Shown here in pieces: positions 1 to 43,574 of a stretch of 43,574 nt of DNA. The translations under genes were made by a program, and so were the position numbers. Within the stretch, counting starts at the first letter, position 1; every line of letters starts with the position of its first letter. This DNA comes from Fusobacterium sp. IOR10 (GTDB lineage Bacteria > Fusobacteriota > Fusobacteriia > Fusobacteriales > Fusobacteriaceae): assembly GCF_010367435.1 (NCBI RefSeq), contig NZ_WJWY01000018.1, forward strand, positions 1-43,574, given 5' to 3'. Below the pieces are notes generated by a model. The model did not search any database. It saw only the letters and a program-made list of their open reading frames with translations, and was not told the origin of the DNA.

Positions 1-103
1 TTTGAACAGCCTTAAACTCCTTAAAAATAGAAGCAGGAATTCGACTTTTCAATTCTATTTCAGAAAAGTGATTTGTTCCAAAAATTTCTAGCATGTTATT
101 CAT
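1..103 (-). CDS. glnN: glutamine synthetase type III, N-terminus only (partial)
   Basis: The first 34 codons of a leftward gene are visible and the rest lies beyond the window's left edge. The ATG at 103 sits 7 bases downstream of a strong AGGAGG (111-116 on the plus strand as CCTCCT). A second in-frame ATG at 94 is less well placed. The peptide begins MNNMLEIFGTNHFSEIELKS and continues with RIPASIFKEFKAVQ. This resembles the start of GlnN-type (type III) glutamine synthetases, where a short IFG segment is followed by a 'R-L-P-K-x-x-Y/F-K' stretch. That enzyme makes glutamine from glutamate, ammonia and ATP. The match rests on family memory of a short region, so another product is possible. 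It diverges from ptsI across 196 bp. Confidence 0.55.
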   Translation of the reverse strand, partial: MNNMLEIFGTNHFSEIELKSRIPASIFKEFKAVQ

Positions 104-166
104 TAAAATACCTCCTAAAAGCAAAAACAAAACAAAAAAATACCTTTTAAAAATATATTAATGGAA

Positions 167-195
167 ATTTTAGCATAATTTTTTTTCAAATACAA
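167..195 (-). promoter_or_regulatory. predicted sigma-70 promoter of the leftward glnN-like gene
   Basis: Read on the minus strand, TTGTAT (190-195) and TAAAAT (167-172) are separated by 17 bases, with a TGC extended -10 immediately before the -10 hexamer. It points toward the ATG at 103 and would leave a leader of about 55 bases. The AT-richness makes chance matches common, so confidence is moderate. Confidence 0.45.
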
Positions 196-235
196 ATAAA
201 AAAATAAAAATATATAGCAAAATAAATTAAATAAA

Positions 236-264
236 TTGAAAAAAACCTTTAAATAATATATAAT
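236..264 (+). promoter_or_regulatory. predicted sigma-70 promoter of the pts-ispH-rpsA operon
   Basis: TTGAAA (236-241) and a perfect TATAAT (259-264) are separated by exactly 17 bases. The expected start is near 271, about 30 bases before the ptsI ATG at 300, which is preceded by an AAAGGA Shine-Dalgarno sequence at 288-293. Confidence 0.7.
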
Positions 265-299
265 TTAAAAGGAAAACTATTATTTATAAAGGAAAATAT

Positions 300-2030
300 A
301 TGGAAAAAATATATGGAAAAGGAATATACGAAGGGGTAGTAATTGGGAAACCGTTTTTAAAGTATGAAAAGAAAATAGAAATAGAATCATATTCTTTAGA
401 AGATGAAGATATTGAAAAGGAAATTTTAAGATACAAAGAAGGAATAAAGTTTGCACAAAGTAAGTTATCTAAATTAATAAATGATTTAAAAAGTAAAGTT
501 GATAAAAAGGATCTACAGATATTAATTGTGCATTTTGAGATTCTAAATGATTCTGTTATTCTTAAAGAAATAGAGGATATGATTAGAAAGGAAAAAATCA
601 ATGTAGAAGAAGTAGTAAAAAAAGTTTTGGGAAAATATATAGACTTATTTTCTAAAAAAACAAATTTACTCTATCAACAAAGAGCTTCAGATTTAAAGGA
701 TATAAGAGATAGATTATTATTTGCTCTAATAAGAAGAAAAGAACTTTATAATAATGTAGAGGGGAAAATATTAATAGCCAAAGAGATATTACCATCTGAA
801 TTATTAGAATTAGTTAATAATCATGTTGAAATAAAAGGTATTATAATGGAATTTTCAGGAACAACTTCTCATGTGGCAATATTAGCAAAGTCACTAGAGA
901 TACCAACTTTCATGGGAGGAAAGGATTTATTTTCTGAAAAATGGAGTGATAAGATTATACTAGATACTTATCACCTTAAGGCAAGGGTTATAAATAACCC
1001 TATTCCAGAAGTTATAAGAGAGTATAAAAAATTACAAAAATTTATAAAAAAAGAAGATGAAGAAATTCAAAAAAACATAGACATGCCATCAATAACACTA
1101 GATGGAGTTAAAATAAATCTAGATTTTAATGCAGATCAGAATATAGATTTAAATGTTTTGAAAAAAACAAATCCACGTGGGATAGGACTTCTTAGAACAG
1201 AGTTTATTTACATGGAAAGAAATAATTTACCAACAGAACAAGAACAAGTGGATATTTATAATAAAATAAGTCAGGAAATTGGAAATGAAAAGCCTATAAT
1301 AATAAGAACTCTAGATATTGGAGCAGATAAAAAATTATCCTACTGTCCAATGGACGCTGAAGAGAATCCATCCCTTGGAGAAAGAGGAATAAGATTTACT
1401 TTAAGAAGAAAAAGGATATTAAGAACTCAACTGAGAGCAATATTGAGAAGCGCTTACGGGAAAAAAATAAAAATTATGCATCCAATGATATCCTCTAGAT
1501 CTGAGATTTTAAAAATCAAACAAATTTTAGACGAAGTAAAAGAAGAATTAAGAAGCGAAGGATTAAATTTTAAAGAAGATATAGAGACAGGTATTATGGT
1601 AGAAGTTCCTTCAGTCATATTTATGGCAAGAGAATTAGCTGAAGAAATAGATTTTTTTTCCATAGGAACTAACGATTTGGCTCAGTATATTTTAGCAGCA
1701 GATAGATTTTCTCAAAAAGAAAATGAACTTTATGATTACTATCACCCTGCAGTTTTAAGAGGGATAAATATATTAGCTGAAGTGGGAAGAGAAAAAAATA
1801 AAAATGTTTCTGTTTGTGGAGAAATGGGAGGAGAATTAGTAGGAATAGTTATACTTTTAAGTTTTGGAATAAAGGATTTAAGTATGGCTAAAACTTTTAT
1901 ACCTAGAGCAAGAAATATAGTTAGAAAAATAAAATTCAACGATTTGGGAGAATTAAAACATAAAATATTAAACTGTAGAGATTCAGATGAAGTTAAAAAG
2001 ACAGTGAAGAGTTTCATAGAAAAATTATAA
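300..2030 (+). CDS. ptsI: phosphoenolpyruvate-protein phosphotransferase (PTS enzyme I)
   Basis: Enzyme I takes phosphate from phosphoenolpyruvate and passes it to HPr, energising PTS sugar uptake. It is a cytosolic protein of 576 residues, the usual family length. The N-terminal half carries the phospho-histidine signature with SGTTSHVAILAKS, placing the active His at residue 191 (His189 in E. coli). The C-terminal barrel contains GERGIRFTLRR (360-370), EVPSVIFMARE (435-445), the SIGTNDLAQY segment (454-463) and CGEMGGE with the proton-donor Cys506. The ATG at 300 is supported by AAAGGA at 288-293. ptsH starts just past the stop, so the two are co-translated from the upstream promoter. Identification is secure. 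Confidence 0.97.
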   Translation: MEKIYGKGIYEGVVIGKPFLKYEKKIEIESYSLEDEDIEKEILRYKEGIKFAQSKLSKLINDLKSKVDKKDLQILIVHFEILNDSVILKEIEDMIRKEKINVEEVVKKVLGKYIDLFSKKTNLLYQQRASDLKDIRDRLLFALIRRKELYNNVEGKILIAKEILPSELLELVNNHVEIKGIIMEFSGTTSHVAILAKSLEIPTFMGGKDLFSEKWSDKIILDTYHLKARVINNPIPEVIREYKKLQKFIKKEDEEIQKNIDMPSITLDGVKINLDFNADQNIDLNVLKKTNPRGIGLLRTEFIYMERNNLPTEQEQVDIYNKISQEIGNEKPIIIRTLDIGADKKLSYCPMDAEENPSLGERGIRFTLRRKRILRTQLRAILRSAYGKKIKIMHPMISSRSEILKIKQILDEVKEELRSEGLNFKEDIETGIMVEVPSVIFMARELAEEIDFFSIGTNDLAQYILAADRFSQKENELYDYYHPAVLRGINILAEVGREKNKNVSVCGEMGGELVGIVILLSFGIKDLSMAKTFIPRARNIVRKIKFNDLGELKHKILNCRDSDEVKKTVKSFIEKL

Positions 2031-2041
2031 GGATGGGAAAT

Positions 2042-2311
2042 ATGAAAAAAATTGAGGTTGAAATAAAAAACAAAGCAGGACTACATGCAAGACCATCATC
2101 GTTATTTGTACAAGTGGCCACTGGTTTTGATTCAGAAATAAAGGTTAGATATGATGACGAGGAGATAAATGGGAAAAGTATTATGGGATTAATGCTTTTA
2201 GCAGCAGAGCAAGGTAGAAAATTAGAATTAGAAGCAGATGGAAATGATGAAGATGAAATGTTAGAAGCTCTTAAAAAATTAGTGGAAGTAGAAAAATTTG
2301 GTGAAGAATAA
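2042..2311 (+). CDS. ptsH: phosphocarrier protein HPr
   Basis: HPr receives phosphate from enzyme I and donates it to PTS EIIA domains. I prefer the ATG at 2042 to the one at 2033. The Shine-Dalgarno AAGGAT at 2029-2034 is well spaced only for 2042, and that start gives 89 residues with the catalytic histidine at exactly position 15 (KAGLHARPS). The regulatory serine falls at exactly 46 in GKSIMGLM, the site HPr kinase/phosphorylase modifies in Gram-positive-type carbon regulation. No hprK gene is in the window. The stop codon overlaps the ispH start as TAATG, which implies translational coupling. The unusual feature is the linkage of a sugar PTS pair to isoprenoid and ribosomal genes. Confidence 0.96.
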   Translation: MKKIEVEIKNKAGLHARPSSLFVQVATGFDSEIKVRYDDEEINGKSIMGLMLLAAEQGRKLELEADGNDEDEMLEALKKLVEVEKFGEE

Positions 2312-3195
2312 TGAAAATAATTAGAGCTAATAAAATGGGTTTTTGTTTTGGAGTTTCTGGCGCTATTAATTTATGTGAAAATATTTCAGAAGATAGAAAA
2401 CTTTATGATAAAACTTATATTTTAGGAATGTTAGTTCATAACAAAAATGTTGTAAAGGACATGGAAAAAAAGGGATTTATAACTATTTCTGAGGAAGATT
2501 TGCTTTTAAAAAAAGTTAAATTTAATAAAAAAGATTTAATAATTATAAGAGCACACGGGACAACAGAAGAAATTTATGATATACTAAAGAGAAGTGAGAT
2601 TAAAATTATTGATGCAACTTGTATTTTTGTGAAAAAAATAAGAGAAACATTAATTGAAGAAGAAAAAAATGGAAAAGAAATTATATTTATAGGAGATAAA
2701 AATCATCCAGAGGTAAAGGGAATAGTTTCTTTTGGCATGCATGTAAATGTGTTAGCTGGTTATGAAGAATTCTTAAATTTTAAAGTAGAAACAAATAAAA
2801 AATATTGTTTGTTGACTCAAACTACTCTAAATAAAGAAATGTTTTTTAAAATCAAAAAAAAAATAGAAAATAACTATGAAAATATAGAAATTTTTAGTAA
2901 AATATGTGGAGCAACTCACGAAAGACAAATAGCAGTTGAAAAATTAGCAAGGGAAGTAGACATAATTTTAATAGTTGGAGATTTAGCAAGTTCAAATACT
3001 AGAAAATTATATGATTTGTCAAAAAGTATAAATAGCAGAAGTTATTTAATACAAAATAAAAATGAATTAAAAAAAGAATGGTTAAAAAACATTGAAACAA
3101 TAGGAATAACAGCAGGAGCATCAACACCAGAAAAAATAATATTAGAGATAGAAAAAGATATAAGGGGGAATTTTGATGACAAACATGGATTATAA
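2311..3195 (+). CDS. ispH: 4-hydroxy-3-methylbut-2-enyl diphosphate reductase (IspH/LytB)
   Basis: IspH is the last enzyme of the MEP pathway. It reduces HMBPP to isopentenyl and dimethylallyl diphosphate using a [4Fe-4S] cluster. The three cluster cysteines are visible at residues 12 (GFCFG), 104 (DATC) and 199 (ICGATHERQ). HNK (43-45), AHGTT (81-85), HPEVKG (132-137), LTQTT (168-172) and the SSNTRKLY and TAGAST motifs also match the family. The length of 294 residues is normal for a stand-alone IspH. It starts inside the ptsH stop and ends 20 bases inside rpsA in a different frame. In a number of related bacteria IspH and S1 form one polypeptide; here they are separate (see findings). The pathway's first enzyme, dxs, is also in the window. 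Confidence 0.96.
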   Translation: MKIIRANKMGFCFGVSGAINLCENISEDRKLYDKTYILGMLVHNKNVVKDMEKKGFITISEEDLLLKKVKFNKKDLIIIRAHGTTEEIYDILKRSEIKIIDATCIFVKKIRETLIEEEKNGKEIIFIGDKNHPEVKGIVSFGMHVNVLAGYEEFLNFKVETNKKYCLLTQTTLNKEMFFKIKKKIENNYENIEIFSKICGATHERQIAVEKLAREVDIILIVGDLASSNTRKLYDLSKSINSRSYLIQNKNELKKEWLKNIETIGITAGASTPEKIILEIEKDIRGNFDDKHGL

Positions 3196-4768
3196 CGAAT
3201 TTGAGGCACTACTAGCAGAGTACCTACCAGAAGAAGGGAAAAGCGGGGAGAAAGTAGTAGGGACAATAGAAAGTAAAGAAAGAAACTTTACTTATTTAGA
3301 TGTTCCTAGCCAAGTAACAACAGTTAGAGTGAAAACTGAAGAATTAGAAAAATATAATGTTGGTGATGAAATAGAAGTAATCCTAGTCGGGGAAACACCA
3401 GAAGGAGAATTTTTAATTGGTTCTAGAAGAAGAATTGAAATGGAAACTGGATGGCAACAATTAAAAGATGCTTACGAGGCTAAAGAAAAATTAGTTGGAA
3501 GAGTAGTAAGAGAAGTAAGAGGTGGATATATATTAGAAATATTCTCTCATCAAGTATTCTTACCAAAATCTCTTTCTGAAACAAGAAATGGACAAAAAAT
3601 ATTAGGAAAAGACGTAGAAGTTTTAATAAAAGAATTAAAAGAAGAAAGAAAAGGTAAAAAAATAACAGTTTCAAGAAGAGACGTAGCAGTAGCTGTAAGA
3701 AACGAAGAATTTGCTAAAATAAATTTAGGAGATGTTCTTGAAGGAACAATTTCTGAAATATTACCATTTGGAATAGTAGTAACTCTTGGTCATTTAAGAG
3801 GATTTATACATATTTCTGAAATTTCTTGGAAAAAAGCTGAGAAAATAGAAGGATTCGAATTAGGACAAACACTAACTGTAAAAGTTATTCAATTGGAAGA
3901 AGAAAAGAAAAACATAAAATTGTCATTAAAAGCTCTAACAGTAAATCCATGGGAAACAGCAAAAGAACAATATAAAATAGGTGACGTTGTTGAAGGTAAA
4001 GTTACTAAAATATTACAATATGGAGTATTAGTAGAAATTATGGATGGAGTAGAAGGATTAGTTCATGTTTCTGACTTCACTTGGAATAAAAAGAAAGTAG
4101 CTATTTCAGAATTTGCAAAATTAGGAGATTCTTTAAAAGTTCAAATACTTGAATTTAAACCAGAAGGAAGAAAATTAAAATTAGGTGTAAAACAATTATC
4201 AGCTGATCCATGGGAAACAGCTGGGGAAAAATATAAAATAGGAACAAAATTAACTGGAAAAGTAGCAGAAGTTAAAGCTTATGGAATATTTGTAGAAGTA
4301 GAAGAAGGAATAGATGTATTTATACATCAAGCAGATTTCTGTTGGGTAGGAAACAAGAAATTTGAAAAAGGTCAAGAAATTAATTGTGAAGTTATCGAAT
4401 TAGATCTTGATGCTAAAAAAATCAAAGGAAGCATTAAAGTTTTAGAAAAAAGTCCTTGGGAAACAGTTATGGAAAACTATAAAGTTGGAGATATTGTTGA
4501 AAAACCAATAAAAAATATCCAAGATTTTGGTTTATTTGTAAAAATTGAAGAAGGAATAGATGGGTTTATACCAACTCAATTAGTTTCTAGAGATTATATA
4601 AAAGATTTAAAAGAAACATTTAATATTGGAGATTCTGTACTAGGGAAAATAATTGAAATTGACACAGAAAGACAAAAAATAAAAATATCAATAAAAGCTT
4701 ATGAATTAGAATCAGAAAAAAGAGAACAAAGAGAATTAATCGAGAAATATGGTACTGCAGGGGAATAA
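3176..4768 (+). CDS. rpsA: 30S ribosomal protein S1 (six S1 repeats)
   Basis: S1 binds mRNA at the 30S subunit and helps start translation. The 530-residue product shows six S1/OB units. The first two are divergent (around residues 20-85 and 100-170). The other four are clear, each with a G-x-V-x-x-I/V start, a central F/Y-G and a G-F/L-I/V-H segment such as LRGFIHISEISW and VEGLVHVSDFTW. SPWETV or DPWETA linkers separate repeats. The start is ATG 3176, 7 bases after AAGGGGG (3162-3168). A TTG one codon upstream is not needed. The gene overlaps the end of ispH by 20 bases and ends just before a strong terminator. Confidence 0.94.
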   Translation: MTNMDYNEFEALLAEYLPEEGKSGEKVVGTIESKERNFTYLDVPSQVTTVRVKTEELEKYNVGDEIEVILVGETPEGEFLIGSRRRIEMETGWQQLKDAYEAKEKLVGRVVREVRGGYILEIFSHQVFLPKSLSETRNGQKILGKDVEVLIKELKEERKGKKITVSRRDVAVAVRNEEFAKINLGDVLEGTISEILPFGIVVTLGHLRGFIHISEISWKKAEKIEGFELGQTLTVKVIQLEEEKKNIKLSLKALTVNPWETAKEQYKIGDVVEGKVTKILQYGVLVEIMDGVEGLVHVSDFTWNKKKVAISEFAKLGDSLKVQILEFKPEGRKLKLGVKQLSADPWETAGEKYKIGTKLTGKVAEVKAYGIFVEVEEGIDVFIHQADFCWVGNKKFEKGQEINCEVIELDLDAKKIKGSIKVLEKSPWETVMENYKVGDIVEKPIKNIQDFGLFVKIEEGIDGFIPTQLVSRDYIKDLKETFNIGDSVLGKIIEIDTERQKIKISIKAYELESEKREQRELIEKYGTAGE

Positions 4769-4796
4769 TTTATCTCTGTAAAAGTTAAAAAAAACT

Positions 4797-4824
4797 ACCT
4801 CGCTAAATTTTAGCGAGGTTTTTT
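4797..4824 (+). terminator. intrinsic terminator after rpsA
   Basis: CCTCGCTA (4798-4805) pairs perfectly with TAGCGAGG (4811-4818) around a five-base AATTT loop and is followed by six T residues (4819-4824). It closes the ptsI-ptsH-ispH-rpsA operon. Confidence 0.9.
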
Positions 4825-4825
4825 A

Positions 4826-4834
4826 TGTTATAAT
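4826..4834 (+). promoter_or_regulatory. extended -10 promoter of the adenosine-deaminase-like gene
   Basis: TGTTATAAT is a perfect extended -10 element (TG-n-TATAAT). The position where a -35 would sit falls inside the preceding terminator stem and has no good hexamer, so the extended -10 probably carries the promoter. The ATG follows about 30 bases downstream. Confidence 0.6.
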
Positions 4835-4864
4835 ATAAATATAAATTGATGTGGGGTGATATTT

Positions 4865-6334
4865 ATGAATGAAGAAAAATTTAAAGAATTGAAAAAAAAT
4901 ACACCAGAACTTATTATGTTTTTAAAGGGAATGCCAAAGGGTGGAGATTTACACAATCATTCTCTAGGTGGGGGATACGCTGAAATAATTTATGAAGAAG
5001 CTATTAAAAATAATGATTTTTATGATCTAAGGACACATAAATTTTTAAATAAAAAAGAATATAAAAATTCAGATAAAAGTGAAAAAATTATATCTATAAA
5101 ATTATTAGAAAAAAATCATATAGAAGATTATTTTGATAATTATAGTATGAGAGGATTAAAAAATAAAAAAGATGGAGCTAGTCATTTTTTTAATACTTTT
5201 ACCAATGTTTTAAGTACCAAAATAAAAGAAGAAGAATTAATATTAGAAATTTTAAAAAGAAATCAACTGGAAAATATGAGTTATGTGGAAATGATATCAG
5301 ATTGCGTACCTACAAATTTAATTGAGAAGTTTAAAGCATCATTTGACATTGACGAGACTTTTAATTTAAAAAAGATTCAAAGCTACTGTAAAATTTTGGG
5401 AAAAAATATAACAAAAGAAAATATGTCTAAATTAAATTTATTTTTAGACAATAGAGAAGAATTTTTGAAAAAAAATGGAATAAGAGATGTGGAAGTTGGG
5501 TATATGCCATATTTAAGAAGAATGACTTGTGATTTGGAAGTTTTCTTTATAGAGGCTTATTTATTTATTTTGTCATCTTGTTGGGATTCTAGGATTGTTG
5601 GGGTAAATGTAGTTGAAATAGAAGATTCTTTAGGAGCTAGAAGAAATTTTCAAGGACAGCTTAAAATATTAAGATATTTATATGAATATTTTAATATTAT
5701 GTTTCCTAAGAAAGAAATTAATTTGTCAATTCATGCTGGAGAGTTAACTATTGAAAGGGAAACTCTGGAAAATATGCAAGATAGAATTGTGAGCACAATA
5801 TTTTTAACAAGAAACAAACTAAAGAGAAAATTTCCTATAGCAAAAAGAATAGGTCATGGTGTAAGTGTTCAGTGGGAAACTAAGGAAACATTGGAAATAA
5901 TGTCAGAAAAAAAGATTCCAGTGGAGATATGTCTAACAAGCAATGAAATAGTTTTGGGAGTGTCAGGGAAAGAACATCCTTTTAATTTGTATAAAAAATA
6001 CAATGTGCCAATGGTTATTTGTACAGATGATGAAGCAGTTAGTAGGGGAAATATTGTTATAGAATATTTAAAAGCAATAGAAAGATATGACATTAATTAT
6101 TGTGAATTAAAATGTTTAATTAAAAATTCCTTGGAATATTCATTTTTAGAAGGGGAAAGTTTATATGTTGATAGAAATTGTGAAATATTTAGATCAGAAT
6201 TTTCTGGAATGAAAACAATAGAAGAGTTAGAAAAAGGGATTGTTGCAAACAAAAATCTAATTTTATTGAATAAAAAGTTAAAAATGCAGTTGGAATTGGA
6301 AAAAAAGATATTGGAATTTGAAAGAAACTATTAA
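4865..6334 (+). CDS. adenosine deaminase-superfamily protein (ADGF/CECR1-like)
   Basis: This is a zinc-dependent deaminase of the adenosine/AMP deaminase fold, probably converting a purine nucleoside such as adenosine to inosine. The metal and catalytic motifs occur in family order: DLHNH with two histidines (residues 30 and 32), SIHAGE with the catalytic Glu, KRIGHG, CLTSN, and CTDDEA with the paired aspartates. The 489-residue length and the long insert between the first motif and HAGE are closer to ADGF/CECR1-type deaminases than to the compact 330-residue Add. There is no signal peptide, so it should be cytosolic. The ATG at 4865 is chosen because GGGG (4853-4856) lies 8 bases upstream; an in-frame GTG at 4856 overlaps that site. 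The gene stands alone between a terminator and a new promoter. Exact substrate is not provable. Confidence 0.82.
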   Translation: MNEEKFKELKKNTPELIMFLKGMPKGGDLHNHSLGGGYAEIIYEEAIKNNDFYDLRTHKFLNKKEYKNSDKSEKIISIKLLEKNHIEDYFDNYSMRGLKNKKDGASHFFNTFTNVLSTKIKEEELILEILKRNQLENMSYVEMISDCVPTNLIEKFKASFDIDETFNLKKIQSYCKILGKNITKENMSKLNLFLDNREEFLKKNGIRDVEVGYMPYLRRMTCDLEVFFIEAYLFILSSCWDSRIVGVNVVEIEDSLGARRNFQGQLKILRYLYEYFNIMFPKKEINLSIHAGELTIERETLENMQDRIVSTIFLTRNKLKRKFPIAKRIGHGVSVQWETKETLEIMSEKKIPVEICLTSNEIVLGVSGKEHPFNLYKKYNVPMVICTDDEAVSRGNIVIEYLKAIERYDINYCELKCLIKNSLEYSFLEGESLYVDRNCEIFRSEFSGMKTIEELEKGIVANKNLILLNKKLKMQLELEKKILEFERNY

Positions 6335-6344
6335 TATAAAAAGC

Positions 6345-6373
6345 TTTAAAAAATAAGACTTAAATGGTATAAT
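6345..6373 (+). promoter_or_regulatory. predicted promoter upstream of the DUF445 gene
   Basis: TATAAT (6368-6373) is preceded by a TGG extended -10 and, 17 bases upstream, by TTTAAA (6345-6350). It begins right after the previous gene's stop and is the last recognisable promoter before the long run of genes to 23768. Confidence 0.6.
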
Positions 6374-6412
6374 AGTTTATAAAAAATAAAGATAATAGGA
6401 GAAAGTGTAAAA

Positions 6413-7027
6413 ATGAATCAAGAGTTAATTTTAAAGGGGATTATTTTAATTATAATAGGATCTTTAATAGGATGGACTACAAATTATATTGCTATAAAAA
6501 TGTTATTTAGACCTTACAAAGAGATAAAATTAGGTTTTTTTAAAATACAAGGATTGATTCCTAAAAGAAAACATGAAATTGGGGAAGGAATAGCAGAAGT
6601 TGTAGATAAAGAATTACTTTCTTTGGAGGATATAACTTCTAAAATATCAAGTGAAGATATTGAAAAAAGGATTGGAGATTTAATAGATAAAGTTTTAAAA
6701 AATAAATTAAAAGATGAAATTTTAAGTTTATTTCCAATGGCAGCTTTGTTTTTAAATGATAGTATGTTAGAAAAAATTAAAGAAGCTATTAAAAATAGTA
6801 TAATTGGAAATAAAGACGAAATGATAAAGTTATTTATAGAATATTTGCAAGAAAAAGTAGATATTAAGGAAATAGTTATAAAAAAAGTAGATGCATTTTC
6901 TTTAGAAAAAATAGAAGAAATAATCTGTGAACTTGCAAAAAAAGAATTAAAGCATATAGAAATTATAGGAGCGATATTAGGCGCAATTATAGGTGCTGTT
7001 CAGTTTATTTTAATTAGTTTTATATAA
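6413..7027 (+). CDS. DUF445 family membrane protein
   Basis: This 204-residue protein has one hydrophobic helix at each end (about 8-30 and 183-203) and a long charged, mostly helical middle. The N-terminal segment has the DUF445 signature: GWTTNYIAIKMLFRPY followed by GLIPKRKHEIGEGIAEVVDKELL. The family (including B. subtilis YheB) has no well-established biochemical role. The C-terminal helix is glycine-rich (GAILGAIIGAVQF), as seen at the end of family members. The start ATG has AGGAGA 9 bases upstream. It is first in the long run and is followed by ruvB after 15 bases. Confidence 0.8.
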   Translation: MNQELILKGIILIIIGSLIGWTTNYIAIKMLFRPYKEIKLGFFKIQGLIPKRKHEIGEGIAEVVDKELLSLEDITSKISSEDIEKRIGDLIDKVLKNKLKDEILSLFPMAALFLNDSMLEKIKEAIKNSIIGNKDEMIKLFIEYLQEKVDIKEIVIKKVDAFSLEKIEEIICELAKKELKHIEIIGAILGAIIGAVQFILISFI

Positions 7028-7042
7028 TTAAGGAGAATAGTT

Positions 7043-8035
7043 TTGGATGATAGAATAGTTACAGACAAAGAAATATTAATCGAATCGGATATCCAAAAAA
7101 ATCTTAGACCTAAGAGATTTCATGATTATATAGGTCAATCTAAATTGAAGGAAAAAATGCAAATTTTTATAGAAGCTGCTAAAAGAAGAGAGAGTTGTAT
7201 GGATCATATTTTATTATATGGACCACCTGGTCTTGGAAAGACAACTCTTGCTGGAGTTATTGCAAACGAGATGAATGTAAGCTTAAAAATAACTTCAGGG
7301 CCAGTGTTAGATAAAGCTGGAGATTTAGCAGCTATTTTAACGTCTTTAGAAGAAAATGATATTTTATTTATAGATGAGATACATAGATTGAATACATCAG
7401 TTGAAGAAATATTATATCCAGCAATGGAAGACGGAGAATTAGATATAATAATTGGAAAAGGACCTGCTGCTAGATCAATTAGAATAGAATTACCTAGATT
7501 TACTCTTATTGGAGCCACAACAAGAGTTGGATTACTTAGTTCACCTCTAAGGGATAGATTTGGAGTAACTCATAGAATGGATTATTATAATAATTTAGAA
7601 TTAATGGAAATAATTATAAGAGGTGCAAAGGTATTAGATGTTGCAATAGACAAAGAAGGAGCAAGCGAAATTGCAAAAAGAAGTAGAGGGACCCCTAGAA
7701 TAGCTAACAGATTTTTAAAAAGAGTGAGGGATTATTCTGAAATAAGGGGAAATGGAATAATTACTAGAAAAACAGTATTAGAAACTCTAGAATTATTAGG
7801 TGTAGACAAAGATGGTCTAGATGAATTAGACAGAGGTATAATTTTATCAATTATAAAAAATTATAATGGTGGGCCAGTGGGAATTGAAACTTTGTCCCTT
7901 ATGCTAGGAGAAGATAAGAGAACAATAGAAGAGGTTTACGAACCTTATTTAGTTAAAAAAGGATATATAAAGAGAACTCCAAGAGGGAGAATGATTACTG
8001 AAAAAGCTAGAAAGCATTTTGAGGTTAAGGAGTGA
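7043..8035 (+). CDS. ruvB: Holliday junction branch-migration helicase RuvB
   Basis: RuvB is the hexameric AAA+ motor that, with RuvA, drives branch migration of Holliday junctions. The 330-residue product shows Walker [10 protein letters not shown] (60-68), Walker B DEIHRL (111-116), the sensor GATTR (157-161) and the arginine-finger region SSPLRDRFG (166-174). A C-terminal winged helix ends with [14 protein letters not shown]. The start codon is TTG at 7043. AAGGAG at 7030-7035 is well placed for it, the next in-frame ATG would remove the N-terminal lobe, and the nearby ATG at 7047 is out of frame. ruvA and ruvC are not adjacent. Confidence 0.96.
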
Positions 8036-8038
8036 TAA

Positions 8039-8461
8039 ATGAAAATAAGTAAAAAAGTTAAATATGGTTTTAAAGCTGTAGCTTTTATAGCCACAGAAAC
8101 TTCCAAGAATAAAATGGTAAGAATAAAAGAAATTTCAGAAAAGGAAGAAATTTCAATTCAATACTTGGAACAAATTCTATATAGATTAAAAAATAAAAAA
8201 ATAATAGAGGGTAAAAGAGGACCTAATGGAGGATATAAGTTGTTAGTTAATCCAGAGGAAGTTACTCTATATGAAATTTATATAATTTTAGATGAAGATC
8301 CAATGATTATAAATTGTAATGAAGCTTATGAGAATAAAAGAACTAAAGAATGTGTGGAAAAAGATTGCAATTGTATCTGGAGAAAATTGGATAATAAAAT
8401 GAAGGAAATATTAGAAGAGTATACAATTAGTGATATTATAAAAAATAGAAACATAATTTAG
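8039..8461 (+). CDS. Rrf2-family transcriptional regulator, probably Fe-S sensing
   Basis: This 140-residue protein begins with the winged-helix typical of Rrf2/IscR: KVKYGFKAVAFIA, then IKEISEKEEISIQYLEQIL and KRGPNGGYKL. The C-terminal half has a cysteine cluster at 93, 105, 110 and 112. IscR-type members use three cysteines here to ligate a [2Fe-2S] cluster, so iron-sulfur or redox sensing is a reasonable inference. The spacing (12 then 5 and 2) is not that of E. coli IscR, and the specific target is unknown. No isc or suf genes are in the window. It follows ruvB by three bases, with AAGGAG inside the end of ruvB serving as its ribosome site. Confidence 0.85.
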   Translation: MKISKKVKYGFKAVAFIATETSKNKMVRIKEISEKEEISIQYLEQILYRLKNKKIIEGKRGPNGGYKLLVNPEEVTLYEIYIILDEDPMIINCNEAYENKRTKECVEKDCNCIWRKLDNKMKEILEEYTISDIIKNRNII

Positions 8462-8469
8462 GAGAAAAA

Positions 8470-9183
8470 ATGATAACAGTTATAATACAAAAAGAAGATA
8501 TTTTTTCAAATGAAATTATAGTGAAGGATAAAAAAGATATTAATCACTTGAAAAATTCATTTAGAATAAAGGAAAATGATAAAATAAGAGCTGTTGATGG
8601 TGAAAAAGAGTATATCTGTCAAGTTACAGCTTTAGATAAGAAAGAAATACAATTAGAGATTTTATCAGAAAAAGAACTAGAAAAAAATAATGTAGAAATA
8701 GTAGCAGGGATTTCTGTAATAAAAAATGATAAAATGGAACTAACAATACAAAAATTAACAGAGATAGGTATTGATAGGATTTTACCTTTGGAAACTAAAA
8801 GAACAATTGTTAAATTAAAGGAAAAAAAAGAAAAATGGGACGTTGTGTCAAGAGAAGCAGTAAAACAATGTCAAAGGATTAAATTTTTAGAAATAGATAA
8901 TATAACTAAAATAACTGAAGTTTCATATGAAGATTATGATTTAGTAGTAATACCATATGAAAATGAAGAAAATTATACTTTGAGAGAGTTAATAAACAAC
9001 AGAGAAAAGGATATAAAAAAAATATTATATCTTATTGGTCCAGAGGGTGGATTTTCTGATGAAGAAATAAAACAATTAAAAGAATTGAAAAATTCCAAGG
9101 TAGTAACTTTAGGGAAAAATATTTTAAGAGCAGAAACAGCAGCTATTGTGGTTGGGGGAATATTAATAAATGAATTCAAATAA
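8470..9183 (+). CDS. rsmE: 16S rRNA (uracil1498-N3)-methyltransferase RsmE
   Basis: RsmE methylates U1498 of 16S rRNA in the assembled 30S subunit. The product is a 237-residue SPOUT protein. A small N-terminal PUA-like domain is followed by a knotted C-terminal SAM-binding domain with LIGPEGGFSDEEI and LGKNILRAETAAI, the two diagnostic loops. The segment KMELTIQKLTEIGIDRILPL is also characteristic. GGAG lies just before the ATG, immediately after the Rrf2 gene's stop. The 3' end overlaps mtaB by 14 bases. Confidence 0.95.
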   Translation: MITVIIQKEDIFSNEIIVKDKKDINHLKNSFRIKENDKIRAVDGEKEYICQVTALDKKEIQLEILSEKELEKNNVEIVAGISVIKNDKMELTIQKLTEIGIDRILPLETKRTIVKLKEKKEKWDVVSREAVKQCQRIKFLEIDNITKITEVSYEDYDLVVIPYENEENYTLRELINNREKDIKKILYLIGPEGGFSDEEIKQLKELKNSKVVTLGKNILRAETAAIVVGGILINEFK

Positions 9184-10474
9184 AAGAGTAGCATTTTATA
9201 CTTTAGGATGCAAAGTAAATCACTATGAAACAGAGAGCATAAAAAATAAACTTTTAAAAGAGGGTTATGAAGAAGTTCAGTTTGATGAAGAAGCTGATTT
9301 TTATATAGTTAATTCTTGTACTGTTACGTCAGTTGCAGATAGAAAGACTAGAAATATTTTAAGAAGAACAAAAAAACTTAATAAAAGTGCTAAGGTAATT
9401 GTCACAGGTTGTTACGCTCAAACTAATGAAAAAGATCTCTTAAAAATAGAAGAGGTTGATTATGTTGTTGGAAATAGTAATAAAGGTGAAGTTGCTGAAA
9501 TAATACTAAATATTGACAAAAATGAAGAACAACATAATTATGTATTAAACATTTTTGATGATTCAAAATATAGAGAGTTACAATTTTCAACATTTAGAGA
9601 AATGTCAAGAGCTTACATAAAGATACAAGATGGTTGTAACAATTTTTGTTCATATTGTAAAATTCCTTTTGGAAGAGGGAAAAGCAGATCAAGAGAATTT
9701 GAAAATATAATTTTAGAGGCAAACAAATTATCTGAAGAAGGATATAAAGAAATAATTTTAATAGGAATCAATCTAGGAGATTATGGAAAAGATTTAAAAG
9801 AAGATGTTGATTTTGAAGATTTACTAGAAGCTTTAGTTAAAATAAATGGAATAGAAAGAATCAGAATAGGATCAGTATATCCAGATAGAATAACAGATAG
9901 ATTTATAGAGATAATGAAAAACAATAAAAAAATGATGCCTCATTTACACATATCTTTGCAATCTTGTGATGATGAAATTTTAAAAAAAATGAAAAGAAAT
10001 TACGGATCAAATTTAATAAAAGAAAGATTAACTAAGTTAAAAGAAAATATTAAATATATGGAGTATACAGCAGATGTTATTGTTGGTTTTCCAGGGGAAA
10101 CTGATAAAATGTATCAAAATACAAAAGAAATTATAGAAGAAATAGGTTTTTCTTCCCTTCATGTGTTCCCATATTCAGAAAGAGAAAATACATTAGCAGC
10201 AACTTATAAAGATAAAGTGGATTCTAAAGAAAAGAAATTAAGAGTTGGAGATTTGGAAAAAGAATCTAAGAGATTAGGGGAAGATATTAGAAATAAATAT
10301 ATAGGAAAAAAATTAACTGTTTTAATAGAAGAAAAAAAATCTGACGGATTTTTTTACGGATACAGTGAAAATTATTTAAGAGTAAAATTGCTAGGGGATA
10401 ATTTAAAAGTTAATGATGAAGTTCAAGTAATTATAAAAGGATTAGAAAAGGGGTTGTTAATAAGTGGATATTAG
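9170..10474 (+). CDS. mtaB: tRNA t6A37 methylthiotransferase MtaB
   Basis: MtaB converts t6A to ms2t6A at position 37 of ANN-decoding tRNAs. The protein has the three parts of a methylthiotransferase. The N-terminal MTTase domain has auxiliary cluster cysteines at 14, 50 and 81. The radical-SAM domain carries CNNFCSYC (Cys156, 160, 163). A C-terminal TRAM domain ends near residue 434. The opening VAFYTLGCKVNHYETES distinguishes MtaB (YqeV type) from MiaB and RimO. The ATG at 9170 lies inside the end of rsmE with GGGGGAA about 9 bases upstream. It overlaps the next gene by 11 bases. Confidence 0.93.
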   Translation: MNSNKRVAFYTLGCKVNHYETESIKNKLLKEGYEEVQFDEEADFYIVNSCTVTSVADRKTRNILRRTKKLNKSAKVIVTGCYAQTNEKDLLKIEEVDYVVGNSNKGEVAEIILNIDKNEEQHNYVLNIFDDSKYRELQFSTFREMSRAYIKIQDGCNNFCSYCKIPFGRGKSRSREFENIILEANKLSEEGYKEIILIGINLGDYGKDLKEDVDFEDLLEALVKINGIERIRIGSVYPDRITDRFIEIMKNNKKMMPHLHISLQSCDDEILKKMKRNYGSNLIKERLTKLKENIKYMEYTADVIVGFPGETDKMYQNTKEIIEEIGFSSLHVFPYSERENTLAATYKDKVDSKEKKLRVGDLEKESKRLGEDIRNKYIGKKLTVLIEEKKSDGFFYGYSENYLRVKLLGDNLKVNDEVQVIIKGLEKGLLISGY

Positions 10475-11444
10475 AAAAAAAGCATCGAGAGTCAAATATA
10501 CTTTATTAGGAGCTGTAATTTTTTTAATAGCGGTTTTAGTTTTAATTTACAGTGTTTTAAGTGACAACAAAGAGACGGAAAAATTAGATAGATATGCATT
10601 AATTGGTAAAGAAAATATATTTTTAGTTTATGAAGATAGACTGGCTATAAAAATTCCTTTTGAGATACAAATAGATAAAGATGTTTCTTTTAAAGAATTA
10701 GTTAAAGTTAGAAATTACGAGGAAATATTAAAGAGAATTAATTTAATTTTCCCTGAAAAGATAGAAAAATATAAGAAAGTAAAATATGGGGAAATGGATT
10801 TAAAAGTAAAAAATGCAAGAAATGTTCCAGAGGTTATGATAAATGATAAAAGACATATACTGACATCTAGTATAGAACCAATGTTTGAAGATTTATATAG
10901 GGATAAGAAAACTTCAAAAATAGACAATAAAAGTATAGTGGTAGATATTCTAAACGCTAATGGAAAACCAGGACATGCTAGAAGAACTGGAGAGAAATTA
11001 AAATCATTTTTTGGGCTAAAATATAATGCAGCAAATTATGAAACAAATAGTCAGTTTAGTTATATAGTAATAAACGATCTTCATAGAGAAAAAATAGAAG
11101 ATATATTAATGCAAGTAAATGAAAAATATTTTAAAATAAAAGAAGATGCAACTATTCCAACTTTAGCAAATGTTGTTATAATTTTAGGAAAAGAAAGTAA
11201 AAAAATATTTGATGTTGAAGTATTAGGACAAGGGGAAATAGCAAAAAAATATGTAAAAGCATTAAAAAGTGATGGATATAATAGTGTTATAGAAAAAAAG
11301 ACTAAAATATCAGGAACGGATATTCAAATAAACTATAATAAAGAAGACTATTATACAGCTTATAAAATAGCAAAAAAATTAGGAATAAATAAGATGATTC
11401 AAAGGGACGAATTAAAAAATAAAATTGTAGTTATAGCTAATTAA
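10464..11444 (+). CDS. membrane-anchored protein with two LytR_C-like repeats
   Basis: This is a 326-residue protein with a single N-terminal membrane helix (about 13-32), a basic N-terminus and a long extracytoplasmic part. Residues 157-242 (VVDILNANGKPGHARRTGEKL, then IVINDL and VVIILGK) resemble the LytR_C domain that follows LCP catalytic domains. Residues 249-325 (DVEVLGQGEIAKKYVKALKS, ending NKIVVIAN) look like a second divergent copy. No LCP catalytic domain is present. The start is GTG at 10464 with AGGGGT 10 bases upstream, overlapping mtaB by 11 bases. It precedes the mreD-like and PBP2 genes, so a role in cell-wall elongation or envelope scaffolding is plausible but inferred. Confidence 0.6.
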   Translation: MDIRKKASRVKYTLLGAVIFLIAVLVLIYSVLSDNKETEKLDRYALIGKENIFLVYEDRLAIKIPFEIQIDKDVSFKELVKVRNYEEILKRINLIFPEKIEKYKKVKYGEMDLKVKNARNVPEVMINDKRHILTSSIEPMFEDLYRDKKTSKIDNKSIVVDILNANGKPGHARRTGEKLKSFFGLKYNAANYETNSQFSYIVINDLHREKIEDILMQVNEKYFKIKEDATIPTLANVVIILGKESKKIFDVEVLGQGEIAKKYVKALKSDGYNSVIEKKTKISGTDIQINYNKEDYYTAYKIAKKLGINKMIQRDELKNKIVVIAN

Positions 11445-11461
11445 AAATAAGAGGGGAAAGT

Positions 11462-11875
11462 ATGACAAGTGCATTGGTATTGATATTAATTTTTATAATA
11501 AATAGTATATCTTTAAGAGTTACTAGCTGTTCTTTAGTAATGCCATACTTATTATATTTATCAACCTATAAAAAAGTTAATAATTTATATTTAATAGCTT
11601 TGCTAACTGTAGTCTATTCATTACAGACAGATAAAATATTTATTAATATTTTTATATTTTTAGGTTTTTATTTGATATTTTTATTAGTTCAAAAGAATAT
11701 TAAATATCAATATTTAAATATTCCTATTTTTTCATTAATACAAATATTCCTGTGGTATGCTATTTTTTTAAAAAAAATTAACGTTATATTTATAATTAAT
11801 TTTATTTTATGTAGTTTTGCTAATTATATATTTTTAAGAATTCATAACAAAAAAATAGCAGGAGTAATTAAATGA
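11462..11875 (+). CDS. mreD: small integral membrane protein, probable MreD
   Basis: This 137-residue protein is almost entirely hydrophobic, with four or five membrane helices and a basic C-terminus. Sequence alone does not prove the family. The call rests on size, topology and position: its stop overlaps the mrdA (PBP2) start as ATGA, the usual place of mreD in elongasome operons. MreD helps the PBP2-RodA machinery follow MreB. mreB and mreC are not in the window. If it is not MreD it is an unassigned PBP2-linked membrane protein. Confidence 0.5.
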   Translation: MTSALVLILIFIINSISLRVTSCSLVMPYLLYLSTYKKVNNLYLIALLTVVYSLQTDKIFINIFIFLGFYLIFLLVQKNIKYQYLNIPIFSLIQIFLWYAIFLKKINVIFIINFILCSFANYIFLRIHNKKIAGVIK

Positions 11876-13683
11876 AAAATTCTAAATTTAAAGCATTAGG
11901 GATAGATAAATCTAAGAGATATTTATTAACTAAAATTTTTATACTAGTTTTGTTTGGAATTTTATTGATTAGGTTAAGTTATCTTCAAATATACAAAGGA
12001 AAAGAATATAAGGACAAGTCAACAAATAATAGAGTAAGATTTATAAGAAATGCAGCTATAAGAGGTAATATATTAGATGTAAATGGAGATATTATAGCCA
12101 CGAGCAAAATTGGCTACAGATTAAATTATCTTGAAGAAAGAAAAACAACTCCTGAAATTATAAAAAATATAAGTGAACTAACAGGTTATTCAGAAAAATA
12201 TATAGAAAAAAGAATAAAATATGGTGAAATATCAATGTATACTAGACAAAATATGTTGATAGAAGATTTAAAAGAAAAGGTAGCTCATAAAATTTTTGAA
12301 AAAATAGATGAATATCCATATTTAGAAGTTGAAATGTATTATAAAAGAAAATATTTATATCCAAACTCTTCTTCTCATTTAATTGGATATGTAAAAAAGA
12401 TATCTAATAAAGAATATGAAAACTTAAAGGATAAAGGTTATTCAGATAAAGACACTATAGGAAAAGAAGGCGTGGAAAAAAAATATGATTCTATTCTAAA
12501 AGGAAAAAAAGGTTATCAATATTTTGAAATTAACGCCAGGGGAAGAGCATTAAAAACAATCAAAAAAAAGCCTTCTGAAAAAGGTGAAGATATCCAATTA
12601 ACTATAGATATGAGATTACAAACATTTATAGAAAATGAATTTAAAAAAAGCAAATTAACAGGTTCTTTTATAGCAATGAATCCTAAAAATGGAGAGATAT
12701 TAACAATGGTAAGTTATCCAACTTATCCTTTGGATGTATTTTCTTCAAGTATTCCTTCAGATGTTTGGAATAAAATTTTATATGATAAAAGAAAACCATT
12801 AACAAATAAATCAATTGCAGGGGAATATCCTCCAGGTTCAGTTTTTAAACCTATAGAAGCCTTTGGATTTCTAAATTCTGGGTTAGATCCAAAAGAAGTA
12901 AACGAAGGTAGAAACGCTATTTATTCAATTGGGGAATGGTCATGGAAATCTTGGAAAAGAGGTGGACACGGTCCAACTGATTTAAGAAAATCCATAGTGG
13001 AGTCAGTAAATACTTATTATTATAAATATGGACATAAGTATGGATCAAAGGTTATAACTAAAGCAGCTAAAAATTTTGGCTTAGGTGAAAAGACAGGGAT
13101 AGATATTGCTGGAGAAAGAGCTGGGATTGTTCCAAGCCCAGAATGGAAGAAGAAAAGATTTAAACAAGGTTGGTATACAGGAGATACTATAAACTATTCA
13201 ATAGGACAAGGATATGTGACAGTTACTCCAATTCAAATTGCAAGAGCATATTGTGTGTTAGCAAACAAAGGATATGCCTATACTCCAAAAGTAGTAAAAT
13301 ATATAATAAAAGATTCTGTTAAAGAAAAAACAGTTTCTCATAAATCTTTAGAAGTTAATTATCCTAGAAGATTTTATGATGTTATTGAAAATGCTATGAT
13401 AGGAGTAGTTGAAGATAAGCATGGAACAGGAAAAAGATTGAAAACTAAAAATTTAAAAATAGCAGCAAAAAGTGGTTCTGCTCAAAACACGCATTTTAAA
13501 GAAACTCATGCAGAGATAGCAGGTTATTTTCCAGTTGGAAATCCTGAAATTGTATTTGCAGTTTTACTACAAGGAGCAGGTGGTGGGGGATCAATAGCTG
13601 GAGCTTTAACTAAAAAATTTATAGATGAATATCAATTTTTGTACCATGGAATAAAAAAAGAGGGAGAAAATGATAGAAAATAA
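11872..13683 (+). CDS. mrdA: penicillin-binding protein 2, elongation-specific transpeptidase
   Basis: PBP2 crosslinks peptidoglycan during rod elongation. The 603-residue protein has a membrane anchor at about 20-38. A dimerisation domain begins RNAAIRGNILDVNGDIIATS (59-78). The transpeptidase domain shows all three active-site motifs: S323-V-F-K326 in PPGSVFKP, S378-V-N380, and K533-S-G535. IGKEGVEKKYDSILKG (196-211) marks the PBP2 class rather than FtsI. It overlaps the MreD-like gene by four bases and rnj by 14, so expression is coupled. Confidence 0.93.
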   Translation: MKNSKFKALGIDKSKRYLLTKIFILVLFGILLIRLSYLQIYKGKEYKDKSTNNRVRFIRNAAIRGNILDVNGDIIATSKIGYRLNYLEERKTTPEIIKNISELTGYSEKYIEKRIKYGEISMYTRQNMLIEDLKEKVAHKIFEKIDEYPYLEVEMYYKRKYLYPNSSSHLIGYVKKISNKEYENLKDKGYSDKDTIGKEGVEKKYDSILKGKKGYQYFEINARGRALKTIKKKPSEKGEDIQLTIDMRLQTFIENEFKKSKLTGSFIAMNPKNGEILTMVSYPTYPLDVFSSSIPSDVWNKILYDKRKPLTNKSIAGEYPPGSVFKPIEAFGFLNSGLDPKEVNEGRNAIYSIGEWSWKSWKRGGHGPTDLRKSIVESVNTYYYKYGHKYGSKVITKAAKNFGLGEKTGIDIAGERAGIVPSPEWKKKRFKQGWYTGDTINYSIGQGYVTVTPIQIARAYCVLANKGYAYTPKVVKYIIKDSVKEKTVSHKSLEVNYPRRFYDVIENAMIGVVEDKHGTGKRLKTKNLKIAAKSGSAQNTHFKETHAEIAGYFPVGNPEIVFAVLLQGAGGGGSIAGALTKKFIDEYQFLYHGIKKEGENDRK

Positions 13684-15400
13684 AGAAGAAAAAATCAATG
13701 AAAAAGTTTTAGAGAAAAAAAATGTAAAAAATAAAGAAGAGAAAATGTATATAATTCCTTTAGGTGGATTGGACGAAGTTGGGAAAAATATGACATTAGT
13801 TCAGTACAGAGATGAAATAATCATTATAGATTGTGGAATAGGATTTCCAGGGGAAGGATTATTGGGAATAGATGTTGTTATTCCAGATTTCAGTTATGTT
13901 GAGAACAACAAATCAAAAATCAAAGGATTATTTGTAACTCATGGTCATGAAGATCATATAGGAGCTATTCCTTATTTATATCAAAAAATAGATAAAGATG
14001 TTTCTATATTTTCAGGAAAACTTACTTTAGCTCTTATAGAGGGTAAATTTGAAAGTCACAGAATAAAAAATATTCCTAAATTAAGAGAAGTAAAAAGTCG
14101 TTCTAAAATAAAAGTAGGAAAATATTTTGATGTTGAGTTTGTAAGAATAACTCATTCAATTGCAGACTCTTATTCTATTTATGTTAAAACACCAGCTGGA
14201 AAGGTTTTATTTACAGGGGATTTCAAAATAGATCTAACTCCAGTTGATAATAATAAAACAGATTTAGCTAGATTTGCTGAGATAGGGGAAGAGGGACTAG
14301 ATTTATTATTATCTGATTCAACAAATGCAGAAACAGAAGGATTTACACCTTCTGAAAGTACAGTTGGAGAAGCTTTTAAGATAGAATTTCCAAAGGCAAA
14401 GGGAAGAATAATTATAGCTGCATTTGCATCGCATATTCACAGATTGCAACAAATAATTGAAATATCAGAGGCTTATGGTAGAAAGATAGCTATTGATGGA
14501 AGAAGTTTAATAAGAACATTTGATGTAGCTTCTAAACTAGGATATTTAAAAATGAAAAAAGATACAATGATATCTTTATCAGATGTGGATAAACAAAAGG
14601 ATAATAAAGTTGTAATACTTTGTACAGGAACTCAAGGAGAACCTAGGGCTTCTTTGTCTAGAATAGCTTCAAATATTCATAAAAATACAAAGGTAAAAGA
14701 AGGGGATACTGTAATAATTTCAGCTACTCCAATTCCTGGAAATGAAAAAGCTGTTTCTAAAAATATTAATAATTTATTGAAATATGATGCAGAAGTAATA
14801 TTTAAAAAAGTAGCAGGAATACATGTCTCTGGACATGGAAGTAGACTTGAACAAGAACTTATGTTTAATTTAGTTAATCCTAAACATTTTATGCCAGTTC
14901 ATGGTGAATATAAAATGTTAAAAGCACATATAGAGACAGCTATAAGAACAGGAATAAAGAAAACAGATACAGTTTTAGCTTTAAATGGTAGTAAGGTAGA
15001 AGTAACAAAAAGCTATGTAAAATTAAAGGGAAAAGTAAGTGCAGGAGCAACATTCATTGATGGATTAGGAGTTGGAGATATAGGACAAACAGTTCTTAGA
15101 GATAGACAACAACTTTCTCAAGATGGAGTAATAATTGTTGTATTTACTTTTGATAAGAAGACAGGAAAAATAATGTCTGGTCCAGAAATTGTAACTAGAG
15201 GTTTTACATATTCCAAAGATTCAGAAGAAATAATAAATGGAACTATAGAACACATTAACAAGAAATTGGAAAAAATAGAAAAAACAAAGATAAAGGATTG
15301 GCAACCAATCAAGAATTTAACAAAAGAAGCTGTTAGTAAATATGTTTATAATAAAACAAAGAGAAATCCAGTTATTTTACCAATAATAATGGAAGTTTAG
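13670..15400 (+). CDS. rnj: ribonuclease J
   Basis: RNase J is a metallo-beta-lactamase/beta-CASP nuclease with endonuclease and 5'-3' exonuclease activity in mRNA decay and rRNA maturation. The zinc motif HGHEDH is at 91-96, preceded by PLGGLDEVGKN (30-40). The beta-CASP region includes LLLSDSTNAE, the SHIHR motif and CTGTQGEPRA. HVSGHG and HGEYKML lie further on, and a C-terminal dimerisation domain completes 576 residues. The first ~25 residues are a lysine/glutamate-rich extension before the conserved core. GAGGGAG precedes the ATG, which lies inside the end of mrdA. Confidence 0.95.
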   Translation: MIENKEEKINEKVLEKKNVKNKEEKMYIIPLGGLDEVGKNMTLVQYRDEIIIIDCGIGFPGEGLLGIDVVIPDFSYVENNKSKIKGLFVTHGHEDHIGAIPYLYQKIDKDVSIFSGKLTLALIEGKFESHRIKNIPKLREVKSRSKIKVGKYFDVEFVRITHSIADSYSIYVKTPAGKVLFTGDFKIDLTPVDNNKTDLARFAEIGEEGLDLLLSDSTNAETEGFTPSESTVGEAFKIEFPKAKGRIIIAAFASHIHRLQQIIEISEAYGRKIAIDGRSLIRTFDVASKLGYLKMKKDTMISLSDVDKQKDNKVVILCTGTQGEPRASLSRIASNIHKNTKVKEGDTVIISATPIPGNEKAVSKNINNLLKYDAEVIFKKVAGIHVSGHGSRLEQELMFNLVNPKHFMPVHGEYKMLKAHIETAIRTGIKKTDTVLALNGSKVEVTKSYVKLKGKVSAGATFIDGLGVGDIGQTVLRDRQQLSQDGVIIVVFTFDKKTGKIMSGPEIVTRGFTYSKDSEEIINGTIEHINKKLEKIEKTKIKDWQPIKNLTKEAVSKYVYNKTKRNPVILPIIMEV

Positions 15401-15434
15401 AAAATAAAAAAGATTAAAATAAAGAGGAGAAAAA

Positions 15435-15737
15435 ATGAATACTAGACAAAGAGAATTTTTAAGAAAAAGAGCTCATGAATTAGGAGCTTTAGTTAGAATA
15501 GGGAAAGATGGATATACAGATAATTTAGGACAAAGTATTTTAGATGCAATAGAATCAAGAGAATTAATAAAAGTGAAAATGCTTCAAAGTGTAGAAATGA
15601 ATAAAAGAGAATTAGCTGAAACATTGGCTGGAAAGACAAAATGTGAAGTTGTAGGGATTATAGGTAGAACAATAATACTTTATAAAGCAAACAAAGAAAA
15701 TCCTAAAATTTCAGAAGAGGTATCAAGAATAAAATAA
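15435..15737 (+). CDS. yhbY: CRS1/YhbY-domain RNA-binding protein
   Basis: This is a 100-residue protein made of one CRM domain, a small fold associated with pre-50S ribosomal particles. Typical features are TRQREFLRKRAHELGALVRIGKDG, a helix with IKVKML, and the C-terminal VGIIGRTIILYK strand (GxxG-like loop region). GAGGAG lies before the ATG. It follows rnj by 34 bases and fits the ribosome-maturation theme of this run. Confidence 0.88.
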   Translation: MNTRQREFLRKRAHELGALVRIGKDGYTDNLGQSILDAIESRELIKVKMLQSVEMNKRELAETLAGKTKCEVVGIIGRTIILYKANKENPKISEEVSRIK

Positions 15738-15758
15738 AAATAAATAAGAGGTTATAAT

Positions 15759-16223
15759 ATGGATGAATATGGAATTATTTTTGGAAATAAAATATTAGAT
15801 GTGACATTTATAGCTTGGTTTATCGCTCAATTTTATAAGGTGATTACAACCATTTTTATTGATAAGGATTTTAATTTTAAAAGATTTTATGAAACTGGAG
15901 GAATGCCAAGCTCGCATTCTTCAACAGTTTCTTGTTTAGCAACTTGTATAGGAATGGTTTATGGTACAAGGGGTCCACTGTTTTCAATAACCCTAATATT
16001 TGCAGGAATAACTATGTATGATGCAGCAGGAATAAGAAGAGCTGCTGGGAAACAAGCTAAAGTTGTTAATAAAATGGTTGACGGACTTAGCTTTAGAATA
16101 GGTGAAAAATTTAATGATGAAAAATTAAAGGAACTTTTAGGTCATACACCAATTGAAGTATTTGTAGGAATGATATTAGGAGTATGTGTAGCATTATTAT
16201 TTAAAAGTTATTTAATTCCATAG
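15759..16223 (+). CDS. DUF212 (divergent PAP2-like) membrane protein
   Basis: This 154-residue membrane protein carries the DUF212 signature GGMPSSHSSTVSCLAT (residues 47-62), followed by YDAAGIRRAAGKQAKVVN and a hydrophobic C-terminal helix (about 132-150). The family is distantly related to PAP2/haloperoxidase phosphatases and keeps the SxxH-type histidine. B. subtilis YuiD belongs to it. Substrate and role are not established. A weak GAGGTT ribosome site precedes the ATG. It sits 21 bases after yhbY and 17 before dxs, so a link to isoprenoid-phosphate metabolism is tempting but only positional. Confidence 0.82.
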   Translation: MDEYGIIFGNKILDVTFIAWFIAQFYKVITTIFIDKDFNFKRFYETGGMPSSHSSTVSCLATCIGMVYGTRGPLFSITLIFAGITMYDAAGIRRAAGKQAKVVNKMVDGLSFRIGEKFNDEKLKELLGHTPIEVFVGMILGVCVALLFKSYLIP

Positions 16224-16240
16224 AAAATTAAGGTGGATTT

Positions 16241-18043
16241 ATGAATATAGAAAATTTTAAAATAAATGAATTAAATAGTTTATGTGAAGAACTGAGAAAA
16301 AAAATAATAGATGTTGTTTTAACTAACGGGGGCCATTTGGCCTCTAATTTAGGTGTAGTGGAATTAACAGTAGCTTTAGATAAGGTATTTGATTTTAAAA
16401 AAAACAAAGTTTTATTTGATGTAGGACATCAGTCCTATGTTTATAAATTATTAACTGACAGAGATAAAAATTTTGATACCCTAAGAAAATTAAATGGAAT
16501 AGGACCATTTTTAGATCCTGAGGAAAGTAGCTATGATAATTTTATAAGTGGTCATGCAGGAAGCGCCTTATCTGCAGCGTGTGGCATAGCAGTAGCTAAT
16601 CCAAAGGATAAAGTAATAGTTATAGTTGGAGACGCTTCAATTGCAAATGGGCATTCATTAGAAGCATTAAATAATATGATAAATTTAAAAAATATGATAG
16701 TTATTTTAAATGATAATGACATGTCAATTGGAAAAAGTGTAGGTTGTCTTTCTAAATTTTTTAGCAAAATGATTTTAAGCAAAACTTATTTAACTTTAAG
16801 AAAAGATGTTAAGAACATTACAAATAAAGGAAATGTACGGAAAAAAGTTTATGATATATTAGGGAAAACTGAACATAAAATGAAAAATATATTTTTACCT
16901 GGAAATATTCCTGAAAATATAGGTTTTAAGTATTTTGGAGTTGTAGATGGTCATAATATGGGACAATTAATATCTATATTTCAAGAGGCAAAGGATATGG
17001 AAGGACCTATTTTTATACATGTTAAAACAAAAAAAGGAAAAGGATATTTACCAGCTGAGGAGAATAAAGAAAAATTTCATGGAATAAGTCCTTATAATTC
17101 TAATGGAAATGTTGAAGAATTAACTACATCAAAAATTTTAGGTGAAGAATTATCAAAATATGCAGAAAAAGATGAAGATATTATTGGGATTTCAGCAGGA
17201 ATGGTAAGTGGAACAGGGTTGAAGAATTTTTTTGAGAAATATCCTAAAAGAAGTTTTGATATAGGAATAGCAGAAGGGCATGGGATCACATTTGCAGCTG
17301 GTTTAGCAAAATGTGGTAAAAAGCCCTATTTTGCAATTTATTCAACTTTTTTACAAAGAGGTATAGGCCAACTAATTCATGATGTATCCTTACAAAATTT
17401 ACCAATAAGGCTATGTATTGATAGAGGTGGAATAGTAGGACAAGATGGAAAGACTCATCACGGATTGTATGACATTTCATTTTTATTAAGTATTCCTAAT
17501 TTTATAATACTATCTCCCACAACAAAAAAAGAAATGAGGGAAATGATAAAATTTAGCCTAGATGTTCAGAATCCAATTGCAATAAGATACAATAAAGGAT
17601 TGATTTGTGATAAAGAATATGACTTTAAATTTCAAATTGGAAAATGGAATGAAGTTGTTAAAGGGGATAAATATTTATATATAGCAACTGGAAATATGTT
17701 AGAAGAATTGTTAATGGTTGAAAATGAATTGATTTCAAAAAAAATTAATGGAACAATAGTTAGTGCAGGTTCAATAAAACCATTTGATGAGGAATATATA
17801 AAAGAAGAATTTAACAAGTACGAGCATATTTTTGTTTTAGAAGAGGGATATATAAAAAATGGATTTGGTACTGAAATATTAGATTTTTTAAATGAAAATA
17901 ATATTAATAAAAAAATTCATAAAATAGGAGTAGTTTGTGGTAAAATACCCCATGGAAAAAGAGGGGAACTTTTAGAATTGTGTGAATTAAGAGGGAAAAA
18001 TTTAGTTAAAAATATAGAAGGGAAGATTAATGAATCAAATTAA
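16241..18043 (+). CDS. dxs: 1-deoxy-D-xylulose-5-phosphate synthase
   Basis: DXS condenses pyruvate and glyceraldehyde-3-phosphate to DXP, the first step of the MEP pathway and a precursor for thiazole synthesis. The 600-residue protein has GGHLASNLGVVELTVALD (30-47), FDVGHQSY (59-66), the thiamine-diphosphate motif GDASIANGHSLEALNN (130-145) ending in LNDND, and in the middle domain IAEGHGITFAAGLA and IDRGGIVGQDGKTHHG. Some family residues differ: YVYK replaces the usual YPHK, GHAGSA replaces GHSSTS, and AEGHG replaces AEQHA. The catalytic Glu is retained. AAGGTGG precedes the ATG. It ends 14 bases inside the next gene. IspH, the last pathway enzyme, is at 2311. Confidence 0.88.
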   Translation: MNIENFKINELNSLCEELRKKIIDVVLTNGGHLASNLGVVELTVALDKVFDFKKNKVLFDVGHQSYVYKLLTDRDKNFDTLRKLNGIGPFLDPEESSYDNFISGHAGSALSAACGIAVANPKDKVIVIVGDASIANGHSLEALNNMINLKNMIVILNDNDMSIGKSVGCLSKFFSKMILSKTYLTLRKDVKNITNKGNVRKKVYDILGKTEHKMKNIFLPGNIPENIGFKYFGVVDGHNMGQLISIFQEAKDMEGPIFIHVKTKKGKGYLPAEENKEKFHGISPYNSNGNVEELTTSKILGEELSKYAEKDEDIIGISAGMVSGTGLKNFFEKYPKRSFDIGIAEGHGITFAAGLAKCGKKPYFAIYSTFLQRGIGQLIHDVSLQNLPIRLCIDRGGIVGQDGKTHHGLYDISFLLSIPNFIILSPTTKKEMREMIKFSLDVQNPIAIRYNKGLICDKEYDFKFQIGKWNEVVKGDKYLYIATGNMLEELLMVENELISKKINGTIVSAGSIKPFDEEYIKEEFNKYEHIFVLEEGYIKNGFGTEILDFLNENNINKKIHKIGVVCGKIPHGKRGELLELCELRGKNLVKNIEGKINESN

Positions 18044-18854
18044 CCAAAAAGTATTTAAATTTATAAAAATTCTTATAAATACTAGGGAAGTTAATGAATT
18101 AGAAAAATATGAAGACCAGGGAGTTAAAGTTGCTGCTCATACTTACGATGTATTGAAAATTTCAATAGATGAAATAAAAAAACAGTATGGGACTATAGAT
18201 AATTCATTAAAAGAAATAGATTTATTTTCAATAATTATAGGAGTTATTATTCATGATTTAAGTAAGGGAAGTATAAGAGCAAAATCAGAAATTTTTTCTC
18301 ATTCACAAATGATGTTAAAAAAGCCAGACTATATAGTTAAGGAATCTGAAAATATTTTAAAAGAAGTAGAAGAGAAAACAAATTTTATATTAAAAGATAA
18401 AATAAAAAAACAAATAACTCATATAGTTGTTTCCCATCACGGGAAATGGGGAAAAATATATCCAAGTACAAAGGAAGCTAAAATAGTTCACAGGGCAGAT
18501 ATGTATTCAGCTAAATATCATAGAATAAACCCAATTTCAGCTAATGAAATTTTAGAATTATTAACAAAAGGTTATAATATGGTGGAAGTTAGCCATAAAA
18601 TTAGTTGTACTTTAGGAGTAGTTAAAGATAGATTAAAAAGAGCTAAGATAGAAACTAACTGCAAAAATACAAAACATTTATTAAATTATTATAAAAAGTT
18701 AAAAAAAGTTCCAATAGGAGATGAATTTTTTACAAAACGAGTTAAAGAAACTTCTGAATTAATTTCATCTGTTGAAACAAAGGGATTTAAAACATTGATT
18801 TTAAAAAATGAAGCTTTAAAGTATCTGAGAGATGAAGATGTGTTTGAGGATTAA
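18030..18854 (+). CDS. HD-domain phosphohydrolase with C-terminal helix-turn-helix-like region
   Basis: This 274-residue cytosolic protein shows HD-superfamily metal ligands in order: His37 (AAHTYD), His75-Asp76 (IIHDLSKG), His136-His137 (VVSHHGKWG) and Asp157 (VHRADMYSAKY). Residues about 175-206 (ILELLTKGYNMVEVSHKISC, then TLGVVKDRLKRAKI) read like a helix-turn-helix. That suggests nucleic-acid binding, or a regulator or RNA-processing enzyme in the style of YhaM-type HD proteins. I do not recognise a named family. The ATG lies inside the end of dxs, so it is translationally coupled. tlyA follows after 22 bases. Confidence 0.7.
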   Translation: MNQINQKVFKFIKILINTREVNELEKYEDQGVKVAAHTYDVLKISIDEIKKQYGTIDNSLKEIDLFSIIIGVIIHDLSKGSIRAKSEIFSHSQMMLKKPDYIVKESENILKEVEEKTNFILKDKIKKQITHIVVSHHGKWGKIYPSTKEAKIVHRADMYSAKYHRINPISANEILELLTKGYNMVEVSHKISCTLGVVKDRLKRAKIETNCKNTKHLLNYYKKLKKVPIGDEFFTKRVKETSELISSVETKGFKTLILKNEALKYLRDEDVFED

Positions 18855-18876
18855 TTTAAGAAGACGGGAGAAGTAA

Positions 18877-19686
18877 ATGAAAGAGAGATTAGACGTTCTT
18901 TTAGTAAAAAATGGATTTTGTGAGAATTTAAATATAGCAAAGAGATTTATAATGGCAGGTCAGGTAATAGTCAATGAAATGAAAATAGATAAAGCAGGAA
19001 CAATGATAAAAATATCTGATGATGAGTTAAATATTAGAATAAAAGGTAAAAAATTTCCTTATGTTAGTAGGGGAGGTTTAAAGTTAGAAAAAGCTTTAAA
19101 GGTTTTTAATTTAAATTTTCAAGATAAGGTAATTTTAGATGTTGGGGCATCAACAGGAGGATTTACTCATTGCGCTCTTTTGAATGGAGCTAAACATGTT
19201 TATGCAGTTGATGTTGGAACTAATCAATTAGATTGGAAACTAAGATCTGATAAAAGAGTGACTTCATTGGAAAATACCCATATAAGAGATTTAAAATTAG
19301 AAGATATTGATAATTTAAAAACAGACTATATAGTTATGGATGTTTCTTTTATTTCAATAACAAATATATTTGAACATTTAAAAACATTTTTTTCATCTGA
19401 AACTAAATTAATGGCTTTAATCAAACCTCAGTTTGAAGTTGAAAAATCCATGCTATCTAAAGGTGGTATAGTTAGAGAAAAAGACTATCAGATTTTTGCC
19501 ATAGAAAGAGTAATTAAAGAGGCAAAAAAAAATGGATTGTATTTAGAAAGTTTAGACTATTCTCCTATAAAAGGTGGTAAGGGAAATTCTGAGTACATTT
19601 CAATATTTGGAGTTTTAAAAAAAGAGGCCAATATAAATATTGAAGAAATTGTTAATTCTTGTGAAAATTTAGGGGGAGCTTTATGA
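18877..19686 (+). CDS. tlyA: TlyA-family rRNA 2'-O-methyltransferase
   Basis: TlyA-type enzymes 2'-O-methylate rRNA cytidines (C1920 in 23S and, in some species, C1409 in 16S). The 269-residue product has an N-terminal S4 RNA-binding domain, MKERLDVLLVKNGFCENLN then MAGQVIVNE (1-60). An FtsJ-like methyltransferase follows, with LDVGASTGGFTHCAL (about 87-101), a VDVGTNQLDWKLR motif, and the DVSFIS and IKPQFE segments. Older annotations call the family hemolysin A; RNA methylation is the better supported role. The 3' end overlaps the protease gene as ATGA. Confidence 0.92.
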   Translation: MKERLDVLLVKNGFCENLNIAKRFIMAGQVIVNEMKIDKAGTMIKISDDELNIRIKGKKFPYVSRGGLKLEKALKVFNLNFQDKVILDVGASTGGFTHCALLNGAKHVYAVDVGTNQLDWKLRSDKRVTSLENTHIRDLKLEDIDNLKTDYIVMDVSFISITNIFEHLKTFFSSETKLMALIKPQFEVEKSMLSKGGIVREKDYQIFAIERVIKEAKKNGLYLESLDYSPIKGGKGNSEYISIFGVLKKEANINIEEIVNSCENLGGAL

Positions 19687-20957
19687 AGAAATTTAAAAAG
19701 CTAGTAATAGTGTTATTTATGACTCTATTAACAGTTAATATATCTGCAAAAGAAAAAACTGGATTTATGAGTAATATTAAACAATTAAAAGAAATATCAG
19801 ATATTATGGATATTGTTCAGGAAAATTTTGTTGGAGATAAAGAAATAGATAAAGAAATTCTTATGCAAGGAGCCTTAAGGGGAATGATAGAATCCTTAGA
19901 AGATGCACATTCTAATTATTTTTCAAAGGATGGAATGGAAGATTTGGAAAACCAAATAAATGGAGAATATACTGGGGTAGGAATGATTATTAGAAAGTAT
20001 TCAAATGAACCAGTAACTGTAGAATTGTTAATAGAAGGGACTCCAGCATTTAAAGCTGGAATAAGACCTAATGATAAAATAATGAAAATAGATGGAGAAA
20101 GCACTTATAATATGGAATTAGAAGATGCTTCTAAAAAATTAAAAGGTAAAGTTGGAACTAGCGTAAAACTTATGATTTATAGGGAAAAAGAAAAAAAAGA
20201 AAAAGAAGTTATTTTAAAAAGAGCAAATATAAAATTAGAAAATGTAAAAAGTAAAATGCTAGATAATAAGATAGGTTATATAAAATTAACTCAATTTGGA
20301 ACAGACGTGGATTTGCAAGTTGCTAAAAGCTTGGAAAAACTTCAAGAATCAGGAATGGAAGGATTGATATTTGATCTAAGAAATAATCCTGGTGGGAAAA
20401 TAGATCAAGCTATAAAAATAGGTTCCATGTTTATTAAAGAGGGAGTAATTGTAAGTGAAAGACCTAAAAAAGGTAAAGAGATGTTTTCAGAAAGAGAAGG
20501 AAAATATTATGGAGATTTCCCATTAATAATATTAATAAATGAAGGAAGTGCTTCAGCTTCTGAAATAGTTTCAGGTGCTGTTAGAGACTATAAAAGAGGG
20601 CTATTACTAGGAGAAAAAAGTTATGGAAAGGGAAGTGTTCAAGTTTTAATGCCTTTACCAGATGGAGATGGTATTAAATTAACTATAGCAAAATACTATA
20701 CACCTAATGGAGAAAACATAAATGGAATAGGAATAGAACCAGATATTAAAGTTGAGGAAAAGGATGATTATCTATTCTATGATGGATTAATAACTAACAT
20801 AAATGAAAAATCTCAAGAAAAAAGTAAAGAAAAATTATTAAAAAATTCTGTTGGTGAAAAAGAAGCTAAGGACTTAATATCAAGGGAAGATAAGCAATTA
20901 AAAGCAGCAGAAAAACAAATGTTGAAAATGGTAAAGGATTATAAAAATAAGAAATAA
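19683..20957 (+). CDS. S41-family C-terminal processing protease with PDZ domain
   Basis: This is a periplasmic or membrane-associated serine protease of the CtpA/Prc type, 424 residues long. It starts with a signal peptide (MKKFKKLVIVLFMTLLTVNI, then SAKE). A helical N-domain and PDZ domain (about 90-180, GEYTGVGMII and IEGTPAFKAGIRPNDKIM) follow, then the S41 core with LIFDLRNNPGG (228-238). In GSASASEIVSGA the expected catalytic Ser is 291. The partner Lys is 316 in SYGKGSVQ, 25 residues on, as in E. coli Prc. The last 60 residues are lysine/glutamate-rich. ATGA overlap with tlyA couples translation. The target is unknown. Confidence 0.92.
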   Translation: MKKFKKLVIVLFMTLLTVNISAKEKTGFMSNIKQLKEISDIMDIVQENFVGDKEIDKEILMQGALRGMIESLEDAHSNYFSKDGMEDLENQINGEYTGVGMIIRKYSNEPVTVELLIEGTPAFKAGIRPNDKIMKIDGESTYNMELEDASKKLKGKVGTSVKLMIYREKEKKEKEVILKRANIKLENVKSKMLDNKIGYIKLTQFGTDVDLQVAKSLEKLQESGMEGLIFDLRNNPGGKIDQAIKIGSMFIKEGVIVSERPKKGKEMFSEREGKYYGDFPLIILINEGSASASEIVSGAVRDYKRGLLLGEKSYGKGSVQVLMPLPDGDGIKLTIAKYYTPNGENINGIGIEPDIKVEEKDDYLFYDGLITNINEKSQEKSKEKLLKNSVGEKEAKDLISREDKQLKAAEKQMLKMVKDYKNKK

Positions 20958-20978
20958 AAATAAAAGAAAGGTGGAATT

Positions 20979-21701
20979 ATGCTTTATATAGTAGCAACTC
21001 CAATTGGAAACTTAGAAGATATAACTTTAAGAGCAATAAGAGTTTTAAAAGAAGCAGATTATATTTTTGCAGAGGATACAAGGGTGACAAAAAAACTTTT
21101 AAATCATCTTGAAATTTCAAATACTTTATATAGATACGATGAACATACAAAACAACATCAAGTGGAAAATATTGTTAATTTATTAAAAGATGGTAAAACT
21201 GTTGCTTTAGTAACAGATGCAGGTACTCCTTGTATTTCAGATCCAGGATATGAGGTTGTTGATGAGGCTTTAAAGGAAGGAATTAAAGTAACGCCTATTC
21301 CAGGAGTTAGTGCAATGACTGCAGCAGCATCTGTAGCAGGGGTTTCTATGAGAAGATTCCTTTTTGAAGGTTTTCTTCCTAAAAAAAAGGGAAGACAAAC
21401 ATTACTAAAATCTTTAGCCAATGAGAAAAGAACTATAATGTTTTTTGAATCTCCCCATAGAGTTATGAAAACTCTAAAGGATATAGATAGTTATATTGGT
21501 AATAAAAATATTGTATTAATCAGGGAAATAACTAAAATTTATGAAGAAATAATAAGGGGAACAGCTCAAGAATTGATGGAATCTTTAAAGGATAGAACTT
21601 TAAAAGGTGAGTTTGTTGTAATAATAAGAGGAAACGAACAAGAACCTGTGAAAGAAAGAGTTAATAAATACGTAAATATGAAAGAAGAGGGTGAATATTA
21701 A
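20979..21701 (+). CDS. rsmI: 16S rRNA (cytidine1402-2'-O)-methyltransferase RsmI
   Basis: RsmI adds the 2'-O-methyl of m4Cm1402 in the decoding centre. The 240-residue product has the tetrapyrrole-methylase fold with IVATPIGNLEDITLRA (3-18), FAEDTRVTKKLL (31-42), VTDAGTPCISDPGYEV (80-95) and PIPGVSAMTAA. AAAGGTGG lies before the ATG. The TAA overlaps the rbgA start as TAATG. Confidence 0.96.
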   Translation: MLYIVATPIGNLEDITLRAIRVLKEADYIFAEDTRVTKKLLNHLEISNTLYRYDEHTKQHQVENIVNLLKDGKTVALVTDAGTPCISDPGYEVVDEALKEGIKVTPIPGVSAMTAAASVAGVSMRRFLFEGFLPKKKGRQTLLKSLANEKRTIMFFESPHRVMKTLKDIDSYIGNKNIVLIREITKIYEEIIRGTAQELMESLKDRTLKGEFVVIIRGNEQEPVKERVNKYVNMKEEGEY

Positions 21702-22576
21702 TGGCAATGACAAAGATTAACTGGTATCCAGGTCATATGAAAAAAACCAAGGATATGATGAAGGAAAATATGCCACTAATAGATATAGTTTTAGAGGTAG
21801 TAGATGCAAGAATACCTATTTCAAGTAGAAATCCAGATATTAAGATTTTTTCTAAAAATAAAAAAAGAATAATAGTAATAAATAAATCTGATTTAGTTGA
21901 TAAAAAAGAATTAGCTATTTGGAAAAAATACTTTTTAGAAAATAATGATGCTGATGAAGTATTGGAATTAAGTGCTGAAACAGGTTTTAATATGAAAAAA
22001 TTATTTACTATTATAGATAAGGTAGCTTCTGAAAAAAGAGAGAGACTTATGAAAAAAGGTCTTAGAAAAGTAAATACAAGATTAATGGTGTGTGGAATTC
22101 CAAATGTTGGGAAATCTAAATTAATAAATAAAATTGTTGGGAAAAATACTGCAGGTGTTGGAAATAAGCCTGGATATACAAAGGGTAAACAATGGATAAG
22201 AATCAAAGAAGGGTTAGAATTATTAGATACTCCAGGTATTTTATGGCCTAAATTTGAAGATGATAGAGTTGGATATAATTTAGCTATTTCAGGAGCTATA
22301 AAGGATGAAATTTTACCTGTTGAAGATGTTGCTTGCATTTTTATTGGAAAAATGATATCTTATGGACTAGAAGATAATTTAAAGAAAAAATATAAACTTT
22401 TAGATGAGGATTTTGAGGGTGTTCCAGGAAATGTAATAGAAAAAATTGCCCTAAGAATGAAAATGCTTCAAAAGGGTGATAAATTAAATATACACCAAGC
22501 AACTCATACTTTACTAAGAGATTATAGAAGTGGAAAATTAGGAAGATTTGGTTTAGACAGAGATTTTATACTTTAA
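21701..22576 (+). CDS. rbgA: ribosome biogenesis GTPase RbgA (YlqF)
   Basis: RbgA drives a late step of 50S assembly. It is a circularly permuted GTPase: the G4 motif NKSD (61-64) comes before G1 GIPNVGKSK (132-140), and G3 is DTPG (176-179). The N-terminal INWYPGHMKKTKDMM and DARIPISSRNP, and the C-terminal ANTAR-like tail, match the family at 291 residues. The ATG at 21701 is favoured by GAGGGTG seven bases upstream and the TAATG overlap with rsmI. An alternative ATG two codons later would give the more usual N-terminus. Confidence 0.94.
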   Translation: MAMTKINWYPGHMKKTKDMMKENMPLIDIVLEVVDARIPISSRNPDIKIFSKNKKRIIVINKSDLVDKKELAIWKKYFLENNDADEVLELSAETGFNMKKLFTIIDKVASEKRERLMKKGLRKVNTRLMVCGIPNVGKSKLINKIVGKNTAGVGNKPGYTKGKQWIRIKEGLELLDTPGILWPKFEDDRVGYNLAISGAIKDEILPVEDVACIFIGKMISYGLEDNLKKKYKLLDEDFEGVPGNVIEKIALRMKMLQKGDKLNIHQATHTLLRDYRSGKLGRFGLDRDFIL

Positions 22577-22585
22577 GGAGGAAAG

Positions 22586-23371
22586 ATGAAAAGAGAAATA
22601 CTTGAAAAAATGATAAATCCAATGGATGAAATTGAAGAAAAAGTAGTTAAATTTGTAAGGGATGAAGTTACAAATAGAGGTTTTAAAAAAGTTATTTTAG
22701 GTCTTTCTGGAGGTATAGACTCTGCATTAGTTGCATTTATAGCTACAAAGGCTTTAGGTAAAGAAAATGTTTCCACATTAATGATGCCATATAAAACATC
22801 AAGTCCAGAAAGTTTAGCCCATGGAAAATTAGTTGTAGAAAAACTAGGGGTAAAGACTAAAAAAATAGAAATAACTCCAATGGTAGATGCTTATTTTGAA
22901 ACAGAAAAAGGAGCAACTAGTTTGAGAAAAGGAAATATGATGGCAAGAACTAGAATGGCAGTATTATTTGATAATTCATCTAAAGAAGATGCATTAGTTA
23001 TAGGGACATCAAATAAAACTGAAATTTTATTAGGATATGGGACTCAATATGGAGATACAGCATGTGGAATAAATCCTATAGGAGAATTATTTAAAGCTCA
23101 AGTTTTTGAATTGGCTAAAAGATTAGGGGTTCCAAAAGAACTTATAGAAAAAAAACCAAGTGCAGATTTATGGGAAGGTCAAACTGATGAAGAAGAGTTA
23201 GGCTTTACTTATGATTTAGCTGATGAAATCTTATTTCAAATTTCTATTGAAAGAAAAACAAAGGAAGAATTAGAAGATATGGGATATAGTAAAACTTTAT
23301 TAGATACTATATTTAATAGAATAAAAAGAAATGCTTATAAAAGTAGTATGCCTGCTATAGCAAAGTTGTAA
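22586..23371 (+). CDS. nadE: NH3-dependent NAD+ synthetase
   Basis: NadE amidates nicotinic acid adenine dinucleotide to NAD+ using ATP and ammonia. The 261-residue length lacks the glutaminase domain, so it is the ammonia-dependent type. The PP-loop SGGIDS is at 41-46. NMMARTRMAVLFD, IGTSNKTEILLGYGTQYGD and KKPSADLWEGQTDEEELG are family hallmarks. The ribosome site AAGGAGG is immediately upstream. Confidence 0.95.
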   Translation: MKREILEKMINPMDEIEEKVVKFVRDEVTNRGFKKVILGLSGGIDSALVAFIATKALGKENVSTLMMPYKTSSPESLAHGKLVVEKLGVKTKKIEITPMVDAYFETEKGATSLRKGNMMARTRMAVLFDNSSKEDALVIGTSNKTEILLGYGTQYGDTACGINPIGELFKAQVFELAKRLGVPKELIEKKPSADLWEGQTDEEELGFTYDLADEILFQISIERKTKEELEDMGYSKTLLDTIFNRIKRNAYKSSMPAIAKL

Positions 23372-23396
23372 ATTTAATTTTAAACGGAGGTACTCT

Positions 23397-23768
23397 ATGG
23401 ATAATCAAGAAAAACTTTTAGAAGAATTAGAAGAATTTAAAAAAGAAAAAGATAGAGTAAAAGAAATAGTTGGAAAAATAGGTGGAAAAGATAATATTCA
23501 AAATAAAAGAGTAAATATGTTATTAATTGGAATGATAGCAGCTTTACTATTTGCAGGGGGAGTTTTAAGAAAGATACCTTTAAATGTTACTATGTACTGT
23601 GCTATGATGATAGGTATAGTTAAAATTATATGGCTTCTTTATGAAATGAGCAGAGCAAATCATTTTCAATACTGGATATTAAGTACAATAGAAATAAGGA
23701 TAAATGAAATAAGTGGTAGGATAAAAAGAATTGAAAAATCAATAGAAGAATTAAAAAATGGAGATTAA
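23397..23768 (+). CDS. small membrane protein with flanking coiled coils (unassigned)
   Basis: This 123-residue protein is of unknown family. Residues 1-36 are highly charged and heptad-like (LLEELEEFKKEKDRVKEIV). Two hydrophobic helices lie at about 41-58 and 64-82. The C-terminal 30 residues are again a charged coiled coil (IRINEISGRIKRIEKSIEEL). GGAGG precedes the ATG. It ends the long rightward run, and its stop codon lies in the loop of the terminator hairpin. A membrane scaffold or spacer role is possible; no function can be assigned. Confidence 0.75.
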   Translation: MDNQEKLLEELEEFKKEKDRVKEIVGKIGGKDNIQNKRVNMLLIGMIAALLFAGGVLRKIPLNVTMYCAMMIGIVKIIWLLYEMSRANHFQYWILSTIEIRINEISGRIKRIEKSIEELKNGD

Positions 23769-23782
23769 TCTCCATTTTTTTT
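23758..23782. terminator. bidirectional intrinsic terminator between convergent operons
   Basis: ATGGAGA (23758-23764) pairs with TCTCCAT (23769-23775) around TTAA. T7 follows on the plus strand (23776-23782) and an A-rich run precedes it, giving a U-rich tail on the minus strand. It can stop both the rightward run and the leftward thi operon. The rightward gene's TAA is inside the loop. Confidence 0.85.
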
Positions 23783-23814
23783 GTTGAAATATTACAAAAG
23801 GCAAAACAAAATAT

Positions 23815-24444
23815 TTATTTTAATAGTCTGTAAAGCTCACCAACTTTACTAGAAATACTATTAGCACCAACTATTTCACTAACAAGACAAATTCTTTTAG
23901 CTCCATGATTTTTAATTATATTAATATTATGTTCTTTAATTCCTCCAATGGCAGTATAAGGAATATCTAGATTGTTAACTACAAAATCCAAATATTCTAA
24001 TCCCACAGGGGCAGTTTCTTTAGTAGTTGTAGGGAAAATAGGACCAACTCCAATATAGTCTATATAGGGATTTAAATTAGCTTTTCTACCTTGTTCAGGA
24101 GAATGAGTGGAAAGTCCAATTATTTTATCATCTCCAATAAGTTGCCTAACATATTTAGGGTCAAGATCCTCTTGACCAACATGAACACCATCAGCATCAA
24201 CAAGAAGAGCTATATCAATATGATCATTTACAATAAATAAAACATTATTTTCCTTACAAATTTTTTTTATTTCCAAAGCTTCTTTTAACTTTTCATTTAT
24301 AGATTTATTTTTATCCCGGTATTGAATAATTTTAATTCCACCTTTAATCATTTCTTCAACACATTCTAAATTAGATTTACCATTGGAAAAGTTATCCCCT
24401 GTAATTCCGTAAATACCCTCAGGTATGGGAATTCTATTTCTCAT
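23815..24444 (-). CDS. thiE: thiamine-phosphate synthase ThiE
   Basis: ThiE joins HMP-pyrophosphate and thiazole phosphate to make thiamine monophosphate. The 209-residue TIM barrel has YGITGDNF (12-19), the IIQYRDKNKS pyrimidine-binding strand, VNDHIDIALLVDADGVHVGQEDL, and in the C-terminal part IGLSTHSPEQ and YIGVGPIFPTTTKETAPVGLEYL. AAGGAGG lies just upstream of the ATG at 24444. It overlaps thiF by 11 bases and is last in the operon. Confidence 0.94.
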   Translation of the reverse strand: MRNRIPIPEGIYGITGDNFSNGKSNLECVEEMIKGGIKIIQYRDKNKSINEKLKEALEIKKICKENNVLFIVNDHIDIALLVDADGVHVGQEDLDPKYVRQLIGDDKIIGLSTHSPEQGRKANLNPYIDYIGVGPIFPTTTKETAPVGLEYLDFVVNNLDIPYTAIGGIKEHNINIIKNHGAKRICLVSEIVGANSISSKVGELYRLLK

Positions 24445-24976
24445 AATATCCTCCTTTTTCTAGAACTATTTCTGCCATAATAGAAGCCACTACACTAACT
24501 TTATGAGAATAAGTTTTATGATTATCTACATCTGTTTTAAAATCTCCAACTATAAAAAGATTTTTTCCAATCTCTTTTCTTTTAATATTTTCAGTGTGGA
24601 AATCACCTATTCCAGATGCTGAAATAATAATTTTGTTTAGTGGAAATAATTCTTCCATTAACATTACTTTATATTCTTTTTTATCAAAAGCCTCAACAAT
24701 AATATCACAATCATTAAAAAATGTTTTAATATTGTTTCTATCAAATTTAATAACTTTAAAATCAAAATTTCCTTTAGAATTTATAGATTTTAAGTTTTTA
24801 GCTAATGTTTCACTTTTAAAAAGTCCAATTTGATTTTCAAAGAAAAATTGACGATTTAAATTAGAAGATTCAATTCTATCAAAATCTCCAAATTTAAGGT
24901 AAGTCACACCACTTCTAACTAAATGAGATGCCACATTAGATCCAATTCCTCCACAGCCAGCTATTCCTATAATCAT
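24434..24976 (-). CDS. thiF: ThiS adenylyltransferase ThiF (short form)
   Basis: ThiF activates the ThiS C-terminus by adenylation so that it can receive sulfur. The nucleotide-binding start GIAGCGGIGSN is followed by LKFGDFDRIESSNLNRQFFF, the ATP/metal site conserved in E1-like enzymes. At about 180 residues it is shorter than E. coli ThiF and has no CxxC zinc pairs and no downstream catalytic cysteine, so it belongs to the compact subtype. I choose ATG 24976 because it overlaps the thiH stop as ATGA. An in-frame TTG at 24991 has no good ribosome site. Confidence 0.88.
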   Translation of the reverse strand: MIIGIAGCGGIGSNVASHLVRSGVTYLKFGDFDRIESSNLNRQFFFENQIGLFKSETLAKNLKSINSKGNFDFKVIKFDRNNIKTFFNDCDIIVEAFDKKEYKVMLMEELFPLNKIIISASGIGDFHTENIKRKEIGKNLFIVGDFKTDVDNHKTYSHKVSVVASIMAEIVLEKGGYYEK

Positions 24977-26079
24977 AATATTTGTTGCCAATCTTTATAA
25001 ATAGGTTGATATCCATAATTTTTAATAGCTTCAATAGTTTCCTCTGCAGAACGAGTATCACTTATTTCAAATTGGCAGGTAGATTTATCCTTTTCAGTAT
25101 ACCCTCCAACATCAGTTTTAGAACCAGCAGAAAGTTTAGTTATACCAAGGTTCATAAGATGATCTCTAAAGTCAGCAACTTCTCTAGTGGAAATATTAAT
25201 ATCAGCTTTTACTTGGAATAATCTAAATGCCATTAAAAATTGTACAAATGTAACATCATCAAGGGGATAACTTGGCTGAAATCCTCCTTCAGCAGGATTT
25301 ATTCTAGGTAGAGAAATAGAAAAAGCAGTATTTATATATTTATCAGTTAAATATTTTAAATGTAGCCCAGCTAAGAAGGCTTCTTTTTTTATTTCACTAA
25401 GACCAAATAATGGGCCCATTCCAACAGTTCTAAGTCCAGCTTTAGCACCTCTTTCTGGAGTATCTAAACGAAAATGATAATCTTTTTTCTTTCCACTTAT
25501 ATGAACTTGATCATAAATTTCTTCATTATAAGTTTCTTGATACACTGTTAATCCATCAAGTCCGATTTCTTTCAATTCTTTGTACTCTTCTTCTTCAAGT
25601 GGCATAACCTCTATAGAAACAGAGTCAAAGTATTTTTTTAAAACCCTAATAGCATCTTTTAAATAATCCATTGTATCAATTTCTTTAGCTTCTCCAGTTA
25701 ATAGAAGTATATGATCAATACCAGTTTTAGCTATTTCTTTAGCTTCTTCTTCTATTTGTTCAATGTTTTGATGTTTTCTAATTATATGATTTTTTTTAGA
25801 AAAACCACAATAAGCACAATTATTAGTACAAAAATTAGAAATATAAATAGGTATATATAAAGATATTACATTTCCAAAATATTGTTGTTTTATTAGATTA
25901 GCCTTAACAGCCATTTTTTCAAGATGATTTTTAGCAATTGGAGATAAAAGATTAAGAAGATCAAATTCATCTAAATTATCTTTGTGAATACTTTCAATAA
26001 CATTCTCATCAGTTACATTGGAAAAATAATTTTCAAAATCAAAATTTTGCCATTTTTCTAAAACAGAATAAAATCCCAT
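24973..26079 (-). CDS. thiH: 2-iminoacetate synthase ThiH (radical SAM tyrosine lyase)
   Basis: ThiH splits tyrosine to dehydroglycine and p-cresol, supplying the glycine imine for the thiazole ring in anaerobes. The radical-SAM motif CTNNCAYC places cluster cysteines at 84, 88 and 91, after the IPIYISNFC strand. HILLLTGEAK, EVMPLEEEEY and the C-terminal BATS-like half (REVADFRDHLM, KLSAGSKTDVGGY) match the family. It has 368 residues. Its start overlaps the thiG stop (TAATG), with GAGGTGAT upstream. Use of ThiH rather than glycine oxidase ThiO fits an anaerobe. Confidence 0.96.
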   Translation of the reverse strand: MGFYSVLEKWQNFDFENYFSNVTDENVIESIHKDNLDEFDLLNLLSPIAKNHLEKMAVKANLIKQQYFGNVISLYIPIYISNFCTNNCAYCGFSKKNHIIRKHQNIEQIEEEAKEIAKTGIDHILLLTGEAKEIDTMDYLKDAIRVLKKYFDSVSIEVMPLEEEEYKELKEIGLDGLTVYQETYNEEIYDQVHISGKKKDYHFRLDTPERGAKAGLRTVGMGPLFGLSEIKKEAFLAGLHLKYLTDKYINTAFSISLPRINPAEGGFQPSYPLDDVTFVQFLMAFRLFQVKADINISTREVADFRDHLMNLGITKLSAGSKTDVGGYTEKDKSTCQFEISDTRSAEETIEAIKNYGYQPIYKDWQQIL

Positions 26080-26855
26080 TATTTATCACCTCTAAATAAG
26101 AAATCTGTTAAAGGAGAGGAAGCATTTGCAAATTTAGAAGTTTTAGCAAGTTTAGCAAGATAAGCCATTCTTCCAGCCTTAACAGCCATAGCAAAGGCCT
26201 CTCCCATTTTAACAGGATCCTCAGCAGTTGATATGGCAGTATTTACTAAAACAGCGTCAACACCCATCTCCATAGCTTCAGCAGCTTGGGAAGGAGCACC
26301 TATTCCAGCATCAATAATAACTGGTATTTTTTTGTTTTCATTAATCATTTCTAGTAATGGCTTAGTTAATAGTCCTCTATTGGAACCTATTGGAGAACCT
26401 AAAGGCATAACAGCAGCAGCCCCAGCTTCTTCTAGTTTTTTTGCAGCTATTAAATCAGGAACAATGTAAGGAAGAACAATAAATCCTTCTTTAGCTAATA
26501 CTTTAGTTGCTTTAATAGTTTCTTCATTATCAGGCATTAAGTACTTCATGTCATTAATTATTTCTATTTTTATAAAGTCTCCACATCCAGCTTCCCTAGC
26601 TATTCTAGCTATTTTAATAGCTTCTTCAGCATTTCTGGCTCCAGAAGTATTTGGAAGTAATGTTACTTCTTTTGGAATATAGTTCAATATATTTTCCTTT
26701 GGATCAGAAAAATTAACTCTTCTAAGAGCCATAGTAATAATATTAGATTCACTTGCATTTAGCATTGGAGCAATAGTATTTTTATCAGCAAACTTACCTG
26801 TTCCAGTTAAAAGCCTACTTTGAAACTCATGTCCTTTTAAAATTAAATTATCCAT
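26079..26855 (-). CDS. thiG: thiazole synthase ThiG
   Basis: ThiG builds thiazole phosphate from DXP, the ThiH product and sulfur from thiocarboxylated ThiS. The 258-residue TIM barrel has LLTGTGKF near the start and the DFIKIEI strand that carries the Schiff-base lysine. Phosphate-binding segments [12 protein letters not shown] and [20 protein letters not shown] follow, with VLVNTAIS after them. DXP for this step comes from dxs, encoded elsewhere in the window. AAGGAG is just upstream of the ATG. Confidence 0.97.
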
Positions 26856-26910
26856 TTTAATCTCCTTAAGTATATAGTTTTATTTTTCAATATATTAAAA
26901 TAATTTATTA

Positions 26911-27123
26911 TTATCCTCCAGAAACGAAAGATAAAACTTCAATATTATCATTTTCTTTTATTATAGTTTTATGCCAATTTTCTTTTTTTATAATAAGGTC
27001 ATTAATTAGAATTACAGCTCCAGATAAATTTATATTTTTTTCTTTTGAGATTTTTTTTATAAAATTATCAGCAAAAATTTCTTTTTCTAATATTTCATTA
27101 GATCCATTAAGTATAATATTCAC
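26911..27123 (-). CDS. thiS: sulfur carrier protein ThiS
   Basis: ThiS is a 70-residue ubiquitin-like protein that ends in the required diglycine (SFVSGG). Its C-terminus is adenylated by ThiF and thiocarboxylated before donating sulfur to ThiG. It is first in the operon, with AAGGAGGA upstream of the ATG at 27123, right after the leader terminator. The body is divergent, but the Gly-Gly end, size and position make the call firm. Confidence 0.93.
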   Translation of the reverse strand: MNIILNGSNEILEKEIFADNFIKKISKEKNINLSGAVILINDLIIKKENWHKTIIKENDNIEVLSFVSGG

Positions 27124-27149
27124 AGTTTCCTCCTTAAAAAATTTAATAA

Positions 27150-27187
27150 AAAAAGCTCTAACTTATTAGTTAGAGCTTTTTTTATTA
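27150..27187 (-). terminator. leader terminator of the thi operon
   Basis: On the minus strand AGCTCTAAC pairs perfectly with GTTAGAGCT around TAATAA and is followed by seven T. It lies between the TPP aptamer and the thiS ribosome site, so it fits transcription attenuation by the riboswitch. The plus strand also has a T run after the hairpin. Confidence 0.85.
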
Positions 27188-27267
27188 TCTGTAAAAAATT
27201 AACCATTAATATAACTTAATAATTGTTTTGGAGTTTAAAAAAGTTCTCCTAAAAAAGGTTAATTTAT

Positions 27268-27353
27268 TTACTTCCCTTCGCCAGCATTATCTGGTTCAAG
27301 TAATAAGAGTCGAGATTAGATCTCCTCTCAGCCTGTTAAGGCTCCCCTAGTAA
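27268..27353 (-). promoter_or_regulatory. TPP riboswitch (THI element) aptamer
   Basis: On the minus strand, GGGGAGCC leads into GGCTGAGAGGA with the invariant CTGAGA. ACCAGATAATGCTGGCGAAG and GGGA follow, the pyrophosphate-binding half of the aptamer. A P1 stem TTACT/AGTAA closes it (27349-27353 with 27268-27272). TPP binding is expected to lower expression of the downstream thiSGHFE operon. Confidence 0.95.
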
Positions 27354-27386
27354 GTTATTTTATATTTATTTGTTTAATACGTTGTG

Positions 27387-27415
27387 ATTATACATCTATA
27401 TAATTTTTCTGTCAA
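27387..27415 (-). promoter_or_regulatory. consensus promoter of the thi operon
   Basis: On the minus strand a perfect TTGACA (27410-27415) and perfect TATAAT (27387-27392) are 17 bases apart. The start is expected near 27380, about 27 bases before the TPP aptamer. This is the best sigma-70 promoter in the window. Confidence 0.88.
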
Positions 27416-27443
27416 GTGTAAGAATTAAAGTTTTAATAAAAAA

Positions 27444-28808
27444 CTAGAATTTAAACTCAGCAGATATAGCAACAGCTTGTACAGTTTTACTGAAAATAGT
27501 TCCAGTACCACTGTTTGAATAATCTGTACTAGCTTGGTCAGTTTTATAATCAACATAAGAATATGTTAATGTGTAGGTTCTATTTTCCACAGGGGAATAT
27601 TGAATACCAACTCCATATAAGTTAGCATCAAGGGCAAAATCAGTATCCTTGTAAGTGTCTTCATTAGCTCCAGTATCTGTGTATTGGTACCCTGCCATTA
27701 AAACAACTTTTTCATTTAATTTATAATCTATTCCAAAAGAAATTTCATATCCATTATCATAATTATCATAAGCTCCATCTCTGTTAGCTTCTTTTATAAA
27801 ATAATAATTTCCACTTGTAAGTAAAGTAATTTTATCATTTAACTCATATGACAGCCCAAGAGACATAGTAGCTGGTAAATTTCTTCTTTCCTTATCAGTC
27901 CATTCACTAATTACTTTTTGGCTTAATAAAGTTCCTACGATTTTAGCAGAGTTACCTTCATCAACAGGATCTAAAGTAGCTGTTAATCCATCTCTTCCTT
28001 TTTCAGATTTAAAATATAGTTCCACTTCAGATTCATATTTAAACCCAATATTTAATTTATCAGTTGCCTTATAGTCAAATCCAAGAACTCCCCCAACTCC
28101 ATAGGCTGTTCTTTCAGCATCAAGCTGAACTTGAAGATTTTGAGTATCTGAAGAATTCCCATCTAATGCAAAGTTGTAGTTAGCAGTACAATCTAAATTT
28201 CTTGTGGCATAAATAAATCTAATAGCTCCTCCAACACTGAATTTAGGAGTCAACTTCTGAGCTATACCAAAATTTGTGTTAATATAGTATGAAGATCCAA
28301 CAGTTTCAGGACTGTCCAAATAAGTTATAGCAGCACTAGGATGAGCATCATCTTTAAAATAACCAATTCCTTTAGCGGCAGAGATTTGAACTGCCTCTCC
28401 AAGTACTTCAAATGCAGTAAGACCTCCCTCATATTTTAATGCTCCTCCACCAGCTGCAACTCCTGAATGGATGAAGTAAGATCTATCCCCTTTCTTAGAT
28501 ACATACTGAACAGAAGGAACCAAAGCAGAAGGGTGATCACTTTCGTGGGTACCTCCATTTGCAATAGTTGGATAATTAGTTTCCATTTTGTAATTTTTAA
28601 ATACTGTTTGTGAATTAATCTTAAAATAAGTTCCGTCTTCCATAAATACAGTACCAGCTGGATTATAAAAAGCAGCTGAAGTTCCAATTTTACCAATCAT
28701 AGAAGGATGCGCGAAATACTCAGCGTCTTGTTCTGCAAGGTAGTCAATACTTCCAGCATAAGCAGTAGCAGATGCCAGTATTGACAAAAGTATAAGTGAT
28801 TTTTTCAT
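27444..28808 (-). CDS. FadL/OmpP1/TodX-family outer-membrane transport protein
   Basis: This is a predicted outer-membrane beta-barrel of 454 residues. It has a signal peptide (MKKSLILLSILASATAYA, cleavage before GS). The N-terminal hatch region carries AEYFAHPSMIGKIGTSAAFYNPAG, with the NPAG element typical of FadL-type channels for hydrophobic compounds. Alternating strands follow, and the protein ends with Phe (ISAEFKF), the BAM recognition signal. GGGGAGA precedes the ATG. It lies 20 bases after a TetR gene, so the pair forms an operon that TetR probably controls. The ligand is unknown. No obvious terminator follows before the thi promoter. Confidence 0.88.
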   Translation of the reverse strand: MKKSLILLSILASATAYAGSIDYLAEQDAEYFAHPSMIGKIGTSAAFYNPAGTVFMEDGTYFKINSQTVFKNYKMETNYPTIANGGTHESDHPSALVPSVQYVSKKGDRSYFIHSGVAAGGGALKYEGGLTAFEVLGEAVQISAAKGIGYFKDDAHPSAAITYLDSPETVGSSYYINTNFGIAQKLTPKFSVGGAIRFIYATRNLDCTANYNFALDGNSSDTQNLQVQLDAERTAYGVGGVLGFDYKATDKLNIGFKYESEVELYFKSEKGRDGLTATLDPVDEGNSAKIVGTLLSQKVISEWTDKERRNLPATMSLGLSYELNDKITLLTSGNYYFIKEANRDGAYDNYDNGYEISFGIDYKLNEKVVLMAGYQYTDTGANEDTYKDTDFALDANLYGVGIQYSPVENRTYTLTYSYVDYKTDQASTDYSNSGTGTIFSKTVQAVAISAEFKF

Positions 28809-28828
28809 AATAAATTTCTCCCCATATA

Positions 28829-29419
28829 TTACTTGTTTATTTTTATTGATTTGTTAAAACAAAGCGCCTCTTTTAAAATAACATTTCCGTTTTCCTTTAG
28901 TTCATGTTCAATCATTTCATATGTAGGATCATAGAATCCAGAACAAATGAGACAGGCAAAGCCATGAACATACCACCAACCTTTTTTTAACATCCATTCA
29001 ATTGTTTCATCTTCAAGAAAATTGTAGCTGCTTCCTTCTTTAAAGCCTTTAAAAACTAGGCCCTTTAACTCTTCAACTAGTTCATCTAAAAAATTCTTAG
29101 ATAAATTTTCTCTCATGAATATTGCTCTAAAAAGTGCCTTTTCTTCCTTTGCAAACAAGCAAATTCCAATACCTATATTCAAAAGACTTAAATCAGTATA
29201 ATTAATAGCCACTTTATCAAAAAGTTTATTTTTCGCAACTTTAGATAATTGATTTTTTAATACTGTCATAGATCCAAAATTAGAATAAATAGATATAGTG
29301 GAAGAATTTAGTTTTGCAGCTATATTCCTAGCTGTAACACTTTTCATTCCTTCTGTTATTAAAATGTTGTAGGCAACATTTAAAATTTTATCTTTTGAAA
29401 ATTTTAAAGTTCGAGCCAT
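28829..29419 (-). CDS. TetR-family transcriptional regulator
   Basis: This 196-residue protein has an N-terminal TetR helix-turn-helix: KDKILNVAYNILITEGMKSV, then TARNIAAKLNSSTISIYSNFGSM (residues 9-51). The remainder is helical and family-specific, as expected for a ligand-binding domain, and contains several cysteines. GGAGG precedes the ATG at 29419. A palindrome overlapping its own -10 lies immediately upstream, so autoregulation together with the FadL-like gene is likely. By analogy with FadR-type TetRs a hydrophobic effector is plausible, but this is inference. Confidence 0.9.
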   Translation of the reverse strand: MARTLKFSKDKILNVAYNILITEGMKSVTARNIAAKLNSSTISIYSNFGSMTVLKNQLSKVAKNKLFDKVAINYTDLSLLNIGIGICLFAKEEKALFRAIFMRENLSKNFLDELVEELKGLVFKGFKEGSSYNFLEDETIEWMLKKGWWYVHGFACLICSGFYDPTYEMIEHELKENGNVILKEALCFNKSIKINK

Positions 29420-29432
29420 AAAAACCTCCGTT

Positions 29433-29459
29433 ATTATATCATAACACTATTATGAAATA
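29433..29459 (-). promoter_or_regulatory. candidate TetR operator overlapping the -10 of tetR-fadL
   Basis: TATATCATAA (29435-29444) and TTATGAAATA (29450-29459) are near-perfect inverted arms (9 of 10) around CACTA. The minus-strand TATAAT at 29433-29438 overlaps the left arm. A repressor bound here would block the promoter 15-40 bases upstream of the TetR ATG. Confidence 0.6.
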
Positions 29460-29586
29460 AGATTATCTATATTTTTACAAATACATAAAAATTATACTTC
29501 ATAAGACCTTAAAAATCAATATTAAATTAATAAAAATATATGGGGATATATAACATTTTTTTAAAATAAGATAACAAAATGTTAAA

Positions 29587-31155
29587 TTAATCTTTAAAAT
29601 AATTATTTTCTATTAAGAATTTTTTAGCAACATCTTCTGGTTTTTCATGTAATTCATCAACTTGATAGTTTAAGCTTGTCATAACTTCATCAGTTAAAGC
29701 TTTAGATAAATTTGTTAAAGCTCCTTTGATTTCAGGATATTGTTCATAAACATCATCCCTTAATATAGGCATAGCATAATAAGGTGGGAAGAAATGTTTA
29801 TCATCTTTTAGAGAAATTAAGTCATATTTTTTAAGTAAACCATCAGTGGCAAAAGCATCAGCAACATCAGTATTTTTATTTCCTAAAGCAATATATTTTG
29901 CAGAGTCATCTAGAGCTTTAGTATCTTTAACATTAAAATTATATTTTTCCATAAGTCCAGGTAATCCATCTTCTCTATTTAAAAATTCAAAAGAAGCACC
30001 GAAAACTAATTTATGTGAAACTTTAGCAAGATCACTAATTGTTGCTAAATTATATTTTTGAGCAGTTTCTTTTGTTACTGCCATTACATAAGTATTATTA
30101 AAACTCATTTGTGGTAATACTGTTATGTTATATTCTGATTTTAATTCTTTTTTTACAATGTTATAAACCTTTTCAACATCACTAATTGGTTTATGTTTTA
30201 AAATATCAACAAATGCAGAACCACTATATTCCATATACATATCAATTTCTTTTTCATTTAAAGCTGAGAAACAAACTTGAGTACCACCAAGATGAGTTTT
30301 ACGTGTAACAGTAATATCTGTATTTTCTTCAATCATGTCAGCAGCTAAATTACTAAGAATAATTTGTTCAGTATAATCCTTTGAACCAATAGTTATATTC
30401 CTGTCTCCAACTTTTTCCTTTGATAAACCTGTGTAGACAAAAGAAAATACAACTAATAAAAGTGAGAATAATAAAATGATTTTTGCAAACATTCTATTTT
30501 TACGTTTTTTGTAAACATTAGATTTTTGTAAACTAATAGGAGTAACTAATTTTTCCACAAGAGCAGCTAGGGCATCAATAGTTAAAGCTAGCAAACATGC
30601 AGGTATAGCTCCAGATAAAATTTGCAAATTGTTAACAGTTCTGATTCCAGAGAAAACTAAATATCCAAGTCCACCAGCACCAATAAAAGCAGCAATTGTC
30701 ATAAGACCAACTGCAGTTACAGCTGAAATTCTAACTCCACCCATTATAACTGGAAGAGCTAGAGGAATTTGAATTTTTGTTAAAATTTGAAATTTAGTAA
30801 GTCCTATTCCCTTTGCAGCTTCAATAGTTTGAGGGTTTATATTGTCAATTCCAATATAGGTATTTTTTATAATTGGAAGCAGAGAATATAGAATAACTGC
30901 TACAATTGCAGGTAAACTACCAATTCCAAGAAAAGGAATCATAAAACCAAGTAGGGCCATACTAGGAATTGCTTGCATAACATTAGAAGCTCCAAGTACA
31001 GGTTTACTTAATCTTTTTACATAGGTTACAAGAATTCCAAGGGGAACTCCAATTAAAACAGCAAGTCCAACAGAAACTAAAGTAAGCTTTAAATGCTCAA
31101 CTAATAGTGATAAAATTTGTAAGTGATTTTCCATCATATATGTAATTAAATTCAT
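29587..31155 (-). CDS. osmoprotectant ABC transporter, fused permease and substrate-binding protein
   Basis: This 522-residue inner-membrane protein joins two OpuC/OsmU functions. Residues 1-214 are a permease with several helices and the EAA motif EAAKGIGLTKFQILTKIQIP. A further helix (about 225-242) leads to an extracytoplasmic binding domain (about 252-520) starting ITIGSKDYTEQIILSNLAAD and including HLGGTQVCFSALNEKEIDMY. The usual substrates are glycine betaine, carnitine, choline or proline betaine. It follows the ATPase gene with no gap, so the two gene products make one importer. A weak inverted repeat downstream (29551-29584) may end the transcript. Confidence 0.92.
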   Translation of the reverse strand: MNLITYMMENHLQILSLLVEHLKLTLVSVGLAVLIGVPLGILVTYVKRLSKPVLGASNVMQAIPSMALLGFMIPFLGIGSLPAIVAVILYSLLPIIKNTYIGIDNINPQTIEAAKGIGLTKFQILTKIQIPLALPVIMGGVRISAVTAVGLMTIAAFIGAGGLGYLVFSGIRTVNNLQILSGAIPACLLALTIDALAALVEKLVTPISLQKSNVYKKRKNRMFAKIILLFSLLLVVFSFVYTGLSKEKVGDRNITIGSKDYTEQIILSNLAADMIEENTDITVTRKTHLGGTQVCFSALNEKEIDMYMEYSGSAFVDILKHKPISDVEKVYNIVKKELKSEYNITVLPQMSFNNTYVMAVTKETAQKYNLATISDLAKVSHKLVFGASFEFLNREDGLPGLMEKYNFNVKDTKALDDSAKYIALGNKNTDVADAFATDGLLKKYDLISLKDDKHFFPPYYAMPILRDDVYEQYPEIKGALTNLSKALTDEVMTSLNYQVDELHEKPEDVAKKFLIENNYFKD

Positions 31156-31156
31156 A

Positions 31157-32293
31157 TTATTCGACCTCCATATCTAAATATTGTTGACTTAATGTGGTAA
31201 CTAAACTACTTTTTGTAAGAAGCCCTTTTAAAATTGAGTTTTCATCAACAACTGGAATAGTTGATATACGATTATCATTGACAATTTTTAAAGTATTAAT
31301 GATATTCTCTTCAGGGGATAATGTAATATAATCAGTTTCCATTAATGCTGGAATTTCAGAAATACGTTTTGATTTATTTTCCTCTTTTCTAAGTTGACTA
31401 GCTTTAACAATTCCTTTTAATTTCCTAGTTGGTAAATCTATAATAAGAATCCTATCAATTTTACGAGATCTCATTGTTTCAAGACAACTAATAATTCTAG
31501 AATCAATAGAAGCTACAACTGGATGATCAATCATTATATCTTTTACTTTGATAAATTCAGGTGAAGCCCAAATTCTATTTTTTCCTACAAAATTTTCAAC
31601 ATATTCATCTGCTGGATTTTTTAAGATATTTTCAGGGGTATCATATTGCAAAATTTTACCATTCTTCATAATGCAAATTCTATCTGAAATTTTAATAGCT
31701 TCGTCCATATCATGAGTAACAAAAACAATTGTTTTTGTTAATTTAGATTGTAGTTCTATTAATTCATCTTGTAAATCTGATCTTGTAAGAGGATCTAAGG
31801 CAGAAAAAGGCTCATCCATTAAAATAATTTCAGGGTCTGTAGCAAAGGCTCTAGCAACTCCTATTCTTTGTTGTTGACCACCACTTAATTCAGTTGGATA
31901 TCTGTCCAAAAATTTTCCTGGTTCAAGTCCAATCATAGACATTAAATTAAGGGTATTGGCATTTAAAATCTCAGGATCTGTCTTTTCAATTTTAGAAATA
32001 AGCTCAATATTTTGTCTAACAGTCATATGAGGGAAAAGTCCAGTTTGTTGTATTACGTAACCAATATTTCTACGTAATTTTATCACATTTTGTTTTCTTA
32101 TATTATTGTCTTTTATAAGAATTGTTCCACTTGTAGGCTCAATAAGTCTATTAACCATTTTTAGAAGAGTTGTTTTACCGCAACCACTTTCACCGATTAT
32201 GGTAACTAGCTCTCCTTCCTCTATTTTAAGATTAAGATCTTTAAGAACAGCAACATTTTTAAAACGTTTTGATATATTTTTAAATTCAATCAT
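31157..32293 (-). CDS. opuCA: osmoprotectant ABC transporter ATP-binding protein with CBS domains
   Basis: The 378-residue product powers the importer encoded next to it. Walker A GESGCGKTT is at 34-42, the signature LSGGQQQR at 136-143, and Walker B ILMDEPFSALD at 157-167. A CBS pair (about 255-378, with IKVKDIMIDHPV and ISTIPVVDENSILKGLL) replaces the generic C-terminus, as in OpuCA and OpuAA types that sense ionic strength. I use the ATG at 32293, which has AAGGAG 7 bases upstream; a longer reading to 32332 has no support. Confidence 0.93.
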   Translation of the reverse strand: MIEFKNISKRFKNVAVLKDLNLKIEEGELVTIIGESGCGKTTLLKMVNRLIEPTSGTILIKDNNIRKQNVIKLRRNIGYVIQQTGLFPHMTVRQNIELISKIEKTDPEILNANTLNLMSMIGLEPGKFLDRYPTELSGGQQQRIGVARAFATDPEIILMDEPFSALDPLTRSDLQDELIELQSKLTKTIVFVTHDMDEAIKISDRICIMKNGKILQYDTPENILKNPADEYVENFVGKNRIWASPEFIKVKDIMIDHPVVASIDSRIISCLETMRSRKIDRILIIDLPTRKLKGIVKASQLRKEENKSKRISEIPALMETDYITLSPEENIINTLKIVNDNRISTIPVVDENSILKGLLTKSSLVTTLSQQYLDMEVE

Positions 32294-32324
32294 AATAGTC
32301 CTCCTTGTGAATAAAAAGTTAAAT

Positions 32325-32339
32325 ATATGCATAGCATAT
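32325..32339 (-). promoter_or_regulatory. inverted repeat at the opuC transcription start (operator candidate)
   Basis: ATATGC (32325-32330) and GCATAT (32334-32339) form a perfect palindrome around ATA. It lies just downstream of the opuC -10, where the start site should be. No matching regulator gene is adjacent. Confidence 0.5.
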
Positions 32340-32344
32340 CTTAT

Positions 32345-32373
32345 ATTATACCATTATTTATTAAAAAAATCAA
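32345..32373 (-). promoter_or_regulatory. predicted promoter of the opuC operon
   Basis: On the minus strand, TTGATT (32368-32373) and TATAAT (32345-32350) are 17 bases apart, with TGG before the -10. It is divergent from the hrcA promoter. Confidence 0.75.
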
Positions 32374-32459
32374 CTTGGACACTTTATTTTGCAAGGGAAT
32401 AGAGGGGATTAAGAGAAAAATAAATGTAAATTTTATATGCGAAAATAGAGAATAAAATG

Positions 32460-32488
32460 TTGACAAAAATGGTTAAATTTGTTATTAT
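32460..32488 (+). promoter_or_regulatory. predicted promoter of the hrcA-grpE-dnaK operon
   Basis: TTGACA (32460-32465) and TATTAT (32483-32488) are 17 bases apart. The start falls just before the CIRCE operator, the usual vegetative-promoter arrangement of HrcA-controlled operons. Confidence 0.8.
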
Positions 32489-32497
32489 TTTATGTGG

Positions 32498-32524
32498 TTA
32501 GCACTCCTTGATGACGAGTGCTAA
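32498..32524 (+). promoter_or_regulatory. CIRCE operator (HrcA binding site)
   Basis: TTAGCACTC (32498-32506) and GAGTGCTAA (32516-32524) are perfect arms around a nine-base spacer, matching the CIRCE consensus exactly. It lies between the promoter and the hrcA ribosome site AGGAGG (32526-32531), so HrcA represses its own operon. Confidence 0.97.
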
Positions 32525-32538
32525 TAGGAGGATGAAAA

Positions 32539-33588
32539 ATGCTTAATGATAGAGAGAAATTAGTATTAAATGCTATTATAGATTTTTATTTGAGATTTGG
32601 AGAAACAATAGGATCTAGGACTTTGGTAAAAAAATATAATATAGGATTGTCTTCTGCTACAATTAGAAATGTTATGTCTGATTTGGAGGATAGTAAGTTT
32701 ATAGTTAAGACGCATTCTTCTTCTGGAAGAATACCTACAGATTTAGGTTATAAATATTATTTAAATGAACTTTTAAAAATAGAAAAATTGTCAAGAGAAG
32801 AGAAAGTTAAAATAAATAATGAATATGAAAGAAAAGTAAATGCTATAGATGTAATATTACAACAAACATCAGCTCTTCTTTCTCAATTAACTAACTGTGC
32901 TTCTGTTGTTATAGAACCAGTTCATAGAAAAGAAAATATAACTAAAATAGAACTTGTACATATTGATGATTTCTTAGTATTAGCAATAACAGTTACAGAA
33001 GATAGGAATGTAAGTACAAAGAAAATTCAATTGGATCATCCTATTTCAAAAGAAAAATTAGAGATTATGTCTAAAAAATTAAATGATCAAATAAAGAGAA
33101 GGGTAATTAAAAGCTACGAAGTGGAAGATGTAATAATTAAAAATTTTGAAGGATATGATAGTCTGAAAGATAAAGTGTATAAGGACATTGAAGGGAAATT
33201 ATATTTAAATAATTCTTCAATTATATTCAAAGATAAAAATGTAAATGAAGTTATGGATGTTTTGGAAATGTTTAATGAAGAAAAAGATGTTAAACATTTT
33301 TTTGAAAAGGTTTTATCAACAAGGAAAAATAATGAAGGGAAAGTTAGTGTTATACTTGGAGATGAGTTGCCAATAAAAGGGTTAGAAGATTTTAGCTTTG
33401 TGTATTCAACCTATAAAAAAAATGGATCTGAAGGGATTATAGGAGTTTTAGGTCCTAAAAGGATGCCTTATTCAAAGACTATGGGAATTATAGAATACAT
33501 AAGTAACGAAGTTGAAAAAGTAATTAATAATGAAAAAAAATCATTAGATTTACATAAGAAAAAGGAGCTGGATAATGTCAAAAAATAA
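32539..33588 (+). CDS. hrcA: heat-inducible transcription repressor HrcA
   Basis: HrcA binds CIRCE and represses class I heat-shock genes; a functioning chaperonin normally keeps it active. The 349-residue protein has an N-terminal winged helix (LNDREKLVLNAIIDFYLRFG, then TIRNVMSDLEDSKFIVKTHSSSGRIPTDLGYKYYL) and a C-terminal dimerisation domain with FSFVYSTYKKNGSEGIIGVLGPKRMPYSK. The ATG has AGGAGG at ideal spacing. It overlaps grpE by 14 bases. groES/groEL are not in the window. Confidence 0.97.
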   Translation: MLNDREKLVLNAIIDFYLRFGETIGSRTLVKKYNIGLSSATIRNVMSDLEDSKFIVKTHSSSGRIPTDLGYKYYLNELLKIEKLSREEKVKINNEYERKVNAIDVILQQTSALLSQLTNCASVVIEPVHRKENITKIELVHIDDFLVLAITVTEDRNVSTKKIQLDHPISKEKLEIMSKKLNDQIKRRVIKSYEVEDVIIKNFEGYDSLKDKVYKDIEGKLYLNNSSIIFKDKNVNEVMDVLEMFNEEKDVKHFFEKVLSTRKNNEGKVSVILGDELPIKGLEDFSFVYSTYKKNGSEGIIGVLGPKRMPYSKTMGIIEYISNEVEKVINNEKKSLDLHKKKELDNVKK

Positions 33589-34171
33589 AAAGCAAGAAGA
33601 ATTAAAAGAAGAGATAATAACTGAAAAACCACAAAAGGAAAATAACAAAAAAGAAACTAAAGAAAAAGAAACTAAAGAAAAAAAATCTGAGGATAAAGCT
33701 AAAGATGTTGAATCCTCTGAAGAAATAATAGAAAAATTAAAATTAGAAGTAGAGGATTGGAAAAATTCTTATATGAGAAAGCAAGCTGATTTTCAAAACT
33801 TTACCAAAAGAAAAGAAAAAGAAATGGAAGAATTAAGAAAGTTTGCATCTGAAAAAATAATAGTTAAGCTTTTAGATGGAATAGATAATTTATCTAGGGC
33901 AGTGGAAACTTCAAAACAAACTTCTGACTTTGAAAGTCTTTCTAAAGGTGTTGAAATGACATTAAATCAGTTTAAACAAATTTTAAAAACAGAAGGTGTT
34001 GAAGCAATAGAAACAGATAATAAAGAATTTGATCCACAAAAACATATGGCAGTAATGGTTGAAGAAAGTGAAGAAGTTAAAAATAATCATATTATAATGG
34101 AGCTTCAAAAGGGATATTCATTAAAAGGAAAAGTAGTAAGACCATCAATGGTTAAAGTTTGTAAGAAATAA
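33575..34171 (+). CDS. grpE: nucleotide exchange factor GrpE
   Basis: GrpE releases ADP from DnaK. The 198-residue protein has a very lysine/glutamate-rich, low-complexity N-terminus (about 1-50), a long coiled-coil helix (about 50-110, EEIIEKLKLEVEDWKNSYMR and ADFQNFTKRKEKEMEELRKF), and a C-terminal beta domain with EFDPQKHMAVMVEE and GYSLKGKVVRPSMVKV. GGAG in the hrcA 3' end serves as ribosome site. It lies between hrcA and dnaK. Confidence 0.96.
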   Translation: MSKNKKQEELKEEIITEKPQKENNKKETKEKETKEKKSEDKAKDVESSEEIIEKLKLEVEDWKNSYMRKQADFQNFTKRKEKEMEELRKFASEKIIVKLLDGIDNLSRAVETSKQTSDFESLSKGVEMTLNQFKQILKTEGVEAIETDNKEFDPQKHMAVMVEESEEVKNNHIIMELQKGYSLKGKVVRPSMVKVCKK

Positions 34172-34179
34172 AATATTAA

Positions 34180-36051
<1,872 letters not shown>

Positions 36052-36072
36052 TTAATATCTAATAATTATTTA

Positions 36073-36101
36073 TTGGGAATAGAGTCTAACTCTATTCCCA
36101 A
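36073..36101 (+). terminator. terminator-like hairpin after dnaK
   Basis: TTGGGAATAGAG (36073-36084) and CTCTATTCCCAA (36090-36101) form a perfect 12-bp stem with a five-base loop. The following TTTATTC is only weakly T-rich, so it may end transcription partly or protect the dnaK message 3' end. Confidence 0.7.
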
Positions 36102-36397
36102 TTTATTCTATATATTTTTAATGAAAATATTAATAAAAAAGAATATATTTTATATATAATTTTTTTAGAGATATATTCTTTTAAGTTTAGAAATTACTCA
36201 ATATAGTAATAATTTTAAGGTTTTAAAAGAGGGATTTATAGTTTCTAACAAAGAAAATATTTAAAGGAAATAGCCTAGACTTAAAAAAAGATATTTTTAT
36301 GAATAATCCTTTAATTTTGAGAAAATAAATTCTTCAAAAGAATCAATAAAAAATCTAATGTAATAATAGTGGTCTAAAATTTAATGGAGGAAATAAA
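36102..36397. other. gap between dnaK and dnaJ with inverted repeats, no gene
   Basis: Together with the hairpin before it, this makes a 346-base gene-free stretch. The longest plus-strand ATG reading I see is about ten codons. It contains a perfect 12-bp inverted repeat, AAAAGAATATAT (36137-36148) with ATATATTCTTTT (36171-36182), and a 6-bp one, ATTCTT/AAGAAT (36329-36343). A TATAAT-like hexamer occurs at 36155-36160 inside the larger repeat's loop. A dnaJ promoter must lie here, but none stands out. ATGGAGG just before the dnaJ ATG is the ribosome site. Confidence 0.6.
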
Positions 36398-37543
36398 ATG
36401 GAAAAAAAAGATTATTATGATCTTTTGGGAATTGAAAAAACAGCTTCTGATTCAGAAATAAAGAAAGCTTATAGAAAACTTGCAATGAAATATCACCCTG
36501 ATAAATTTAGTAATGCAAGTGAAAAAGAAAAAAAGGAAGCTGAAAATAAATTTAAAGAGATAAATGAAGCGTATCAAGTTTTATCTGATTCAGATAAAAA
36601 AAGTAAATATGATAGATTTGGTCATGCAGCCTTTGAAAATGGTGGAGGGAATCCAGGTGGATTTGGCGGTGGATTCGGAAGTGGATTCAGTGGAGAAGAT
36701 ATTTTTTCTTCATTTTTTGGCGGTGGATTTGGTGGTTCTCAAGGACAAAGAGGTCCTGAGCCAGGTAATGATTTAAGAGTAGACGTTATAATAACTTTAG
36801 AAGAAGTTGCTAAGGGTGGAGAAAAAGAAATAAAATACACAAGAATGGGAAAATGTTCTAAATGTCATGGAAGTGGAGCAGAACCAGGTAGCAAAATGAA
36901 TAAATGTCCAAAGTGTCATGGATCAGGTAGAATAGAAAAAATTCAAAGAACAATGTTAGGAAACTTTAAAAGTGTTGTGGAATGTGATGAATGTAATGGT
37001 AAGGGAAAAATTCCAGAAACAAAATGTTCAAAATGTAGGGGTACTGGAGTAGAGAGAGAACAAGTTAAAAAGAAAATAAAAATTCCTATAGGAATTCATG
37101 ATGGGCAAAGATTGAGAATGTCAGGAATGGGAGATGCAAGTTCTGAAGGTGGAGAAAATGGAGATTTGTACATTTTTTTCCATGTAAAAGAGCATAATTT
37201 TTTCGTGAGAGATGAAGAGGATATAATTTGTGAGGTTCCAATTACATTTATTAAAGCAACTTTAGGTGGAGAAGTAGTTATACCTACATTAACAGGAAAG
37301 AAAACAATAAAAATAGCTAAGGGTACTCAAAATGGAAAGGTATTAAGGTTAAGAGGAGAAGGTATTCATAACCCTAGAGCCTATGCTCCAGGTGATCTTT
37401 TAGTAAAAATACTTATTGAAATCCCAACTAACTTAAATGTAGAACAAGAAAAATTACTTAAAGAGTTTGATAATAGTTTAAAAGATAAGAATTATAAGAT
37501 GAATAAAGGGTTCTTAAATAAATTGAAAGATTTATTTAAGTAA
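36398..37543 (+). CDS. dnaJ: chaperone protein DnaJ
   Basis: DnaJ delivers substrates to DnaK and stimulates its ATPase. The 381-residue protein has an N-terminal J domain with HPD at 33-35, a Gly/Phe-rich linker (about 82-118), and four CxxCxGxG zinc repeats at 153-160, 170-177, 196-203 and 210-217. A C-terminal substrate and dimer domain (DLYIFFHVKEHNFFVRDEEDI and onward) completes it. It is separated from dnaK by 346 bases and so may not depend only on the CIRCE promoter. Confidence 0.97.
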   Translation: MEKKDYYDLLGIEKTASDSEIKKAYRKLAMKYHPDKFSNASEKEKKEAENKFKEINEAYQVLSDSDKKSKYDRFGHAAFENGGGNPGGFGGGFGSGFSGEDIFSSFFGGGFGGSQGQRGPEPGNDLRVDVIITLEEVAKGGEKEIKYTRMGKCSKCHGSGAEPGSKMNKCPKCHGSGRIEKIQRTMLGNFKSVVECDECNGKGKIPETKCSKCRGTGVEREQVKKKIKIPIGIHDGQRLRMSGMGDASSEGGENGDLYIFFHVKEHNFFVRDEEDIICEVPITFIKATLGGEVVIPTLTGKKTIKIAKGTQNGKVLRLRGEGIHNPRAYAPGDLLVKILIEIPTNLNVEQEKLLKEFDNSLKDKNYKMNKGFLNKLKDLFK

Positions 37544-37553
37544 TAAAGAATAA

Positions 37554-37582
37554 TTGAAAAAAGGATATCTCTATGATATACT
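37554..37582 (+). promoter_or_regulatory. predicted promoter of yajC
   Basis: TTGAAA (37554-37559) and TATACT (37577-37582) are 17 bases apart, with TGA before the -10. It lies directly after the dnaJ stop. Confidence 0.75.
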
Positions 37583-37616
37583 AAAGGCGTAAAACTAAAA
37601 TTAGGAGGGACTATTA

Positions 37617-37886
37617 ATGAATCAAATTTTTGCAAAATACGGAACTGTTATAATGATTGTAGTATGGATAGCGATTATATATTTCTTTATGGTTATGCCA
37701 AATAAGAAAAAACAAAAGAAACAAAAAGCAATGATGGAATCTTTAAAAGATGGAGATGAAATTGTAACAATAGGTGGAGTAAAGGGAACTATTGCTAGAG
37801 TGGAAGAATCTTTTGTTGTTATAAAAATAGACAAAGGTACACATATGACTATTAGAAAGTCAGCTGTTGCAGTTGTGCTAGACTAA
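37617..37886 (+). CDS. yajC: preprotein translocase accessory subunit YajC
   Basis: YajC is a small inner-membrane partner of SecDF-SecYEG. The 89-residue protein has one N-terminal helix (about 9-27), a basic KKKQKKQKAMM stretch after PN, and the diagnostic SLKDGDEIVTIGGVKGTIARV followed by VVIKIDKGTHMTIRKSAV. AGGAGGG is upstream of the ATG. It has its own promoter and terminator, and secD/secF are not adjacent. Confidence 0.93.
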   Translation: MNQIFAKYGTVIMIVVWIAIIYFFMVMPNKKKQKKQKAMMESLKDGDEIVTIGGVKGTIARVEESFVVIKIDKGTHMTIRKSAVAVVLD

Positions 37887-37903
37887 TTGATTATAATATA
37901 AAA

Positions 37904-37934
37904 CGACAATTAGTAATAATTGTCGTTTTTTTTT
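37904..37934 (+). terminator. intrinsic terminator after yajC
   Basis: CGACAATTA (37904-37912) pairs with TAATTGTCG (37917-37925) around GTAA, followed by nine T (37926-37934). Confidence 0.92.
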
Positions 37935-37968
37935 ACAAATCATTATGTAATAAAGGATAAGATAAAAT

Positions 37969-38988
37969 ATGAAAAAAAAATATTTAAGTTTTATAATATT
38001 TTTTATATTTTTTAGTTTTAGTTTTTCAAGTACAATAAAAAATATAAGATTTAATAAATACCCATCTCAAATTGTTTTTGATATGGATGAGCAATCCCCT
38101 AAATACAATAGTGACTATGATGAGTATAATAGATTATTATTTTTAGAAATAAAAAATAATGGGAATAGCAAATTTAATTTGAACAATCCATTATCTAAGT
38201 ATATAGAAAATATTAAACAAGTAAATTATAATAATTCCACAGGATTTTTTGTTAATTTAAAAAAGAACATATTTTACAAAGTTAGTATGAGAAAAAATCC
38301 ATATAGGGTGGTAGTTGATTTATCTAAAAGTCGTCATAATAAGCAGTATACTATTGTTATAGATCCAGGACATGGGGGAAAAGATCCTGGAGCAATGGGT
38401 AATGGATTAAAAGAAAAGGATTTGGTTCTTTCAATTGGGAAATATTTAAAAAAAGAACTAGATAAAGATTTTAATGTTGTTATGACAAGGGATACAGACG
38501 AGTTTATAACTTTGCAAAATAGAAGTAAGGTAGCAAATGGATTAGAGGCAAATCTTTTTATAAGTTTACATATAAATTCCTCTGAATCAACTAAAATGAA
38601 CGGGATGGAAATATTTTATTTTTCAAAAAAATCATCTTCCTATGCTAGGAAAATAGCAAAATTTGAAAATAGTTTTGCAGAGAAATATGGAGAGGATACA
38701 AAGAAAATAGTTCAGATAGTAACTGATATTTCTTATGACAACAATCAAGCAGAGTCTATGAAGTTGGCAGAAAAATTAAATGATGATTTATCAAAAAAAA
38801 TGAAAATGAAAAACAGAAAAATTCATGGGGCAAATTTTGCAGTGCTTAGAGGAATAAATTGTCCGGGAATACTTATAGAAACAGGATTTATTAGAAATAA
38901 GTCTGATAGTAGAAAGTTGAAAAATAAAACAAATCAAAAATTTATAGCTAAAGAAATATCAAAATATGTTAGGGAATATTTTTATTAG
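37969..38988 (+). CDS. N-acetylmuramoyl-L-alanine amidase with AMIN domain
   Basis: This zinc amidase cuts the bond between MurNAc and the stem peptide during cell separation or wall remodelling. The 339-residue protein has a signal peptide (first ~20 residues), an AMIN-like beta domain (about 24-120) that targets peptidoglycan, and an Amidase_3 domain with His135 (DPGHGGKDPG), Glu149, His201 (SLHINSS) and Glu304 (ETGF). There is no internal blocking helix obvious before NNQAES. AAGGATAAG precedes the ATG. It is followed after nine bases by a GerMN-domain gene. Confidence 0.92.
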   Translation: MKKKYLSFIIFFIFFSFSFSSTIKNIRFNKYPSQIVFDMDEQSPKYNSDYDEYNRLLFLEIKNNGNSKFNLNNPLSKYIENIKQVNYNNSTGFFVNLKKNIFYKVSMRKNPYRVVVDLSKSRHNKQYTIVIDPGHGGKDPGAMGNGLKEKDLVLSIGKYLKKELDKDFNVVMTRDTDEFITLQNRSKVANGLEANLFISLHINSSESTKMNGMEIFYFSKKSSSYARKIAKFENSFAEKYGEDTKKIVQIVTDISYDNNQAESMKLAEKLNDDLSKKMKMKNRKIHGANFAVLRGINCPGILIETGFIRNKSDSRKLKNKTNQKFIAKEISKYVREYFY

Positions 38989-38997
38989 GAGAAAATA

Positions 38998-39573
38998 ATG
39001 AAAGAAGAAATGAAAGAAGAAATAACAAAAAAAAATAGAGAAATAAAATGGAGAAGTCTAAATAATTATTTTGGATTTATACTTTTGATTACCTTAATTA
39101 CAGGCTATTTTTATTTTAATAGAGATTATACTCCTAAAAAAATACTTATAAAGAATATTTCTATTAAGGAAAATAAAGAAAGTAAACTTTATATTTATTA
39201 TCCTGAAAAAGGTGAGTTATTAAATGAGGAGATTACTGTTAACGAAAAATTTGGGACAGATTTCATTGTGAGAGATACTATAAAAAATGTTGTTTTAAAA
39301 CTTGAAAAGTTAAACAAGATACCTCAATTAGAATTTGGGAACAAAGTAGATTATTTTATTTTAAAAGATCAAATATACATAGATGTTCCTGAGGTAATGT
39401 TTGGAAAAGTTAATTCTCCAAGGGATGAGCTGTTACTTATATATTCCTTTATAAATTCATTGACTAATATAAAGGGAATAAACAGTGTAAGATTTTTAAT
39501 AGATAATGTTGATGTTGAAAAAATAAAATATTCAAATTTAATTAAAAATTATACTTATAAGAGGAATATTTAG
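38998..39573 (+). CDS. membrane-anchored GerMN-domain protein
   Basis: This 191-residue protein has a charged N-terminus, one membrane helix (about 25-41) and an extracytoplasmic domain. The latter reads as a GerMN fold: LYIYYPEKGELLNEEITVN, then VDYFILKDQIYIDVPEVMF, then LLIYSFINSLTNIKGINSVRFLIDN. GerMN domains occur in spore germination protein GerM and in cell-wall or lipoprotein contexts. Nothing here suggests sporulation. Direct linkage to an amidase suggests a wall-remodelling accessory role, which is inference. GGAG precedes the ATG. Confidence 0.72.
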   Translation: MKEEMKEEITKKNREIKWRSLNNYFGFILLITLITGYFYFNRDYTPKKILIKNISIKENKESKLYIYYPEKGELLNEEITVNEKFGTDFIVRDTIKNVVLKLEKLNKIPQLEFGNKVDYFILKDQIYIDVPEVMFGKVNSPRDELLLIYSFINSLTNIKGINSVRFLIDNVDVEKIKYSNLIKNYTYKRNI

Positions 39574-39580
39574 TGTATAA

Positions 39581-39610
39581 TAAGGGTGTATGAAAGCACC
39601 CTTATTTATT
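39581..39610 (+). terminator. weak terminator or attenuator hairpin before yqeK
   Basis: TAAGGGTG (39581-39588) pairs with CACCCTTA (39597-39604) around an eight-base loop, followed by TTTATTT. The T tail is interrupted, so read-through into yqeK is likely. Confidence 0.6.
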
Positions 39611-39623
39611 TAAGGAGAACTAA

Positions 39624-40181
39624 ATGGATATAAAAGAAATTAGAGAAAAAGTTAAAAATAAACTATCATTAAAAAGATATAATCATACACTTGGAGTGGA
39701 AAAAATTGCAGTTATTTTAGCAAAAAAAAATAACTATGATGAAAAAAAAGCAAGAATAGCAGCTCTTTTACATGATTATATGAAAGAAGAGAAGATAGAT
39801 AAATTAAAAGAAATTTGTAAAGATGTAAAAGAAGTAAAAGGATATGAAAAATTAATAGAAATACTACATGGATTTGCAGCAGGAATAATTCTTTCTAAAG
39901 AATTTCAAATAGAAGATATTGAAATAGAAGAGGCAATTAAATATCATACAATAGGAAAAGAAAACATGTCAATTTTAGATAAAATAATTTATATTTCAGA
40001 TGCAATAGAAGAGGGAAGAGAGTATCCAGGAGTAGATATTATTAGAAAAAAAACTTATGAAAATATAGATGAGGGGATAATTGAAGAAGTTAAAAGAAAA
40101 ATAAATTATCTAAGTGCAAAAAATGGAATTATTCACGAAAACACTTTAAAGATGTTAAAGGTTTTAGAAAAAAGGAGATAA
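39624..40181 (+). CDS. yqeK: YqeK-type HD hydrolase (symmetrical Ap4A hydrolase)
   Basis: YqeK proteins split diadenosine tetraphosphate into two ADP. The 185-residue product has HD ligands His21 (RYNHTLGV), His50-Asp51 (ALLHDYMKE), His82 (LHGFAAG), His108 (IKYHTIG) and Asp126 (YISDAIEEGREYPGV). The last stretch is the YqeK signature. The usual neighbour nadD is absent. AAGGAG precedes the ATG and rnr starts three bases after it. Confidence 0.9.
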   Translation: MDIKEIREKVKNKLSLKRYNHTLGVEKIAVILAKKNNYDEKKARIAALLHDYMKEEKIDKLKEICKDVKEVKGYEKLIEILHGFAAGIILSKEFQIEDIEIEEAIKYHTIGKENMSILDKIIYISDAIEEGREYPGVDIIRKKTYENIDEGIIEEVKRKINYLSAKNGIIHENTLKMLKVLEKRR

Positions 40182-40183
40182 TT

Positions 40184-42319
40184 ATGGATGTAGAGATAGC
40201 TTTAAAAAAATTAAAAACATATTTAGAAAAAAATAAAAAATCTGTTGGAATAGATGAAATTTATAATGTTTTAAATTGGTCTTCAAAATTAAAGAAGAAA
40301 AATAGAGATATTTTAGACTCATGGGTAGAATTAGGAGAATTAACAAGATCTAAAAGAGGAAAATATAATATTCCAGAAAATATAGGAATGGTTAAAGGAG
40401 AGCTTTCTGTTGTAAAAAACAAATTTGGATTTGTAGATACAGAAACAGAAGGAATATTCATACCAGGATCTAAATTTAATGGAGCGTTGGATGGAGATGT
40501 AGTTTTAGTAATTGTTGCTGAATCCACAAGAGAAAAAGGCAAAAAAGAGGGAGAAATATATAAAGTTATAAAAAGGTCAACTGATAAAGTAATTGGGATA
40601 TTATCTAAACAAAAAACTTTTGGTTTTGTTACACCAACTCATTCTTTTGGAAAAGATATTTATATACCTAAAAGATTTTTACAAAAAGCCAAAGATGGAG
40701 AATTAGTTTTAGTTAAAATAGATTTTTTTGGAGATAATGAAAGAAAACCAGAAGGACAAATAATAGAAGCTCTTGGGGATCCTCTAGATAGTGGTGTTAT
40801 GATAGAAGGTCTTTTAAAAAGAGAGGGACTAGAAGAAAACTTTCCAAAAGAAGTTTTAAGAGAAGCAAGGGGAATACCTAATAAAATTTCTAAAAAAGAT
40901 TTAGAAAATAGGGTTGATATTAGAGATTTATCTTTAATTACAATTGATGGATCTGACGCTAAGGATTTAGACGATGCAGTGTATGTTGAAAAAAAATCCA
41001 ATGGAGACTATAGATTAATAGTAAGTATAGCAGATGTAAGTTATTATGTTAAAGAAGATTCTCAAATGGATAAGGAAGCTTTTAAGAGAGGAAATTCAGT
41101 TTATTTAGTGGATAGGGTTTTACCAATGCTACCAAGAGAACTTTCCAATGGAATATGTTCTTTAAATCCAAATGAAGATAAATTAGTTTTCACATGTGAC
41201 ATGATAATTGATTCACTAGGTAAAGTTAAAGATGTTAAAACTTATAAGGGAGTTATGAATTCAGTTCATCGTATGACTTATTCAAGTGTGAATAAAATAT
41301 TTGCTGGGGAAATTGAAGAAACAGAAAAATATAAAGATATAAAAAATATGATATTTGATATGCTAGAATTATCTAAAATAATTAGACAGGTTAAGTATAA
41401 AAGAGGAAGTATTGATTTTGACTTACCTGAAGTAAAAGTAGTATTAGATGAAAATAAAAAAGTAGATCATTTAGAAAGAAGAGATAGGGGAGAAGCTGAA
41501 AGAGTTATAGAAGACTTTATGATTACTGCAAATGAATCTGTTGCAGAAAAATTATTTTGGTTGGAAATTCCAAGTATTTATAGAACTCATGAAAAACCAG
41601 ATCCAGAAAGAATAGAAAATCTAAATGAGGTTTTAGGGAAATTTGGATATAAAATTTGGTTAAGTTCAGAAGGGATTCATCCTAAGAAATTCCAATCTAT
41701 AATTGAAGATTCTCAAGCAAAAGGAATTAGTATGATAGTTCATAAAATGATTCTTAGATCTTTAAAACAAGCAAGATATACTGAAAATAATATAGGGCAT
41801 TTTGGATTAGCTTCAAGTTATTATACTCATTTCACATCTCCAATAAGAAGATATGCTGATTTGATGATTCATAGAATATTAGAAAATGTTTTAACAGGTT
41901 ATCCTAATAAAAAATATACAGAAAAAATGGAAAAGGAATTACCAAATATTTGTGCTTCAATATCAAAATCAGAAAGAAGTGCAATGAAAGTAGAAGAAGA
42001 AAGTACAAAAATAAAAATTATAGAATTTATGTTAGGGAAAATAGGAGATGTTTTTAAAGGTACAATAGTTGGCTTTAGTAATAGAAAAGTATTTATAGAA
42101 ACTGAAGAATTAGTTGAATGTATGTGGGATGTAACTAATTCATCACATTATTTTGAATTTAATGAAAAAGAGTATCATATGTTAGATAGGGATAATGGAG
42201 ATATTTACAATTTAGGAGATAAAATTGAGGTAATAATAGCTAGAGTTGATATGGTAAATTTAGAAATCGAGGTATCTCCATATGTTAGAATGGAGGGGAG
42301 TAATGATATTAGCAAATAA
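40184..42319 (+). CDS. rnr: ribonuclease R
   Basis: RNase R is a 3'-5' exonuclease that degrades structured RNA and, with SmpB/tmRNA, non-stop mRNAs. The 711-residue protein has an N-terminal winged helix, two cold-shock domains (KFGFVDTETEGIFIPG and FGFVTPTHSFGKDIYIP), and the RNB catalytic domain with Asp255, 261, 263 and 264 in TIDGSDAKDLDDAV. FTSPIRRYADLMIHR and a C-terminal S1 domain complete it. It ends inside smpB, an arrangement that fits their joint work in ribosome rescue. Confidence 0.96.
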   Translation: MDVEIALKKLKTYLEKNKKSVGIDEIYNVLNWSSKLKKKNRDILDSWVELGELTRSKRGKYNIPENIGMVKGELSVVKNKFGFVDTETEGIFIPGSKFNGALDGDVVLVIVAESTREKGKKEGEIYKVIKRSTDKVIGILSKQKTFGFVTPTHSFGKDIYIPKRFLQKAKDGELVLVKIDFFGDNERKPEGQIIEALGDPLDSGVMIEGLLKREGLEENFPKEVLREARGIPNKISKKDLENRVDIRDLSLITIDGSDAKDLDDAVYVEKKSNGDYRLIVSIADVSYYVKEDSQMDKEAFKRGNSVYLVDRVLPMLPRELSNGICSLNPNEDKLVFTCDMIIDSLGKVKDVKTYKGVMNSVHRMTYSSVNKIFAGEIEETEKYKDIKNMIFDMLELSKIIRQVKYKRGSIDFDLPEVKVVLDENKKVDHLERRDRGEAERVIEDFMITANESVAEKLFWLEIPSIYRTHEKPDPERIENLNEVLGKFGYKIWLSSEGIHPKKFQSIIEDSQAKGISMIVHKMILRSLKQARYTENNIGHFGLASSYYTHFTSPIRRYADLMIHRILENVLTGYPNKKYTEKMEKELPNICASISKSERSAMKVEEESTKIKIIEFMLGKIGDVFKGTIVGFSNRKVFIETEELVECMWDVTNSSHYFEFNEKEYHMLDRDNGDIYNLGDKIEVIIARVDMVNLEIEVSPYVRMEGSNDISK

Positions 42320-42746
42320 TAAAAAAGCTTTTTTTGATTATTTTATAGAAGACAGATTAGAAGTTGGGATAGAACTTGTTGGAAGTGAAGTGAAATCTGT
42401 TAAGGCTGGGAAGGTTAGTATAAAAGAATCCTTTGTAAGACTTATAAATGGGGAATTATTTATTATGGGTATGTCCATAGTTCCATGGGAGTTTGGAAGT
42501 GTTTATAACCCTGAAGAAAGAAGAGTAAGAAAATTATTACTTCATAAAAAAGAAATAAGAAAATTTAATGAAAAAGTAAGTCAAAAGGGTTATACAATTG
42601 TAGCCTTGAATATTCATTTATCAAGAGGTCGTGTTAAATTAGACATAGCTCTTGCTAGAGGAAAGAAAAACTATGATAAAAGGGAAAGTTTGGCTAAAAA
42701 AGATCAAAAAAGAGCAATGGAAAGAGAAATGAAGGAAAGGTATTAA
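42303..42746 (+). CDS. smpB: SsrA-binding protein SmpB
   Basis: SmpB escorts tmRNA to stalled ribosomes. I start at ATG 42303, preceded by GGAGGGG (42292-42298), giving 147 residues. A longer in-frame reading to 42282 would add seven residues that belong to no family member. Features are NNKKAFFDYFIED, GIELVGSEVKSVKAGKVSIKESFV, and the C-terminal basic tail GKKNYDKRESLAKKDQKRAM. It overlaps rnr by 17 bases. The ssrA gene itself is not seen in the window. Confidence 0.96.
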   Translation: MILANNKKAFFDYFIEDRLEVGIELVGSEVKSVKAGKVSIKESFVRLINGELFIMGMSIVPWEFGSVYNPEERRVRKLLLHKKEIRKFNEKVSQKGYTIVALNIHLSRGRVKLDIALARGKKNYDKRESLAKKDQKRAMEREMKERY

Positions 42747-42747
42747 A

Positions 42748-43452
42748 TTGGAATTAATAAAAGAAACAAAAAGATTAGAGAAATATTTGGTAGAATGTGG
42801 GATAGGTAGTAGAAGAGAAATAAAAAAATATGTTCATGAGGGAAGAATAAAAGTAAATGGGGAAATAACTTTAGATGAAAGGATTCATATAGATGAAAAA
42901 TTTCATAAGGTTACCTTTAATGATAGAAAATTAGAAAAAAAGATATTAAGATATTATATGTTGAATAAAGTATCAGGTTATATTACTGCGATGAAGGATA
43001 CAAATGGTAAAAAAACAGTTAAAGATTTACTGCCATCTTTTTTAGATACTAGAGGTTTGTCCCCTATAGGGCGATTGGATAAAGATACAGAAGGACTATT
43101 AATTTTTACTAACGATGGAAATTTATCTAAAATGATAGCTTCCCCAGATAATAATTGTAGTAAAGTATATTATGTTGAATTGGATAGGGAAATAACTGAT
43201 GAAGATATAATAAATCTTCAAAATAATGTAAAAATTGATGATTATATTTGTAAAGCTGCAAAAGTTGAGAAAATAACTTCTAAATCTATAAACTTAACTA
43301 TTACAGAGGGTAAATATCATCAAGTAAAAAAAATGATTAAAGCAATGGATAATAAAGTTAATTATTTAAAAAGAATAAAAGTTAGTAAGTTGGAACTGGG
43401 AGATTTAAAATTTGGAGAGATAAAAGAAATTAAGATAGAAGATATAATATAG
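42748..43452 (+). CDS. RsuA/RluB-family pseudouridine synthase
   Basis: This enzyme isomerises a uridine in rRNA. The 234-residue protein has an N-terminal S4 domain (LEKYLVECGIGSRREIKKYV, then EGRIKVNG). The catalytic core has the Asp of GRLDKDTEGLLIFTNDG. It ends GDLKFGEIKEIKIEDII, a family-like terminus. Whether it modifies 23S (RluB) or 16S (RsuA) cannot be decided. The start is TTG at 42748 with AAAGG (42736-42740) upstream. Its last stop base is also the first base of an insertion-sequence-like end. Confidence 0.9.
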   Translation: MELIKETKRLEKYLVECGIGSRREIKKYVHEGRIKVNGEITLDERIHIDEKFHKVTFNDRKLEKKILRYYMLNKVSGYITAMKDTNGKKTVKDLLPSFLDTRGLSPIGRLDKDTEGLLIFTNDGNLSKMIASPDNNCSKVYYVELDREITDEDIINLQNNVKIDDYICKAAKVEKITSKSINLTITEGKYHQVKKMIKAMDNKVNYLKRIKVSKLELGDLKFGEIKEIKIEDII

Positions 43453-43486
43453 GTTCTTTGTCAACTGGTGTTGGTGGAGAAAAATA
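43452..43486. mobile_element. possible ISL3-family insertion-sequence end (remnant or border)
   Basis: GGTTCTTTGTCAACTGGTGT followed by TGGTGGAG resembles, from memory, the terminal inverted repeats of ISL3-family elements (GGnTCTTTGTCAA plus a G/T-rich continuation). Its GC content is higher than the surroundings. No transposase is visible before the window ends 90 bases later, so this may be a solo end, a small remnant or the left border of an element. Confidence 0.35.
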
Positions 43487-43507
43487 AAAAAATAAATAAT
43501 GTTTTTG

Positions 43508-43541
43508 TTCCTTCAGCTTTATGCTGAAGGAATTTTTATTT
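43508..43541 (+). terminator. intrinsic terminator at the right edge
   Basis: TTCCTTCAGC (43508-43517) pairs perfectly with GCTGAAGGAA (43523-43532) around TTTAT and is followed by TTTTTATTTTT. It probably ends the yqeK-rnr-smpB-pseudouridine synthase transcript. Confidence 0.9.
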
Positions 43542-43574
43542 TTGTTAAATTGCTATAAATTAAAATTCTATTTC

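What the first reader, a model, noticed from the sequence alone, without database searches (positions are those of the whole stretch)
3160..3195. A single-base change in a G5 run would fuse ispH and rpsA
ispH and rpsA overlap by 20 bases in frames that differ by one. Removing one G from the GGGGG at 3164-3168 puts the end of ispH in frame with rpsA with no stop between them, giving a continuous IspH-S1 protein (junction around D-I-R-G-I-L-M-T-N-M). Fused IspH-S1 proteins are known in some anaerobes. The G run is also the rpsA Shine-Dalgarno sequence. This could be a recently split fusion, a slippage site that makes both forms, or a sequencing error.
Basis: partly seen in the sequence, partly recalled or inferred. 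Interest (0 to 1): 0.5.

Follow-up and report, generated by a model that had tools for sequence, protein, structure and literature searches.

The report
Nested rpsA start inside ispH
In this Fusobacterium-like genome the gene for ribosomal protein S1 simply starts inside the end of the ispH gene, which is ordinary; but the same nested start signal is still present inside fused IspH-S1 genes of other anaerobes, which suggests that those genes also make a separate S1 protein.

Summary
In detail: ispH (2311-3195) and rpsA (3176-4768) overlap by 20 nt in frames one base apart, and GGGGG (3164-3168) is the rpsA Shine-Dalgarno (SD). The proposed readings (recent split, slippage, error) are not supported. 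All 7 genomes of the genus are split with the same G5 and overlap. In the family the run is exactly five in all 49 of 59 loci that have it, fused and split alike; fused loci differ from split congeners in the bases around an intact SD and start. Split is the likely ancestral state. The window shows ordinary nested-start translational coupling.

The lead is worth more than the window. All 7 fused fusobacterial genes examined keep an SD and start codon at the beginning of S1. Of 103 fused genes from a Clostridia-like phylum, 102 have GG[AG]GG and in-frame ATG/GTG at one place; the Glu codons writing that SD are GAG in 94/94 and 66/66 cases, against about 35% elsewhere. None of 32 stand-alone ispH genes has it. 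I infer that 'bifunctional IspH/S1' genes also make free S1 by internal initiation. This is sequence evidence only; the usual internal spacing (11 nt) is longer than textbook.

The parts
2311..3195 (+). ispH (4-hydroxy-3-methylbut-2-enyl diphosphate reductase), 294 aa; its last codons hold the rpsA SD and start
   Evidence: TIGR00216 263.8 bits over its cut-off 187.85; PF02401 over cut-off
3161..3163 (+). TAA, last stop in the rpsA frame upstream of its start
   Evidence: (upstream stop at -15 from the ATG)
3162..3168 (+). AAGGGGG, SD of rpsA (G5 run 3164-3168)
   Evidence: same AAGGGGG in 48 of 59 family loci; anti-SD tail seen in sister genome G004 only, of 7 genus genomes
3176..3195 (+). 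20-nt overlap of rpsA start and ispH end; the same length in 7 of 7 genomes of the genus
3176..4768 (+). rpsA (ribosomal protein S1), start ATG 3176
   Evidence: TIGR00717 397.7 bits and NF000907 426.4 bits, both below their curated cut-offs (577, 624),

Best explanation
In the window, rpsA is translated from its own ATG (3176) using an SD (AAGGGGG) that lies in the last codons of ispH; ribosomes finishing ispH probably help (translational coupling; inferred). No fusion protein is expected. The nested rpsA start is the conserved element. In Fusobacteriaceae the start sits at the very end of ispH, and its phase relative to ispH depends on small insertions and deletions around the SD and start: most species have an overlap of 1, 8 or 20 nt, and a few, more than once, have both genes in one frame and so a 'fused' ORF. 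The SD and start stay intact when that happens (shown by sequence), so the fused genes very probably make both a long IspH-S1 protein and free S1 by internal in-frame initiation (inferred). The same signal is in nearly all fused ispH-rpsA genes sampled from a Clostridia-like phylum.
For: Window. Genus 7 of 7 split with the same overlap. Family: 53 of 54 split pairs overlap, G run always five where present. Fused fusobacterial genes G024, G050, G051, G052, G058, G097 and F. vincentii: 7 of 7 keep SD and in-frame start; in g4 and g14 the internal start corresponds to the real rpsA start of split congeners. Clostridia-like set: 102 of 103 with GG[AG]GG in codons 9-11 after GASTP and ATG/GTG at codon 15 (97) or 14 (5), the five at 14 being those without ATG/GTG at 15; 66 of 592 other GG[AG]GG sites in the same ORFs are followed by an in-frame ATG/GTG. 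Glu codons GAG 94/94 and 66/66, top two of 731 column tests. Control: 0 of 32 stand-alone ispH. Internal SD stronger than that of ispH's own start in 58 of 63 genes where I could place the latter.
Against: No protein or ribosome data. Spacer from GG[AG]GG to the internal start is 11 nt in 99 of 103, longer than the textbook optimum (recalled). Gene by gene the synonymous null is weak: 37 of 103 at p<0.05, mean z -1.9; the combined p there ignores relatedness. Part of the motif (I-I-E/K-E-V) is protein sequence that could be kept for IspH's sake. One exception, L231, has SD and ATG elsewhere. Strain-level variation of G5 is untested. Coupling itself is not shown.
Confidence: 0.8

Rival explanations
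1. The window is a recently split IspH-S1 fusion: an ancestor had one ORF and a base was gained in the G run.
For: Fused genes exist in the family (G024, G050, G051, G052, G058) and the frames are one base apart.
Against: Genus 7 of 7 and sister genera 14 of 14 split; on the tree the window's clade is wholly split; fused relatives with a G run also have exactly G5.
Confidence: 0.03
2. Programmed +1 frameshift or slippage at the G run makes some IspH-S1 from the split genes (AGGGGG 3 nt before a codon is also the geometry of the prfB site, as recalled).
For: Offset 1 in the window and in 41 of 54 split family pairs; SD-like stimulator at the right place.
Against: 13 of 54 split pairs have the other offset; there is no stop at the presumed shift codon and Phe-tRNA on UUU could not re-pair on UUG (my reading); a run of five is short for slippage (recalled); the SD is explained by rpsA initiation.
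Confidence: 0.04
3. A sequencing or assembly error hides a real fusion in this genome.
For: The genome is a 74-contig draft.
Against: Same G5, frame and overlap in all 7 genus assemblies; identical error in each is unlikely.
Confidence: 0.01
4. In the fused relatives the internal SD is a pause signal (or a remnant, or an S1-binding site) rather than a start, so they make only the fusion.
For: The spacing of 11 nt is long; SD-like sequences inside genes have been said to slow ribosomes (recalled).
Against: A pause needs no start codon, yet 102 of 103 have ATG/GTG at one of two places; Val at codon 15 is GTG in 9 of 11 and the two GTT genes have ATG at codon 14; in split species the same signal must start rpsA. 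A remnant would decay at synonymous sites, and it has not.
Confidence: 0.15

Closest known systems
IspH-RPS1 'Rosetta stone' fusion proteins (Rao et al. 2015, PMC4746011, abstract and passages seen; NCBIfam NF000907)
   Same: Same two genes in the same order; fused in F. nucleatum and many Clostridium according to the paper.
   Different: The window's genes are in different frames and make two proteins. The passages I searched do not mention an internal start (terms internal, Shine, start codon, operon: 0). The paper's protein carried an N-terminal His tag, which would not retain free S1.
Translationally coupled overlapping gene pairs (general, recalled)
   Same: Downstream SD and start inside the end of the upstream gene; 47 of 265 neighbouring pairs in the sampled genome overlap.
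   Different: Nothing notable in the window; coupling was not measured.
Genes with two in-frame starts giving long and short proteins (general, recalled; methods papers listed, listing only)
   Same: What the fused relatives appear to be.
   Different: Here the short product would be a complete ribosomal protein and the long one a fusion with a metabolic enzyme.
prfB (RF2) +1 frameshift site (recalled)
   Same: AGGGGG followed after 3 nt by a YUU-type codon, +1 relation of the ORFs.
   Different: No stop codon at the shift point, no obvious tRNA re-pairing, offset not conserved in the family.

Membership tests
IspH-RPS1 fusion (NF000907) | One ORF spanning IspH and S1 | tested here: not met
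   Separate frames in the window; IspH 319.5 and S1 426.4 bits, each below the cut-off 624.
IspH-RPS1 fusion (NF000907) | ispH directly followed by rpsA | tested here: met
Translationally coupled overlapping pair | Same strand, overlapping, downstream SD inside the upstream gene, conserved in relatives | tested here: met
Translationally coupled overlapping pair | Translation of rpsA depends on translation of ispH | not testable with these tools
   needs a reporter
Slippage-prone or phase-variable run | Run length varies among relatives | tested here: not met
   Runs of 5 or more in the family are exactly 5, 49 of 49 (of 59 loci); strains of one species not held
Programmed frameshift gene | Conserved frame relation and shift site | tested here: not met
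   Offsets 41 and 13 of 54 split pairs; conserved in the genus only, 7 of 7
Two-start gene (fused relatives, not the window) | Conserved internal SD and in-frame start | tested here: met
   102 of 103 at the fixed place; 7 of 7 fused fusobacterial genes
Two-start gene (fused relatives, not the window) | Short product detected | not testable with these tools
   no proteomic or initiation data held

The most novel reading that the evidence does not exclude
The 'bifunctional IspH/S1' genes of Clostridia and Fusobacteria are really two-product genes: most S1 on their ribosomes is free S1 started internally, and the known fusion is what arises when a nested rpsA start happens to lie in phase with ispH, so its functional meaning must be rethought.
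Probability: 0.6. Interest if true: 0.7.

Novelty: new variant of a known kind. Interest (0 to 1): 0.5.

Why it matters
The 2015 paper says the roles of the IspH-S1 fusion remain to be determined and proposes stringent response or iron/oxygen sensing (PMC4746011, passages seen); it also says no other ispH or rps1 genes were found in those organisms. If the genes also make free S1, ribosomes need not carry an iron-sulphur enzyme, annotation misses a ribosomal protein in many anaerobes, and the question becomes testable with one tag or one codon change. The window itself matters little: it is the common, unfused form.

Tried and rejected
Recent split, slippage and error: rejected as above. A prfB-like +1 site: set aside (no stop, no re-pairing, offset not conserved). 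Plasmid collection by DNA: no match; by protein: fused genes in chromosome-sized or large records. The one genome-contig scan returned 59 loci, no recognisable Clostridia. Phyla of G140 and G112 held 2 and 3 genomes. One search (50 genomes of other phyla) showed no further fused gene among its listed matches. A first clostridial script picked only 65 of 104 genes and was replaced (103 of 104; L262 dropped because no single frame fitted, and its IspH ends in a stop). Literature: 10 searches; none showed an internal S1 start in ispH-rpsA. Only PMC4746011 was opened (outline, abstract, passages by term; not the whole text); one search is a listing only. The 16S tail was not found in 6 of 7 genus drafts, the window's own included.

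Full report
The observation. The coordinates hold. ispH runs 2311-3195; rpsA starts at ATG 3176, 7 nt after GGGGG 3164-3168; the frames differ by one. One base fewer in the run would join them, but so would a one-base loss elsewhere between the last upstream stop in the S1 frame (3161-3163) and the ispH stop, so the run has no special role; out-of-frame overlaps in general share the property. In the sampled 443.6 kb I count 47 out-of-frame overlaps among 265 same-strand neighbours, 22 in the same relation (simple ORF caller, starts chosen partly by SD score).

Is G5 the SD? AAGGGGG can pair with the anti-SD with one G-U. GGGGG occurs in the SD window of 27 of 380 gene starts, GGAGG in 149; about 1 GGGGG would be expected from its overall frequency. 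The 16S tail TGGATCACCTCCTTT was found in one genus member, G004 (two copies), and not in the other six drafts, the window's own included, probably because rRNA is missing from drafts (inference).

Relatives. Genus: 7 of 7 genomes split, all with G5 and the 20-nt overlap. Phylum: 98 genomes, 68 with IspH. I read 67 IspH-S1 junctions, leaving out G031 (truncated IspH) and a second IspH of G045 without S1 in the locus; G060 has no IspH match. In the window's family 59 loci have both genes. Where a run of five or more G occurs it is exactly five, 49 of 49; the other 10 have GGAGG, GAGG or GTGG. Of 54 split pairs, 53 overlap (1 nt in 13, 8 nt in 33, 20 nt in 7) and 1 has a 1-nt gap. Five are fused: G024, G050, G051, G052, G058; outside the family G097 is fused too. 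On a quick ML tree of 67 rows the state changes at least 4 times and the window's clade (g1 with g2 and g3) is wholly split. That tree has long branches, and the place of G097 is unsure.

What differs between fused and split. In genus g4 the fused G024 has AAGGGGG + 6 nt + ATG and the split G022 and G023 have AAGGGGG + 7 nt + ATG. In g14 the fused G058 has one base more than the six split loci on each side of its AGGAGG (9 against 8 nt to the ATG). In g12, 3 of 3 fused, the G run lies in another phase of the ispH frame and no split congener is held. So the SD and start stay and the bases around them change; the G run itself does not. F. vincentii, from a 2.1-Mb record in the plasmid collection, is fused with AAGGGGG + 9 nt + ATG. 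All 7 fused genes keep SD and in-frame start (ATG in 6, GTG in G097).

Clostridia-like phylum. An even draw of 119 genomes from the phylum of G148 gave 104 over the NF000907 cut-off. I fetched all 104 (30 loci, 74) and analysed 103; L262 (G219) is not fused in one frame. Counting codons from the GASTP motif, 102 of 103 have GG[AG]GG in codons 9-11 and ATG/GTG at codon 15 (97) or 14 (5); the five with ATG at 14 are those without ATG/GTG at 15. The exception, L231, has SD plus ATG at codon 27. At codon 10 Glu is GAG in 94 of 94 and Gly is GGG in 9 of 9; at codon 9 Glu is GAG in 66 of 66 and Lys AAG in 31 of 31. Elsewhere in the same genes GAG is 34% of Glu codons. The two Glu columns rank first and second of 731 column-by-residue tests; those binomial values ignore relatedness, but among 109 Glu columns of the same sequences the next highest is 56% GAG. 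The start column is the most start-codon-like of 690 columns, 99 of 103 ATG, GTG or TTG; second is a conserved Met in IspH whose few replacements are not start codons, third is ispH's own start column, 79 of 91, TTG commonest (column numbers differ by 5, the codon counts identify the column). Where I could place ispH's own start, the internal SD is the stronger in 58 of 63. The two named clostridial fused genes L151 and L152 also have an AGGAGG-type SD and in-frame ATG there; named Acetoanaerobium (L150) is split.

Controls. Stand-alone ispH genes, mostly Bacilli and Erysipelotrichia: 0 of 32 with an internal strong-SD start, Glu at codon 10 GAG in 5 of 20 (L119 without motif and fragments L142 and L147 left out). 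Other GG[AG]GG sites in the fused ORFs: 66 of 592 followed by in-frame ATG/GTG 5-11 nt on. In the same phylum 15 of 119 genomes were not over the cut-off; 14 of these have IspH. Of the 14, L276 is fused with an internal SD and ATG, and L267, at a contig edge, has an in-frame SD and ATG too; L265 and L269 are split with the rpsA SD and start in another frame at the end of ispH, as in the window; L264 has S1 beside it without a strong SD; nine show no S1 match in the locus and no AGGAGG plus start at that place, though L271 has two weaker in-frame GTG further on and L266 a strong-SD start beyond its stop. L269 and L276 are of one family (f77), a further natural split/fused pair.

Against. Per gene the synonymous null is weak (37 of 103 at p<0.05, mean z -1.9). 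The spacer is 11 nt in 99 of 103. There is no protein evidence. One genome per species means strain variation of the G run is untested.

Verdict. The window is an ordinary overlapping, probably coupled gene pair. The generalisation, that the nested rpsA start is kept when the frames fuse and so 'bifunctional' genes probably also yield free S1, was not found in print in 10 searches of the held library.

Noticed in passing
window 300-4768: Gene order ptsI - HPr - ispH - rpsA, with HPr (2033-2311) and ispH overlapping by one base; in the annotated Pusillibacter record the neighbours are cmk and an acyltransferase instead.
   Followed up: no
L149 (NZ_CP084075.1), L150 (NZ_CP154629.1): Records of 2.1 Mb and 2.6 Mb listed as plasmids that look like chromosomes.
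   Followed up: no
L151 (OY725878.1), L152 (NZ_AP023421.1): ispH-rpsA fusion genes on records called plasmids of 247 kb and 504 kb; either second chromosomes or mislabelled pieces.
   Followed up: no
L043 and L068 (G045): Two IspH genes, one beside rpsA and one apart; the bin is 70% complete with 4% contamination, so the second may be foreign.
   Followed up: no
L153 (G140); L067 (G067): IspH and S1 in the same frame separated only by a stop and a short gap, in another phylum and in family f4: a different near-fusion.
   Followed up: partly
family f4 of the phylum (G064-G096): 28 of the 30 genomes without an IspH match are in this family.
   Followed up: no
L231 (G171): The one clostridial fused gene with its SD and ATG moved about 12 codons downstream (codon 27).
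   Followed up: partly
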